Shown piece by piece: positions 1 through 64,000 of a DNA stretch of 64,000 bases. The position numbers and the translations under genes were made by a program. Each line of letters opens with the position of its first letter. Positions within the stretch are counted from its first letter, which is position 1. Below the pieces are notes generated by a model. It searched no databases. It saw only the letters and a list, made by a program, of their open reading frames with translations, and was not told the DNA's origin. Origin of the DNA: Microbacterium sp. CH12i (GTDB lineage: Bacteria > Actinomycetota > Actinomycetes > Actinomycetales > Microbacteriaceae); assembly GCF_000685355.1 (NCBI RefSeq), contig NZ_JHET01000004.1:62001-126000 (forward strand). The letters are read 5' to 3'.

Positions 1-18
1 AGCTGAAATAACTACTTC

Positions 19-50
19 GAAAGCCCGTCCCGTTCGCGGGGCGGGCTTTC
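19..50. terminator. Stem-loop terminator between converging genes
   Basis: A 14-bp stem closes on a TTCG loop; the outer arms are GAAAGCCCG and CGGGCTTTC, so it has A-rich and T-rich ends on either strand. It lies just past the stop of the phosphatase on the minus strand and probably also ends whatever gene enters from the left. Confidence 0.7.
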
Positions 51-56
51 TGCTGT

Positions 57-737
57 CTAGGCGGTCGACTCGGCTGCGGTCTCGCCGGTCACGTCGTGCG
101 CTGCGGGGTCCTCGAGGTCGAGGCCGCCCAGCGGCTCTTCGTGCCAGTTGACGAGGGTCCATCCGCGCTCAGGGTCACCCTCGAGCGCGAAGAGTCCGGT
201 GTTGTGCAGGCCGCGCTGGACCGCCTGCTGCGGCTCTACGTTGATAGCCCGCCCGGCAGCCCACACTCGAATTGCCGCGCCATGACTCACGACGACGGCT
301 GTGCCGTCGGCATTCTCAGATGCGACGCGATCGATCGCGGCGTCGTAACGCGCAAAGAAGTCGTGACCGCTCTCGCCGCCTGACAGTGCGAATGCCATAT
401 CGCCCTCGGACCAGCGTCGCAGAGCACCGACGTACGCGCCCACGGCTTCGTGGTCGTTGCGCATCTCGAAGTCTCCGGCAGGGATCTCGTGCACGCCGTC
501 GATGATCTGGATGCCGACGTCGGTGGCACGAGCCAGCGGAGCGGCCGTCAGTTGCGTGCGCGTCAGCACCGACGCGTAGATACCGCCGATGCTCTCGTCA
601 GCGAGCACGCGAGGTATCGCGGCGGCCTGGACGTTGCCGAGGGGCGTCAGACCGGCGCCCGGGTAGGCGGTGTCGAGTGCACCGGCGACGTTGTTCGGGG
701 TCTGGCCGTGTCGAATCAGAAGTAAACGCATCACCAT
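57..737 (-). CDS. Histidine phosphatase family protein
   Basis: The N-terminus carries the RHG signature of the phosphoglycerate-mutase/histidine-phosphatase superfamily (LLLIRHGQT), whose histidine is phosphorylated during catalysis. The second catalytic histidine is in VVSHGAAIR near residue 150. About 226 residues is normal for the family. The likely role is a soluble phosphomonoesterase; the substrate cannot be read from sequence. The ATG at 731 is an equally good start (MRLLLIRHG), with GGTGGA a few bases upstream. It is the first gene leftward of holA, 26 bases from it, so the two may share a transcript. Confidence 0.88.
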   Translation of the reverse strand: MVMRLLLIRHGQTPNNVAGALDTAYPGAGLTPLGNVQAAAIPRVLADESIGGIYASVLTRTQLTAAPLARATDVGIQIIDGVHEIPAGDFEMRNDHEAVGAYVGALRRWSEGDMAFALSGGESGHDFFARYDAAIDRVASENADGTAVVVSHGAAIRVWAAGRAINVEPQQAVQRGLHNTGLFALEGDPERGWTLVNWHEEPLGGLDLEDPAAHDVTGETAAESTA

Positions 738-763
738 CCACCATATGCCACGAATCTGACCGG

Positions 764-1801
764 CTACTCTCCGAACGGCGTGCGCGTAGCGATCACTGTC
801 ACCATGCGCTCCAACGCGAAGATCGGGTCGCGGGCGGCACCCTTGACCTCGGCATCTGCCCTGGCCGTGGCCTGGATCGCGAGACCGAGAGATCGTTCAT
901 TCCAGCCGCTCAGGTCGCGGCGTGCGCGATCGACCTGCCAGTCTTTCATGCCGAGTCGCTGGGCAAGGCTGCGACTGGGCTCGCGTTGGCCTGCAACACG
1001 TGCCATCGTCCGTAGCTTCATCGCGAACGCAGCAACCATCGGCACCGGATCAGCACCAGAGTCGAGCGCGTGGCGAAGTGCGACCAGCGCCTCACCGTAG
1101 CGACCAGCGATCGCCGTATCGGCAACGACGAACGCTGAGACCTCGACCCGCCCGCCGTAGTACTTGGTGACGATGTCTTCGGTGATGTCACCCTCGACAT
1201 CGCGGATCAACTGCTGGCAGGCGGCGGCGAGTTCGGTCAGATCATCGACGAACGCCGAGACGAGTGCGCGCAGCGCCTGAGGTGCGATGCGCTTCTTTGC
1301 CGCGACGAACTCGCCAGTGGCGAAATCGACCCGGTCAGAATCACGCTTGATCGTCGGGCAGGCAATTTCAATGCCGCCACCAGTGCCTGAGCGCAATGCA
1401 TCGAGGAGCTTCTTGCCACGCACGCTCGCGCCGGTGTGACGCAGCAGCACCGTCGCACCCTCTTGCGGATGGTCAAGGTACGAGACAGCCTCTTGGATGA
1501 AGGCATCCGTGCACTTCTCGACACCAGACACGCGAACCAATCGCGGCTCACCGAACAGCGAGGGCGATGTCATCGACAGCAGCGTGCCCGGCGCGTAATC
1601 GTCAGCACGGACGTCGCTGATCTCGAGTGCCGGATCTTCGGCGCGCAGATAGTCGCGGATGCCGGCGATCGCACGCTCTGCGCATACCTCTTCGGGGCCG
1701 GAAACGAGCACGATCGGGGCGGGCCGAGGGTCTCGCCACGAGACCTGCGCGACCTTCGTCGCCTTCGCGCCGCCACGGGCTGAGGAACGAGGTGCGGCCA
1801 T
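764..1801 (-). CDS. holA: DNA polymerase III subunit delta
   Basis: 345 residues matching the clamp-loader delta family: an N-terminal segment beginning PAPIVLVSGPEE, where the AAA+-fold domain sits, and a helical C-terminus with the conserved stretch around FAMKLRTMARV near residue 265. Delta opens the beta clamp when the clamp loader places it on primed DNA. In many actinobacteria holA directly follows comEC. Here a toxin-antitoxin pair lies between them, and the toxin stop is only 9 bases upstream of this start, so holA may be co-transcribed with that pair. Confidence 0.9.
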   Translation of the reverse strand: MAAPRSSARGGAKATKVAQVSWRDPRPAPIVLVSGPEEVCAERAIAGIRDYLRAEDPALEISDVRADDYAPGTLLSMTSPSLFGEPRLVRVSGVEKCTDAFIQEAVSYLDHPQEGATVLLRHTGASVRGKKLLDALRSGTGGGIEIACPTIKRDSDRVDFATGEFVAAKKRIAPQALRALVSAFVDDLTELAAACQQLIRDVEGDITEDIVTKYYGGRVEVSAFVVADTAIAGRYGEALVALRHALDSGADPVPMVAAFAMKLRTMARVAGQREPSRSLAQRLGMKDWQVDRARRDLSGWNERSLGLAIQATARADAEVKGAARDPIFALERMVTVIATRTPFGE

Positions 1802-1810
1802 AGCTCGAGC

Positions 1811-2287
1811 CTACCCGGGGTCATCGACATCGTGCGAAGCGCTCGGCTGCTCGGCAAGCAGTTCTGCGTGCGCCTGTGCGGCGCCGGCAGCATCAACAGC
1901 GAGAATGTCCGGCTCCGTCATCCCTAGGCGTGCGAGCTCACGCACGAGATAGAGCGGAACGGACTTGCGGGGTCGAAGAACCTTTGGTGCGCCGCGATCG
2001 GGAACGATTCCGTCTCTTGCGCAGAGCCAGAAAACGTCATGAGTAACCTCAAGCTGGTTGTGGAGAATGTGCAACCACATGCGCGCCGAATAGTCGGTTC
2101 GATCGATGGGTCGAGAAATGCGCGTGCGGAGAATCCTGCTATCCCACAGCGTCAGCTCGTAGGTCTTGTGGTGGGTCACTGGCTTACCTGCCGCGCCCCT
2201 GACTAGCGTCCATCGTTCGTTCGCACAGAAGTCGTCGTGATCCTCGCGAGTCGGGGCGGGGTGTTTCTCATTCATCGTGCATCTCAT
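1811..2287 (-). CDS. Putative toxin of a type II toxin-antitoxin pair
   Basis: About 158 residues, arginine-rich and compact, with the core KTYELTLWDSRILRTRIS near residues 40-60. I recognise this type as the partner annotated in actinobacteria as a cytotoxic translational repressor next to Phd-like antitoxins; the activity (probably mRNA cleavage) is inferred from context. The ATG at 2287 overlaps the antitoxin stop by ATGA, pointing to translational coupling; a second ATG at 2275 (MNEKHPAP) is possible. The stop is 9 bases before holA. Confidence 0.65.
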   Translation of the reverse strand: MRCTMNEKHPAPTREDHDDFCANERWTLVRGAAGKPVTHHKTYELTLWDSRILRTRISRPIDRTDYSARMWLHILHNQLEVTHDVFWLCARDGIVPDRGAPKVLRPRKSVPLYLVRELARLGMTEPDILAVDAAGAAQAHAELLAEQPSASHDVDDPG

Positions 2288-2709
2288 TCGCCGCCATGCT
2301 CGAACCATTCCAGGAGCTCTTCGTCCGAGGAGAGCTTGACGAGCTGCACAAGCGCCCAGTTATCACGGTGGTTTGGGGCCTGTTGAAGGCGGATCTCCCA
2401 GTCCTCGGCGTATTCGCGAAGTGAATCGCGAAGATCAGCAAGGGCGTCGTCGACCGTGGCTCCCTCTGAGACAAATGCTCGCCCTGACATCAGCGCGATG
2501 GTGCGTCCGTCCTCTTGTGTGAGTTCAACGCGTGGTGCCACCGCTCGAAATAAGAACCCTCGGAGGCGCTCCACCTGAACAACGACGGAAACGCGGCCAT
2601 CCCGTGAGACAGTAATGGAACGACCGCGCTCGGTAGCGTCGAGCACGTCCTTAAAGTGCGCCCGCGCACTCGAATACGACGGGTAGTCGACGACTGCTGC
2701 CTGACTCAT
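2284..2709 (-). CDS. Phd/YefM-like antitoxin
   Basis: 141 residues. The N-terminal 40 residues (SSARAHFKDVLDATERGR, then SITVSRDGR) fit the Phd/YefM DNA-binding fold, in which the protein represses its own operon. The longer acidic C-terminus, ending ELLEWFEHGGE, would bind the toxin. The start at 2709 is chosen because AGGAGAG lies 6 bases upstream; earlier in-frame starts would run through the palindromic operator. The gene lies between comEC and holA and overlaps the toxin gene by four bases. Confidence 0.75.
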   Translation of the reverse strand: MSQAAVVDYPSYSSARAHFKDVLDATERGRSITVSRDGRVSVVVQVERLRGFLFRAVAPRVELTQEDGRTIALMSGRAFVSEGATVDDALADLRDSLREYAEDWEIRLQQAPNHRDNWALVQLVKLSSDEELLEWFEHGGE

Positions 2710-2733
2710 GGCTGCTCTCCTGAATAACTTTAT

Positions 2734-2764
2734 GTACGGGACGTACAGCGAGTACGTCCCGTAC
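2734..2764. promoter_or_regulatory. Perfect 13-bp inverted repeat, probable toxin-antitoxin operator
   Basis: GTACGGGACGTAC, five bases, then its exact reverse complement GTACGTCCCGTAC. It sits 25 bases upstream of the antitoxin ATG, between that gene and the comEC stop. Position and symmetry are typical of Phd-family autoregulation. A possible -10 (TACACT, minus strand) lies just upstream of the palindrome. Confidence 0.75.
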
Positions 2765-2780
2765 TTATGAGTGTACGCGC

Positions 2781-5086
2781 TCATTCCGCACCGTCCGCGC
2801 GCTCTGTCCACACCGTCAGTTCGCCGTCGGCGGCACCGATCAGGATTCGGCCCTGCTGGTCGGTGCGCAGAGGGAGTGCTCCAGCTGCCTCGAGGACTGC
2901 CAGGGTCTCTGCTCTCGGGTGGCCGTAGTCGTTGTCCGCCCCGACGCTGAAGATCGCCACAGCTGGTTGCACTTGAGCGTAGAGTCCGGCATCCTGATCG
3001 GCGCTGCCGTGATGCGCCACCTTCACGACCGCGTACGTTCCGTGCAACTGGGTACTCAGCATCCGCTGTGGTGTGGCAGAAAGATCGCCGAGAAAGAGCG
3101 AGCGAGGTACTCCTCCCCCGTCGAGCTCCAATACGACGCTCGCGTCGTTGCCGGCCGGGAATGCCATCGAATCTTTACGCGGCCAGAGTACCTTCCAGGC
3201 CGAAGCGCCCAGCGTGCCGTGCACACCGGTGGATGCGTCGACGATCTCGGCACCGCTGTCGGCCAACGCTCCGAGCAGTCGCGCGTCCTGCGCCGTGTCC
3301 ACAGGTCCATGAAGCACCATGCCGACGCGGCCCACGACGGCGGATGCCGCACCCACATGGTCGGCGTCGAAATGGGTCAGAACAAGCAGGTCAATCCGAT
3401 CGATCGCGAGTGCGCTCAGACAGGCCAAAAGCAGATCCGGCTCCATCCCCGTGTCGATCAGAGCAATCTGACGCTCTGAGCGCACCACGAGCGCATCACC
3501 CTGTCCGACATCGCAGGCTGCGATCGACCAACCGTCCGGAACGCTCATCACCACCAGCGGCCCTGTGAGCAACGCCCGCGCGCCGGTCAACGCAATACCA
3601 ATGATGAGCACGACTGTCGATCCAGTGCGCAGCCACCGGATCGTCGCCATGCCGTCCGCGCACAGGATCACGCCCAGCGCGATGCTCAGCACCGCGACGA
3701 GCAGCGCCATCGCGATTCCCGGCACGACCAGAATCTGAGCGCCAGGCAGCGCGGCGGTGACCGTCGCCGTAGTCGAGATCCACGCCGCAGGGAGCCAGGC
3801 GGATGCCGCAAGCAAGTCTGCCAACGCCGGGATAGGTGCTGCCAGACAGGCGAGCAGCCCCACCACTGTCGCGATCGGTGCAGCAGGAGCAGCCAGGATA
3901 TTCGCCGCAACTCCGATCATCGACTGCTGCTCGGCGAACAGCGCGATGATCGGACCGCAGGCCAGCTGCGCCGCGAGCGGTATCGCCAGAGCGAGCGCCA
4001 AGGGCTGCGGCATCCACCGTACAAGCCCACGCGCGAGTGGCGGGGCGAGCACAATCAACGCCCCAGTTGCGGCTGCAGACAGCGCAAACCCTGGCGCGGC
4101 TGCGAGCCACGGGTCAGCGACGAGAATGCCGACCACTGCCAGGCAGAGCACGCCCACCCCGGCGCTCGCTCGACCGCACAGAAGCGTCAGCATCGCGAGC
4201 CCCGCCATCGTCGCCGCCCGGATCACGCTGGGCTCCGGAGTCACCAGCACAACGAACGCAGCCAGTACCGTCAACGCCAGCGTGATGCGCAGCTTCCGCC
4301 CGCCGCCGCACAACGCCACTAACCAGAACACCGCGCCGACGACAATCGCGCAGTTCGCTCCGCTCACCGCCGTCAGATGACTCAGCCTGATGTCAGCATG
4401 GCATCGTTGAGCTCTTCGGAGACCGCTCTGGTGTCACCGACCGCGAGCCCGGGGAGCAGGCCTGCCCCTGGTTCTGGCAGCGTGACGGCGCGCGCGACAA
4501 ACTCCTCACGCACCTGGGCCGCAACACCGAACACGCCCTGAGCCGATGTGACGATCTCCGCGTTGACTCCGAACAGCACCAGTGCCGCTCGCTCGCCAGC
4601 ATCCGTAACCTTCGCCTGTCCAGTGACAAGGATGATTGCGCCGAGTTCCAGCCCGGGAATCCTTTCCACGCCGATGCGCACGGGCACTACGAGCGCCTGT
4701 GGGGAACCCGGCGTTCCTACCACGCGCGTCTGCGCGTCAAACCACACCCGACCATCGCTGCCGGTCGACGACGATGATGAAACCTCTGCCGTAACCTCGA
4801 CAGCGCGGCCATCAAGCTCTGCGGCGGCCTCACGCTGCGGCGTGGCGAACCCGGCCGTCATGGCGGTTGCGGCCACTGCCAGCGCCACCACCACGAATAG
4901 ACCGCCTCGCCCCGGCGCTTCACCTCTCCGATGCAGAAGAAGAGCGAGCGCCACCGCTGCGCCGGCGACGCCGGCCCCCACGCACCACCACGACACCACC
5001 GGCAGAAAGACGCACAAGAGCGCCACGCCCCACACCGTCAGCGCAAGTGGCACCAAGCGCAGGTCTCGCACTCGCGTGCCACTCAC
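2781..5086 (-). pseudogene. comEC: ComEC/Rec2 family DNA-uptake channel, frameshifted
   Basis: Two reading frames together give a normal ComEC of about 765 residues. The N-part has membrane segments and the competence domain; the C-part has further helices and a metallo-beta-lactamase domain with THFDADHVG. The N-part ends DAMLTSG then TGA; one frame over, the sequence continues LSHLTAVSGANC, exactly where the family continues. One extra C near 4385 (GGCTGAG to GGCCTGAG) restores it. ComEC carries single-stranded DNA across the inner membrane during transformation. The GTG start overlaps the comEA stop (GTGA). See the finding on one-base deletions. Confidence 0.85.
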
Positions 5087-5685
5087 ACCCGCACCAGATC
5101 TCTCAACCCCGAAAGCAGCTTGTCACCGATGCCGGGCACCGCGAGCAGATCATCCACCGAGCGGAACCCGCCATTGTCTTCGCGCCAGTCGATGATCCGC
5201 TGCGCCAGTGCCGGTCCGATTCGCGGCAGCGTCTCGAGCGCCGTCTGATCAGCGTTGTTGAGGTCGATCAGACCGTCGCCGATGGGTGCGGCTGCGCCAT
5301 CCTCGCCCGCCTGACCAATGGCCGGAACGATCAGCTGCTCGCCATCACTCAGCGTTCGCGCCAAGTTCACCGCCTGCAGATCAGCGTCGTCGAGAGTGCC
5401 GCCTGCCGCGGCCAGAGCATCCACCACCCTCGCGTCACTGTCGAGCACATACAGCCCCGGCACAGCGACCTGACCCAGAACGTGCACGTAGAGCTCGCCG
5501 CTGACCGCGGCCTCTTCTGCAGGCGAATCGATCGACACGGTCTGCACCGGCTGCGCCTGTCCGCGCATAATGCCGAGCCCGACGGCTGCCGACAGGACGA
5601 CGAGGCCGAGCACGACAGCTGCGCCGATGCTCAGCCGCAGTCGGGATCGCGCCGTGGTGACGGGCACCGGTTCAGTCGCTGGCAC
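5083..5685 (-). CDS. comEA: ComEA family competence protein
   Basis: 200 residues: a membrane anchor at about 17-40, a SLBB-like domain at about 62-120 (VHVLGQVAVPGLYVL), a flexible linker, and a C-terminal helix-hairpin-helix pair (IDLNNADQTALETLP, then LLAVPGIGDKLL) that binds double-stranded DNA. ComEA presents DNA to ComEC at the cell surface. Its stop overlaps the comEC start by GTGA, so the two are translationally coupled. Length and layout are typical for actinobacteria. Confidence 0.9.
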   Translation of the reverse strand: MPATEPVPVTTARSRLRLSIGAAVVLGLVVLSAAVGLGIMRGQAQPVQTVSIDSPAEEAAVSGELYVHVLGQVAVPGLYVLDSDARVVDALAAAGGTLDDADLQAVNLARTLSDGEQLIVPAIGQAGEDGAAAPIGDGLIDLNNADQTALETLPRIGPALAQRIIDWREDNGGFRSVDDLLAVPGIGDKLLSGLRDLVRV

Positions 5686-5712
5686 CTTGCCACGCTAGGC
5701 GCGCGGGCAGGC

Positions 5713-5742
5713 GAACGGATGCCGCGATCACGGCATCCGTTC
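5713..5742. terminator. Stem-loop between leuS and comEA
   Basis: A perfect 12-bp inverted repeat, GAACGGATGCCG and CGGCATCCGTTC, around a 6-base loop. It lies beyond the leuS stop and upstream of comEA. No T-run follows, so termination strength is uncertain. The arms are an inverted pair of the over-represented word CGGATGC. Confidence 0.5.
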
Positions 5743-5782
5743 ACAACTTCGCGCTGTGGAGGGATGTGCAGGAAACGACGAA

Positions 5783-8352
5783 TCAGCCCTTGACGGCGAA
5801 GCTGACGATCTTCGGCGCGCGGACGATCACCTTCACGATCTCTTTGTCACCGATCGCACGAATGACGCGCTCATCGCCGCGCGCAAGCGCTTCGAGCTCT
5901 GCCTCGCTGATCTTCGCCGATACCTCAAGCTGCGCACGCACCTTGCCACCGACCTGAACCACCGCGGTGACCGAGTCTTCGACGAGCAGGGCGGGGTCGG
6001 CCTGCCGCCACGTCACCAGTCCAACGGACGGCTCGTGCCCGAGCGCCTCCCACATCTCTTCTGCAGTGTGCGGGGCGATGAGGTCAAGCATCACGGCGAC
6101 AGTCTCGACCGCTTCGCGAACCGCGGGGTCAGCAGCACCGGCACCCGAATCGATCGTCTTGCGCGTGAGGTTCACCAGTTCCATCAGACGCGCGACGAGC
6201 ACGTTGAACTTCGTCTGCTCGATGAGCCCCGGCGCCTCTGCCAGCAGATGATGCGTGCCGCGACGCAGCACCGCATTACCGTCCTTGAACAACACATCGA
6301 CGGGGCTCGCGACCTCGTGACTGAGGCGCATCGCGCGGGCCAGGAACTTCTGGGCACCGGTCGTTGAGACGTCGGCCCAGTCCTTGTCATCCTCTACGGG
6401 TCCGGCAAAGGCGAGGCCAACACGCAGCGCATCGGCACCGTACTTGTTGAGCTCCTCCTGGAAGAGCACCAGGTTGCCCTTGCTCTTCGACATCTTCGCG
6501 CCGTCGAGAATAACCATGCCCTGATTGATCAGACTGCTGAACGGCTCGGTGAAGTCGATCAGGCCCATGTCGAAGAGGACCTTGGTGATGAACGCGCGTA
6601 GAGCAAGTGCAGAATCGCGTGCTCGACACCGCCAACGTACGAGTCGACGGGCGCCCAGCGGTCAGCCTCAGCCGGGTCGAACGCGACCTGATCGCTGTTC
6701 GGTGAGAGGAAGCGCAGGAAGTACCACGAGCTGTCCACGAACGTGTCCATGGTGTCGGGGTCTCGCAGCACCGGCTCGCCGCTCACAGGGTCGACGGTGC
6801 GCACCCATGACTCGGCGGCACCCAATGGAGACGTCCCACGCGGAGACAGGTCAAGACCCTCCACGCTCGGCAGCTTCACCGGCAGCTGATCTGCCGGAAC
6901 CGGGCTGACGTGGCCGTCTTCGTGGTGCAGCATCGGAATCGGTGTACCCCAGTAGCGCTGACGCGAAATCAGCCAGTCGCGCAGGCGATAGTTCTTCGCG
7001 GCGCGACCGTTACCGTTCGACTGCAGCTGCTCGATCGTGCGCGCAATCGCATTGCGCTTGGAGAGACCGTTCAGCTCACCAGAGTTGATCAGCCGGCCGT
7101 CGCCGGTGAGGGCCACGCCCGTGACCGACGGATGCTGTTCGTCCAGGCTCGCAGCTCCGGTGTCGATCGGCACGCCATCTGCATCGACCTCGATGACCGG
7201 CATTGCACCAGTGATCGGTGCGGTGGTGTCAACGACGACCTTGACCGGCAGGTCGAAGGCGCGGGCGAAGTCGAGGTCGCGCTGGTCATGCGCTGGCACC
7301 GCCATGACGGCACCGTGACCGTAGTCGGCCAGCACGTAATCTGCGGCCCAGATCGGCATCCGCTCGCCGTTGACAGGGTTGATCGCATAGCGCTCGAGGA
7401 ACACGCCGGTCTTGGGCCGATCAGTCGCCTGCCGGTCTATGTCAGTGGTCTTCTGCACTTCGGAAAGGTACGTGCTGAAACGCTCCTGCACCTCGGCCGG
7501 AGCATCCGCCACGAGTTCAGCGGCCAGGTCAGCATCCGGAGCAACGACGAAGAACGTCGCGCCGTGCAGGGTGTCAGGACGAGTCGAGAACACCGTGACC
7601 GGCTCTTCGCGGCCTTCAATACGGAAGTCAACGTCAGCACCGATCGAGCGACCGATCCAGTTGCGCTGCATCTGCAGCACCTTGTGCGGCCAACGCCCCT
7701 CGAGCTGGTTCAGATCGTCGAGCAGGCGGTCGGCGTAGTCGGTGATCTTGAAGTACCACTGCGTGAGCTTCTTCTTGATGACCTCGGCGCCGCAGCGCTC
7801 GCACCGGCCGTCGACGACCTGTTCGTTCGCGAGCACGGTCTGGTCGTTCGGGCACCAGTTCACCGGGCTCTTCTTGCGATATGCCAGGCCGCGCTCGTGC
7901 AGCTGCAGGAACAGCCACTGGTTCCAGTGGTAGTACTCGGGGTCAGAGGTATGCAGCTCGCGCGACCAGTCGAAGGAGACGCCGTAGGCCTTGAAGCCCT
8001 CCTTCTGCTGCGCGATGTTCTGGTACGTCCACTCCCGCGGGTCAGCGCCGCGTCGGATGGCGGCGTTCTCGGCTGGCAGACCAAAAGAGTCCCAGCCGAT
8101 CGGGTTCAGCACGTTGTGACCGCGGTGACGCCAGAAGCGCGCCACGATGTCGGAGTAGAGGTAGTTCTCCGCGTGCCCCATGTGCAGATCACCCGAGGGG
8201 TACGGGAACATCGCCAGCACGAACTTGCGCGGGCGAGTGTCTTCGGCACCACCGGCGAGGAAGGTGTCGTTGTCGGCCCAGTACTTCTGCCACTTGGCTT
8301 GGACAGCGTGCACCGACGGAGCCTCGTCGGCGGCCTCGGCGGAGGAAGACAT
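5783..8352 (-). pseudogene. leuS: Leucyl-tRNA synthetase, frameshifted (probably a sequencing error)
   Basis: Charges tRNA-Leu. The first frame from ATG at 8352 has the class I HIGH motif as HMGHA, the Cys4 zinc site (CPND, CERCG) and the editing domain. The second frame, ending at 5783, has KMSKSKGN and the anticodon-binding end. The break is near 6591: the first frame reads [10 protein letters not shown], while one base over it reads [18 protein letters not shown]. Restoring one T (CGTTC to CGTTTC) gives a normal protein of about 856 residues. I see no second leuS in this window, and a cell cannot do without one, so an error in the assembled sequence is the simplest reading. Confidence 0.9.
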
Positions 8353-8425
8353 ATTTTCAGACAACGAAAGGCCAATCACATCGAAGCAAACTGCGGAAGT
8401 CAGGAACTTCCAGGATATCCGATCC

Positions 8426-9745
8426 CTACCGGCGCCAGGCTTCCGGAAGCTCTGCACCGAGCGCTGCCAGCGGCGCCCGTGCCTTCGTCGCGACTTCAGC
8501 CACCTCAGCATCCGGCTCGGACCCCCAGGTGATCCCGCCGCCAGCGCCGACCACCGCGCGTTCGCCGTCGATGAGGATGCTACGAATAACCATCGCCAGG
8601 TCCATCGAACCATCCACACCGACGTAGCCGAAGCATCCGCTGTACACGCCGCGCGGCGATCCACCCTCGAGGCGGTGCAACACCGTCATCGCCGACAGTT
8701 TCGGCGCCCCCGTCATGCTGCCCGCCGGGAATGCCGCGTCCCACAGCCCTTGAACGGTGAGACCGCCGACGACGGTGCCGCTGACTGTGCTGACCAGCTG
8801 ATGAACCGCCGGGTAGGACTCGACCTCCCAGAGACCGTCTACGCGAATCGTCCCAGGAACGCACACTCGCGAGAGGTCGTTGCGCATCAAATCGACGATC
8901 ATGACGTTCTCGGCACGCTCCTTGGCGCTGGCTCGCAGTTCTGCTGCCAGCGCGGCATCCGAGGCGGCGTCGATACCGCGCGGACGCGTGCCCTTGATCG
9001 GTCGCGTGCGCACGCGACCGCCCGCAGTGCGCAAGAAAGTCTCCGGACTCGCGCTCAGCAGCGCTCTGGCGCCGATCCGCACAAAGCCACCGTGATGAGC
9101 GGGCGTCGCTGCACGCAATCGCAGGTACGTCTCGATCGGATCGTTCGCGCCAACCACCTCGAAGCGCGTTGTGAGACACAGTTGGTAGGCGGTGCCCGCG
9201 CGAATGACGTCGCGGCATTGCTCGATCAGCGCGGCGTACTCCCCCGGCTCGTGGCGTGCGCTGGCCTGTCGTGCGACAGGCGCAGTCGCGGACGCCGTGG
9301 ACGACGGCAGCGGCGCCGACCCCAGCATCCGATCAAGAGCGTCTTCAGCGCCTAGTACCCACACCGCGCCGGTCCCGTGATCAACAGCGAGCGCCTGCTG
9401 CACCCGCAACCAGGCAGGTCCTCCCTCCGATGCCGCAGAAGGAGCTCCGACCCTGACCGCGCCGGACTCGTAATCCAACCAGCCCACCCAGCCGCCTCGG
9501 AACGGCGGCTCATCGTCACAGTCCGCGGGCGCAGCAACATCGAGTCGCACACGACCGGGATCCGCAGCATCAGGACCCTGTGTATCCGGATCTCCGAAGC
9601 CGAGCACACTCCATCCCTCGGTCGCAGCGTCTCCAGCATCCAGCCAAAACACGTGCTCATGTCGCGCCGCGAGAGCGCGGAACGTCGCCACGATATCGAC
9701 CTGCGCGTCTGTGCGGCGCAGAGCAAGCGGTGAGAGAGACGGCAC
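8426..9745 (-). CDS. pabB: Aminodeoxychorismate synthase component I
   Basis: About 439 residues of the chorismate-binding family. The motif PIKGTRPRG contains the lysine typical of aminodeoxychorismate synthase rather than anthranilate synthase, which fits PabB, making 4-amino-4-deoxychorismate for folate with a PabA glutaminase partner not seen here. Other family motifs: [32 protein letters not shown]. The GTG at 9745 ([11 protein letters not shown]) is chosen; reading further upstream would enter the divergent DedA gene, 36 bases away. Confidence 0.85.
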
Positions 9746-9781
9746 CCTCTCAGCGTAGGGTGCCGCGGAGCACGTATTGTC

Positions 9782-10438
9782 GTGTTCGTGGACGACTTTC
9801 TCCTGTCGATTATCGACGCCGTACAGGCCGTTGATCCTGTCGCCCGCACGATTATCGCCGGTCTCGCGGTCATGCTGGAGACCAGCATCCTGATCGGACT
9901 CATCGTTCCCGGCGACACGATCGTGATCGTCGCATCGATGGGCGTCCAAGGTATCGCAGAAGCCGTTGCAATGGTGCTAGCCGTAGTTATCGGCTCGCTG
10001 ATTGGCGAGAGCATCGGATTCTGGCTCGGGCGCTGGTTGGGGCCGCGCATCCGCCGTTCCTGGGTGGGCCGAAAAATTGGCGAGAAGCACTGGGCGCGCG
10101 CGGAGAGATACTTGCAGCGCCGCGGCGGCGTCGCGATCTTCCTCTCGCGTTTCTTGCCGGTGTTGCACTCGCTGGTTCCGCTGACCGTCGGAATGAGCAG
10201 CTACTCCTACCGTCGTTTCCTTGCGTGGACCGCACCGGCATGCGTGATCTGGGCGACCGCCTACGTCAGTGTCACGTCGCTCGCTGCCGGCAGTTTCCAG
10301 GACCTCGTCAATCGCGTTCATTTCGCAGGCTACGTGTTCGTCGGCGTCATCGTCGTCTTCCTCTTGCTGGTCTTTGTCGGTAAAAAAAGTGCTCAGCCAC
10401 GGGGAGAGCCGACACATGCGGATGGCAGACGACGGTGA
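9782..10438 (+). CDS. DedA family membrane protein
   Basis: 218 residues with about five hydrophobic segments and the DedA signatures LIGLIVPGDTIVIVAS (29-44) and FLSRFLPVLHSLVPLTVG (about 119-136, with the conserved arginine of the F-x-R-F-x-P motif). DedA proteins act in the inner membrane in lipid scrambling and envelope homeostasis. GTG start, divergent from pabB. The basic C-terminal tail is cytosolic. The next gene begins 32 bases later on the same strand. Confidence 0.85.
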   Translation: MFVDDFLLSIIDAVQAVDPVARTIIAGLAVMLETSILIGLIVPGDTIVIVASMGVQGIAEAVAMVLAVVIGSLIGESIGFWLGRWLGPRIRRSWVGRKIGEKHWARAERYLQRRGGVAIFLSRFLPVLHSLVPLTVGMSSYSYRRFLAWTAPACVIWATAYVSVTSLAAGSFQDLVNRVHFAGYVFVGVIVVFLLLVFVGKKSAQPRGEPTHADGRRR

Positions 10439-10470
10439 GGATGCCACCTCAGACGTGAAAGACTGAGTCG

Positions 10471-11490
10471 ATGTCTCAAGACAAGGCCAGAATCCACTGG
10501 TTTGCCCGCCTCGAGCACCGCCTGCATATCTGGCGCGAGAGTCGAGCACGCCGCAAGGGGCGCACCGCAACGGTGTTGCCCTTCCCTGGCTACGGCGGAA
10601 CCGGCTGGGTGCGCGTCGTCGGGCGCGTGCTGATCGTTCCCCCGGGTCGCCGCACAGAGTCTGGCGAGTACGCGAGTGTGCGTGGATGGCGCAGCTTCGT
10701 GGGTATTCCGGTGAGTTTCGCAAACGTCGCCGTCACCATTCTCGGACGCACCCACGAGGTCATCGCCGATCGAGGCGGTGTCATCGACACTGTGATCGAC
10801 GCTGACCTCCCTTCGGGATGGCAGACGCTCACCATGACGGTCGAAGGACAAGAACCCATCGAGGCGATGGTCTTCATCGTGGGCGACGAGGTCGACTTCG
10901 GCGTGCTCTCCGACGTGGACGACACCGTCATGGTCACCGCCCTGCCGCGCCCGTTCATCGCCGCGTGGAACTCGTTCGTGGTCGACGAGCACGCCCGGCT
11001 TCCCGTACCCGGTATGGCTGTATTGCTCGAGCAGCTGGTGCGCCAGCATCCCGGCGCGCCGATGGTCTATCTGTCAACCGGGGCATGGAACGTGGCGCCG
11101 ACGCTCAGTCGTTTCCTCAGCAGGCATCTGTTCCCCTCTGGCTCGATGCTCCTCACCGACTGGGGCCCTACGCACGACCGGTGGTTCCGCAGCGGCCGCG
11201 AGCACAAGCTCTCGAACCTGCGTCGACTTGCCGCTGAGTTCCCGCACGTGCGGTGGCTGCTGATCGGCGACAACGGCCAGCACGATGAATCCATCTACAC
11301 CGAGTTCCTGCAGGCGCACCCCGAGAGCGTCGCGGGTGTGGCGATCCGTCAGCTTTCCCCGACAGAGGCGATCCTGGCCGGTGGCCGTGGCGAGTCCCCG
11401 GATGATCACTCCGACGCAGCACCCTGGGTCGAGGCATCCGATGGTGCGGGGCTGCACGAGCGGCTGACCGAAGCCGGCATCCTGCATTGA
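10471..11490 (+). CDS. App1-type phosphatidate phosphatase domain protein (DUF2183)
   Basis: 339 residues. The C-terminal half contains VLSDVDDTVM (about 147-156), the DxDxT nucleophile motif of the App1 family, followed by PMVYLSTGAWN and LIGDNGQHDESIY, later motifs of the same HAD-like fold. The yeast relative is a phosphatidate phosphatase; in bacteria a lipid-phosphate substrate is likely but unproven. The N-terminal 130 residues resemble the beta-rich domain usually fused to it. It is closely followed (4 bases) by the next gene on the same strand. Confidence 0.8.
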   Translation: MSQDKARIHWFARLEHRLHIWRESRARRKGRTATVLPFPGYGGTGWVRVVGRVLIVPPGRRTESGEYASVRGWRSFVGIPVSFANVAVTILGRTHEVIADRGGVIDTVIDADLPSGWQTLTMTVEGQEPIEAMVFIVGDEVDFGVLSDVDDTVMVTALPRPFIAAWNSFVVDEHARLPVPGMAVLLEQLVRQHPGAPMVYLSTGAWNVAPTLSRFLSRHLFPSGSMLLTDWGPTHDRWFRSGREHKLSNLRRLAAEFPHVRWLLIGDNGQHDESIYTEFLQAHPESVAGVAIRQLSPTEAILAGGRGESPDDHSDAAPWVEASDGAGLHERLTEAGILH

Positions 11491-11494
11491 CGAC

Positions 11495-12460
11495 ATGTCT
11501 GTCCTGATCACCTCGACTCTCGACCGCTCCACCTGGCAGCAGCGCGAGGCAGCCCATCACGAACGTGCCGATGCGCTGACCGCCGCACACCGAGGGCGCG
11601 CATCGCGGGGCGAGAAGCATCCGGTGTGGGACTTTCTTTTCACGTACTACTCCTATCCGCCCGCGCAGCTGCGGCGCTGGCATCCGGGAGCAGGCGTTCA
11701 ACTCGAAGACGCTGCTGAGCGGCGCGAGTGGCGCTGGTACTCCCCCGGCACTACGCCCGAATCGGCCGTGCCCGATGCCGCGACGTTCGCGAGCGAAAAG
11801 ACCGCGTTGGCCGGGCTCATCGAGCGGATGCTACGCCGCACCGCCGCACGCCCTGGACAGTTCGGTTGCTTCGGCCTGCACGAGTGGGCAATGGTCTACC
11901 GCGACGGTGAGCACCGGCACACAGCGTCGCTGCGATTGGGGCAGACCGGCACCGATGCCGTCGTCGAGGCGCACGATCTGCGCTGCACGCACTTCGATGC
12001 GTTCCGTTTCTTCACGCCGGATGCCGTCGGGCGCAACCGGCCGCTCGACCGCGCCAGTCAGCCAGATCTCGAACAGCCCGGCTGCCTGCATGCGGGCATG
12101 GATGTGTACAAGTGGGCTATGAAACTCGGACCGCTGATCCCCGGTGACTTACTGCTCGACACTTTCGAGCTGGCGCGCGACATTCGTCTGCTCGATATGG
12201 AGGCCGCACCCTATGACCTCGCGGAATGGGGCGTCGTTCCGGTGGCGATCGAGACAGCGGAAGGAAAGGCCGAGTATGTGCGTCGTCAGCGCGGCTTCGC
12301 CGAGCGCGGCAACGTGCTGAGGCAGCGGCTGCTGAGCGCGTGGCTGGGACAGGACGGGCAGTGTCAAGACGCCGGTGCGCAGTCGGCGCAGGGCGCCCAG
12401 ACGGCACTGGATGCCGCGAGCTCCAGTCGCAGCTTCATGACGCGTTCCGCCGCATCCTGA
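11495..12460 (+). CDS. Protein usually annotated as 3-methyladenine DNA glycosylase
   Basis: About 321 residues, conserved in Microbacteriaceae. Conserved stretches include HPVWDFLFTYYSYPPAQL (42-59), FGCFGLHEWAMVY and CLHAGMDVYKWAMKLGP. The glycosylase name is a database habit for this family; I see no helix-hairpin-helix or AlkA/Tag motif, so the function is uncertain. The last 30 or so residues (after about 290) overlap the end of the convergent GH3 gene by 97 bases and look non-conserved, so the true end may be earlier and lost through a frameshift. Confidence 0.7.
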   Translation: MSVLITSTLDRSTWQQREAAHHERADALTAAHRGRASRGEKHPVWDFLFTYYSYPPAQLRRWHPGAGVQLEDAAERREWRWYSPGTTPESAVPDAATFASEKTALAGLIERMLRRTAARPGQFGCFGLHEWAMVYRDGEHRHTASLRLGQTGTDAVVEAHDLRCTHFDAFRFFTPDAVGRNRPLDRASQPDLEQPGCLHAGMDVYKWAMKLGPLIPGDLLLDTFELARDIRLLDMEAAPYDLAEWGVVPVAIETAEGKAEYVRRQRGFAERGNVLRQRLLSAWLGQDGQCQDAGAQSAQGAQTALDAASSSRSFMTRSAAS

Positions 12461-13542
12461 AGGCGCTCGGCCGGGAGTGCGCCTGAGCCAACGGCGGCGG
12501 CAATCCCCTCAGCGAGTTGGCCCGCTGTCTCTGGCGTGGAGTGCGCGATCGTCAGCACGAGGTCGTTGCCTGCCACGACCGCGGAGACGGCGTTGGCGAC
12601 TGGATCCGCGTAAGCCGGCAGCCCGGTGGACTGCAGCATGCCTAGGTCGTCGGTGACTATGACCCCCTCGAAACCAAGGTCATCACGAGCAATCTGATGC
12701 CAGCGGGCCGAGAGCGATGCGGGAGCATCGTCGACGGCTGTGTAGTCCAGATGCCCGAACATCAGCAGCGATGCTCCCGCGTCGATGCCTGCAATAAACG
12801 GGAGTGCATCAGCCTGGTGCCATTGATCGAGCGTGAGGCCGGTGCTCGGGATCAGCTGGTGTGAGTCGCCGGGTGCCGCACCGTGTCCAGGGAAGTGTTT
12901 GAGCGTAGAGGCCACAAACGGCTCTTCTGCGCTGACTGCAGCGGCGACGCGCTCTGCGGCGCCCTGCGGATCTGCGCCGAGTGATCGGGAGTAAATGAAC
13001 GACGACGGGTCGGGGGTTGTGTCGGCGACGATGCCGAAGTTCACGTTCGCGCCGCTCCGAGCGACCAGTGACGCACGTGCCGCGAAGGCGGCTGCCGTCT
13101 CAGCGGCTGGACGATCCTTCAGAGTCGATGAGGCCGCGAAAGTGTCCCATGGCAACCTCGACACATCACCGCCCTCTTGGTCAATCGCGATGAGCGGCGG
13201 GAGCGCCGGATCGCTCGAGAGAGCGGCGGTCGCTGTCTGCAGATCTGCTTCAGTGCCGGGCACGTTACCGCCCATGAGAATGAAGCCGCCGAGCCCGTTG
13301 CCCGCCATGTACGTCGACAGCGCTGCGGGGTCATGGGTGGATATATGGCCCATCACGATGCTCGCCGCTTGCTCGGCCGTGGTCATCTCGGAGACAAGCT
13401 GCGCCGCATGGGCAGCAGCGGCGTCAGCTTTAGCTTCCTGGACGACTGTCGTCTTACCGTCGGCCGTGGCGACCGTCGCTGGCGCGAGCACCGCAGTGGT
13501 CGCGATCACGACCGCGAGCACGAGCGGAAGTTGGCGGGCCAT
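12364..13542 (-). CDS. Secreted glycoside hydrolase family 3 protein (beta-N-acetylhexosaminidase type)
   Basis: 392 residues with a signal peptide at about 1-27. The GH3 N-terminal barrel carries LPPLIAIDQEGGDVSRLP and the NagZ-type KHFPGHG motif with its catalytic histidine region, then VIVTDDLGM with the aspartate nucleophile. It probably removes N-acetylglucosamine from muropeptides or other cell-wall glycans outside the membrane. The end (CADCAPAS) looks natural for the family and overlaps the convergent upstream gene. Confidence 0.85.
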   Translation of the reverse strand: MARQLPLVLAVVIATTAVLAPATVATADGKTTVVQEAKADAAAAHAAQLVSEMTTAEQAASIVMGHISTHDPAALSTYMAGNGLGGFILMGGNVPGTEADLQTATAALSSDPALPPLIAIDQEGGDVSRLPWDTFAASSTLKDRPAAETAAAFAARASLVARSGANVNFGIVADTTPDPSSFIYSRSLGADPQGAAERVAAAVSAEEPFVASTLKHFPGHGAAPGDSHQLIPSTGLTLDQWHQADALPFIAGIDAGASLLMFGHLDYTAVDDAPASLSARWHQIARDDLGFEGVIVTDDLGMLQSTGLPAYADPVANAVSAVVAGNDLVLTIAHSTPETAGQLAEGIAAAVGSGALPAERLQDAAERVMKLRLELAASSAVWAPCADCAPAS

Positions 13543-13605
13543 GCCTCCAGCCTAAAGCGCACACCTGGCAGCGGACATGCTTGAATGAACGGCGGAGGCA
13601 GCACA

Positions 13606-14189
13606 ATGACGACACCGCACGCCCAGCCCGCGAACTGGTACCCCGACCCATCCGAGGTCAGTTCCTGCGCTATTGGGATGGCCGCGCATGGACCGCACAC
13701 ACCCGGCCCACACCCCCGACCGCCCCGGCGACTGCCGTGGCCACGATGAATGCCCAGCCTGCCGCGCCGATGGTGCTCTACCCGCAGGCTGCCGCGCACG
13801 CGGCTGCTCCGGCTCCGATCGGCGTGTGGCGCGGGCCGGTTGATTCCCGCCCTCTCGTGCGGAACATGGCTGACGCCATCCGCGTCTGCATTCAGAAGTA
13901 CGCGCAGTTCGACGGCCGGGCCGGCCTTGCCGAGTTCTGGTATGCCGAACTCGCGATGATCCTCGCGGTCGTCGCCGCGATATTCGTGGTCTGGATTCCG
14001 ATTCTCGGTTGGATCGTCATGCTCGCGCTGTGGCTTCTCGCGATGGCCGCAATCGTACCGTCGCTTGCGGTGACGGTACGGCGGCTTCGGGATGCCGGCT
14101 TCCACTGGGCCTGGATCTTCATCGCCCTCGCGCCCTTCGGCGGCATCGCGCTGCTGATCTTCTGCGCGCAACCGTCAAAGCACCCGTAG
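13606..14189 (+). pseudogene. DUF2510-DUF805 membrane protein, frameshifted
   Basis: The ATG at 13606 has GGAGG 9 bases upstream and encodes a DUF2510 start (NWYPDPS). The frame is then lost and continues one base over as QFLRYWDGRAWTAHT, the rest of DUF2510. One extra G near 13655 (GAGGTC to GAGGGTC) repairs it. A proline/alanine linker follows, then DUF805 from about residue 100 with two or three membrane helices and the conserved VRRLRDAGFHWAW. A small inner-membrane protein of unknown function. The one-base gap matches the deletions elsewhere in the window. Confidence 0.8.
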
Positions 14190-14202
14190 CGCGCGAACGG
14201 CT

Positions 14203-14858
14203 TCAGCGGGCGAGAGCTTCAGCGATCGGCTCAGCCGACTCGTCCGTGCCGTTGCCGAACCGGACTGTGCGGCCGATTGTCTGCGGCTCATGCAGCGTCG
14301 CAGCAATGACCGCGGCCACATCGCGCGTGACACAGCGCCGCGATCCGGGGCATCCAGATCGATGCGGCCGGTCGGCGCGTCAAGCGTGAGTGTTCCTGGG
14401 CCGAGGATCGTGCCCTCCAGCGCGGTGCCACGAAGGTACTCGTCTGCTGCCCATTTCGCGTCGGCGTAGGCGAAGAACGAATCGTCCTCCGGTACTCCGT
14501 GATCGGCGGTGGAACCCAGCCACGACACCATGACATAGCGGGAGACGGCGGCCTCGGCCGCGGCATCCATCGTGCGAATCGCGGCGTCGCGATCAACGGC
14601 GTAGGTGCGCTCAGCGGAACCGCCGCCCGCTCCCGCAGACCAGACGACCGCGTCATGTCCGCGAATGATGCCAGCGAGGGATGCGGTGTCCATCGTTTCG
14701 ATATCCGCAACGAGCGCGGTGGCACCCGTCTTCTCAACATCGGCAACATGATCGGGGTTGCGGATGACAGCGGTGACTTCGTCGCCACCCTTGACGAGCA
14801 GCGGTGCAAGGAGGAGGGCGACCCGGCCGTGGCCTCCGAAGACGATGATGCGTGACAT
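14203..14858 (-). pseudogene. NAD(P)-binding oxidoreductase (atypical SDR), frameshifted
   Basis: Start at 14858 with AGGAG upstream. The N-terminus has the Rossmann glycine motif IIVFGGHGRVALLLAPLL, and later FAYADAKWAADEYLR, as in NAD(P)H-binding epimerase-like proteins of about 215-220 residues. After GRIDLDAPDRGAVSR the frame breaks; one G added near 14322 (GCGATG to GCGGATG) gives ADVAAVIAATLHEPQTIG and a stop at 14203. Likely a soluble reductase; substrate unknown. Confidence 0.8.
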
Positions 14859-14954
14859 ATTGATCTCCTGTCTGACTACTACGGTGGCTGAGTCGTAACG
14901 CTCGCGTACATCTGCCAGGCTAACCGTCACGAGTTGGAATTGAATGGGAGCACC

Positions 14955-15965
14955 ATGATCGAGCGTGAGATCACCGAACGCGTTGCCCTCACCGGTGCTG
15001 ACGGCGCGCTGAACCCAGCCGCTCTCGGATGGTCACGACTTCCGCTGCACGATACCTCGGGGATTCCCGGTCGTGGTCACTGGGGACGCAACAAGCGGTG
15101 GGAGTACTGGGGTGTGATGACTCCGACGCACATCGTCGCCCTCACGGTCTCGTGCATCGATTATCTGTCTCTGCATTCGGTGTGGGTGTTTGACCGCGCG
15201 ACCGGAGAGGCGATTGACGAGACGGTGCTCTCCCCCGGCGGACGCAGTGCCACCCTCCCGAAGTCACTCGGCGAGGGACCTGCCAGGGCGCGCACCCGAA
15301 AAGTCACACTCGACATCGACGAGATGGAAGATGGGACGAGGCTGCGCGCAAGGACCGCACGCGTTTGTTTCGATATAACCGCAGCGCGTCCGGCTGGTCA
15401 TGAGTCGCTCGGCGTTGTCGTTCCGTGGCAGCGTGCACGCGGCATCCGACGCTTCCAGTACACCGTGAAAGACGTCGCGCGGCCCGCACACGGCACACTC
15501 ACCATCGACGGGAACGGCTTCGAAGTGCCGGCAGGCAGCTGGGCCGTTCTTGACCACGGTCGTGGTCGCTGGCCGTACCAGGTGTGGTGGAACTGGGCTG
15601 TCGGCAGCGGCATCGTCGACAGACGTGTGATCGGGCTGCAGCTCGGATCGAAGTGGACCGACGGATCAGGTGCCACCGAAAATGCGGTCGTCGTTGACGG
15701 GCGTCTGTCCAAGATCAGCGAAGAACTGGTCTGGGACTATGACTCATCAAACTGGATGACACCGTGGCACGTCCACGGCGAAAGCGCTGCGCTGACGTTC
15801 ACGCCGTTCTATAACAAGCATTCCCAGACGAACGTGCTGGTGATCTCAACCCGCACCGATCAGCTGTTCGGTACCTGGAGCGGGTGGGTTCTCGACGATG
15901 CAGGCGTCCGCGTGAGCGTTGACGGCATCGAGGGATGGGCTGAGGACGTGCTCAACCGCTGGTGA
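14955..15965 (+). CDS. DUF2804 domain-containing protein
   Basis: About 336 residues over nearly the whole length of the DUF2804 family, with conserved KRWEYWGVMTPTHIVALTVS and DHGRGRWPYQVWWNWAVGSG. The family is rich in beta structure; its function is not established, though a role with carotenoid- or lipid-like ligands has been suggested on fold grounds. The ATG at 14955 is chosen because GGGAG lies 5 bases upstream. Its end overlaps the convergent flavoprotein gene by 14 bases. Confidence 0.8.
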   Translation: MIEREITERVALTGADGALNPAALGWSRLPLHDTSGIPGRGHWGRNKRWEYWGVMTPTHIVALTVSCIDYLSLHSVWVFDRATGEAIDETVLSPGGRSATLPKSLGEGPARARTRKVTLDIDEMEDGTRLRARTARVCFDITAARPAGHESLGVVVPWQRARGIRRFQYTVKDVARPAHGTLTIDGNGFEVPAGSWAVLDHGRGRWPYQVWWNWAVGSGIVDRRVIGLQLGSKWTDGSGATENAVVVDGRLSKISEELVWDYDSSNWMTPWHVHGESAALTFTPFYNKHSQTNVLVISTRTDQLFGTWSGWVLDDAGVRVSVDGIEGWAEDVLNRW

Positions 15966-17028
15966 CGGCACTCTCAACATTCGTGAGCGCGCGCTGCACG
16001 CCCTTCGCCGCTGAGCGGCCAGCCCGGTTTGCGCCGATCGTGCTGGCTGAAGGGCCGTAACCGACCAGTTGGATCCGCGGGTCTGCGACGGAGGTCGTCC
16101 CCCGCCCGTTGCGGTCAAGTTGAATGCCACCCGCGGCGCTCCGCAGGTGCAAGGGTGCGAGGTGGCCGATCGCGGGGCGAAATCCGGTCGCCCAGAGAAT
16201 GACGTCGACCTGCTCGAACGAACCATCGGCCCAGCGCACACCATCCGGTTCGATGCGTTGAAACATCGGTCTGCGGTCGGCGTAGGCACCGAGCCGGTCG
16301 GCCTCGCGTTCCTGCGGCCTGAGCATGAGGCCGGTGACGCCGACGACGCTCTGCGGCGGCAGGCCCTGCGCAACGCGCTTTTCGACCAGCGCGACCGCGG
16401 CAGCCCCGGCCTCTGGCGTGAAGTCGTCGTCACGCCAGATGGGTTCACGGCGCGTCGCCCAGAGCGTGTCCGTGATCGGGGCGAGAGCACCAAGGAACTG
16501 CACTGCCGATGCTCCACCACCGACGACGAGCACGCGCTTGTTGACGAAGTATTCCGGCCCGGGGTAATCGACGGTGTGCAGCTGCTCGCCGATGAACGTC
16601 TCCATGCCAGGGTAATGCGGCAGAAACGGCTGCGTCCAAGTGCCGGTCGCGTTCACGAGCGTCTGAGTGCGCCATTCGCGCTCCCCGGCATGTACGACGA
16701 GAATGCCGTCTTCATCGGTGACCAGATCAACGCGCACCGGTCGGATGATCGGAAGGGCGTGCTCGCGTTCGTAGTCAGAGAAGGATGCGGGCACCGCGAA
16801 GTTCGCGCGCTGCGCGTCGCGTACGGGAGCCTCGGCATCGGGAAGCTCCGCGACACCATGCACATCCGTCATGGTCAATGCATCCCACCGGTGTTGCCAG
16901 GCCCCACCGGGTGCATCATTCGCATCAAGGACGAGGTGTTCGATACCCAGTCGCTTCAGATGATAGGAGGTAGAAAGACCGGCCTGCCCTGCGCCTAAGA
17001 CGATGCTCTCCAGTATCTCCATATCCAT
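15952..17028 (-). CDS. Flavin-dependent monooxygenase-like oxidoreductase
   Basis: About 358 residues with two dinucleotide-binding motifs: an FAD site at the N-terminus (VLGAGQAGLSTSYHL) and an NADPH site near residue 170 (VLVVGGGASAVQ). ILWATGFRPAIG is the ATG signature of flavin-containing monooxygenases and related reductases. It is probably a soluble FAD/NADPH enzyme oxidising an unknown substrate. Starts at 17031 (GTG), 17028 or 17022 are all possible; none has a clear ribosome-binding site. Confidence 0.8.
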   Translation of the reverse strand: MDMEILESIVLGAGQAGLSTSYHLKRLGIEHLVLDANDAPGGAWQHRWDALTMTDVHGVAELPDAEAPVRDAQRANFAVPASFSDYEREHALPIIRPVRVDLVTDEDGILVVHAGEREWRTQTLVNATGTWTQPFLPHYPGMETFIGEQLHTVDYPGPEYFVNKRVLVVGGGASAVQFLGALAPITDTLWATRREPIWRDDDFTPEAGAAAVALVEKRVAQGLPPQSVVGVTGLMLRPQEREADRLGAYADRRPMFQRIEPDGVRWADGSFEQVDVILWATGFRPAIGHLAPLHLRSAAGGIQLDRNGRGTTSVADPRIQLVGYGPSASTIGANRAGRSAAKGVQRALTNVESAVTSG

Positions 17029-17139
17029 CACAACGCATGCATTCTCGCAAGTGTTCCCGATGTCACGCCTCGATTCGCGGACGCCGCTTCGAATGTTGTA
17101 TTCTTTTCAAGTTGCCTCGTTCACGCGAGGCGCAAAGAT

Positions 17140-17215
17140 GGGCCTGTGGCGCAGCTGGTAGCGCACCTGCATGGCATGCAGGGGGTCGGGGGTTCGAGTC
17201 CCCCCAGGTCCACCA
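17140..17215 (+). tRNA. tRNA-Ala (anticodon GGC)
   Basis: Complete cloverleaf: acceptor GGGCCTG pairs with CAGGTCC (one G-U), anticodon stem CCTGC/GCAGG with loop ATGGCAT giving GGC, T-arm GGTTCGAGTCC. The 3' CCA is encoded. A GCCTCG/CGAGGC hairpin lies just upstream. Confidence 0.95.
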
Positions 17216-17219
17216 TCTA

Positions 17220-18010
17220 TCAGTCCGAAGAACTCGTCGTTCGACTTCGGATTCGATCCCATTCCAACGCGACAACCGCAAGGACAACGCACACTGCTGC
17301 GCCCGGAACTGTGAAGATCGAAAGAATCCCGCACACCAGCACCGCCGCGGTCGCGAGCAACGAAGTAATGCGCATACCCGAATATGAATGAACGCCGCCG
17401 GGACTTCAGCTGATCGCCCTGGTCGCGGCTGAAGTAGATCCACCACATGCCGGCAGCGATCACGATGCCGGCGACCGCTAAACCGATGAGCACCTCGCGG
17501 TTTTGCGCCATCCCCAGCGCTGGGATCACGGCATTGCTCGAGGCGAGCAAGCTCTCGCCCAGGACGATAAGAGTGAAGCAGCCGTAGCGTTCGGCCACGT
17601 GGTGTGGGTAGACGCATGATCACATAACCCCAGGTGACGACTGCCCATTGACCCTCGGCCATCGCAGCGTGTACGCCCGTCGCCAGAACGAGCACGCCAC
17701 CCATCTGAATGATCGTGGTCACGCGGTAGAGCCAGTCATCCACGTCGAAAGCAGAAGCGAACCACGTGAAGTTCATCCACGCCCACCAGATCGCGAAGAA
17801 GATCATGGCGTAGCTGAGCACAGTCTCTCCGGCGCGCCCGTCGACGATCCCATCGTGCAGGTTCTGCGAAGCCTGTGAGACGGCGATCACGAAGACGAGA
17901 TCGAAGAAGAGCTCCAGCGGACTCGCTGTCCGATGATCTTCACTCGGATCACGCCCCGACATCCGCGCGAGCCCCAGGCTGCCGAGTGTGCGAGCCGTTT
18001 TATCCCCCAT
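17220..18010 (-). pseudogene. LtrA (low temperature requirement A) family membrane protein, decayed
   Basis: The N-terminal 130 residues are clear LtrA (PLELFFDLVFVIAVSQ, AIWWAWMNFTWFAS, GYVIMR). Near 17600 the frame changes directly to HHVAERYGCFTLIVLGES, skipping about 85 residues that the family normally has. Near 17362 it changes again after GYAHYFV and resumes with a C-terminal membrane segment ending at a stop at 17220, skipping about 60 more. Two separate internal losses, both out of frame, mean no working protein as written. Family function unknown. The end abuts tRNA-Ala. Confidence 0.75.
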
Positions 18011-18407
18011 GAGCGGTCATCCTACGATGCCGTGCTCCGTGGTCGAGACCCTCGACAGGCTTTGCGACCGATCCTTGCTATGGTGGAAAGGATGCTCGTG
18101 CATGCATGAGCAAGCAGCGCTGTTGCGCTCTTCCGCGGGACGCGCCTGACTGCGCGTCCACCGCAACCGTTCGAATCCTGCTGAGGATGCACCGTAGTTT
18201 GGTGCGCTCTGAAAGCGGAAGACCTGAAAGGAGTCGCACCCCGGGCCTCTCGTCTGTGCGCTGCCATGCGCCTCAGTGGTCCAGGTTCGTTCGCCATGCT
18301 GACTGCATTAAAACTCCACAAGATCACCTACTCCCCCACTTAGCGAAGACTTTCTCATCACAACGGCGGCCTCTGCCGCATCCAGACGAGAAAGCGAGAA
18401 CCAACCG
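18011..18407 (+). other. 397-base gene-free stretch upstream of the symporter
   Basis: No convincing gene. It holds a copy of the GACCCTCGACAGGCT-type repeat (18041-18061), an imperfect inverted repeat TGCTC...GAGCA near 18093-18112, and GGTGCG...CGCACC arms at about 18199-18240 that could form a leader hairpin. The frame from 18106 has codon use unlike real genes here. I recognise no known riboswitch class. Confidence 0.4.
18041..18061. repeat. Dispersed repeat, CTCGACAGGCT type
   Basis: GGTCGAGACCCTCGACAGGC and its complement match the family also seen at 39003-39022 and 48735-48753 (core near CCTGAGCCTGTCGAAGG). It lies between the ltrA start and the symporter leader. Confidence 0.5.
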
Positions 18408-20099
18408 GTGGGCGACTTCCAAACACTTTCAGGACCAATTGTGATCCTGCTTGTGCTGCTGTTCTTCGGCGGCAGCCTCTATATGTCGATTCGAATCTCC
18501 AAGAAAAAGGAGAACGCCGACGGCTATATGACCGGCGGCGGAAAGATCGGATTCGGCATCTCCGCCGCGTCTATGACTGCGACGTGGATCTGGGCATCGT
18601 CGATGTATGCCTCAGCCACGTCCGGCTACACCTACGGAATCTCCGGCCCTATCCACTACGGACTCTGGGGCGCGTTGATGATTCTGCTCATCTACCCCTT
18701 CGGACGCCGCATCCGCAAGGTTGCGCCCAAGGCCCACACCATTGCCGAGGTGATGTTCGCCCGCCATGGTCGCTCCAGCCAGCTCATGCTCGCCGGCTCC
18801 AACATTCTTGGCAGCATCATCAGCCTCACCTCGAACCTGATTGCCGGTGGTGCGCTCATCTCGATGCTGTCGCCGTTCACTTTCACTCAGGGCATCACCG
18901 CGATCGCGATCGGCGTGCTGGCGTACACACTGTGGTCGGGCTTTCGCGCATCAGTGCTCACCGACTTCGCACAGGTCATAGCCATCCTGGGTGCGGTGGC
19001 GATCATCGTCCCGGTGATCTTCTTCGCTGCCGGCGGTCCCGATCTGTTCGTCACCGGTGCCAAGAATTTGACTCCCCAGCAGGGCGATTTCTTCTCCTCT
19101 GACGCGTTCTTCAATCAGGGCGCACCGTACATCGCGGCGGTGCTGGCCTACGCCATCGGCAACCAGACGATCGCGCAGCGCCTGTTCGCGGTGCGCGAGG
19201 ACCTGATCAAGAAGACCTTCATCACCGCGACATTCGGCTATGGCGCCTCCATCATCGGCATCGGCATGCTCGGCGTACTCGCGCTGTATGCCGGCATCCA
19301 GCCGATGGACGGCGACGTCAACAACCTGATTCCGCAAATGGCGGCGACTTATCTGCCGCCTGTTCTGATCTGCGTGTTCTTCGTCATGATCATCGGGTCG
19401 CTGTCTTCGACTGCCGATGCCGACATGACAGCACTCTCCTCGATCATGATGGCCGACATCTACGGTCAGAACATCGCCGGCAAGAAGAACGCCAACCCGA
19501 AGACGATGCTGCTGGTCGGCCGACTCACTATGGTCGGTGCCACCGCTGCGGGGCTCTGCTTCGCATCGATGCAGTTCAATATCCTCGACCTGCTGGTGTT
19601 CGTGGGAGCGATGTGGGGAGCTCTCGTGTTCCCCGTGATCGCGAGCTTCTACTGGAACCGCGTCACGAATCTGGCGTTCAGCGCTGCTGTTGTCGCGGGT
19701 CTCGCGGCCTTCCTCCCGGTGCGCTTCGGGTGGGTCGACCTGTCCGGTGGACTCGGCATCGTCAGCGACATCTTCTCGGTTCTCGGGATCGGCGTCGTAC
19801 TGGCGCTGATGTCCTTCGGCTTCTTCGGCCTGAGAGTCGCCGTGATTGTCGGCACGATCGCGACGGTGGCATCCGCTCCGTTCGCCATCGGATTCCTGCA
19901 CACCTACCCTGTGCTGTCGGGCTCGCTCGTCGCCTACTCGGTCAGCACGATCGTGTGCGTTGCTCTGACGATGATGAACAAGACAAAACGGTTCGACTTC
20001 GCGCTCATCAAGAAGCGCACCGGCGACTTCGACACTGCCGAAACCGAGATCGTTGCGAATGCCTCCGACAGCGTCGCACTCGCAGGAAAGGACGCATGA
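18408..20099 (+). CDS. Sodium:solute symporter family protein
   Basis: 563 residues with about 13-14 membrane helices. The N-terminal block (FGGSLYMSIRISKKK, GGKIGFGISAASMTATWIWASS) and the later IIGSLSSTADADMTALSSI are typical of SSS-family transporters, which use a sodium gradient to import organic solutes. The substrate is not deducible. The start is GTG (VGDFQTL) after a long leader. The stop overlaps the start of a 44-residue membrane protein (ATGA), a known pairing for some symporters. Confidence 0.88.
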   Translation: MGDFQTLSGPIVILLVLLFFGGSLYMSIRISKKKENADGYMTGGGKIGFGISAASMTATWIWASSMYASATSGYTYGISGPIHYGLWGALMILLIYPFGRRIRKVAPKAHTIAEVMFARHGRSSQLMLAGSNILGSIISLTSNLIAGGALISMLSPFTFTQGITAIAIGVLAYTLWSGFRASVLTDFAQVIAILGAVAIIVPVIFFAAGGPDLFVTGAKNLTPQQGDFFSSDAFFNQGAPYIAAVLAYAIGNQTIAQRLFAVREDLIKKTFITATFGYGASIIGIGMLGVLALYAGIQPMDGDVNNLIPQMAATYLPPVLICVFFVMIIGSLSSTADADMTALSSIMMADIYGQNIAGKKNANPKTMLLVGRLTMVGATAAGLCFASMQFNILDLLVFVGAMWGALVFPVIASFYWNRVTNLAFSAAVVAGLAAFLPVRFGWVDLSGGLGIVSDIFSVLGIGVVLALMSFGFFGLRVAVIVGTIATVASAPFAIGFLHTYPVLSGSLVAYSVSTIVCVALTMMNKTKRFDFALIKKRTGDFDTAETEIVANASDSVALAGKDA

Positions 20100-20230
20100 T
20101 GGAGATCTTCCTTATGACCGCATACGTACTGGTGTGGCCGATCGTGGTCATCGGCGTACTCACTGTGATCATCCGAGCATTCGTGAAGGATGCCCGTGAG
20201 GCAAAGCGAGAAGGCCGCCAGATAATCTGA
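20096..20230 (+). CDS. Small membrane subunit of the symporter
   Basis: 44 residues, below the usual size cutoff for gene callers. One membrane helix (about 8-28: TAYVLVWPIVVIGVLTVIIR) and a basic tail (FVKDAREAKREGRQII). It matches small partner proteins annotated as putative transporter small subunit next to SSS-family symporters. Its ATG overlaps the symporter stop; a second ATG follows at 20099. A strong terminator comes 14 bases after the stop, so the two genes form one complete unit. Confidence 0.75.
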   Translation: MMEIFLMTAYVLVWPIVVIGVLTVIIRAFVKDAREAKREGRQII

Positions 20231-20244
20231 CGACCCCCTAATAG

Positions 20245-20284
20245 AACGGGTGGCGACGGATCTCGCCGTCGCCACCCGTTTTTT
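20245..20284. terminator. Strong bidirectional terminator
   Basis: A perfect 15-bp stem (AACGGGTGGCGACGG with its complement, loop ATCTCG) followed by a T run. It ends the symporter unit on the plus strand and, read the other way, follows the tctA stop. Confidence 0.9.
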
Positions 20285-21814
20285 AGCGCTCGCGCAGCTG
20301 ATCTGCGATTTCGTCATCTACCGTACGGATTGTCGCGGTGTCGACATATGCCAGATCGGCTTCGAACCGCGCCTGACGGCGCTGCAGCCAGATGCCCAGC
20401 ACGATGATCACCATCATCGCCGAATAGATCCCGATTGAGACCGGACTCTTTACGAGATACAGCGCGTCACCCTGACTGATCGCCATGGCCTTGCGGAGCT
20501 GCTCTTCGGCCATCGGGCCGAGAATCGCTCCGACCACCATCGGCGACACCGGGTAACCATGCCTGCGCATGAAGAAACCGATCACGCCGAGCAACAGCAG
20601 CACGCCGATATCGAACACCGTGAAGTTCGCCGCATACGCACCGAGACCGGCGAACACAAGAATGCCGGAGTAAAGATACGGCCGCGGAATCTGCAGCACC
20701 TTCGCCCACCAACGGCAGGTTGAGGATGATCAGCACCACGTTGCCGATGTAGAGGCTCGCGATCAGCGCCCACACCAATGCCGGCTGCGTTTCGAACAGC
20801 AGCGGACCGGGACGAATCCCGTACGTCTGGAACGCCGAGATGATGATCGCCGCGGTCGCGGTCGTTGGAAGCCCGAGTGTCAACAGCGGCACCAGCACAC
20901 CCGCCGCAGCTGCGTTGTTGGCAGCCTCGGGCCCTGCGACACCCTCAATAGCGCCCTTGCCGAACTGCTGCCGATAGGGGTCTTTCGCAAGACGCTTCTC
21001 TGCTGCGTACGACAGGAAGGTTGCGACATCCGCACCGCCAGCCGGTATCGATCCGATCGGGAAACCGATCGCCGTGCCTCGCAGCCACGGCTTCCACGAC
21101 CTCTTCCAGTCGCTCTTACTCATCCAGGTTCGCCAGTTGCCTGAGATGGGGATGATCGGCAACGGTCCATTGCGCAACCGGGAGCCCACGTAAAGTGCCT
21201 CGCCGACGGCGAAGAGGCCGACAGCGACGATCACAACGTCGATACCGTCACCGAGGTTGGGGATGCTGAAGGTGAAGCGCGCCTGCCCCGTGAGCGTGTC
21301 TGTACCAACCAGACCGAGGAACAGCCCGATCGATAGTGAGAAGATGCCACGAACCGGACTCCCACCCAGCAGGGCCCCCACGGTCAGGAACGCGACGATC
21401 ATCAGAGCGAAGTAGTCGGCGGGTCCCAGCGTCACCGCAAAGTCAGCGATGATCGGCGCGAACAGCGTGAGCAACACCGTGGCGATAGTGCCGGCGATGA
21501 ACGAGCCGATTGCGGCTGTGGCCAGTGCGGAGGTGGCACGCCCCATCCGCGCCATCTTGTTGCCCTCGAGTGCCGTGACGATCGAGGCCGACTCCCCCGG
21601 TGTGTTCAACAGGATCGACGTCGTCGATCCGCCATACATTCCGCCGTAATATATGCCGGCGAACATGATGATCGCGCTGGTGACATCCAGGGTGTACGTC
21701 AAAGGCAACAGCAACGCCACGGTCATCGCAGGTCCGATGCCTGGCAGCACGCCCACGGCCGTACCCAGCAGCACTCCCACGAAAGCGAACAGTAAGTATT
21801 GCGGCTGCAGCGCG
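20283..21814 (-). pseudogene. tctA: Tripartite tricarboxylate transporter large permease (TctA), broken at both ends of the match
   Basis: Large membrane protein of the TctA family ([72 protein letters not shown]). The normal first dozen codons are missing: on the upstream side the match stops at ALQPQ and runs into a response-regulator remnant on the other strand. Near 20703 the frame breaks after NLPLVG and resumes as [15 protein letters not shown]; a few bases are missing there. The partner genes tctB and tctC are absent. TctA with TctB and TctC imports citrate-like carboxylates. Confidence 0.8.
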
Positions 21815-21973
21815 CAACCACTCTCTGCCAGCGAGGTCGCTGAAGAACTTGGCATGTCGAGGGTCAGTGCCCGCCGCTACCTGGAACGACTCGTCGAGTC
21901 AGGGCTGGCCCTGAGCTCGCCCACCTACGGCGGAGTCGGCCGACCCGAGCTGCGGTATCAGCTGCGCGGGTGA
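21815..21973 (+). pseudogene. 3' remnant of a CitB/DpiA-type response regulator
   Basis: The last 52 codons only: [20 protein letters not shown], then LERLVESG and a tail GVGRPELRYQLRG, the C-terminal DNA-binding helix-turn-helix of response regulators for citrate/malate-type two-component systems. The receiver domain and any sensor kinase are missing. It abuts the truncated 5' end of tctA, which such regulators often control, so one deletion probably removed everything between the two genes. It has no start codon of its own. Confidence 0.7.
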
Positions 21974-21979
21974 GTTCTA

Positions 21980-22666
21980 CTACCCAGGCCGAACGGAGAG
22001 GTCAGTGATCTGCGCGTCGCGCGGCAGATCGAGCGCAGCGAGGATGGTCGTCGCGACCGAGTCTGGATCGATGAAGAGCTCGGGGTCGTACTCACGCCCC
22101 TCCTGTTGATGCACGCGTGCTTGCATCGCCGTCGCGGTTCGTCCGGGGAAGATCGATGTCACCCGCACGCCGTTGTCGGCTTCTTCTTCACGCAAGGAGT
22201 CAGCAAGAGCCTTGAGACCATGTTTCGACGCCGCATACGCCGACCAATCGGCGTGAGCGCGGAGACCTGCGCCGGAGTTCACGAACACCACCTGACCGTG
22301 CGATACCCGCAAGACGGGCAGGAGCAGTCGCGTCAACTCGGCTGGAGAGACGAGGTTCACCGCCAGCTGCTTCTCCCAGAGGGTCGGCGAGAGATCAGCA
22401 ACCGGTCCGAGGTCGACGATGCCAGCGACATGCACCAGCGAGTCAATCCGCTTCGGCAGGTGCTGCTTCGAGAGTGCCCACGACAGGCGCCCTGGCTGGG
22501 CAAGGTCGCCGACCAACGTCAATGCACCGGGAAACTCTGCGGCGATCTCGCGGGCACGACCTGCATCCCTGGCGAAAAGAACGAGCTCCTCACCCCGGTC
22601 CAGCAACCGACGAGCGAGAGCCTTGCCAATGCCAGACCCGGCACCGGTGATCAGGTGCACGGCCAT
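21980..22666 (-). CDS. Short-chain dehydrogenase/reductase
   Basis: 228 residues with the classical SDR set: cofactor motif TGAGSGIGKALARRL (7-21), HVAG (family NNAG) near residue 76, and catalytic SAYAASKHGLKAL (Tyr-x-x-x-Lys) near 140-150. A soluble NAD(P)-dependent oxidoreductase of unknown substrate. The ATG at 22666 lies one base from the rsfS stop, so it is the last gene of the nadD-rsfS operon. Confidence 0.88.
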   Translation of the reverse strand: MAVHLITGAGSGIGKALARRLLDRGEELVLFARDAGRAREIAAEFPGALTLVGDLAQPGRLSWALSKQHLPKRIDSLVHVAGIVDLGPVADLSPTLWEKQLAVNLVSPAELTRLLLPVLRVSHGQVVFVNSGAGLRAHADWSAYAASKHGLKALADSLREEEADNGVRVTSIFPGRTATAMQARVHQQEGREYDPELFIDPDSVATTILAALDLPRDAQITDLSVRPG

Positions 22667-22667
22667 G

Positions 22668-23051
22668 TTAGGGACGATCGGTGGTGGCAGGCTCCGCGAC
22701 ATCGATAGGAACGACTGGGCAGTCCTTCCAGAGCCGCTCAAGGCCGTAGTACACGCGCTCTTCACCGTGGAAGACGTGCACGATGAGGTCACCGAAGTCC
22801 AGCAGCACCCAGCGGGACTCCTGACGACCCTCGCGCCGCACGCGCTTGTGACCGGACTCGAGAAGCTGGTCCTCGATCTCATCGGCGATCGCGGCGACGT
22901 TACGCTCGCTGTTACCGGTGACGATCAAGAAGATGTCGACGAGCGGAAGCGGCTCTGAAACGTTCAGCGCGACAAGATCTTCACCGCCCTTGGATACAGC
23001 AGCGGCAGCAGCGATCTGCAGCATTTCTTCGGCGTTTTCAGGTGATTGCAT
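22668..23051 (-). CDS. rsfS: Ribosome silencing factor
   Basis: 127 residues matching RsfS: LPLVDIFLIVTGNSERNVAAIADEIEDQLLESG region and the motif WVLLDFGDLIVHVFHGEERVYYGLERLW split across residues 78-108. RsfS binds L14 on the 50S subunit and blocks subunit joining when nutrients fall. The start overlaps the stop of the upstream acidic membrane protein as TAATG, so it is translated by coupling. Partner order nadD - membrane protein - rsfS is conserved in this family of bacteria. Confidence 0.92.
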   Translation of the reverse strand: MQSPENAEEMLQIAAAAAVSKGGEDLVALNVSEPLPLVDIFLIVTGNSERNVAAIADEIEDQLLESGHKRVRREGRQESRWVLLDFGDLIVHVFHGEERVYYGLERLWKDCPVVPIDVAEPATTDRP

Positions 23052-24283
23052 TAGAACACATTCGTAGTAAATGCCACGATCAACGCCACAGCGAGAGCGA
23101 GCGCAAGGCCGCCCGCCGTGATCGCCAGCGTCAGCATGAGCTTGTTGCCCTTTTCAGGCGCCGGGGGTCGGATGACCTCACCGGCAGGTTTGATGGTGCT
23201 GACCGCAGAGCTTGCCGCGATCGGTGTGGGAGAGGACGACAGCGCCAGTTCGCCGTCGATGAGGACAGCATCTGCTTCTTTGCCGTCCGTGGTGCCGTGC
23301 GCATGGCCCTGCGAGCCAATTCCGCGCGGAAGATCGTAGCTACCAGTGATCAGAACCTCGCCGGTGGAGGCGACCGGCCCAGAGAGCGATCCACCGTTCG
23401 GCGAAGGATTGAAGATGAGAGTGTTCGGTGCGAGGTGTTGAGATCCGCCGGAATCCGATGTGATCAGCTCGTCGAAGGACGGCGTAAATGCCGGAGCTGC
23501 CGCCTGATCGCTCAGGAGCCCCCTGCCGAAGGTCGGATTGACGACGGGGCGCTCTCCGGTGTCGATCGGGTCGGCGACCGGAAGGTCCGTGTTCCCGTCT
23601 TCAGCGTCGTCCTCATCGTCATCGTCCGCCACGATGCCCAGTTCACTGATGTCGGCGTCGGAGTCCTCAGCGTCGTCAGCGTCCTCCGCGTCCTCAATCA
23701 CGGCGGCCTCACCGGTCGAGTCTGCGGCGGTCACTGCGCTTACGGGCGCAACATCGATCACGACTTCGTCGTCGGTGTCATCGTCGAGGTCAGCGTCGAG
23801 ATCGGTGCCAGCACCGGAGCTCTGGGCCGAACCTGCTCCGAACGTCGGCAGCCCGGACACCATACCGTCATCCGGCTTCTGCGCGTGGTCCTGTTGCTGT
23901 TCGCTATCGGATTCGTGAACAGTGTCACCCGACTCGTGCTCGTCGCGTGATTCCTCAGGGACGATCACGGGCAACGATGCTGTGCGGATGCGCTCGTGCT
24001 CGCGCGCTTGGCGTCGAGTAAGCCGCGATCCATCCAGGCTCGCATCGGAGTCGGGCGTCGGAGCGGAGTCCGCTGAAGCGGACTCATCGGCAGCGGACTT
24101 ATCGACAACAGGCTCGACTACGACCGACTCGACGGGGTTCTCCGTCGAGGATTCAGGAGCTTCAGCCGCTGCGGCGGCCGCCGCTTGTTCTTCGCTGATC
24201 ACCGGCGTCGCGCCGGTGAGACGAATCTCCCGCAGCTGTTTGCGGGTCAGCGGCTGGTTCCCCTGCTGATCCGGTGTACTCAT
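23051..24283 (-). CDS. Acidic tail-anchored membrane protein of unknown function
   Basis: 410 residues. The N-terminus is basic and helical ([16 protein letters not shown]) and a similar segment, [18 protein letters not shown], recurs near residue 88: a repeated short motif. Then a very acidic, low-complexity stretch (about 110-255), a proline/serine region, and one membrane helix at about 380-405, four to six residues from the C-terminus. This layout puts nearly all of the protein in the cytoplasm. It overlaps nadD (ATGA) and rsfS (TAATG). I know of no function. Confidence 0.75.
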
Positions 24284-24881
24284 TCCTTGCTCCGATACAG
24301 ATGATATTTCGCGATGTACTGAACGACTCCGTCGGGCACGAGATACCAGACCGGCTGATCATCGCTCACACGCGCTCGGCATGCGTCGAGGAAATAGAAA
24401 GCGCAGGCACCTCTAGTTGGCTGACGTTTTCAGTCGGGAGGCCAGCTGTACTCAGAACGTGTCCTGGGCGAGAGACCGCGACGAAGTGGGCCAACTCCCA
24501 CAACTCATCATGGTCCCTCCAACTGAGAATTTGCGCTACGGCATCAGCTCCGGTGATGAAGAACAGTTCCGCATCCGGTCGCTCCGCCTTCAGATCACGA
24601 AGAGTGTCGATCGTGTAAGTCGGGCCTTGGCGATTGATGTCGACACGGCTCACGGTGAACTGCGGGTTGGATGCCGTGGCGATCACCGTCATCAGATAAC
24701 GATGCTCGCTCTGGGTGACGTTCGACTTCTGCCAGGGATGGCCAGTCGGAACAAACACAACCTCATCAAGGTCGAAGGAGTGCGCGACCTCGCTCGCCGC
24801 GACCAAGTGCCCGTGATGGATCGGGTCGAATGTCCCGCCCATCACTCCGATTCGCGGAGCGCGCGTGGTCGTGATCTCCAT
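24280..24881 (-). pseudogene. nadD: Nicotinate-nucleotide adenylyltransferase, frameshifted (probably a sequencing error)
   Basis: Makes deamido-NAD from nicotinate mononucleotide. The nucleotidyltransferase motif [12 protein letters not shown] is at 15-26, and SXTXXR-type ISST near residue 164. As read, the protein stops at 171 residues (THAERV). One extra base near 24383 gives [20 protein letters not shown], then QYIAKYHLY, the normal end, with a stop at 24280 that overlaps the next start by ATGA. That exact overlap supports the correction. Confidence 0.9.
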
Positions 24882-24886
24882 ATGCC

Positions 24887-25111
24887 CTAGTGGCCGTGTC
24901 CTGCCCCGTGTCCGTCTTTGCCGTGCCGCTCAGCCCAGGCTTCTGCCTTGGCTGAGTGCCGGTTTGCGACGTTGCGGTACGAAAAAGTAACGAGTCCGAG
25001 TAGCGCGAACAGCCCCGCGGCGATGAGGCCGAAAATGACGGTCTCCAGCGCCACGTTTCCGTGGTGCTCCGTTTCGGCGGCTGCCATCGCAAGCTGTGCG
25101 ACGAGGTTCAT
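24887..25111 (-). CDS. Small histidine-tailed membrane protein
   Basis: 74 residues: one helix at about 22-44 ([20 protein letters not shown]), a charged segment, and a His/Gly-rich end ([12 protein letters not shown]). It lies between proA and nadD, 5 bases before nadD, and is probably part of that operon. The tail could bind a metal, which is inference only. Function unknown. Confidence 0.65.
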
Positions 25112-25163
25112 CCTGACTCCGTTTCGTGACCGGGTGCGATAAGACGCTCCTTCATCCTATCGC

Positions 25164-26459
25164 TCAGCCTCGAGTCTGACCCGACCCACGCGCCAGCCAC
25201 TTTGTGCTGGTGAGCTCAGAAAGACCCATCGGACCGCGCGCGTGCAACTTCTGGGTGGAAATGCCCACCTCTGCGCCGAAACCGAACTCGGCACCGTCGG
25301 TGAATCTGGTCGATGCGTTGGCCATCACTACCGCCGAATCGACCTCGGCGAGGAACCGCTCAATGTTGCGAGCGTCATTCGTGATGATCGACTCGGTATG
25401 TCCGGTGCTGTACTTGCGAATGTGCGCGAGTGCGTCGTCAAGAGTGTCGACGACCTTGATCGCGATGTCGAGGCTGAGATACTCCGTCGCCCAGTCTTCT
25501 TCGGTAGCAGGGATGACGTTGCTGACGAGACCGGCAACCATGTCGTCGCCGTGTACGGTCACGCCTTCGCTCTGCAGTGCACTGGCGACCACAGGAATGA
25601 GCCGGGGCGCCGCCTGACGAAGCACCAACACCGTCTCGACGGCGTTGCAGACACTGGGACGCTGCACCTTCGCGTTGACCACGATGTCGCGGGCCCAGTC
25701 ATCCGGCGCACTCTCATCAAGCACGATGTGAACGACGCCGGCACCGGTCTCTATGACCGGCACCGTTGACTCGGTCACCACCGTCTCGATCAACGCGGCG
25801 CTGCCACGCGGTACGAGCACGTCAACGAAGCCACGGCCGTGCATGAGCGCCTTCGCGCCGTCCCTTCCAAAATCATCGACAGTCTGAATTGCCTCTGGCG
25901 TGATGCCGACGCTCTCGAGCGCCCCGCGCATGATCCCTACGAGTACGGTGTTCGACTCTCGAGCGGCGCTGCCGCCGCGCAGGACGCTCGCGTTTCCGGA
26001 GCGCAACGCGAGGGCTGCGATGTCGACGGTGACGTTCGGTCGTGCCTCGTAGATCGCACCAACGACGCCGAAAGGCACTCGCACCTGCTCTAGCGCGACG
26101 CCATTGGGCATGCGATGCCCGCCGATGACCTGTCCAACCGGGTCGGCGAGGGCTGCGACCTCGCGAACAGCCGATGCGAGAGCAGCGACACGCTTCTCGT
26201 CGAGGCGGAGACGGTCGACCAGGGACTCGGCGATGCCATTCTCACGCCCGCGCTCGATGTCACGGGTATTCGCCTCGATGATGGTTGTTGTGTTCGCTTC
26301 TAGCGCCTGCGCGATGGATTCGAGCGCACGCGCCTTCTCATCGCTGGTGAGGCGGGCTGTCGCACGCGAGGCCTCTTTGGCGCGACTGAGGCGATCCTGA
26401 GAGGTCTCGGTCGTCGCGTTGGTCTCAGTCGTGTCGGTTGATTCGGCAACGGCGGTCAT
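25164..26459 (-). CDS. proA: Gamma-glutamyl phosphate reductase
   Basis: 431 residues, second enzyme of proline synthesis, reducing gamma-glutamyl phosphate to the semialdehyde with NADPH. The catalytic cysteine is in VQRPSVCNAVETVLVL; other family stretches are FGVVGAIYEARPNVTVD and the C-terminal GPMGLSELTSTKW. It follows proB at 48 bases, and the two enzymes work in sequence on an unstable intermediate. Confidence 0.95.
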   Translation of the reverse strand: MTAVAESTDTTETNATTETSQDRLSRAKEASRATARLTSDEKARALESIAQALEANTTTIIEANTRDIERGRENGIAESLVDRLRLDEKRVAALASAVREVAALADPVGQVIGGHRMPNGVALEQVRVPFGVVGAIYEARPNVTVDIAALALRSGNASVLRGGSAARESNTVLVGIMRGALESVGITPEAIQTVDDFGRDGAKALMHGRGFVDVLVPRGSAALIETVVTESTVPVIETGAGVVHIVLDESAPDDWARDIVVNAKVQRPSVCNAVETVLVLRQAAPRLIPVVASALQSEGVTVHGDDMVAGLVSNVIPATEEDWATEYLSLDIAIKVVDTLDDALAHIRKYSTGHTESIITNDARNIERFLAEVDSAVVMANASTRFTDGAEFGFGAEVGISTQKLHARGPMGLSELTSTKWLARGSGQTRG

Positions 26460-26507
26460 GCGGTCAGTTTACCGAGACCAGAGGCCCTCAGGGGCCTTCG
26501 TGACGCC

Positions 26508-28864
<2,357 letters not shown>

Positions 28865-28877
28865 TTAGATACGCGGA

Positions 28878-28901
28878 CGGGGCGAGCCGAAGCCCGCCCC
28901 G
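28878..28901. terminator. Hairpin between rpmA and obgE
   Basis: CGGGGCG and CGCCCCG arms with an inner GC/GC pair around a tetraloop (TTCG on the minus strand). No T-run follows, so it may slow transcription or stabilise the rpmA message rather than end it. Confidence 0.4.
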
Positions 28902-28925
28902 AACCGGATGTGTGTTGTGCAGCGA

Positions 28926-29189
28926 CTACTGTGCAGCAGCAGCGGCGACGATGTTGATGACCTTGCGGCCACCCTTCGCGCCGAACTCGACCGCGCCCGC
29001 TTCGAGAGCGAACAGCGTGTCGTCGCCTCCACGGCCGACGTTGACGCCGGGGTGGAAGTGGGTGCCGCGCTGGCGGACGATGATCTCGCCTGCGCTGACC
29101 TTCTGGCCGCCGAAGCGCTTCACGCCGAGGCGCTGGGCGTTAGAGTCACGACCGTTACGGGTGGAGCTTGCGCCCTTTTTGTGTGCCAT
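28926..29189 (-). CDS. rpmA: 50S ribosomal protein L27
   Basis: 87 residues. [17 protein letters not shown] is the full L27 N-terminus reaching toward the peptidyl-transferase centre; [10 protein letters not shown] and the [20 protein letters not shown] region follow. Start at 29189, 20 bases after the rplU stop. The upstream rplU is frameshifted in this sequence. Confidence 0.97.
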
Positions 29190-29209
29190 GTCCTGAGCCT
29201 CTTCTGTGC

Positions 29210-29517
29210 TTACTTGATGCCGGTGATCTTGACGCGGGTCAGGTCCTGACGGTGGCCCTGGCGCTTCTTGTAACCGGTCTTGTTCTTGAACTTCTGGATG
29301 ACGATCTTCGGGCCGCGGAGGTTAGCGATGACCTCAGCAGTCACCTTCACCTTCGCCAGCTTGTCGCGTCGGTGGTCACCGTTGCGCCGTCGACGAGAAG
29401 CACAGCGGCAAGCTCGATCTTCTCGCCCTGACCAGCCCGAACACGATCGAGCTGAACGATCGTGCCGACCTCGACCTTCTCCTGCCGTCCACCGGCGCGC
29501 ACAACTGCGTAAACCAC
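29210..29517 (-). pseudogene. rplU: 50S ribosomal protein L21, frameshifted (probably a sequencing error)
   Basis: From a GTG at 29517 the sequence reads [19 protein letters not shown], the L21 N-terminus, then [19 protein letters not shown]. After VTTDA the frame breaks; one G added near 29365 (GCGACAAG to GCGGACAAG) gives [19 protein letters not shown] and ends [21 protein letters not shown] at 29210, the normal end. Corrected length about 103 residues. An ATG at 29522 is in another frame and is not the start. Confidence 0.92.
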
Positions 29518-29663
29518 TTCATACCTGTTTCGTTGGGGAGCTCACGGCTCCGTAAATCTCGCGGAAAGACTTTGCTTGCGTGCGTCGCAAGTCTGACGGG
29601 TGCGAGCAAAAGGCTCTACTGCGCCACCCCGTGGGGACGGTTCAGTTCACGCACCAAGGGACA

Positions 29664-29692
29664 ACTTTACCGGATAGAAGCCTGAGCCGCAA
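29664..29692 (-). promoter_or_regulatory. Probable promoter of rplU-rpmA-obgE
   Basis: On the minus strand a -35 TTGCGG (29692-29687), a 17-base spacer and a -10 TAAAGT (29669-29664) lie about 140 bases upstream of the rplU start, leaving a leader long enough for regulation. Confidence 0.4.
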
Positions 29693-29729
29693 AGCGAGCC
29701 ATTGCCGTGTCGCGCAGCCGTAGTATCAC

Positions 29730-30002
29730 GTGGTGACCATTCTGATCGATGACCCCATCTGGCCCGCACACGGGCGTCTATGGGCTCACCTCGTCAGCGA
29801 CAACAACCTCGACGAACTGCACGACTTCGCGAGTCGTAATGCTATTCCCATCAGGGCCTTTGACCTTGACCACTACGACGTCCCTGAAGACGCGCTCCCC
29901 CGGCTCATCGCCGCCGGCGCTCATCACGTCGGCGGCAAAGAGCTCACTCGGAGACTGATTGCCTCAGGACTCCGAGTCCGCGCTCGCGACCGGCGCCACT
30001 GA
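29730..30002 (+). CDS. DUF4031 domain-containing protein
   Basis: 90 residues covering the DUF4031 family: VTILIDDPIWPAHGRLWAHL at the N-terminus, FDLDHYDVP near 44-52 and GAHHVGGKELTRRL near 63-76. Small, cytosolic, widely found in actinobacteria; function not known. Starts at GTG 29730 or 29733. It runs against rne and overlaps its end by 39 bases. Confidence 0.8.
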   Translation: MVTILIDDPIWPAHGRLWAHLVSDNNLDELHDFASRNAIPIRAFDLDHYDVPEDALPRLIAAGAHHVGGKELTRRLIASGLRVRARDRRH

Positions 30003-32333
30003 CCCCGCTGACGAGTTCACAGAAATCGGAGTGCCGGTCAGAGCCGCCGTGGTCACACGACGACGGTTGCGCCCCTGTCCAGGTGCCTTCGGCTCGGGAA
30101 GAGCATCCAGCACAGAGTCCAGCATCTGCTCGGCCTCAGTCTTGGCTGCCGTCTTGCCACGCTCCGAAGAGCGCTTCTTGCGCGCTTTCTTCGGTCGCTC
30201 GGCTGGCGCCGGCTGTTCCAGCTCGACAATCACAGTCTCGACCGCGGCCTCCACACTCGCAAGTGTCGATGCGGCGATCTGCGCGAGCGCAGACTTGGCA
30301 CCTTCAGGGATGCTGTGAGTCGAGGTGCTCGGCGGCTGAGTGCTCTGATTCTGCGAGCCACCGCCGCGCTGACGCCGATTGTTGTTGGACTGGCTGTTGC
30401 CGTTCCCGTTGCTCGAAGTCGAGCTCGTACGGTGCTTGACCACAGGGTCGTGATGCACAACTACGCCACGGCCGGCGCAGACCTCGCAGGCCTCGCTGAA
30501 TGTCTCAAGCAACCCGAGTCCGAGCTTCTTGCGAGTCATCTGAACAAGCCCCAGCGACGTGACCTCTGCCACCTGGTGCTTGGTACGGTCACGGCTCAGG
30601 CATTCGATGAGGCGGCGCAGGACCAGGTCACGGTTCGACTCGAGCACCATGTCGATGAAGTCGACCACGATGATTCCGCCGATGTCGCGCAAACGCAACT
30701 GTCGGACGATCTCTTCGGCGGCCTCGAGGTTGTTCTTGGTAACGGTCTCTTCGAGGTTGCCACCCGAGCCGACGAACTTGCCGGTGTTCACATCGACGAC
30801 TGTCATCGCCTCGGTACGGTCGATGACCAGCGAGCCGCCAGATGGCAGCCACACCTTGCGATCGAGCGCCTTTTCGATCTGTTCGGTCACGCGGAACGCT
30901 TCGAACGGGTCGAGGTCGTCGTCATAAGACTCGACACGCTCAAGCAGGTCGGGCGCGACGCTCTCAAGGTACCCACGGATCGTGTGCTGAGATTCTTCGC
31001 CCTGAATGAGCATCTTCGTGAAGTCTTCGTTGAAGACGTCACGCACGATCTTGACGAGAAGGTCGGGCTCAGCATGCAGAAGCGCCGTGGCCTGCTGGGT
31101 CTCAACCTGCTTGCGGATGTGCTCCCACTGCGAGGTGAGGCGCTGCACGTCGAGCGTGAGCTGGTCTTCAGTGGCGCCCTCGGCGGCGGTGCGCACGATG
31201 ACGCCGCTCGACTCAGGAAGAACTTCTTTGAGGATGCGCTTCAGACGTGCACGCTCGTTGTCGGGGAGCTTCCGGCTGATGCCGTTCATTGAACCGCCGG
31301 GCACATACACGAGGTAACGGCCGGGCAGAGAGATCTGGCTGGTCAGGCGGGCACCCTTGTGGCCGATCGGGTCCTTCGTGACCTGCACGAGAACGCGGTC
31401 GCCGGGCTTCAGAGCGAGTTCGATGCGGCGGGGCTGGTTACCGGTCTCAACGCCGTCCCAGTCGACCTCGCCGGAGTAGAGAACCGCGTTGCGGCCACGA
31501 CCGATATCAACGAACGCGGCTTCCATGCTGGGCAGCACGTTCTGCACACGACCGAGGTAGACGTTGCCAATCAGCGAAGCGTCCTGACTGCGTGCCACAT
31601 AGTGCTCGACCAGCACGCCGTCTTCGAGGACGGCGATCTGTGTGCGGCCGTTCTTGGAACGTACGACCATCTTGCGATCGACAGACTCACGACGCGCGAG
31701 GAACTCGGCCTCTGTCACAACCGGACGACGACGACCGGCATCACGCCCGTCACGTCGACGCTGCTTCTTCGCTTCGAGGCGAGTGGAGCCCTTGATGGCC
31801 TTCGGCTCGGTGATGTACTCGACGACACGCGGACGCTGACGCGGCTCTTCGTGCTGCTCTTCACCCTGGTCGTTGCCGGTAGGCCGGCGACGACGGCCGC
31901 GCCTGGCGGGCTGGTTGTCATCCTGCTCGTCATCGGCAGCATCGTCAGACGTGTAGCGGTCGCGACCACGACTGGGACGCGCCGGGAGCGGCGTGATCTC
32001 AGGTGCGTAGAAGCGCAGCTGCGTGGAGACCGTCGAAACGAACACCTCAGGAATGAGCCCGAGGCTGACAGCGGTCAGCGGTTCGGGCTTCGCCGGGGCT
32101 GCTGCCGGCTCCTCAACGGTCGGCGCGTCAACGACCGGCGCTTCAACGACCGGCGGCTCAGCGGCTGGCTCCTCAGCGAGCGGCTCGTCAACCGGGGCTG
32201 CCGTCGGCTCCTCGGGAGCAACGGGCCCAGCGTCCGGCGTCTCCGCGGGTGGAAGGGTTTCCTCCGGTGTTACCGGAGCCTCCGTGTTCGCGTCGAGGGT
32301 GGGGGTGTTGTTGTCATTGTTCTGATCGGCCAT
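29964..32333 (-). CDS. rne: Ribonuclease E/G
   Basis: About 789 residues. An acidic, proline/alanine-rich N-terminal stretch (1-100) precedes the catalytic core: S1 domain (GNVYLGRVQNVLPSMEAAF), the metal-binding aspartates in MTVVDVNTGKFVG and GIIVVDFIDM, and the zinc-link CEVCAGRG. The C-terminal tail (from about 655) is low-complexity, asparagine/glutamine- and lysine-rich. It is an endonuclease for mRNA decay and rRNA processing. The start is the ATG at 32333 (MADQNNDNN). It lies upstream of rplU in the usual order. Confidence 0.92.
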   Translation of the reverse strand: MADQNNDNNTPTLDANTEAPVTPEETLPPAETPDAGPVAPEEPTAAPVDEPLAEEPAAEPPVVEAPVVDAPTVEEPAAAPAKPEPLTAVSLGLIPEVFVSTVSTQLRFYAPEITPLPARPSRGRDRYTSDDAADDEQDDNQPARRGRRRRPTGNDQGEEQHEEPRQRPRVVEYITEPKAIKGSTRLEAKKQRRRDGRDAGRRRPVVTEAEFLARRESVDRKMVVRSKNGRTQIAVLEDGVLVEHYVARSQDASLIGNVYLGRVQNVLPSMEAAFVDIGRGRNAVLYSGEVDWDGVETGNQPRRIELALKPGDRVLVQVTKDPIGHKGARLTSQISLPGRYLVYVPGGSMNGISRKLPDNERARLKRILKEVLPESSGVIVRTAAEGATEDQLTLDVQRLTSQWEHIRKQVETQQATALLHAEPDLLVKIVRDVFNEDFTKMLIQGEESQHTIRGYLESVAPDLLERVESYDDDLDPFEAFRVTEQIEKALDRKVWLPSGGSLVIDRTEAMTVVDVNTGKFVGSGGNLEETVTKNNLEAAEEIVRQLRLRDIGGIIVVDFIDMVLESNRDLVLRRLIECLSRDRTKHQVAEVTSLGLVQMTRKKLGLGLLETFSEACEVCAGRGVVVHHDPVVKHRTSSTSSNGNGNSQSNNNRRQRGGGSQNQSTQPPSTSTHSIPEGAKSALAQIAASTLASVEAAVETVIVELEQPAPAERPKKARKKRSSERGKTAAKTEAEQMLDSVLDALPEPKAPGQGRNRRRVTTAALTGTPISVNSSAGSVAPVASADSES

Positions 32334-32610
32334 CTCTGGCGTACTCCTTGCGCAGGCACTGGGTGCTCCGCGAAATCTCATGCGGCACCCGCGGGTGCCG
32401 CGAACTCATTCGGTGTATGACCGGCTCGTAGCTCTGGTCACGAGGGGTATTGGACCCCGAAGTCTGCGTCGATGCATGTTGCGGCGGCGCCGCTCGACAC
32501 ATCAAGGGCCATTATCGCACCATGTGGGCGAGTTCGTAGCATCCGCACTCTCGCGCGCCTTCATCGGCGCCTCACGACACTTCCATAGTGACCACTGAGA
32601 TAATCGAGAT

Positions 32611-33228
32611 ATGAGCGAGCAGCGCACCCGCCCCGTCGGCTATGCCGTCTGGCTGATCATTGCCAGCGTGATCGGCTGGTGGGCCGCATTCGAGCTCACA
32701 GTGGAGAAGTTCGCGCTGTTAGAAAATCCTCAGCAAGCATTGTCGTGTGACCTCAGCCTGTTCATCCAGTGCAGCACCAATCTGCAGTCCTGGCAGGGAT
32801 CAGTCTTCGGCTTCCCGAACCCGATCATCGGCCTCGCCGGCTGGATGGCTGCCCTCGTTGTCGGCGTAGCGCTCCTCGCTGGAGCACGATTCCCCCGCTG
32901 GTTCTGGGCGACGTTCGCCGTAGGCATCACCTTCGCCTTCGGACTTGTCTGCTGGCTGATCGGCCAGAGCCTCTTCGAGCTGTTCGTACTGTGCCCATGG
33001 TGCATGGTGACTTGGGCCGTGACGATTCCGACGTTCTTTGCGACGGTCGTGCAGTTGTTCCGCAATGGCACGCTCAGTCGCTCTCAGAAGGTCCGGCAGC
33101 GGGCGGGACGCTTGATGGTGTGGGTACCGCTCGCGACGATCCTCGCTTACGCCCTCATCATCGTGATGGCACAGCTGCAGGGTCTCAACTTCCTCGGCGA
33201 GATGGCTCGTCTGCTGTTCTCGGCCTAG
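32611..33228 (+). CDS. Vitamin K epoxide reductase family protein
   Basis: 205 residues with about five membrane helices. The redox centre CPWC is near residue 130 and the loop cysteine pair CDLSLFIQC near 45-53. Bacterial VKOR homologues re-oxidise a DsbA-like partner using quinone, supplying disulfides outside the membrane, as DsbB does elsewhere. In this window no DsbA neighbour is visible. A strong terminator follows 22 bases after the stop. Confidence 0.9.
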   Translation: MSEQRTRPVGYAVWLIIASVIGWWAAFELTVEKFALLENPQQALSCDLSLFIQCSTNLQSWQGSVFGFPNPIIGLAGWMAALVVGVALLAGARFPRWFWATFAVGITFAFGLVCWLIGQSLFELFVLCPWCMVTWAVTIPTFFATVVQLFRNGTLSRSQKVRQRAGRLMVWVPLATILAYALIIVMAQLQGLNFLGEMARLLFSA

Positions 33229-33250
33229 ACCGCTCTTCTCGGCCTAGGTA

Positions 33251-33294
33251 CGACCAAGCCCGTCTGCACCAGCTGATGCAGACGGGCTTGGTCG
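33251..33294. terminator. Long bidirectional terminator
   Basis: A perfect 18-bp stem (from CGACCAAGCCCGTCTGCA) with an 8-base loop, between the ends of the VKOR gene (plus) and ndk (minus). It serves both. Confidence 0.85.
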
Positions 33295-33301
33295 TTCAAA
33301 T

Positions 33302-33718
33302 TCAGGCGAACCAGATGCCGAGTTCGCGCGCAGCCGACTCAGGGCTGTCAGAGCCGTGCACGAGGTTCTGTTGCACGGCCAGGCCCCAGTCGCGGCCGAA
33401 GTCACCACGGATAGTGCCTGGTGCAGCGGTGGTCGGGTCGGTGGTTCCTGCAAGCGAGCGGAAGCCCTCGATCACACGGTTACCGGTGAGGCGGATCGCG
33501 ACGGCGGGGCCCGACATCATGAATTCGAGCAGCGGCTCGTAGAACGGCTTGCCCTCGTGTTCGGCGTAGTGCTCTGCCAGCACGTCGCGGTCAGGCTCGA
33601 CGAGGCGGATGTCTACAAGTGCGTAGCCCTTCGCTTCGATGCGGGCGAGGATCGCTCCGGTGAGCCCGCGGGCGACGCCGTCCGGCTTGACGAGGACGAG
33701 GGTTTCTTCGGTGGCCAT
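33302..33718 (-). CDS. ndk: Nucleoside diphosphate kinase
   Basis: 138 residues, full length. ETLVLVKPDGVARGL at 4-18 and the active-site histidine in NLVHGSDSPESA near residue 118, with the exchange-loop RGDFGRD. It transfers the gamma-phosphate between nucleotides. It begins 1 base after the DUF4233 stop, in the actinobacterial order ileS-folC-DUF4233-ndk. Confidence 0.96.
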   Translation of the reverse strand: MATEETLVLVKPDGVARGLTGAILARIEAKGYALVDIRLVEPDRDVLAEHYAEHEGKPFYEPLLEFMMSGPAVAIRLTGNRVIEGFRSLAGTTDPTTAAPGTIRGDFGRDWGLAVQQNLVHGSDSPESAARELGIWFA

Positions 33719-33719
33719 G

Positions 33720-34124
33720 TCAATCGCTCTCTGTATGGGTTTCAGTTTCGGAATGAGTGGGGGTCATATCAGCGGGACGTCGTGCGTCCAACCGTGCCCC
33801 CATGATCGTCGCATATGCCCACATCCCACCAAAAACCAGCACGACAAGCAGGATGGCAGGAACGAAGAATGCCGACAGCGCGACGATGATCTGCAGCACC
33901 CAGCCGGCGCTGATCGCCCAGGGCTTGGTGATCATGCCCGCAACCGCCACCATCGCAAGCGCAACGACGCCACCTCCGACGATCGCCCACCACTGTTCGA
34001 CACCCGCAGGCAGCGACTTCAGGCCGAAGATCGTGAGTCCGACGAGGAGAACGACGATCGCCTCGAAGCCGAGCACGATCGGAGCAAGCTTCTGTACCAG
34101 GGTCCGGGGCGCGCGGGCGCTCAT
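33720..34124 (-). CDS. DUF4233 domain-containing membrane protein
   Basis: About 134 residues with three or four helices: VLGFEAIVVLLVGLTIFGL, GGGVVALAMVAVAGMI, and a pair near 85-110. The family is a small membrane protein typically encoded between folC and ndk in actinobacteria; its role is unknown. The ATG at 34124 overlaps the corrected folC stop by ATGA, so it is chosen over the upstream codon. Confidence 0.8.
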   Translation of the reverse strand: MSARAPRTLVQKLAPIVLGFEAIVVLLVGLTIFGLKSLPAGVEQWWAIVGGGVVALAMVAVAGMITKPWAISAGWVLQIIVALSAFFVPAILLVVLVFGGMWAYATIMGARLDARRPADMTPTHSETETHTESD

Positions 34125-35471
34125 GCCTGCCACCCGGACTTCCAGTCTTCTTCCTCAGCGAGGGCGATCGCCTCTCCGGCGAGCACCACCGACCCCGCGA
34201 TCACGACGCGCGTCGATCGGAGGATGCGGCCCACTCCCGCGCGGCATCCGCCGCATCGGCGAGTGAGGGGTGCACTGTGGCGCGATGCCCGGAACTTTCG
34301 ACGAGGTCGGCGATCACATCAGCATCGTTCGCCCGATCGGATGCCGGGGCGGTAGCGAACACGTGGGCAGTGCTCGGCGCGAGCGCCGCGATGATGCCCG
34401 CGGCGTCCTTATCGCCAAGGATGCCGAGCACGAGACCCCACTCGTCGAAATCGAGCTGTCGCTCAGTGACTGCGCGAGCGCTTTCGCGCCGTGCGGGTTG
34501 TGCGCAGCGTCAACGACCACAGTAGGTGCGATGCCGAGCAGCTGTAGCCGGCCCGGCGATGTCGCCCCCTGCAGCCCATCGGCGACGATGTCGTCGGCAA
34601 TGCGTTGCGTGCCGGCACCGATGAGCGATTCGACGGCCGCGATGGCCAGGGCCGCGTTGTGGCCCTGGTGGGCACCGTACATGGGCAGGTACTCCTCGAC
34701 GTACCCGCCAGCGACGCCTCGGATCGTCAGCAGCTGACCGCCCACCGCGAGTTTCTGCTCGGTGAGGCCGAATTCATCGCCCTCAAAAACGATGCTGGCG
34801 TGCTTTTCGGCGGCCATTCGACGAAGTACCTCTGCCACCTCTGGCTGCTGCTGGGCAGAGACCACGGCCGCGCCTTCCTTGATGATCCCGGCCTTGACGG
34901 TCGCGATCTCCGTAAGCGTGCCGCCGAGGCGATCGGCGTGGTCGATGTCGATAGGTGCGAACACGGCGACGTCGCCATCGGCGGTGTTGGTCGAATCCCA
35001 CTCGCCGCCCATGCCGACTTCGAGCACGAGGACATCGACCGGAGCATCCGCTGCCGCCACGAAAGCGAGCACGGTGAGCAACTCGAAGAACGTGAGCGGC
35101 TCGTCACCGGCGGCGGTAAGTTCTGCGTCGACAATGTCGACGAACGGCTCGATCTCGTCCCAGGCATCAGCGACCTCAGCATCGCCGATCGGCTCGCCGT
35201 CGATCATGATCCGCTCGGTGAAGCGCTCGAGGTGCGGGCTGGTGAACAGCCCGGTGCGCAGATCGTGTGCGCGCAGCAGGCTCTCGATCATGCGTGCAGT
35301 CGAGGTCTTGCCGTTGGTGCCGGTGATGTGCACGACCCGGTAGGTGCGCTGCGGGTCATCGAGGTACGCGAGGATGCGCGCGGTGCGCTCCTTGCGCGGC
35401 TGCACCCAACGCTCCCCTGCCCTGGAAAGCAACGTCTCGTAGACGGCATCGGCGCGACTGCGATCGCTCAT
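34121..35471 (-). pseudogene. folC: Bifunctional folylpolyglutamate/dihydrofolate synthase, two frameshifts (probably sequencing errors)
   Basis: Adds glutamate to folates. GTNGKTSTARM near residue 50 is the Mur-ligase P-loop; GGEWDSTN and VVVDAAHNPHGAKAL are family motifs. Two frames break: near 34453 (AGCTCG, one T short; resumes FDFDEWGLVLGILGDKDAAG) and near 34214 (CGACG, one A short; resumes TRVVIAGSVVLAGEAIALAE). With both repaired the stop falls at 34121, overlapping the DUF4233 ATG, and length is about 450, as expected. Start at 35471 overlaps the ileS stop. Confidence 0.9.
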
Positions 35472-38400
35472 GCGTTGATCTCCTCAGTGATGTTCGCGTC
35501 AATCGTGACGATGATCGGGGCCTTGCCGGAACCCAGTGCGCGTGCACCACTGATGTGCACCCCATTGCCGGGGCTCTTCACCTCATCGACGATCCGCTCC
35601 ATCTCTTCGGTCTCCTGCACGGCGAAGGCGATCGCGAGCGTTTCCGAGGCGATCAATTCGCCGTGCGCCTTCAGCGCGGCAGCCTGATCCGGGCCAGCAT
35701 TGAGCGCGAGAATAATGCGGTCGCTGACCTCGAGAGCGGCGTTCTTGCGCGCCTCCTGCACGACGCGGATCGCATCGCGTGCGATGCCTTCGGCCTCGAG
35801 CTCAGGAGTTGTCTCGGTGTCGAGCAGCACGAACCCACCGGTGGGAACGATGGCCAGTGCCTCGCCCTCCGGACGCCCGGTGGTCTCCAGCGCGAGGTCG
35901 TATTCGGATGGTTCCAGGGCAATGCCTCCGGCAGTCACAACACCGTCGGTTTCTAACCAGTCGCCGGATTTTGCCGCCTTGATCACGGTCTGGACGTTCT
36001 TACCCAGGCGCGGACCAGCGGCTCGGGCGTTGACGCTGAGACGGTGGCTGATGCCGTACTCGCCCGCTGTGGTCTCGGTGAGCGCGACCAGTTCAACCGA
36101 CTTCACGTTGAGCTCGTCACGCAGGATGTCCTCGAACTGTCCGAGCGATGCGGCCAATGGGGAGACCACCGTAAGACGCGCCAGTGGCAGACGCACGCGC
36201 AGCTTCTCTTTCTTGCGCAGCGCATTGCCGACGCTGGAGAGTTCTCGTACGGCATCCATCGCGTCGCGGATGTCGTCGGCAACCGGGAACGCCGAAGCAT
36301 CCGGCCAATCGGTCAGATGCACGCTGCGTCCACCGGTGAGGCCCTGCCAGACACGCTCGCTGACGAGCGGCACCAGCGGAGCAGCAACACGGCAGAGCGT
36401 CTCGAGCACCGTGTACAGCGTGTCGAACGCCTCAGTTCCGCCCTCGGCGCCGACCCAGAAGCGGTCGCGTGAGCGACGGATGTACCAGTTCGTCAGCACC
36501 TCAGCGAAGTCGCGCAAGCGCGAGGCAGCTGTCGTCGAATCAAGACCTTCAAGATCGGCCTGCACCTCGCGGACAAGTTCGCCGGTGCGAGCAAGGATGT
36601 AGCGGTCAAGGACATCGGTGGAGTCGGTGCGCCAGGTTGCCTCATAGCCGCCGTCGCCTGCCTCACCTGACGCGTTTGCATACGTCGCGAAGAAGTACCA
36701 CGAGCTCCACAGCGGCAACAGGAATTCGCGCACGCCGGCGCGGATGCCCTCCTCAGTGACAGAGAGGTTTCCGCCGCGCAGCACAGAGCTCGACATGAGG
36801 AACCAGCGCATGGCGTCTGATCCGTCACGGTCAAACACTTCGCTGACCGCGGGATAGTTCTGCAGCGACTTCGACATCTTGTATCCGTCGTTACCGAGCA
36901 CGATGCCGTGGCAGCTCACGCCGGTGAAGGCCGGGCGGTCAAACAGCGCGGTCGACAGTACGTGCATGACGTAGAACCAGCCGCGCGTCTGACCGATGTA
37001 CTCGACGATGAAGTCGGCTGGCGAGTGCGAGTCGAACCACTCCTGGTTCTCGAACGGATAGTGCACCTGCGCGTAGGGCATCGAGCCAGAGTCGAACCAG
37101 ACGTCGAAGACGTCCTCGATGCGGCGCATGGTGCTCTTGCCGGTGGGGTCATCCGGGTTCGGGCGCGTCAGGTCGTCGATGTACGGACGGTGCAGGTCAA
37201 TTTCACCCTCGGGGTTCCGCGGCAGCGTGCCGAAGTCACGTTCCATCTCCGCCAGCGAACCGTAGGCGTCGATGCGCGGGTACTCGGGGTCATCGCTCTT
37301 CCAGATCGGGATCGGTGAACCCCAGTAGCGGTTGCGGCTGATCGACCAATCGCGTGCGCCTTCCAGCCACTTGCCGAACTGGCCGTGCTTGACGTTCTCC
37401 GGCACCCAGGTGATCTGCTCGTTGTTCGCGAGCATGTCGTCCTTGATGTCCGTCACGCGGATGAACCAGCTCGAAACCGCCTTGTAGATCAGTGGGTTGC
37501 GGCAGCGCCAGCAGTGCGGGTAGGAGTGCTCGTAGCTCTGCAGGCGCACGAGCCGGCCGCTCTCGCGGATCAGTCGGACCAGGGGCGTGTTAGCGTCCAT
37601 CCACAGCTCGCCCGCGACATCCGTCACGTTCGGGAGGAAGCGTCCGCCGTCATCCAGCGACAGGATCGTGGGGATGCCGGCGGCACCTGCGACCCGCTGG
37701 TCGTCCTCACCGTAGGCGGGAGCCTGGTGGACGATGCCGGTGCCGTCGGTGATGGTGACGTAGTCGTCGACGAGGATGCGCCAGGCGTTCTCGGTGCCGT
37801 AGGTCTCTTCGTCGGCGTAGTAGTCGAAGATGCGGTCGTAGGTGACGTCCTGGAGTGCGGAGCCCAGGTGCGTCGCCTCGACGGCGGAGAGGGCATCCTC
37901 TGCGCTCTCATAACCGAGGTCCTTCGCGTAGCCGCCGACGAGTTCACGCGCGAGCAGGTAGCGATGAGCGGATGCCTCGACCGCAGCATCCTCGCTGCCA
38001 GCGATCTGGTGCACGTCGGCTGCGCCCGCGGGCCCTGCGGGAAGAACGACGTACTCGATCTCGGGTCCCACGGCGAGCGCGAGGTTCGTCGGGAGAGTCC
38101 AGGGTGTTGTCGTCCACGCCAGCGCACGGACCGCGGTGAGGCCGAGGGATTCGGCCTTCGCGCCGGTGAGCGGGAAAGTGACGGTCACCGAGGGATCCTG
38201 ACGCATCTGGTAGACGTCATCGTCCATGCGCAGCTCATGGGCGCTGAGCGGGGTCTCGTCGCGCCAACAGTACGGCAGCACGCGGTAGCCCTCGTACGCG
38301 AGCTCCTTGTCGTACAGCGTCTTGAATGCCCAGAGCACGCTCTCCATGTAGCCGAGGTCGAGCGTCTTGTAGCCGCGCTCGAAGTCAACCCAGCGTGCTT

Positions 38401-38857
38401 GGCGGGTCACGTACTCCTGCCACTCGTCGGTGTACGCGAGGACCGATTGACGCGCCTTGGCGTTGAATGTGTCGACGCCCATGGCTTCGATCTCGGCCTT
38501 CTCGGTGATCCCGAGCTGCTTCATCGCTTCAAGCTCTGCCGGCAGACCGTGGGTGTCCCAGCCGAAGACGCGGTCGACCTTCTTGCCGAGCATCGTCTGG
38601 AACCGCGGGAAAAGGTCCTTGGCGTAACCGGTGAGCAGGTGGCCATAGTGCGGCAGGCCATTGGCAAACGGAGGCCCATCGTAGAAGACCCACTCCTCAG
38701 CGCCCTCTCGCTGAGCGATGGAGGCGCGGAAGGTGTCATCACTCTTCCAGAAGTCGAGGACCTCTTGCTCGATCTCCGGGAAGCGCGGGCTGGCGACGGG
38801 ACCCTGTCGAGGGGCGTCAGCAGCGGGGCCGAAGGCGGAGGGGCGCGGATAGGTCAT
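35468..38857 (-). CDS. ileS: Isoleucyl-tRNA synthetase
   Basis: About 1129 residues. The class I motif HYGH is in [12 protein letters not shown] near residue 65 and KMSKS in [11 protein letters not shown] near residue 665. The long type with a C-terminal extension is the form found in actinobacteria. It attaches isoleucine to tRNA-Ile. The ATG at 38857 ([10 protein letters not shown]) is the family start. A T-box leader lies directly upstream, so synthesis responds to uncharged tRNA-Ile. Its stop overlaps the folC start (ATGA). Confidence 0.95.
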
Positions 38858-38869
38858 GTCGTCTCGCAG

Positions 38870-39070
38870 TGCTCGTGGCGGATGCTTCTGCAAGGACGAC
38901 CCTCGCGGACCGCGGTACCACCTCGCGTGCTGCGCCTCTCGGCGCTGCCACTCTCACTGCGGCGATAACGGGCCTGCCCCGCTCGGTTCTAGTTGCTCCG
39001 CCCCCTTGAGCCTGTCGAAGGGTCGAAGCGTTCTTCCGAGAGCTCCCCGGTGATAGCCGGATCAAAGCGT
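38870..39070 (-). promoter_or_regulatory. T-box leader of ileS
   Basis: On the minus strand the T-box sequence AGGTGGTACCGCGG is at 38923-38910, 53 bases before the ATG. Upstream, CTATCACCGGGGAGC (about 39056-39042) matches the short specifier stem known from actinobacterial ileS T-boxes, with ATC (Ile) at 39054-39052 as specifier codon. In this group the leader controls ribosome access rather than termination. A dispersed repeat sits between specifier and T-box. Confidence 0.8.
39003..39022. repeat. Dispersed repeat inside the T-box leader
   Basis: CCCTTGAGCCTGTCGAAGGG, with CCCTT and AAGGG ends able to pair. The same core occurs at 48735-48753 and, more loosely, at 18041-18061. Confidence 0.6.
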
Positions 39071-39119
39071 GTGTTCCCAGTGTACGCGGGTTGCTGCCTG
39101 GTGTGCGCCGTGCAGGAAC

Positions 39120-39186
39120 TTCGCAGAACTGCACTGATTTCGCACGTTCTAGGCGAGTTCCTGCGGAATTGCTGCAGTTCTGCGAG
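39120..39186. repeat. Hairpin repeat, copy A
   Basis: Arms of 24 bases (39121-39144 and 39162-39185) with a 17-base centre. The left arm begins TCGCAGAACTGCA and the right arm, complemented, begins identically. It starts 24 bases beyond the stop of the DUF559 gene. Copies B and C share arms, spacing and length. Confidence 0.8.
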
Positions 39187-39209
39187 ATTCGCGCGGGCGG
39201 ATGCTGGAG

Positions 39210-39926
39210 TTAGGCCTGCCGACGCGGCGCAAGGTGCAGGCCCTGCGCGACTGCGCGCATGATGAGGTCCTGGATCATGGGCCAGTCCTCCATCATCTGC
39301 TGATAGCTGATCCGGATGACGTGGTAACCCATCAGCTTGAGTTCCGCATCATGTCGAATATCTTCGCTTCGTTGTGCTCCGACGTGAGTCGCACCATCAA
39401 TCTGGAGTACCAGTCGATCCCCGATGAGCGCGTCGACACGATGGCCAGCGATCCAGGTCTGGATGTAGATCGAGAGCTTGAGCCACCGCAGACGTACGCG
39501 AAGATAGGTCTCGAGTCCAGCATTCGCGAACGGCTGGGCCTCGGCAAGGATTCGCCGGGCCGCGGGGCGCAGAGGCAGCCTCGCCATTGCGTCAAGGGGG
39601 ATGAGTTGCCTGTTGAACGCGGACTCCCAGGTCGCGAGTGCCTGTTCGAAGGGCTCGCAGTCAGCGACGATAGCGAGCACGTTCTCTATCGGATCTTCCA
39701 GGACCCCGGCTTCACGCGGTACCAGTGGCTTCGACCAGTGCACGCGAATACTCTCTGGTTTACCGCCGGCGCGCCCGGTGTGGCCGCAACATGAATGCCA
39801 GGCTTCTGCTCGTGCACCCACAGCTCGAGACGACGAGCCTGGGTGATTCGCCAGCGTCGCTGACTGCACTACCCCACCGTGCGCGGCTAACTCGAGCTCA
39901 ATCGGCCGTTGGAATTGTGGATGCAT
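39210..39926 (-). pseudogene. DUF559 (Vsr-like) endonuclease-domain protein with wHTH N-terminus, broken
   Basis: The N-terminus (ELELAAHGGVVQSATLAN) resembles the AbiEi-type winged helix that often precedes DUF559 in actinobacteria. The C-terminal 120 residues are a clear DUF559 nuclease domain: VDALIGDRLVLQIDG, then DIRHDAELKLMGYHVIRISY. The middle is damaged: after ATLAN another frame carries TQARRLELWVHEQKPGIHVA, with dozens of residues missing before it, and near 39767 one further base seems lost. As written it is probably not functional. Hairpin repeats A and B bracket it. Confidence 0.75.
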
Positions 39927-40048
39927 GAGCAAGAGAGTGCCACCGCAACCGTGCGCACTCGGCACTCAAACACACGAGCTGTGTATAGCTCCGTGGCGCG
40001 GCAATTTGTGCAGAGGGACTCATGCCTTAGCATCCGTCGTCGCACATC

Positions 40049-40113
40049 TCGCAGGACCGCAGGAATCTCGCACGAACTGGGCGAATTTCTGCGAGATTCC
40101 TGTGGTTCTGCAA
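40049..40113. repeat. Hairpin repeat, copy B
   Basis: Arms at 40049-40072 and 40090-40113, each 24 bases, centre 17 bases. Left arm TCGCAGGACCGCAGGAATCT..., right arm complement TTGCAGAACCACAGGAATCT... It lies about 120 bases upstream of the DUF559 start, before the VOC gene stop. The 39927-40133 interval holds nothing else I can support. Confidence 0.8.
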
Positions 40114-40133
40114 AATTGGTGCGGCGGCGATGT

Positions 40134-40508
40134 TCAGCCGACGCGGTGGTAACCGTGCAAATCGTCCTGAGTGCCGTTGACCCAGATCTCGTCGCCACCA
40201 TCAGGGTCGGGGACGCGGATCGTGCGGGCGAATGCCTCATCGACGACGGATGCTTCGAATCCGGCATCCCGCAACCCCGAAGCCAGCGCGTCGAGGTCAC
40301 CGCGAGCTTCAAACGACAGCCCGATGCGCGCGTCGCCGCTGTGCAGCCCCACCGATCCCCTCGCCCCGTGCACGGCCAACACACCATCAGCGTGAAACTC
40401 GCCCCACTCTGGCGACGGCGGGTAGGGCGCCACAAATCCCAGGACCTCGGCGAGCACCCACCAGCGTTCGGGCCGCTCGGTGTAGACAATCTGCTGAACG
40501 ACAGTCAT
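40134..40508 (-). CDS. VOC family (glyoxalase-like) protein
   Basis: 124 residues with the beta-alpha-beta-beta-beta repeats of the vicinal-oxygen-chelate fold: [15 protein letters not shown] near the start, [17 protein letters not shown] in the middle, and [16 protein letters not shown] at the end. Such proteins include metal-dependent lyases, dioxygenases and resistance proteins; the ligand here is unknown. The ATG overlaps the stop of an RHH regulator gene, so they are co-translated. Confidence 0.8.
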
Positions 40509-40669
40509 GACTCTTCCCCCACATATCCGCGAAGCGCACCCTCGACAAGCGCCGACAGGCTCACACCGTCATCGATCGATCGGTGCTTGACCGCACGAAC
40601 GAGATCCGGCGGCAGGTAGACGTTGAACTGCACCTTCTTCTCCGAGACGTCCGCATCATTTGCTTGCAT
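40505..40669 (-). CDS. Small ribbon-helix-helix (CopG-like) regulator
   Basis: 54 residues. The N-terminus [20 protein letters not shown] is a typical RHH strand and first helix; [18 protein letters not shown] is the second. Such proteins are often antitoxins or autorepressors. No toxin follows: the next gene, overlapping by ATGA, is a VOC protein. The ATG at 40669 is chosen as it lies beside the divergent operator candidate. Confidence 0.75.
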
Positions 40670-40687
40670 GCTAGCAACATAGCATAC
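40666..40687. promoter_or_regulatory. Imperfect inverted repeat in the divergent RHH/pentapeptide promoter region
   Basis: GCATGCTA, six bases, TAGCATAC: seven of eight positions pair. It covers the RHH start and lies in a 36-base gap between divergent genes, a sensible place for RHH binding. A weak -10 GATACT (40695-40700) and -35 TAGCAA (40672-40677), 17 bases apart, could serve the rightward gene. Confidence 0.5.
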
Positions 40688-40705
40688 GTGGTCAGATACT
40701 CTGAA

Positions 40706-41359
40706 GTGGTGGCTCGCAATTCTGATTCCCCCGTCGCTCCTCGCGTCTCCATCCCCGATATTCCGCCTCATCTCACCGCAGCAGAACCGAGCCGCAGCGC
40801 CGACCTGCTGGCCGCACGACTCGAGCTCGTAGGCACCGTCGATCTCGCCTACGCCTCACTCGAGCAGTGCGTGATCTCTGCCGCTGCTGACCGCATCGAC
40901 CTCACCGGTGCCACGATCCTCGATGTCGATGTCACCGAAATCCGTGCCGCGTCGGTGAGCATGCGGGATGCCAGCATCCGTCGCATGCGCATCACCGGCG
41001 GCCGCATCGGCACACTTGACCTCAGCGGCACCCGCATCTCTGAGCTGGAGCTGCGCGACGTACGGATCGATTATCTGAGCCTGGCCGGCGCGAAAGGCAC
41101 AGACATCCTGATCGTGGAATCCACGATTAAGGCTCTAGACATGCCACAAGCCCAACTCACCCGTGTCGGCTTCGTGAATTGCCGCAGCGACGAGGTTGAC
41201 ACTCAAGGCATGCGTGCCGCCAACGTCGACTTCCGCGGCCTCGAGGCAGACGCGTTCATGGACACGAACAGCCTGCGCGGGACGACGCTGACCACCTTTC
41301 AGATCCAACAGCTCGCACCGACGATCGCCGCCGGGCTGGGTATTCAGATCAAGGACTGA
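40706..41359 (+). CDS. Pentapeptide-repeat-like protein
   Basis: About 217 residues from GTG 40706 (40709 also possible). Residues 55-165 have regular beta-helix spacing with leucine and isoleucine at every fifth position ([50 protein letters not shown]), as in quadrilateral beta-helix proteins, some of which mimic DNA. The function of this one is unknown. If the -10 at 40695 is real the message would be nearly leaderless. The stop abuts the convergent ABC gene stop with no gap. Confidence 0.75.
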
Positions 41360-42844
41360 TCAGCGCCCGGCTGCGAGCAATTCCATGGTGAACGGATGCT
41401 GCGGCGCAGCGAACACGTCTGCTACCGGCCCCTGCTCGACGACAACCCCGTCCTGCATGACCAGCACCTCATCGGCAACCGCCGCGACCACATCGAGGTC
41501 GTGCGAGACGAAGATGATGGAGAGATCCCGCTCTTTCTGCAGGTGAAGCAGTAGCTGCAGCACCTTCTCGCGCACCGACGGGTCCAGCGCCGAAACGGGC
41601 TCATCCAGCACCAGCACTTGAGGCTCCGCGGCGAGCGCGCGGGCAATAGCCGCCCGCTGGCGCTGCCCGCCTGACAGTTGCGCAGGCCTTCTACGTGCAA
41701 GCTCCGGTGCGAGATCCACTTCTTCCATCAGCTGTGTCACACGCCCAGACCGTGCGGAGCGCGGCACGCCTCCGGCCGCCAACGCCTCGCGCAACGACCT
41801 GCTGATCGTCCATCGTGGGTCGAACGCGCCGAGTGGGTTCTGATGTACGAGCTGCACACGGTGTGCACCGTGCCAACGGAGGCTCCCGGCATCCAGCGCT
41901 TCGACGCCCACGATCATGCGCGCGAGAGTGGTCTTCCCTGACCCCGACTCCCCCACAATCCCGAGGGTCTGTCCCTTCAGCAGCGTGAAAGACGCATCGA
42001 CCACCGCTGGCACCGCAGAGAACGACTTCGACACCGAGAGACCGGTGAGCACAGGCTCCCTGAGCCCATCCCATTCCGCGCGCGGTTCATGCCGAGTGGC
42101 GGCCACGAGCTGCCGGGTGTACGCGTGCTGAGGAGCATCCAACATCTCAGCGACGGTCCCCTGTTCGATCACGCGTCCCGCCCGCATAACCAGCACGCGA
42201 TCGGCAACCCGGCGCACGGCGGCGAAGTCATGGCTGATGAAGACCACTGCGGTGCCGGCATCCGCGACATCACGTAACAGTGCCAGCACACGCGCCTGCA
42301 CCGTCGCATCCAGAGCTGTCGTCGGCTCATCGGCAACCAGCACCGCAGGGTCTCCGGCGAGCGCAGAGGCAATCAGCGCCCGCTGACGAAGTCCGCCGCT
42401 GAGTTCATGCGGATACTGCCGAACCCGCACCTCCGGCAACGGCATCGCCACATCCGACAGCAGCTCAACGGCCCGCTCACGACGCTCGACCCGACTCAAG
42501 TCCGTGTGAATCGCCAGCGGCTCGGCGACCTCAGCCCCGATCCGGCGAAGCGGGTCGAGAGACACCAGTGCATCCTGCGAGACGAGCCCGATCCGGTTAC
42601 CGCGCAGTCCGCGCCACTGAGCGTCAGAGAATCCCCGGGCATCGACGCCGTCTACAACCAGCACCTCGGCCGAGACCACGCCGGGGGCGAGCCCCAGAAG
42701 CGCTGCAGCCGTAAGCGACTTACCCGCACCAGACTCACCGACGATCGCCAGGCACTCGCCGGGAGCAACCTCGAAGGAGACGCCGTCGACCAGCAGATGC
42801 CCATCGATCGAGACAGACAGAGCCGACACCTGCACCACGCTCAT
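41360..42844 (-). CDS. Dipeptide/oligopeptide-type ABC transporter, two fused ATPase domains
   Basis: 494 residues carrying both ATPases of an Opp/Dpp-type importer in one chain. Domain 1: Walker A GESGAGKS, signature LSGGLRQRA, Walker B VLVADEPTT. Domain 2 from about residue 265: Walker A GESGSGKT, LSGGQRQRA, VLVLDEPVS. They power the two permeases encoded upstream. Start overlaps the permease stop by ATGA. The substrate could be peptides or nickel. Confidence 0.92.
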   Translation of the reverse strand: MSVVQVSALSVSIDGHLLVDGVSFEVAPGECLAIVGESGAGKSLTAAALLGLAPGVVSAEVLVVDGVDARGFSDAQWRGLRGNRIGLVSQDALVSLDPLRRIGAEVAEPLAIHTDLSRVERRERAVELLSDVAMPLPEVRVRQYPHELSGGLRQRALIASALAGDPAVLVADEPTTALDATVQARVLALLRDVADAGTAVVFISHDFAAVRRVADRVLVMRAGRVIEQGTVAEMLDAPQHAYTRQLVAATRHEPRAEWDGLREPVLTGLSVSKSFSAVPAVVDASFTLLKGQTLGIVGESGSGKTTLARMIVGVEALDAGSLRWHGAHRVQLVHQNPLGAFDPRWTISRSLREALAAGGVPRSARSGRVTQLMEEVDLAPELARRRPAQLSGGQRQRAAIARALAAEPQVLVLDEPVSALDPSVREKVLQLLLHLQKERDLSIIFVSHDLDVVAAVADEVLVMQDGVVVEQGPVADVFAAPQHPFTMELLAAGR

Positions 42845-43653
42845 GCGGCCCTCCCCTCAGCCCTGGCGCGCAGCATCCGGCCGACGATCGTCGCCGACAC
42901 CACTGTCAGCGTGATCGCGATACCGGGGAAGACGGCAATCCACCACGCCTGCGCGAGCACGTTGCGCCCGCCGGAGAGCATCAGACCCCACTCGGGCACA
43001 GGCTCGATCGGTCCGAGTCCGAGAAAACTGAGGCCTGCGGCTGCCAGGATGCTCGAGCCAATCCCGATCGTCGCCAGCACACTCAACGACCCGAGTACCC
43101 CGGGGACCACGTGCCGCGAGAACGCAGGGAGAGGACGCACACCCAGGATGCGGGCGGCTTCCACGTGTTCGGCAAGCGCAAGCGTGCGCGTCTGCACACG
43201 GGCGAGGCGGATGTACACCGGCACCGCAGCAATCGTCACGGCGATGGCGACATTCGCAGGGCCGGGGCCGAGCATCGCGACAACCACCAGGGCGACGAGA
43301 AACTCCGGGAATGCCATCAGCACGTCGGTGATGCGCATCGCCGTGGCATCCACTGCCCGAGGCGCCACCGCAGAGAGCGAACCAACGACGAGCCCGATCG
43401 CCAGAGCGAGCCCGGTAGCGAGCAGCCCGATGCCGACCGAACGCCCTGCGCCGTAGACCACCCGGGAGAACACGTCTCGACCACTCTGATCCGTGCCGAA
43501 CAGGTGTGCAGCGCTCGGTGCTTCCAGCGCCGCACGCACATCGGTGCGCAGCGGATCGTGCGTCGCAATCACCTGCGGCAGCAGCGCCATTACCGCCACC
43601 ACCGCCAGCACGACAAGCGCGGCCCCGAGCAACACCCGCTGAGAGGTCTTCAT
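42841..43653 (-). CDS. ABC transporter permease (DppC type)
   Basis: 270 residues with five or six helices. HLFGTDQSGRDVFSRVVYG near 50-68 is the conserved N-terminal feature of DppC/OppC, and the coupling-helix EAARILGVRP...HVVPG near 165-190 contacts the ATPase. Second permease of the peptide-type importer. Both ends overlap the neighbouring genes by four bases. Confidence 0.92.
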   Translation of the reverse strand: MKTSQRVLLGAALVVLAVVAVMALLPQVIATHDPLRTDVRAALEAPSAAHLFGTDQSGRDVFSRVVYGAGRSVGIGLLATGLALAIGLVVGSLSAVAPRAVDATAMRITDVLMAFPEFLVALVVVAMLGPGPANVAIAVTIAAVPVYIRLARVQTRTLALAEHVEAARILGVRPLPAFSRHVVPGVLGSLSVLATIGIGSSILAAAGLSFLGLGPIEPVPEWGLMLSGGRNVLAQAWWIAVFPGIAITLTVVSATIVGRMLRARAEGRAA

Positions 43654-44591
43654 GCGCGCACCTCTCGTCGCCGACGCTGCCGAGGATCAAGCAGGGGGTA
43701 CAGCAGTTCGACGAGGAGGTTCACCACAACGAAGACAAGAGCGCTGAGCAGGATGATGCCGGTGATCACCGGCAAGTCGCGATCAGAGATGGCTGCCAAC
43801 GTCACGCGTCCCAGCCCTGGCCGGGCAAACACGGTTTCGACGAGCACCGCTCCGCCGAGCAACGAGCCGATGAGATACGCCGTGAGGGTCAGAGCGTTTG
43901 CCGCCCCATGGCGCAGAGTGTGATGCGCCGTCAGCCGCACCTGTCCCGCACCGCGAGCCCGCACTGTCGTCGCGAACGGCTGGCGCTCGGCCGCTTCGAT
44001 CCCATCGCGCAGCACTTGTCCGAGGAGGGCTGCGACCGGCAGCGCCAGCGTCACCGCAGGCAACACGATGGTCGCCGGGTTTCGTGTACCCGACACCGGG
44101 AACCACCCCAGACCGAACGCGAAGACGCTGAGCAGCAGGAGGCCGATCCAGAACACGGGCGATGACAGCACGATCAACTCGATGCCGGCGACGATCCCTC
44201 GCGACACCTTCCCGCGCACGAACAGCGCCACTGCGAGAGCCAGCACAACGGCGATCACGAGAGCGAGCGCCGTCAGCTGCAGCGTCGACCCCAGCTGACG
44301 CCCGATCACCTCGGTCACCGGCATCCGCAACTGGTACGACTCCCCCAGGTTTCCCTGCACAAGCTGTCCGAGATACGTCAGATACTGCTCCAGCGGCGGA
44401 CGGTCAAGTCCGAGCTCCGCGCGGATGCCTTCTTTGACCGCCTCACTGACCTGTGCCTGCGGGCCGAGCATGACCGAGACAGGGTCGCCCGGGATGACAC
44501 GAAACGCGAGGAACGCCAGCGTCGCCGCGCCCCACAGGACGATGACGACGGATGCCGCGAGCCCCGCTATCCGCGTGAGGGTGGCTCTCAC
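43650..44591 (-). CDS. ABC transporter permease (DppB type)
   Basis: 313 residues with six helices: the N-terminal helix and FRVIPGDPVSVMLGPQ (30-45) are DppB/OppB signatures, and the coupling loop TTVRARGAG near 206-214 meets the ATPase. Partner of the DppC-type permease. It starts 19 bases after the binding-protein stop, in the operon order binding protein, permease, permease, ATPase. Confidence 0.92.
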   Translation of the reverse strand: MRATLTRIAGLAASVVIVLWGAATLAFLAFRVIPGDPVSVMLGPQAQVSEAVKEGIRAELGLDRPPLEQYLTYLGQLVQGNLGESYQLRMPVTEVIGRQLGSTLQLTALALVIAVVLALAVALFVRGKVSRGIVAGIELIVLSSPVFWIGLLLLSVFAFGLGWFPVSGTRNPATIVLPAVTLALPVAALLGQVLRDGIEAAERQPFATTVRARGAGQVRLTAHHTLRHGAANALTLTAYLIGSLLGGAVLVETVFARPGLGRVTLAAISDRDLPVITGIILLSALVFVVVNLLVELLYPLLDPRQRRRREVRA

Positions 44592-44610
44592 CGCTCCCCC
44601 TTCGCAGAGA

Positions 44611-46227
44611 TCAGTCGACCGTGACCGTGTAGAACAGCGGCCGTCCGTACAGATCGTAGGTCAGGCCGTCGATGTTGTCGTTCACGGCGGTGATCAACGA
44701 GGGGCTGTAGAGCGGCACGATTGCGGTGTACTCCGCGTTCCACTGCTGCAGCTTCTTGTAAACGTCGTCGCGGGCGGCCTGATCGGTCGTTGCGATGCCC
44801 TCTTCCAGCAGCGCGTCGACCTCGGGGTTACTGACCTGCGAAGCATTCTGGAATCCATCGGTGTGCAGGTGGCTACGCAGCAGGTCGCCGTCAACGCCGG
44901 AGAAGCCCCAGTCGGTGAGGTCGAAGGTCTTCGGGCCGTACTGTTCGTTGTAGGCGCCGGGCTCCAGCACCTCACGCTTGACCTCGAAACCGATGTCGGC
45001 GAGGTCAGACTGAATCGCGTTGCCCAGCGCTGCATTGTCATCGGGAACCGGCGTCCAGGCGATCCACCGCACGGACAGACGCTTGCCATCCTTCATGCGG
45101 ATGCCGTCGGTGTCGCGCTCGGTCCAGCCTGCTTCATCGAGCAGCTGGTTCGCGGCATCCTGGTCGAAGGGCCATGAGCCCTCCAGCGAAGCGTCGTAGC
45201 CGGGTGTGGTCGATCCGAGGATGCTCCATGCCCGCGGGAACTGGCCGAAGAAGATCTCTTCCACCGCGGCGTCGATGTCAATGCCGCGTGCGAATGCCTG
45301 GCGCACCTTCTCGTCCGCGAAGACGCCGTACTTCTCGTTCAGGTATAGCGAGTACGGCAGACCCGGGTACTCGTTTGAGTCGACCTTGAGAGTGTCGGGC
45401 AGCGTCGAGGCGAGGTTCGGCGGAATGTTGCTGGCAAGGTCAGCTTCGCTGCTCTCCACGACACCGGCGCGCACTGATGCTTCGGGAAGGATTTCTACCC
45501 GCAGCGTCTCGAACTTCGCTGCCTCCGCACCATCCGGCCCCCACTTGTAGTCCGGGTTGCGGGTGTAGACGATCTCCTGATCGGGGGTGTATTCGGTGAG
45601 CTCGAAGGGGCCGGTGCCGACGTTGATGCCGGGACCGCCTGCCTTCAGCTGGTCGGCGGAGCTTTCGAGAACGGCCGGCGAGTAGAAGCCAAGTAGCGCG
45701 GTGCTCGCGGCCTGCAAGAACGGCGCGTACGGCTGTGAGAAATCGACCTTGACGGTGTAGTCATCGAGAACTTCGGTGCCAGCGTAGAAATCGCCACCGA
45801 GCATGCTGGCAGCCTGCGCAGATGCCGTCTCTGGATCAGCGATGCGATCGAAGTTCACCTTCACCGCTTCAGCATTGAATGGCTCACCATCGGTGAAGGT
45901 CACGTCATCGCGCAGCGTGAACGTGTAGCTCGTGGCATCCTCTGAGATCGTCCACTCGGTGGCCAACCACGGCGAGAACGACCCATCTGCCTCTTGGAAG
46001 ACGAGCGAGTCGAGCACGACGCGTTGCACCATGCTCGACACGTCAAGCTGGCTCGTCTGCGGGTCCATGTGACCGGCAGAGAGGTTTGCACCTTCGATCG
46101 CCCAGACGACCTCACCTCCGCCTGCTGCATTCTCGTCGGTGGGTCCGGCGCAGGCGCTGAGTGTCAGAGCGGCGACCGCTGCGAGCGCGGCAATGGGCAG
46201 AATACGACGCACGAGCGGAGTGGGCAT
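44611..46227 (-). CDS. Extracellular solute-binding protein, family 5 (lipoprotein)
   Basis: 538 residues. The signal peptide ends at a lipobox LSAC near residue 26, so the mature protein is membrane-anchored by lipid. Family 5 features: VVWAIEGANLSAGHMDPQTS, LATEWTISEDATSYTFTLRDD and FNAEAVKVNFDRIADPET. It captures peptides (or a metal chelate) for the transporter encoded downstream. Confidence 0.92.
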   Translation of the reverse strand: MPTPLVRRILPIAALAAVAALTLSACAGPTDENAAGGGEVVWAIEGANLSAGHMDPQTSQLDVSSMVQRVVLDSLVFQEADGSFSPWLATEWTISEDATSYTFTLRDDVTFTDGEPFNAEAVKVNFDRIADPETASAQAASMLGGDFYAGTEVLDDYTVKVDFSQPYAPFLQAASTALLGFYSPAVLESSADQLKAGGPGINVGTGPFELTEYTPDQEIVYTRNPDYKWGPDGAEAAKFETLRVEILPEASVRAGVVESSEADLASNIPPNLASTLPDTLKVDSNEYPGLPYSLYLNEKYGVFADEKVRQAFARGIDIDAAVEEIFFGQFPRAWSILGSTTPGYDASLEGSWPFDQDAANQLLDEAGWTERDTDGIRMKDGKRLSVRWIAWTPVPDDNAALGNAIQSDLADIGFEVKREVLEPGAYNEQYGPKTFDLTDWGFSGVDGDLLRSHLHTDGFQNASQVSNPEVDALLEEGIATTDQAARDDVYKKLQQWNAEYTAIVPLYSPSLITAVNDNIDGLTYDLYGRPLFYTVTVD

Positions 46228-46323
46228 GCGAGTCCTCAGAAAAGTGAACGGGGGTCGATCAAGTCTAGCCGGGGTTTTTAGACTGGGTCGATCTACGCCC
46301 GGCTCTCTTGTGTTCGCGCTTCG

Positions 46324-46329
46324 CTAGAC
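46324..46329 (+). promoter_or_regulatory. Probable -10 of valS
   Basis: TAGACT, 67 bases upstream of valS in a 168-base gap to the divergent ABC operon. The -35 is weak. A second TAGACT and an inverted repeat (AGTCTA...TAGACT, about 46264-46288) nearby could serve the divergent operon. Confidence 0.35.
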
Positions 46330-46395
46330 TGGTCAGCACACCCCACACTCAGGCACGCTCACACAGTGCCGCATACATCGCGCAAGGAGACCTTT

Positions 46396-49002
46396 ATGGC
46401 CGCGTCCGAACTGAATCAGATTCCTGACAAGCCCGTACTCGAAGGTCTCGAAGCGAAGTGGGACGGCACGTGGGCAGAGCAGGGCACGTATCTGTTCGAT
46501 CGCGTCCGCGCAGCGGAAATCGGCCGCGAAGGCGTCTACTCGATCGACACCCCTCCGCCCACGGCATCCGGCTCGCTGCACATCGGCCACGTGTTCTCAT
46601 ACACGCACACCGACGTGAAGGCTCGCTACGAGCGCATGCGCGGCAAGAATGTCTTCTACCCGATCGGGTGGGATGACAACGGCCTGCCGACTGAGCGCCG
46701 GGTGCAGAACTATTACGGCGTGCGGTGCGATCCGACACTCCCCTACGATTCCGATTTCACGCCTCCGTTCCAGGGCGATGCGAAGAGCCTGAAGGCCGCC
46801 GACCAGCAGCCGGTGAGCCGTCGTAACTTCATCGAGCTGTGCGAGCGCCTCACGCTTGAAGACGAGAAGCAGTTCGAAGATGTCTTCCGCCAGCTGGGAC
46901 TCAGCGTGGACTGGACACAGACGTACCGCACGATCTCGAACGACTCGATCCGTCAGAGCCAGCTCGGGTTCATCCGCAACCACGAGCGCGGCGAGGCATA
47001 CCAGGCGCTTGCGCCGACCCTGTGGGATGTCGACTTCCGCTCGGCGATCGCCCAGGCAGAGCTTGAAGACCGCGACCAGCAGGCCTCCTACCACCGCATC
47101 GCGTTCCACAAGACAGACGGCTCCGGCGACATCCACATCGAGACGACGCGTCCCGAACTGCTCGCCGCCTGTGTCGCGCTGGTCGCTCACCCCGACGATG
47201 AGCGCTACCAGCCGTACTTCGGCTCCACCGTGCGCACACCGCTGTTTGATGTTGAAGTGCCCGTGCTCGCGCACCACCTCGCCCAGCAGGACAAGGGCTC
47301 CGGCATCGCGATGGTCTGCACCTTCGGTGACGTCACCGACATGATCTGGTGGCGCGAACTCGATCTGCCGATCCGTGCAATTCTGGGCCTCGATGGCCGG
47401 GTGGTCGCTGACGCTCCTGAGGCGATCACTTCGGATGCCGGAACCGCTGCCTACGCAGAGATCGCAGGCAAGACCGTCTTCAGCGCCCGCAAGCGCCTCG
47501 TGGAGCTGCTGGAAGAATCCGGCGAGCTGCTCGAAGTCTCCAAGCCCTTCAACCACGCAGTGAAGTTCTTCGAGAAGGGCGACCGCCCGCTCGAGATCGT
47601 CTCGACGCGTCAGTGGTACATCCGCAATGGCGCACGCGACGAGAACTTGCGCGCGCAGCTCATCGAACACGGCCGCGAACTGCAGTGGCACCCTGACTTC
47701 ATGCGCGTGCGCTACGAGAACTGGGTCGGTGGCCTGACCGGCGACTGGCTCGTCTCGCGTCAGCGCTTCTTCGGTGTGCCGCTGCCAGTCTGGTACGGAC
47801 TCGACGAGAACGGCGAACGCGACTACGACCGCGTGCTGATGCCATCCGTCGATCTTCTGCCGATCGACCCGACGAGCGACGTTCCCGCCGGCTATACCGA
47901 AGCTCAGCGCGGTGTCGCAGGCGGCTTCGAGGCCGAAACAGACATCCTCGACACCTGGGCGACCTCCTCGCTCACCCCGCAGCTCGCCGGTGGCTGGCAG
48001 CGGGATGAAGAGCTCTGGAACCTCGTCGCCCCGTTCGACGTGCGCCCACAGGCTCAGGACATCATTCGCACCTGGCTCTTCTCGACCATGCTGCGCTCGA
48101 CGCTCGAAGACGGCCGCTCGCCGTGGAAGCACGCGTCGATCTCCGGCTTCATCGTCGACCCAGACCGCAAGAAGATGTCCAAGTCGAAGGGCAATGTGGT
48201 CACCCCGGCCGACATTCTCGAGAAGCACGGTTCGGATGCTGTGCGCTACTGGGCGGCCTCCAGCCGCCTCGGCGTTGACGCGGCGTTTGACCCGCAGAAT
48301 CCGACGCAGATGAAGATCGGCCGTCGCCTCGCGATCAAGGTGCTGAACGCCGCGAAGTTCGTGCTGTCGTTCCCTGTACCTGAGGGTGCGCAGGTGACAC
48401 ACGCGGTGGATGCCTCGATGCTCGCCACTCTCGACGAGGTCGTTCGTGAGACCTCGAAGGCCTATGACGCCTTCGACCACGCCCGGGCACTCGAGATCAC
48501 CGAGTCGTTCTTCTGGACGTTCTGCGACGACTACCTCGAACTCGTCAAGGAGCGCGCGTACGACCAGACCGACGTCGGCCAGCCCTCTGCGGCGCTCGCT
48601 CTGCGGATTGCGCTTTCGACGCTGCTGCGCCTGCTCGCTCCGGTCGTGTCCTTTGCGACTGAGGAAGCTTGGTCGTGGTTTGAAGAAGGATCGATTCACA
48701 CCGCCGCGTGGCCTGAGCCGCTGGCTCCTTTGTCCCCTGAGCTGGTCGAAGGGAATCCCGCAGTGCTCACCGCTGCCAGCGCTGCGCTGATCGGCATCCG
48801 TCGCGCGAAGACCGAGGCGAAGGCCTCGCAGAAGACGCCGGTGACGCGTGCGGTGATCGCGGCTCCTGCCGAGACGCTTGAGGCTATTCGTGCAGCGGCC
48901 GGCGACTTGCGGGCCGTTGGCCGCATCGCTGAGCTGGAGTTCGTGGAGGGCCCCGAGCTCGCCGTCATCGAGATCGAACTGACTCCCGCCGAGGAGAACT
49001 GA
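46396..49002 (+). CDS. valS: Valyl-tRNA synthetase with a repeat-encoded insert
   Basis: 868 residues, start at 46396 with AAGGAG upstream. HIGH motif as SGSLHIGHVFSYTH near residue 64, KMSKS in RKKMSKSKGNVV near 595. This form lacks the long C-terminal coiled coil, typical of Microbacteriaceae. Near residue 780, between the anticodon-binding helices, PLSPELVEGNP is encoded by a dispersed repeat (48735-48753). It charges tRNA-Val. The stop overlaps the next gene (TGATG). Confidence 0.94.
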   Translation: MAASELNQIPDKPVLEGLEAKWDGTWAEQGTYLFDRVRAAEIGREGVYSIDTPPPTASGSLHIGHVFSYTHTDVKARYERMRGKNVFYPIGWDDNGLPTERRVQNYYGVRCDPTLPYDSDFTPPFQGDAKSLKAADQQPVSRRNFIELCERLTLEDEKQFEDVFRQLGLSVDWTQTYRTISNDSIRQSQLGFIRNHERGEAYQALAPTLWDVDFRSAIAQAELEDRDQQASYHRIAFHKTDGSGDIHIETTRPELLAACVALVAHPDDERYQPYFGSTVRTPLFDVEVPVLAHHLAQQDKGSGIAMVCTFGDVTDMIWWRELDLPIRAILGLDGRVVADAPEAITSDAGTAAYAEIAGKTVFSARKRLVELLEESGELLEVSKPFNHAVKFFEKGDRPLEIVSTRQWYIRNGARDENLRAQLIEHGRELQWHPDFMRVRYENWVGGLTGDWLVSRQRFFGVPLPVWYGLDENGERDYDRVLMPSVDLLPIDPTSDVPAGYTEAQRGVAGGFEAETDILDTWATSSLTPQLAGGWQRDEELWNLVAPFDVRPQAQDIIRTWLFSTMLRSTLEDGRSPWKHASISGFIVDPDRKKMSKSKGNVVTPADILEKHGSDAVRYWAASSRLGVDAAFDPQNPTQMKIGRRLAIKVLNAAKFVLSFPVPEGAQVTHAVDASMLATLDEVVRETSKAYDAFDHARALEITESFFWTFCDDYLELVKERAYDQTDVGQPSAALALRIALSTLLRLLAPVVSFATEEAWSWFEEGSIHTAAWPEPLAPLSPELVEGNPAVLTAASAALIGIRRAKTEAKASQKTPVTRAVIAAPAETLEAIRAAAGDLRAVGRIAELEFVEGPELAVIEIELTPAEEN
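48735..48753. repeat. Dispersed repeat within valS
   Basis: CCCTGAGCTGGTCGAAGGG, matching the intergenic copy at 39003-39022 in 16 of the 19 aligned positions. Read in frame it gives PELVEG, preserving the valS reading frame. Confidence 0.6.
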
Positions 49003-49217
49003 TGCAGCTGGGTACGCGTTGGGCGGCGGGGGCGGATGCTCCGGCATCCGTTCCCGCCGTCCTGCGTCCCGCGATTGCGGAAGTTGAGGCTCGGGGGCTT
49101 GAGGGATTCTGGACTCTCACCTGGCTGGAGGGGCGGCCGATCGCCGAGCTGGATGCCGGGTGGGAAGTCTTCGTGACCGCCGCCGGCGATGTGGTTGCGC
49201 GCGAGTTCCAGGACTGA
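49002..49217 (+). CDS. Small conserved protein downstream of valS
   Basis: 71 residues, no membrane segment or known domain; GLEGFWTLTWLEGRPIAELD in the middle, ending VVAREFQD. The ATG overlaps the valS stop (TGATG), so it is translated by coupling. The close join and plausible codon use support a real gene. Function unknown. Confidence 0.7.
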   Translation: MQLGTRWAAGADAPASVPAVLRPAIAEVEARGLEGFWTLTWLEGRPIAELDAGWEVFVTAAGDVVAREFQD

Positions 49218-49240
49218 GTTGCGCGCCGTAGGCTCGTTTC

Positions 49241-51292
49241 ATGACCGATGCCGCGAATCCGCTCCTGACGCCATCCGCTCTCCCCTATGCGCTTCCGGAC
49301 TACGCCGCGATCCGTCCCGAGCATTACCTGCCGGCGTTTCAGGCGGCGTTCGAGGAGCATCTCGCGGAGATCCGCCGCCTCACGCTGGTGCGCTCGATGC
49401 CTACTTTCGAGAACACCATGGTGCCGCTGGAGATCGCCGGCGCCATGCTCGAACGCGTCGCCCACGCCTTCTACACGGTGAGCTCAGCGGATGCTACGCC
49501 GGAGATCCAGGCGATCGATGAGGAGCTCGCTCCCCTCATGGCCGCGCACGATGATGCCATCCGACTCGACTCGCAGCTGTACTGGCGGATCAAGACTCTG
49601 CATGAACAGCTCGATCAGCTCGGGCTGGATGGTGAAAGCCGCTACCTGGTGGAGCGGCACTTCCGCGAGATGACGCACGCCGGCGCCGCGCTGGATGACG
49701 AGGCGAAGGCACAGCTCACTGCCCTAAACCTGCAGCTGTCGACGTTGACGACGACATTCGAGCGAAACCTGCTCGCGGATACGAACGAACTCGCTGTCCT
49801 CTTCGAGAGCGCCGAAGAGCTTGATGGACTCACTGACGGAGAGCTCTCGGCTGCGGCACGATCGGCGAGTGAGCACGGCGATGAGGGCGGTTTTCTGATC
49901 TCGCTCCCGCTGTTCACAGGGCATCCGTACCTCGCATCGCTGACGAACCGCGAGAGCCGCCGCCGCATCATGGCGGCTTCACAGTCCCGCGCCGCGCGCG
50001 GTAACGCCCACGACAACCGCGCAGTGCTCACAGAGATCGTCGCATTGCGCGCCGAGCGCGCGGCGCTCCTCGGCTATCCCTCACACGCCGCCTATGTCAC
50101 GGCCGACGAGACCGCCGGCACACCTGAAGCAGTCTCGGACCTATTGCACCGGTTGGCGCCGGCCGCGGCATCCAATGCTCGTGAAGAGCAAGCAGCGCTG
50201 CAGGCCATCATCGACGAGACCGAGTCTGAGCCAATCACGCTGGAAGCGCACGACTGGGCGTTCTACACCGAGAAGGTGCGCACCGCGAAGTACGACATCG
50301 ACACAGCGGCGCTTCGACCCTGGTTCGAAGCCGAACGAGTGCTACAGGACGGCGTGTTCTTCGCCGCAACTCAGCTGTACGGCGTGACCTTCACCGAACG
50401 CGACGACCTCGTCGCGTACCACGCCGGTGCGCGCGTCTTCGAGGTGAGCAACCCCGGTGGGAGCCCGCTCGGGCTCTACATCCTCGACCTCTACACGCGC
50501 GATTCTAAGCGCGGCGGAGCATGGATGAATGCGATCGTCAGTCAGTCCGCATTGCGCGGCACCGCGCCAGTCGTCGTCAACAACCTCAACGTCTCGAAGC
50601 CCGGCGACGGCCAGCCGACGCTGCTCACGATCGACGAAGTCACGACGCTGTTCCACGAGTTCGGTCACGCTCTGCATGGACTATTCGCAACGGTCAATTA
50701 TCCACATTTCGCTGGCACCAACGTGTTCCGAGACTTCGTGGAGTTCCCGAGCCAAGTGAACGAGATGTGGATTCTGTGGCCTGAGGTGCTCGACAATTAC
50801 GCCCGCCACTTCGAGACGGGTGAGCCGCTGGATGCTGCGATCGTCGAACGACTGCGCTCGACGGAGACCTTCAACCAGGGCGACGACACGAGCGAGTATT
50901 TGGCGGCCGCGTGGCTCGATCAGGCCTGGCACCGGGTCGGGGCCGGTTCGACGGTCGAGGATGTCGCGTCGTTCGAGGCTGCGGCACTGGCAGAGATCGG
51001 CCTGGACAACCCGGTCGTTCCGACTCGCTACTCCTCGACGTACTTCGCGCATGTCTTCTCTGGCGGCTACAGCGCCGGGTACTACTCGTACATCTGGAGC
51101 GAAGTGCTCGACGCCGACACCGTCGACTGGTTCCGCGCGAGCGGTGGCCTCACCCGTGAGAACGGCGACCGCTTCCGCGCGCGCCTGCTCGGAGTCGGCG
51201 GATCTAAGGACCCGCTGGAGGCGTACCGCGACTTCCGTGGCCGCAACGCCGAGATCGCTCCACTGCTGAAACGGCGCGGGTTGGGCAGTTGA
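49241..51292 (+). CDS. M3 family metallopeptidase (oligopeptidase A/Dcp type)
   Basis: 683 residues. The zinc motif LFHEFGHALHG is near residue 470 with the third ligand in the following EFPSQVNE helix. The rest is the helical M3 fold, with QYNS-like start TPSALPYALPDYAAIRPEHYLPAF. It degrades short peptides in the cytoplasm; no signal peptide. Starts 23 bases after the small gene. Confidence 0.93.
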   Translation: MTDAANPLLTPSALPYALPDYAAIRPEHYLPAFQAAFEEHLAEIRRLTLVRSMPTFENTMVPLEIAGAMLERVAHAFYTVSSADATPEIQAIDEELAPLMAAHDDAIRLDSQLYWRIKTLHEQLDQLGLDGESRYLVERHFREMTHAGAALDDEAKAQLTALNLQLSTLTTTFERNLLADTNELAVLFESAEELDGLTDGELSAAARSASEHGDEGGFLISLPLFTGHPYLASLTNRESRRRIMAASQSRAARGNAHDNRAVLTEIVALRAERAALLGYPSHAAYVTADETAGTPEAVSDLLHRLAPAAASNAREEQAALQAIIDETESEPITLEAHDWAFYTEKVRTAKYDIDTAALRPWFEAERVLQDGVFFAATQLYGVTFTERDDLVAYHAGARVFEVSNPGGSPLGLYILDLYTRDSKRGGAWMNAIVSQSALRGTAPVVVNNLNVSKPGDGQPTLLTIDEVTTLFHEFGHALHGLFATVNYPHFAGTNVFRDFVEFPSQVNEMWILWPEVLDNYARHFETGEPLDAAIVERLRSTETFNQGDDTSEYLAAAWLDQAWHRVGAGSTVEDVASFEAAALAEIGLDNPVVPTRYSSTYFAHVFSGGYSAGYYSYIWSEVLDADTVDWFRASGGLTRENGDRFRARLLGVGGSKDPLEAYRDFRGRNAEIAPLLKRRGLGS

Positions 51293-51310
51293 GCCATGAC
51301 TCCCCCCATT

Positions 51311-51338
51311 TTGATATCATGCTTCTATATTGATATCA
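51311..51338. promoter_or_regulatory. Paired palindromes, probable FitAB operator
   Basis: TTGATATCA at 51311-51319 and again at 51330-51338, each containing the perfect palindrome TGATATCA, spaced 19 bases centre to centre (about two helical turns). The second copy touches the AGGAGG ribosome site of the antitoxin gene, so binding would also hide it. Confidence 0.75.
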
Positions 51339-51350
51339 GGAGGTGATGGG

Positions 51351-51584
51351 ATGTCCGCACTCACTGTTCGAAATCTTTCTGACGAGACACATCGTGCGCT
51401 GAAGGCACGCGCAGAGAGCAACCATCGAAGCACCGAAGCCGAGGTCAGGGCGATCCTCGACGCGGCTGTCGCGCCACGAGTCAAGATCGGCTCGTTGCTC
51501 ACAGCAATCGGCCAAAGCGTCGGTGGCGTTGAGCTCGACTTCGACCGCAACGCCGAGACTCGCACCCCAGTGAACTTCTCATGA
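51351..51584 (+). CDS. fitA: FitA-type ribbon-helix-helix antitoxin
   Basis: 77 residues. SALTVRNLSDETHRALKARA is the RHH core of the FitA/Arc-type family, with AEVRAILDAAVAP as second helix. The C-terminal half binds the toxin. The ATG at 51351 follows an AGGAGG site (51338-). Its end overlaps the toxin start (ATGA). RHH dimers side by side on paired palindromes would repress the operon. Confidence 0.85.
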   Translation: MSALTVRNLSDETHRALKARAESNHRSTEAEVRAILDAAVAPRVKIGSLLTAIGQSVGGVELDFDRNAETRTPVNFS

Positions 51585-52006
51585 TCTTGCTCGACACAAA
51601 TGTGATCTCAGAGCCGATGCGTCCGCATCCAGACCCGGCTGTTGTTGCATGGCTAGACCGGCAGAGCGCAGACACTCTGTACCTCACCACAATCTCCCTC
51701 GCTGAAATCAGGTATGGACTCTCGCTGCTTCCGGAAGGAAGCAGGCGAACGCAGCTTCGTGAGAGGTTCGAGGATGAGTTGCTCCCCCACTTCGCCGGGA
51801 GGATCGTCGGATTCAATGAAGCCGCGAGCAGCGCGTACGCATCGCTTCGCTCGACAGCGCGACGACAAGGCGTCTCGCTCTCGGACTTTGACGCGCTCAT
51901 AGCCGCCGTCGCCACCAGCACACGACTCACCATGGCGACAAGAGATACAACACCCTTTATGGCGGCCGGCCTCATGGTTATTAACCCGTGGTTCGCTGAG
52001 GTGTGA
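51581..52006 (+). CDS. fitB: FitB/VapC-type PIN-domain toxin
   Basis: 141 residues of the PIN domain. The first acidic residue is in ILLDTNVISEPMRP (LLDTN), a second cluster in LAEIRYGL near 47-54, and the last in SDFDALIAAVA near 97-107, giving the set of carboxylates that hold Mg2+. Such toxins cut RNA. The gene is at the end of a two-gene unit, just before hairpin repeat C. Confidence 0.88.
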   Translation: MILLDTNVISEPMRPHPDPAVVAWLDRQSADTLYLTTISLAEIRYGLSLLPEGSRRTQLRERFEDELLPHFAGRIVGFNEAASSAYASLRSTARRQGVSLSDFDALIAAVATSTRLTMATRDTTPFMAAGLMVINPWFAEV

Positions 52007-52063
52007 GGCGCCGTTTGAGGCCGAGGATTTCGCGGGTACGCCGCTCAGAGAGCAGCACGGTCT

Positions 52064-52128
52064 TCGCAGAACCGCGCTAACTTCGCAGAAGTTCCAGGAA
52101 CCTCTGCGAGATTGCTCCGTTCCTGCGA
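52064..52128. repeat. Hairpin repeat, copy C
   Basis: Arms 52064-52087 and 52105-52128, centre 17 bases. Left arm TCGCAGAACCGCGCTAACTT..., right arm complement TCGCAGGAACGGAGCAATCT... The arms are the least alike of the three copies. It fills most of the gap between fitB and the Nudix gene. Confidence 0.75.
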
Positions 52129-52144
52129 AATTGCTGCTGATGCT

Positions 52145-52692
52145 TTAGAGGTGCGAGAGCGCCTTGTACCAGGTCAGCTGGTGGTAGCTCTGCTGCAGCT
52201 GTTCGCCCAGCCCCTCAAGCGGATGAATGCACACCGAGATCAGCTCCCCATCATCCAGCGACTGATCTGTGACAAGTGAGCAGTCACGTGCGAGAAAGTG
52301 GTGCACGCGGTTGGTGTGATTGCCGAAGTTCGCCCAGGTGGCACCGAGGTCGATGATCTCCCCCGCTTGGTAGCCCGTTTCTTCCCGTAGCTCTCGGAGC
52401 GCGGCATCCCGCGGCGTCTCATTTGTTTCGACAGCACCGCCGATCGTCCCCAACGCTACGACGCCAGCACCATGTCGGTACTCCTGTACGACGATCGCCT
52501 CACCGTCGGTGTTCAGAGCGAGGACCGAGATCCATTCGGCAGGCTCGAGCACGTAATACGGTGCGATCGTTCGCCCGGCAGCATCCACGCAGGTGTCGGC
52601 ACGCAGATGAATCCAGCGATCCGCGACCACGATATGAGTCGCAGCCACGCGCCAGGGCGAGGGTTGAATGTGCCCCTCAGAGATCGAGTTTG

Positions 52693-52696
<4 letters not shown>
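52145..52696 (-). CDS. Nudix hydrolase
   Basis: 183 residues. The Nudix box [20 protein letters not shown]...ETGY (about 89-112) has the required Gly, Glu and Arg-Glu-x-x-Glu-Glu spacing, so it should hydrolyse nucleoside diphosphate-linked compounds with Mg2+. The substrate, perhaps ADP-ribose or a nucleotide sugar, is not clear. GTG start overlaps the clpX stop (GTGA), so it is translated with clpX. Confidence 0.88.
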
Positions 52697-53961
<1,265 letters not shown>

Positions 53962-54045
53962 GCGCATCCTCCTAGGCGAGACTGAGAAACTCCTTCGAGC
54001 CTAACCGCTCCCTCAGACACTGAGCCGTATTGGCGCGGTTCTGCG

Positions 54046-54896
54046 TCAGATCATGCTCTTCGTGTGCCACACAGTCTTGATCTCGGTAAATGCGCCGATC
54101 CGCTCCGGAGAAGCGGTGACCTCTCCTGGAGTGAGCACGCGCTTGAGTGTGTCGGCAGCAGCTATCTGCAGGTCGACCCACTCGAGCGCACCAGCACCGG
54201 CGAGGTCGAGAGCGTTGACATCGGCGTGCGAAGCAAGCCACGGAGCGATCTCTGCCGGCGAGCCAGTGAGAACGTTCACGACTCCCCCTGGCACGTCGCT
54301 CGTCGCGAGCACCTCGGCGAAGCTGATCGCAGAGAGCGGATGCTGTTCACTGGCGAGCACGACGACAGCGTTACCAGCGACCAAGGCCGGAGCGACGACG
54401 GAGACGAGCCCAAGCAGCGCAGAGTCCTGCGGCGCGATAATCGCAACGACGCCAGTGGGTTCCGGAACGAGATATTGAAGTACGGGCCAGACACCGGGTT
54501 GGCGTTGCCGGCGACCTGCGCGTACTTGTCGCACCAGCCCGCGTACCAAACCCAGAGGTCGACGGCTTCATCAACCTGTGCGCCGGCAGCAGCGGACGAG
54601 ACACCCTCTTGGGCGACGATCTCGTCAATGAACTGCGCACGGCGCCCCTCGAGCACCTCGGCAACACGGTAGAGCACTTGCCCGCGGTTGTACGCGGTGG
54701 CACCGGACCAGCCCTTGACCGCCGCGCGAGCGGCGACGACGGCATCCCGAGCATCCTTGCGAGAGCCCTTCGCGGCGTTGGCGAGGAACGTGCCTTTCGC
54801 CGAAAGCACCTCGTAGGTGCGACCAGACTCGCTACGCGGGAACGCACCGCCAATGGCGAGCTTGTATGTCTTCGGCACTGCCAATCGCTTGCTCAT
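54046..54896 (-). pseudogene. Half-length aldehyde dehydrogenase without active-site region, frameshifted
   Basis: Reads as the N-terminal half of an aldehyde dehydrogenase: FPRSESGRTYEVLSAKG, WYAGWCDKYAQVAG, and, one frame over, VPEPTGVVAIIAPQDSALLG. The repair is one G near 54458 (TCGTTCC to TCGGTTCC). Corrected length is about 283 residues. The glycine motif region and catalytic cysteine of full-length enzymes are absent; it ends TEIKTVWHTKSMI. Overlaps the full-length dehydrogenase upstream (ATGA). It may be a partner without catalysis; see findings. Confidence 0.85.
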
Positions 54897-56335
54897 GCTG
54901 AGGCCCCCTTCAGGTAAGCGGTGAGACCATGTCGGCCGCCCTCGCGGCCGTATCCGGATTCCTTGTATCCGCCGAACGGGCTGGCGGGATCGAAGCGGTT
55001 GAACGTATTCGCCCAGATGACGCCGGCACGCAGCCGGTCGGCGACCGCGAGGATGCGCGACCCTTTGTCCGTCCAGATTCCCGCGGACAGCCCATAGGGA
55101 GTGTTGTTCGCCTTGGCGATCGCCTCGGCGGGTGTGCGGAACGTCAGCACCGAGAGCACCGGCCCGAAGACCTCGTCGCGGGCAATGCGGTGGGATGCTT
55201 CGACGCCCGTGAAGATCGTCGGAGCAAACCAGAAACCCTTTTCCGGGATGGCGCAGTCGGCCGTCCAGCGCTCGGCGCCCTCCGCTTCACCGATGTCGCT
55301 GAGCTCGCGAATGCGGGCAAGCTGGGCGGCGGAGTTGATCGCACCGATGTCGGTGTTCTTGTCGAGCGGGTCGCCCAGGCGAAGAGTCGAAAGACGCGAC
55401 TTCAGGCGATCGACGACCTCATCGTGAATTGACTCCTGCACCAGCAGGCGACTGCCCGCGCAGCAGACGTGCCCCTGGTTGAAGAAGATTCCGTTGACGA
55501 TGCCTTCGAGCGCCTGCTCGAGCGGCGCGTCGTCGAAAACGATGTTCGCCGCCTTGCCGCCGAGCTCGAGCGTGACCTTCTTGTCAGTGCCGGCGACTGC
55601 GCGAGCGATATCCCGACCCACGCCGGTAGAGCCAGTGAAGGCGACCTTGTTGACGTCGGGGTGACGCACGAGCGTCGCTCCGGTCGAGCCTGCACCGGTG
55701 ACAATGTTCACGACGCCGGCCGGAAGATCTGCCTGCTGCAGGATCTCGGCAAAGATCAGCGCCGTGAGCGGCGTCGTCTCGGCGGGCTTGAGCACGACAG
55801 TGTTGCCGGCAGCGAGAGCCGGAGCGATCTTCCACGCCAGCATCAGCAGCGGGAAGTTCCAGGGGATGATCTGGGCGGCAACACCGAGCGCACGAGGATT
55901 GGCACCGAGACCTGCGTAGTCGAGCTTGTCTGCCCAGCCTGCGTAGTAGAAGAACCAGGATGCGACGAGCGGAACGTCTACGTCGCGGCTCTCCTTGATC
56001 GGCTTGCCGTTATCAAGGCTTTCGGCCACAGCGAGCTCACGGGCGCGCTCCTGAACCAGACGCGCGATGCGGAAGAGGTACTTGCCGCGGTCACGTCCGC
56101 TCATCTTCGACCAGGTCTTCTCGTACGCGCGGCGCGCAGCGGCGACAGCACGGTCGATGTCCTCGTCGTTCGCACCCGCGATCTCCGCGATGTGTGATTC
56201 ATCGGAGGGCGAGATGGTGCTGAAGCTCTTACCTGAGCCTTCAACGAACTCTCCGTCGATGAACAGGCCGTAGCTGTCGCGCAGGTTCAGGATCGCCTTT
56301 GATTCGGGCGCCGGGGCATATTCCAGGAATGACAT
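54893..56335 (-). CDS. Aldehyde dehydrogenase
   Basis: 480 residues, full length. VTLELGGKAANIVFDDA gives the glutamate general base, and GHVCCAGSRL the catalytic cysteine. It follows deoC by 14 bases, so its natural substrate may be acetaldehyde or another aldehyde from deoxyribose 5-phosphate breakdown. The start is ATG at 56335. Its stop overlaps the half-length dehydrogenase start. Confidence 0.93.
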   Translation of the reverse strand: MSFLEYAPAPESKAILNLRDSYGLFIDGEFVEGSGKSFSTISPSDESHIAEIAGANDEDIDRAVAAARRAYEKTWSKMSGRDRGKYLFRIARLVQERARELAVAESLDNGKPIKESRDVDVPLVASWFFYYAGWADKLDYAGLGANPRALGVAAQIIPWNFPLLMLAWKIAPALAAGNTVVLKPAETTPLTALIFAEILQQADLPAGVVNIVTGAGSTGATLVRHPDVNKVAFTGSTGVGRDIARAVAGTDKKVTLELGGKAANIVFDDAPLEQALEGIVNGIFFNQGHVCCAGSRLLVQESIHDEVVDRLKSRLSTLRLGDPLDKNTDIGAINSAAQLARIRELSDIGEAEGAERWTADCAIPEKGFWFAPTIFTGVEASHRIARDEVFGPVLSVLTFRTPAEAIAKANNTPYGLSAGIWTDKGSRILAVADRLRAGVIWANTFNRFDPASPFGGYKESGYGREGGRHGLTAYLKGASA

Positions 56336-56349
56336 GTTTCTTGTTCCCT

Positions 56350-57351
56350 TTAGTCGATCGTGACGTAGTCGGGGCCGGAGTAGTGGCCGGTGGTCATCTT
56401 CTGACGCTGCAGGAGCACGTCGTTCAGCAGGCTCGAGGCACCGAAGCGGAACAGGTGCGGCTGCAGCCATTCCTCCCCCGCCGTCTCGGCGACGGTGACG
56501 ATGTACTTGATCGCGTCTTTGGAGGTGCGGATGCCGCCGGCCGGCTTTACGCCGATCTTTTCGCCGGTCGCCCGGTACCAGTCACGTACGGTCTCGAGCA
56601 TCAGCAGTGTCGTCGGCAACGTGGCCGCAGGCTGCACCTTGCCGGTGGACGTCTTGATGAAGTCCCCTCCGGCGAGGATGCCGAGCCACGATGCACGCTT
56701 GATGTTGTCGTAGGTGTTCAGCTCGCCCGTTTCGAGGATGACCTTGAGCGAGGCAGAGGTGCCGTCCTCACGACGGCAGGCTTCTTTCACGGCGGCGATC
56801 TGATCGAAGACGAGCCCGTAGCGGCCAGAGAGGAATGCGCCACGGTCGATCACCATGTCGATCTCGTCGGCACCTGCGGCAACGGCCTCTGCGGTATCGG
56901 CAAGCTTGATCGCGAGCGACGACCGCCCGCTGGGGAATGCGGTCGCGACGGCTGCGACCGAGATCTTGCCGTCGTCCGGATCGCCGTGCAACGCACCGAG
57001 AGCCTCGACGGCGTGGCCGACCATGTCACCGTAGACGCAGACAGCTGCGACGAGCGGAGTGGAAGGGTCTGCGGCATCCGGCGTCTTGGCCTTGGAAACG
57101 AGGGATCGCACCTTGCCGGGAGTGTCCGAGCCCTCCAGAGTCGTCAGGTCGATCAGCGAGATGATCTTGTCGAGCGCCCAGGCTTTGGACGTCGTCTTGA
57201 TCGAGCGCGTGCCGAGGCCGGCAGCGCGCTGCTCGAGACCGGTGGCATCGACGCCGGGAAGTCCGTGCAGGAAGCGCCTCAGTGTGGCGTCATCGGGCTC
57301 TGCGCCCAGCACATCCACCGCTGAGCGGCGGGAGAGTTCTTTGGTAGTCAT
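56350..57351 (-). CDS. deoC: Deoxyribose-phosphate aldolase
   Basis: 333 residues, longer than the common 220-260 form. The Schiff-base lysine is in DFIKTSTGK near residue 235, with the second lysine in GVKPAGGIRTSKDAIK. It splits 2-deoxyribose 5-phosphate into acetaldehyde and glyceraldehyde 3-phosphate. The ATG overlaps the regulator stop (ATGA). Together with the dehydrogenases it forms a route from nucleoside sugar to acids. Confidence 0.92.
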   Translation of the reverse strand: MTTKELSRRSAVDVLGAEPDDATLRRFLHGLPGVDATGLEQRAAGLGTRSIKTTSKAWALDKIISLIDLTTLEGSDTPGKVRSLVSKAKTPDAADPSTPLVAAVCVYGDMVGHAVEALGALHGDPDDGKISVAAVATAFPSGRSSLAIKLADTAEAVAAGADEIDMVIDRGAFLSGRYGLVFDQIAAVKEACRREDGTSASLKVILETGELNTYDNIKRASWLGILAGGDFIKTSTGKVQPAATLPTTLLMLETVRDWYRATGEKIGVKPAGGIRTSKDAIKYIVTVAETAGEEWLQPHLFRFGASSLLNDVLLQRQKMTTGHYSGPDYVTID

Positions 57352-58283
57352 CGTTCCTCCAACAATGCTCGGGCTGTGGTCTCGTCGGTCACCAGAACGC
57401 TGCACAGGCCGCTGGTCACGACTGTACGCGCGATGTCATGTTTTGCGGCACCCGCGGTGACGAAAATCGAATGCTTCACGGCACGCAAACGATCGAGGCT
57501 CACCCCGACGGTTCGCGCGTCGAGCTGCGCATCGACAATATTTCCATCCGCGTCGATATAGCGACCAAGCACATCGCCAACGGCGCCGCGACGCGCAAGC
57601 TCTTCGACATCGGCGGGCTTCAGGTAGCCGTTCTCAACATGAGCCGAGGATGCGTCGGCCGGGCCTGCTGAGAAGAGATAAGTCTGCGCTTCTGCCGCCT
57701 GCTCAAGGATTGCGGAGACGGTGCGATCGGCTTCGATCGCCTGCTTCGTCTCAACACGCTCCAGGATGGCGGGGCTCGGCAGCAGCATCGCCTGGCCGCC
57801 GGCGCGCTGCGCAATGGTCATGGCGAGGCTTGCCGCACCCCCGGAACGGCGGTTGAGGCTCACGCCACCGTTGAGCTGCACGACGGTCACACCGTGCGCC
57901 CATCTCTCTGGGAGAGCCTCTGCGACAGCAGTGAGTGTCCGGCCCCAGCTGATGCCGAGAGTGCGGGGCACTGGGCGGTGAGCTGCGAGGTAGTCCGCGG
58001 CTGCCTGAGCTACGCGGTCGAGAGTTGTGCTCGCATCATCCGGCGTGGGAACGACGATCGCATCTGCGAGGCCGAAGCGCTCGGTGAGTTCACGCTCGAG
58101 GCCGAGCTTGCGGGCACGTGGGTGCACGATCTCGATCCGTACGATGCCCTTCTCCCGGGCCTGGGTCAGGAGGCGACCGACCTTCCAGCGAGAGATTTTC
58201 AGAAGGGCGCCGATCTCGTCTTGCGTCTTGGCCTCGTCGTAATACAACTCTGCAACTCGCACGGTGAGCAAATCTTCTTCCAT
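57348..58283 (-). CDS. SorC-family (DeoR-type) transcriptional regulator
   Basis: 311 residues. The N-terminus has a helix-turn-helix (TQDEIGALLKISRWKVGRLL, about 19-38) and the rest is the sugar-binding domain of the SorC family (ISWGRTLTAVAEALPERW, NGGVSLNRR). It should sense a phosphorylated sugar, probably deoxyribose 5-phosphate. GGGAGG precedes the ATG at 58283. First gene of the deoC operon. The name deoR is inferred from context. Confidence 0.85.
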   Translation of the reverse strand: MEEDLLTVRVAELYYDEAKTQDEIGALLKISRWKVGRLLTQAREKGIVRIEIVHPRARKLGLERELTERFGLADAIVVPTPDDASTTLDRVAQAAADYLAAHRPVPRTLGISWGRTLTAVAEALPERWAHGVTVVQLNGGVSLNRRSGGAASLAMTIAQRAGGQAMLLPSPAILERVETKQAIEADRTVSAILEQAAEAQTYLFSAGPADASSAHVENGYLKPADVEELARRGAVGDVLGRYIDADGNIVDAQLDARTVGVSLDRLRAVKHSIFVTAGAAKHDIARTVVTSGLCSVLVTDETTARALLEER

Positions 58284-58337
58284 GGCGTCCTCCCTTCTGT
58301 GTCCAGCGTACGCGTGAGCACGCACCCGCGCATACGC

Positions 58338-58353
58338 TTGCTCAGATGAGCAA
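58338..58353. promoter_or_regulatory. Perfect palindrome, probable operator of the deoC operon
   Basis: TTGCTCAGATGAGCAA: two 7-bp arms around two bases, 55 bases upstream of the regulator ATG. It is the clearest palindrome in the short region before the operon, fitting autorepression by a SorC protein. Confidence 0.65.
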
Positions 58354-58415
58354 AACCTGCGCGCGGCTGTGCGCATCTGCTGGCGCGCCCGCACCACCCG
58401 CCCGCGCACGCACGC

Positions 58416-58453
58416 AAAAAGCGGCCCGATGCCGAAGCACCGGACCGCCTTTT
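58416..58453 (-). terminator. Terminator of the clpP operon
   Basis: GCGGCCCGATGC, CGAA loop, GCACCGGACCGC (two mismatches), flanked by A5 and T4, just past the clpP2 stop. Read leftward it ends in a T-run. Confidence 0.7.
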
Positions 58454-58463
58454 CTCGAATCCG

Positions 58464-59108
58464 TTAGGACGCGCGCTTGCGGGTAGTAAGCACCTGGTCG
58501 ACGATGCCGTACTCCAGAGCCTGCGCGGCCGAGAGGATGTTGTCGCGGTCGATGTCGCGGTGCACCTGCTCGACGGGCCGGCCGGTGTGCGAGGCCATCG
58601 TCTCTTCGAGCCAGGTGCGCATGCGCAGAATCTCTGCCGCCTGGATCTCGATGTCGGATGCCTGTCCCTGACCCGCCTCACCCATTGCGGGCTGGTGGAT
58701 GAGGATGCGGGCGTTCGGCAGCGCGAGACGCTTGCCGGGCGCTCCTGCCGCGAGCAGCACGGATGCAGCCGAAGCGGCCTGTCCGAGCACCACGGTCTGG
58801 ATGTGCGGCGCGACATACTGCATCGTGTCGTAGATCGCGGTCATCGCGGTGAACGAGCCACCGGGTGAGTTGATGTACATCGTGATGTCGCGGTCGGCGT
58901 CCTGGCTCTCAAGAACCAGCAGCTGTGCCATCACGTCATCTGCCGACGCGTCATCGACCTGGACGCCAAGGAAGATCACGCGGTCTTCGAAGAGCTTGTT
59001 GTACGGGTCTTGGCGCTTGAAGCCGTATGCCGTGCGCTCTTCGAACTGCGGCAGCACGTAGCGGCTGGAGGGCAGGTTTCCGGCGGATTGGAAAGTAGGA
59101 GTGTACAT
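58464..59108 (-). CDS. clpP2: ATP-dependent Clp protease proteolytic subunit (second copy)
   Basis: 214 residues with the catalytic serine in LGQAASAASVLLAAG and histidine in ARILIHQP; aspartate follows in the ETMASHTGRPVEQVHRDIDRD region. Actinobacteria encode two ClpP proteins that form a mixed ring. It follows clpP1 by 20 bases. Confidence 0.94.
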   Translation of the reverse strand: MYTPTFQSAGNLPSSRYVLPQFEERTAYGFKRQDPYNKLFEDRVIFLGVQVDDASADDVMAQLLVLESQDADRDITMYINSPGGSFTAMTAIYDTMQYVAPHIQTVVLGQAASAASVLLAAGAPGKRLALPNARILIHQPAMGEAGQGQASDIEIQAAEILRMRTWLEETMASHTGRPVEQVHRDIDRDNILSAAQALEYGIVDQVLTTRKRAS

Positions 59109-59128
59109 GTGAGTCCTCTCGAATCCGA

Positions 59129-59725
59129 TTATTCTGCGTCGTCCGCAGTGCCGCCGCCGCCGATGACGTCGGTAGCGTGCTCGCGCATGTGGTCGACGAA
59201 GCCGTACTCGAGGGCCTCGTCGGCGGTGAACCAGCGGTCGCGGTCGCCGTCTTCGTTGATCTGCTCAACTGACTTGCCAGTCTGCGCGGCAGTGATCTCA
59301 GCGAGACGCTTCTTCATCGAGAGGATGAGCTGCGCCTGTGTCTGGATGTCGCTCGATGTTCCGCCGAAGCCGCCGTGCGGCTGGTGCAGCAGTACTCGTG
59401 CGTTCGGTGTGATGTAACGCTTGCCCTTGGTGCCGCTGGTGAGCAGCAGCTGTCCCATGGACGCGGCCATGCCGATGCCTACGGTGACGATGTCGTTCGG
59501 GACGAACTGCATCGTGTCGTAGATCGCCATACCAGCGGTGATCGATCCACCGGGCGAGTTGATGTAAAGGTAGATGTCTTTCTCAGAGTCTTCTGCGGCA
59601 AGAAGAAGGATCTTCGCACAAATCTCGTTGGCGTTCTCGTCACGCACCTCTGATCCCAGCCAGATGATGCGATCCTTCAGCAGCCTGTCGAAGACACTCG
59701 TCGCGAGGAGGGGTTCTGCAGCCAT
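59129..59725 (-). CDS. clpP1: ATP-dependent Clp protease proteolytic subunit (first copy)
   Basis: 198 residues. Catalytic serine in [15 protein letters not shown] and histidine in NARVLLHQP. Start at 59725 ([10 protein letters not shown]). Paired with clpP2 downstream and with ClpX encoded nearby. It is preceded by a 145-base gap to the divergent HAD gene. Confidence 0.94.
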
Positions 59726-59870
59726 TTCAGCTCCTGTTTCCGTGTTCGGTGATTCGAATCTACCGGCGCGAGCCCGACGCTCAGGCCGTGTTCGCCGTCG
59801 GCATATAGCGTGGCGCCCTCGCCGCCGTGACCAGTCGGGATGCACCGACTACACCCGGTAGCGTCGAGGT

Positions 59871-60770
59871 ATGAGTGACACCGCCCCCATGCTTGGCCTC
59901 CTGCTCGACGTCGACGGTCCGATCGCTAGCCCGGTGAGCCGGACGATCGCGATTGAGTCGATCGTGACCGATCTGGTGAAGCTGGCGGATGCCGGAATTC
60001 CCATCGTCTTCAACACAGGACGCTCCGATGCATTCCTGCGCGAAGAGGTTGTCGCTCCCCTCGTCACCGCCGGCCTCCCTGCGCACGCACGGATGTTCGC
60101 GGTGTGCGAAAAAGGTGCAGTATGGTTCGCGATCACTCCCGCAGGCGCCGGCGAGATCAACATCTCCCATGAGCTCGCGGTTCCGGCATCCTATGGCGCT
60201 GCAATCGAAACCCTCGTCTCAGAGCGTTTCGCAGACCACATGTTCTTCGATCACACCAAACGCGCGATGGTGTCTGTCGAGCAGCACACTCACACCGAGA
60301 ACACCGACTACAGGGTGCAGCAGGCTGCGTTCGATGCCGCGGCATTCGAGGAGATGGGCCGACACTGTTTGGGGGTCGAACACAATGGCACGCGCGCGGC
60401 GGATGCCGACGGCGAGGTCGGATATCGGATTGACTCGACGATCATCTCCACGGACATCGAATCGATCCGTCTCGGCAAGGACCTCGGCGCGATGCGTGCG
60501 ATCGAGATGTTGTTGCCGAACGGTGCTCTCCCCACGCAATGGCGTACGGTCGGCGATTCTCGCACCGACTACGCGATGGCGGACTGGCTGCACGCTCAGG
60601 GGTACGAGGTCGCGCACGTGGATGTACGCCCCGCTGACGGCGTGCCAGATAAGCCCTACCAGGTGCTCACAGCCGGCGACTTGATCCACGACGACGCCGG
60701 AGCGGCATTCCTCACGCGATGGGTCGAAATGGTGCAGGGCACCGCCACGCAGGACACCGACGTGCGCTGA
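59871..60770 (+). CDS. HAD-superfamily hydrolase
   Basis: 299 residues. Motif I with its nucleophile is LLLDVDGPIASP (10-21), and GDSRTDYAMADWL near 220 is motif IV, with IVFNTGRS in between. A soluble Cof-type phosphatase, substrate unknown. It is divergent from clpP1 and converges on tig with a strong shared terminator. Confidence 0.82.
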   Translation: MSDTAPMLGLLLDVDGPIASPVSRTIAIESIVTDLVKLADAGIPIVFNTGRSDAFLREEVVAPLVTAGLPAHARMFAVCEKGAVWFAITPAGAGEINISHELAVPASYGAAIETLVSERFADHMFFDHTKRAMVSVEQHTHTENTDYRVQQAAFDAAAFEEMGRHCLGVEHNGTRAADADGEVGYRIDSTIISTDIESIRLGKDLGAMRAIEMLLPNGALPTQWRTVGDSRTDYAMADWLHAQGYEVAHVDVRPADGVPDKPYQVLTAGDLIHDDAGAAFLTRWVEMVQGTATQDTDVR

Positions 60771-60806
60771 CGTATTCGGGCGCCAACCCGCGAACGCCGC
60801 GAATGC

Positions 60807-60838
60807 GAAAGGACGGATGCCGAAGCATCCGTCCTTTC
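60807..60838. terminator. Bidirectional terminator between HAD gene and tig
   Basis: GAAAGGACGGATGC, CGAA loop, GCATCCGTCCTTTC: a perfect 14-bp stem with A/T-rich ends. It contains an inverted pair of the CGGATGC word. Confidence 0.85.
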
Positions 60839-60856
60839 GTCATAATCGCGGTGCGA

Positions 60857-62332
60857 TCACTCAGCCTTGTCAGCAGCCTTCTTGGCCGGAGCCTTCTTGG
60901 CGGCCGGCTTCTTGGCGGGAGCCTTCTTCGCAGCGGGCTTCTCGTCAGCGGCCTCAGCGTCGTCTGCCTTCTTGGCAGGAGCCTTCTTGGCAGCAGCCTT
61001 CTTGGCGGGCTTCTCTTCGGCAGAAGCGTCAGCCTCAGTGGTCTCGTCCTCGTCATCGACAGCGACGAAACCTGACAGGTCAACGGCCTTGCCGTTGGAG
61101 TCAACGACCTTCACCTTGCCGAGCGCAACGGCGAGAGCCTTGTTGCGGGCGACCTCGCCAGCGAGAGCAGGCAGCTGATTCGAAGACTGCAGCGCCTCGA
61201 CGAAGTCCTGCGGCGACATTCCATACTGCGCGGCGGACTGGATCAGGTACTGGCTGAGCTCTTCCTGCGAGACCTGGACGTCAGCCTGCTCAGCGATCGT
61301 GTCGAGCAGCACCTGCGTGCGGAATTGCTTCTCGCTCGCCACAGTAACCTCGGCGCGGTGCTCGTCATCCTCAAGACGGTTCTCGCCCTCGAGGTGGTTG
61401 TGCACCTCGTCTTCGATGAGCTGCGGCGGCACGGGGATCTCGATCTTCTCGAGCAGCGTCTCAATAAGCTGGTCGCGAGCCGCAGAACCCTGAGCGAAGA
61501 TGCCCTGCTCGTTCACGCGCTCGGCGAGGCTGTCGCGCAACTCTGCGATCGTGTCGAACTCGCTGGCGACCTGTGCGAAGTCATCGTCGGCCTCAGGAAG
61601 CTCGCGCTCCTTGACTGCCTTGATGGTGACGGAGACCTCGGCCTCAGCACCGGCGTGGTCACCGCCGACGAGCTTCGAGCGGAACGTGGTGTCCTCACCA
61701 GCAGTGAGGGACTCGATCGCGTCGTCGATGCCCTCGAGCAGCTCGCCAGAACCGACCTCGTAGGAGACACCCTCTGCGCGGTCGATCTCGGCGTCGTCGA
61801 TGGTGGCGACAAGGTCGAGCTCGACGAAGTCACCCTTCGCGGCGGGACGGTCAACGGGGATCAGAGTGCCGAAGCGTGCGCGCAGGCTGTCCAGCTCTGC
61901 ATCGAGCGCTGCCTCATCAGCTTCAACAGCATCCACGGTCAGGACGATGTCGTCGTAAGAGGGGATCTCGATCTCGGGGCGGACGTCAACCTCGACCTCG
62001 ACGAGCAGGTCGCCAGAGAAGTCTTTCTCGTTCGGCCACTCTTTGATGTCAGCAGCGGGGCGGCCGACGATGCGAAGCTTGTGCTCGGAAGCCGCTTCGC
62101 GGAAGAACTTGTCAAGGCCCTCGTTGACCGCGTGCTCGATGACGGCGCCGCGACCCATGCGCTGGTCGATGATCGGAGCAGGAACCTTGCCCTTGCGGAA
62201 GCCGGGGATCTGGATGTCCTGTGCAATGTGCTCGTACGCGTGAGCAATGCTGGGCTTCAGGTCATCCGGGGTGACCGTGATGGTGAGCTTGACCCGGGTC
62301 GGGGTCAGCTTCTCGACGGTGCTGTTCGCCAT
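60857..62332 (-). CDS. tig: Trigger factor with a lysine/alanine-rich tail
   Basis: 491 residues. The ribosome-binding signature is in [16 protein letters not shown] (42-57), the FKBP-type isomerase domain around [10 protein letters not shown] (about 166-175), then the helical chaperone arms. From about residue 430 the sequence is acidic and then repeats AKKAPAKK-like units (about 440-491), giving a strongly basic end like eukaryotic histone H1 tails, which some actinobacterial proteins share. It binds nascent chains at the ribosome. Confidence 0.95.
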
Positions 62333-62394
62333 GCTTGTTTGTTCTCCTTTGGATTTCCGCGCAACGACGCGGCCTGAGGTTTAGGGGGCCGTTG

Positions 62395-62468
62395 TCGGGG
62401 CGACAGGATTTGAACCTGCGACTTCCCGCTCCCAAAGCGGGCGCTCTACCAAGCTGAGCTACGCCCCG
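62395..62468 (-). tRNA. tRNA-Pro (anticodon TGG)
   Basis: Acceptor CGGGGCG pairs with CGCCCCG; anticodon stem CCCGC/GCGGG with loop TTTGGGA gives TGG; T-arm GGTTCAAATCC. CCA is not encoded. It lies 62 bases upstream of tig on the same strand. Confidence 0.93.
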
Positions 62469-62578
62469 GCTGCTCCCGCATGCGGGATGGACCTTGACGA
62501 GTCTAACGGACAGGAGCAGCCTCACCGTCCGCTATGCTTATGAAGTCCGATTTTGAGCCGAAGTTATTGGCTCATTTC

Positions 62579-62649
62579 GGGGCTGTAGCTTAGTGGTAAA
62601 GCCTCTGTCTTCCAAACAGATGATGCGAGTTCGATTCTCGTCAGCCCCT
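62579..62649 (+). tRNA. tRNA-Gly (anticodon TCC)
   Basis: Acceptor GGGGCTG pairs with CAGCCCC; anticodon stem CTGT/ACAG with loop CTTCCAA gives TCC; T-arm AGTTCGATTCT. CCA is not encoded. Divergent from tRNA-Pro by about 110 bases. Confidence 0.93.
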
Positions 62650-62774
62650 CCGTTACCCCGCATAGGTCATTAGCCCGCATGTGACCCACAGCTTCCCGAT
62701 GCTAACCTGGCCACGTCGGTAATCAGCGGGGCGCTGTGACTCACATCCCCTCTGCTTCTTCAGGAGGATGCGAC

Positions 62775-63992
62775 GTGACCGAGCCAGTTGCTCCGCCGCC
62801 GATTCCGGCAGAAGCGGGCGTGCACCAACTTCCGGCATCCTTCGGCGCATCTCCGCACGTCGTGCCCGCCGCGAAACGCCACAAGAAGCGCACCGGTCTC
62901 CTCCTGACAAGTCTCGGCATCGTCGTCCTCGGTGTCGCGTGCGCTGGCGTTCAGCTCGGCGCCAACCTCGGTTATGACGACGCTCGCGTCGCGTTCGAGG
63001 CCGCAGCCGACGACGCTGAAGAAGGACAGGCGCAGCTGACCAGCGAGTTGACCACGCTCAACTCAGCAACGAGCATGGCGTCCGGCATCGCCGACGTCGA
63101 CAGCGGAATGCTGATGGATGCTGTGTCAAAAGAGGCTCTCACTGCCGCGATCACCGATGCGACAGCAGCCTCGACGGATGCAACGTCGTTGAGCGAGCAG
63201 CTTCTCCCCCATGCCGATGACAAGCCGGATTGGGCCTGGGAACTGTTCGGCGAAACTGCACAGTTGAACTCCGACCGCGATAGCGCCGACCAGCTTGTCG
63301 CAGAGTTCTCCTCGGCGGGCGACGACGCCTCGGGCGCGACGAGCAGCGTCGAGGATGCCGCGTTGACCGCGGTGACGACGGCTGCTGACGCGGCTGCCGG
63401 ATTCGAAGCGGTACATGTCTCAGCACGCAACCTCGACATCCTCGCGCTACGAAATGCTGCAGACCGCGTCCATGGCGCCGCGACGCTCGACGACGCTGCA
63501 CAATCTGCTTACTCCGCTCTGGAGTCCGCCGCGTCACAGATGTTGACATCAGAGCAGGCCGAACTGGCAGAGAAATCCGGAGCGCTCTACGGAGCGCGCG
63601 TCGAAATCGAAGCGTTCGCACGTTCACTCGCGCCTGGGGTGCTCCTGGACTTCGACTGGTCCGAGATCGTAAACGGCTACGGGTACTCCGACAGCATGGC
63701 CGGGTACGCCACCTGGTGGTACGCCGACCCCGGCTACGCGACGATCGAGTTGACGAACTCCGTCGCAGCGCTCTGGCCGAGTGCGCGCAGTGAAGCTCTG
63801 GTTGCGCACGAGGTCGGCCACGCGATCAGCGTCAAGTGCGAGGGCATGTACGACGATTCGACGCAGGAGAACATCGAAGCCTGGGGCACAGCCTGGGCGA
63901 TCAGCATGGGCTACGTCGATGACGCCAACGGCACGTGGGCCTATGGCCCTCCTCCGCAGTCACTCATCGACGCAGCCGCAGGTTGCCGCTGA
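62775..63992 (+). CDS. Membrane-anchored protein with an HEVGH motif
   Basis: About 405 residues from GTG 62775, which has AGGAGG 8 bases upstream. A short cytoplasmic part, one helix at about 39-61 (GLLLTSLGIVVLGVACAGVQ), then an alanine-rich helical stalk (about 70-280). The last 120 residues hold ALVAHEVGHAIS, an HExxH zinc-protease signature, with AWGTAWAISMGY after it. Probably a surface peptidase; no family name is clear. Ends 8 bases before the window edge. Confidence 0.75.
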   Translation: MTEPVAPPPIPAEAGVHQLPASFGASPHVVPAAKRHKKRTGLLLTSLGIVVLGVACAGVQLGANLGYDDARVAFEAAADDAEEGQAQLTSELTTLNSATSMASGIADVDSGMLMDAVSKEALTAAITDATAASTDATSLSEQLLPHADDKPDWAWELFGETAQLNSDRDSADQLVAEFSSAGDDASGATSSVEDAALTAVTTAADAAAGFEAVHVSARNLDILALRNAADRVHGAATLDDAAQSAYSALESAASQMLTSEQAELAEKSGALYGARVEIEAFARSLAPGVLLDFDWSEIVNGYGYSDSMAGYATWWYADPGYATIELTNSVAALWPSARSEALVAHEVGHAISVKCEGMYDDSTQENIEAWGTAWAISMGYVDDANGTWAYGPPPQSLIDAAAGCR

Positions 63993-64000
63993 GGCGAAGC

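Follow-up and report, generated by a model that had tools for sequence, protein, structure and literature searches.

Classic aldehyde dehydrogenases (ALDHs) form dimers in which the flap of one protomer lies against the other, and human ALDH16A1 has a two-part build. Bacterial ALDH16 is represented by the protein of a Loktanella sp. (PDB 6mvr, 6mvs, 6mvt and 6mvu; Liu and Tanner 2019, as cited in the available portions of PMC8160307 and PMC10650815), which joins a catalytic ALDH part to a second, non-functional domain of the cofactor type; the tertiary contacts of ALDH16 mimic the quaternary contacts of other ALDHs (excerpt of PMC8160307). The human protein is described as a pseudoenzyme that lacks the catalytic residues, and a table in a 2023 review gives both its oligomeric state and its substrate as 'unknown' (PMC10650815, in the text available).

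The window analyzed here comprises 64,000 nucleotides of Microbacterium sp. CH12i (contig NZ_JHET01000004.1), and all coordinates are counted from its first base. Four genes follow one another on its minus strand: a regulator with a Pfam match to the PF04198 sugar-binding domain (57348–58283), which we take to be of the SorC/DeoR type; deoC, for deoxyribose-phosphate aldolase (56350–57351; 333 aa, PF01791 match); a catalytic ALDH of the ALDH16 N-terminal type (54893–56335; an intact open reading frame of 480 aa); and a half-length pseudo-ALDH of the ALDH16 C-terminal-domain type (54046–54896), which is frame-broken in the assembly and gives 283 aa when read through. The regulator stop and the deoC start overlap by four bases, and 14 bases separate the end of deoC from the catalytic gene downstream on the same strand. 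The four-base overlap of the two ALDH genes beside deoC, reported in the first-pass annotation, is correctly placed: the catalytic gene stops, and the short gene starts, within an ATGA at 54893–54896. In 123 of 183 split loci a start codon could lie over the end of the catalytic gene in this way, and translational coupling of the two genes through the overlap is likely.

As in the Loktanella protein, a catalytic ALDH part is accompanied by a second, non-functional domain of the cofactor type, both parts being matched by sequence, and the fused relatives of the pair likewise adjoin deoC and, in those examined, have catalytic parts with a short flap hairpin. Unlike bacterial ALDH16, however, the window's two parts are separate genes and separate chains. 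Because the single polypeptide of ALDH16 is absent, the pair, by sequence, is a two-chain variant of ALDH16 and not ALDH16 in the strict sense. Human ALDH16A1 shares the family name with the pair and is likened to it by name and description, not by sequence; whereas the human protein has lost its catalytic residues, the catalytic part in the window has them all.

Division of ALDH features between the two chains

The catalytic chain (P0002) matches the Pfam family PF00171 (Aldedh) at 542.5 bits, against a curated cut-off of 23. Its best match among PDB sequences with phmmer is 6mvr, at 534.4 bits for the whole chain; residues 11–478 of 6mvr alone give 477.7 bits, and the next protein scores 426.1 bits. 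Numbered on the window's catalytic chain, the residues Cys291, Glu257, Asn160, Lys183 and Glu388 are all present, so that the catalytic partner described earlier stands. Asn160, Lys183, Glu257 and Cys291 are invariant in all 195 unique catalytic sequences (made up of 173 split ones of the actinobacterial type, 1 other split, 12 fused from the phylum of genome G328 and 9 fused proteobacterial); Glu388 and Phe390 are present in 194, the remaining sequence having a gap. The best reading of the long chain is that of a predicted active NAD-dependent aldehyde dehydrogenase.

The two pieces of the short gene also match Aldedh, at 60.5 and 76.5 bits (same cut-off), and these matches stop at profile position 216 of 461, which bears out the earlier statement that this protein has no catalytic cysteine region. 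Its best PDB match is again 6mvr (phmmer, 191.7 bits for the whole chain). Compared as first proposed with the C-terminal domain of bacterial ALDH16, the short chain aligns best with 6mvr residues 500–762 at 147.5 bits, the next different protein reaching 108.2 bits. The suggestion of an ALDH16 whose parts are separate chains is thus supported, each chain finding its best match in a different part of the same protein.

For the fold of the short chain, an AlphaFold2 model was made of an intact orthologue (L060; pLDDT 95.1, pTM 0.92). Foldseek placed three ALDH16 entries on top (TMq 0.88–0.89), with the ordinary ALDHs shown at 0.80–0.83, and VIA-align superposed the model on ALDH16 residues 495–765/766 at 1.6–1.8 Å and 38% identity. 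The VIA-align Z scores of 36–37 are tied between ALDH16 and ordinary ALDHs, the first row being the ordinary ALDH 4nmj; because the tie lies within one Z unit, fold alone leaves the two undecided, and we took from this alignment no more than the residues it spans and the position of the terminal strand. Model residues 6–283 align to 1bxs residues 14–498, from the start of an ordinary ALDH through to its extreme C-terminus. The short chain therefore corresponds to an ALDH minus its catalytic domain and not to a simple N-terminal half: the description 'half-length' holds for its length and for the absent catalytic domain, but a plain half would lack the C-terminal beta strand that is kept.

The earlier statement that cofactor-half features are retained likewise holds for the fold but fails for the residues that contact the cofactor. 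Trp159 and Lys183 are kept in none of 82 short or C-domain sequences (60 taken at random from 173 split, and 22 others), and Asn160 and Glu257 in one each. The window's pieces and the orthologue model together have the second unit of ALDH16 type, a Rossmann fold and a beta-flap with no catalytic domain. We read the short chain, as the best account of these alignments and the model, as a putative pseudoenzyme subunit in which the Rossmann-like fold and the whole beta-flap, made up of the hairpin and the C-terminal strand, are retained, while the catalytic domain and the residues that bind the cofactor are gone. Its strong relatives in the loci read are either half-length proteins encoded next to a catalytic gene or the second part of a fusion; full-length close homologues, which would have spoken against the earlier proposal, were not seen among these loci.

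Ordinary ALDHs (ALDH1/2, betaine ALDH, the C-terminal domain of ALDH1L1) share the fold of the catalytic chain, and the short chain aligns to them over its NAD half and terminal strand; in these enzymes a single chain holds both active site and flap, whereas the window's pair divides the two. The flap stretch is 29–31 residues long in 12 of 12 catalytic chains versus 39–46 in 13 of 13 ordinary ALDHs (several of them near-copies), a deficit of about ten flap-hairpin residues, while in the window's short chain the hairpin takes up 41 residues and the chain finishes with the strand AFTEIKTVWH. Over the larger set, 161 of 171 split catalytic chains have a 13-residue flap spacer, and 166 of 171 split short chains have one of 21 residues.

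The chain ends show the same division. From the start of the SGxGRE motif, 18–22 residues remain in 7 of 7 split catalytic chains versus 25–43 in 13 of 13 ordinary ALDHs. The tail after SGxGREGG is at most 18 residues in 112 of 171 split catalytic chains, 19–30 in 11, and more in 48, where it extends to as many as 72 residues and is rich in Ala, Ser and Lys in those displayed. A strand-like pattern at the expected place fits one of the 171 tails, although the 48 tails of more than 30 residues might still hold a strand; a looser K[TSN][VIL] pattern occurs somewhere in the tail of 19. At the end of the short chain, a K[TNS][VI]W pattern is present in 169 of 174 split sequences and, in the two fused sets, in 12 of 12 and 4 of 9, the fused misses being uninformative because those sequences were cut to the BLAST match. 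In the window's catalytic chain both the flap hairpin and the C-terminal strand of ordinary ALDHs are missing. In these alignments the losses are complementary: the catalytic chain is without the dimerization flap, and the short chain is without the active-site and cofactor residues and retains flap and strand. Since the flap of a classic ALDH packs on the partner, a flapless catalytic chain should need a partner that brings one.

Distribution of the pair and of its fused relatives

The window's class is represented by 296 genomes, that of CH12i among them, and a profile of the short chain finds matches at 1e-30 in 179. Twelve with weak matches (1e-30 to 1e-46), taken for ordinary ALDHs, were set aside, leaving 167; none of the twelve has the catalytic gene at 1e-180. 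That gene is found at 1e-180 in 165 of the 296 genomes, and all 165 also have the short gene, a pairing too frequent to be chance. In the two further genomes with a short gene (G109 and G132), it starts 285 and 682 bases from the contig start, and part of a catalytic gene can be seen in G132 (L043). In G273 there are three matches to the catalytic gene and four to the short-chain profile. The pair appears dispensable within the genus, as 8 of 22 congeners have no strong short-gene match. Both genes are kept by 24 genomes of family code f41 that measure 1.2–2.2 Mb, an argument that the pair pays for itself even where the genome is reduced.

Of 167 split loci, counting duplicates and the window, 166 have the catalytic gene upstream of the short gene, with at least 420 of its 480 residues covered in 161. 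Loci with no full catalytic gene before the short one are L132, L085, L043 and L167, which run into a locus or contig end, L053, where it is in two frames, and L163 (G166:C168). The last is an exception, with 111 catalytic residues before the short gene and no deoC despite available room, away from the locus end; its genome has a second, complete set (L162) on another contig. Both units share one open reading frame in none of the 167 split loci and in none of 20 loci from the phylum sample of genome G327, which appears to be the window's own phylum (L259, from G328, was left out of the 20).

The deoC gene is a regular neighbor. Among 80 named loci, mostly from close relatives, it directly precedes the pair in all 76 with room for it; among 40 loci picked across families of the class, it is upstream in 38 of the 39 with room and directly so in 36, being 1.7 kb away in L187 and 1.4 kb away in L182. 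In the G327 phylum sample deoC is upstream in 18 of 20 loci; the other two, L247 and L263, are on short contigs and show none, and in L257 a gap of 1.4 kb separates the catalytic and short genes. G327 itself (L087) is probably an actinobacterium; G471 in its phylum sample and G054 in the window's class sample share match coordinates.

Fused forms are found outside this group. A tblastn search at 1e-25 gave matches in 145 plasmid records, of which ten regions were read, nine proteobacterial and one from Nonomuraea. In each of the nine annotated proteobacterial loci, deoC is immediately followed by a single fused ALDH16 gene of 2.3–2.4 kb, and the Nonomuraea region has the split form. The phylum of G328 (a sample of 121 genomes) yielded 12 fused genes and one split pair, besides the pair in G328; deoC is upstream of the fused gene in 9 of the 12, within 400 bases in 6, and the stretches read of L230, L232 and L234 show none. 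The deoC neighborhood is therefore common to the actinobacterial split form, the fused form of proteobacterial plasmids and the fused form of the G328 phylum.

Two genomes of the G328 sample are of separate note. G328 itself, a MAG with a contig titled Fimbriimonadaceae, has a fused ALDH16 and a split pair of actinobacterial type on different contigs (L259/L108 and L235), a combination that points to contamination or transfer. In G347 the split pair (L233) is 64% and 52% identical to the window's two chains and is not close to the actinobacterial pairs; its deoC matches in two frames.

Quick trees were built without the Loktanella sequence and with some long outgroup branches; they do not tell fusion from fission. 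For the catalytic part, a split clade (support 98; 34 rows of actinobacterial type plus L233) and a fused clade (99) are sisters, and together they are separated from 13 ordinary ALDHs with support 100. For the second part, the fused clade has support 99 and the split clade only 66, with 100 against the NAD halves of catalytic chains.

The frame break of the short gene

The short gene, read from 54896 to 54046, occupies two frames that meet at 54468. At the break (54467–54468, minus strand) the window is one base shorter than all nine relatives aligned there, and the frame of the relatives is unbroken; a programmed frameshift was considered and rejected, since these nine are continuous in frame at the site. 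A strong short-gene match with no inner stops is present in 14 of 22 congeners. On the two sides of the break, compared with five relatives, dN is 0.026–0.069 and dS is 0.73–1.52 (dN/dS about 0.02–0.08), which implies either that purifying selection acted until very recently or that the break is a sequencing error.

Other parts of the assembly bear on this choice. The window stretches 24286–24869, 28938–29628 and 34124–35579 match open frames of genomes G005 and G014 in two or three frames, suggesting further indels, or, for some of them, shadow frames. In a family search three other ALDH-family genes of the CH12i genome (G000) lie in adjacent pieces, as if frame-broken (C2:51118–52514, C2:36605–37313 and C8:44051–45441). 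Together these point to an indel-rich assembly, and thus probably to an assembly error in the short gene; on the sequence evidence the break is probably a sequencing error or very recent. That the pair is as described and the short gene is truly disrupted in CH12i by a recent mutation is rather unlikely: the assembled sequence itself speaks for it, as does a site that is not a long homopolymer, but it has to be set against the multi-frame stretches, shadow frames or not, and the three ALDH-family genes in pieces.

Candidate function of the pair

DeoC converts deoxyribose 5-phosphate to glyceraldehyde 3-phosphate and acetaldehyde (PMC6365646, in the portion available). We consider it quite likely that the pair is an obligate two-chain ALDH16 that oxidizes this acetaldehyde; homology, gene order, co-occurrence, residue losses and the complementary loss of the flap are its observed basis, and from them we infer the assembly and the substrate. 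The L163 exception and the long catalytic tails lower this confidence very slightly. The short chain would stand in for the second protomer of the classic ALDH dimer by placing its flap against the long chain's catalytic domain, and two such pairs could form an alpha2beta2 particle resembling the ALDH16 dimer. The short chain would thereby hold the catalytic chain in an active, ALDH16-like particle, and a dedicated NAD-dependent ALDH encoded in the deoC operon would turn the acetaldehyde from DeoC into acetate.

A wider proposal, put forward tentatively and with somewhat less than even confidence, is that oxidizing the acetaldehyde of the DeoC pathway is the basic role of ALDH16, and that throughout Actinomycetota the enzyme may be an obligate heteromer: a separate pseudoenzyme chain would supply the lost flap in trans and perhaps hold DeoC for direct transfer of acetaldehyde.

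A tethered model was made for L188, whose catalytic and short genes were read through their single TGA as Trp; it has a pLDDT of 80.3 and a pTM of 0.60, and rests on an alignment of 16 rows and a tether shorter than the linker of the fused proteins in that alignment. This low-confidence model gave no whole-length superposition on ALDH16 6mvr (about 22 Å rmsd, TM 0.53–0.54), and it does not count in favor of the two-chain reading. Its failure to dock would suit a short chain that is an independent regulator or chaperone of deoxynucleoside catabolism and forms no stable complex with the catalytic chain, and pseudoenzymes can serve as allosteric regulators or scaffolds (PMC10650815, in the text available). 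We find this improbable, however, given that the two units are one polypeptide in the sister clade, that the two genes co-occur strictly, and that the flap missing from the catalytic chain is the very part kept in the short one.

The short chain might instead be an adaptor that docks DeoC to the ALDH for channeling of acetaldehyde, with the ALDH16-type packing secondary. Acetaldehyde is toxic and volatile, and DeoC is the usual upstream neighbor of split and fused forms alike, but a shared pathway suffices to explain that gene order, and we regard such an adaptor as very improbable. As a general account, the view of the short gene as a degenerating copy of its catalytic neighbor—a pseudogene that has survived by chance, with the break in CH12i as its normal state—is refuted by its occurrence in all 165 genomes that have the catalytic gene, by the open frames of every congener with a strong match and by the low dN/dS on both sides of the break.

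With the pair taken as a two-chain ALDH16, the shared deoC neighborhood points to acetaldehyde released from deoxyribose 5-phosphate as a specific substrate that can be tested. The split form also makes the role of the extra ALDH16 domain directly testable, as the pseudo-domain can be added or omitted in vitro, which is less simple with a fused protein. The available portions of PMC6365646 and PMC9007349 name no aldehyde dehydrogenase for the deoC pathway, and the search, which the main ALDH16 paper lay outside and which is no proof that the matter is unpublished, returned no paper on a split ALDH16 or its link to deoC. Within the literature so covered, and with ALDH16 itself already known, what appears to be new here is the split two-gene form, recurrent in actinobacteria, and the deoC link.

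Elsewhere in the window, a gene for a FitA-like ribbon-helix-helix protein is followed by a PIN-domain gene (51330–52006); by their sequences these look like an ordinary toxin-antitoxin pair.
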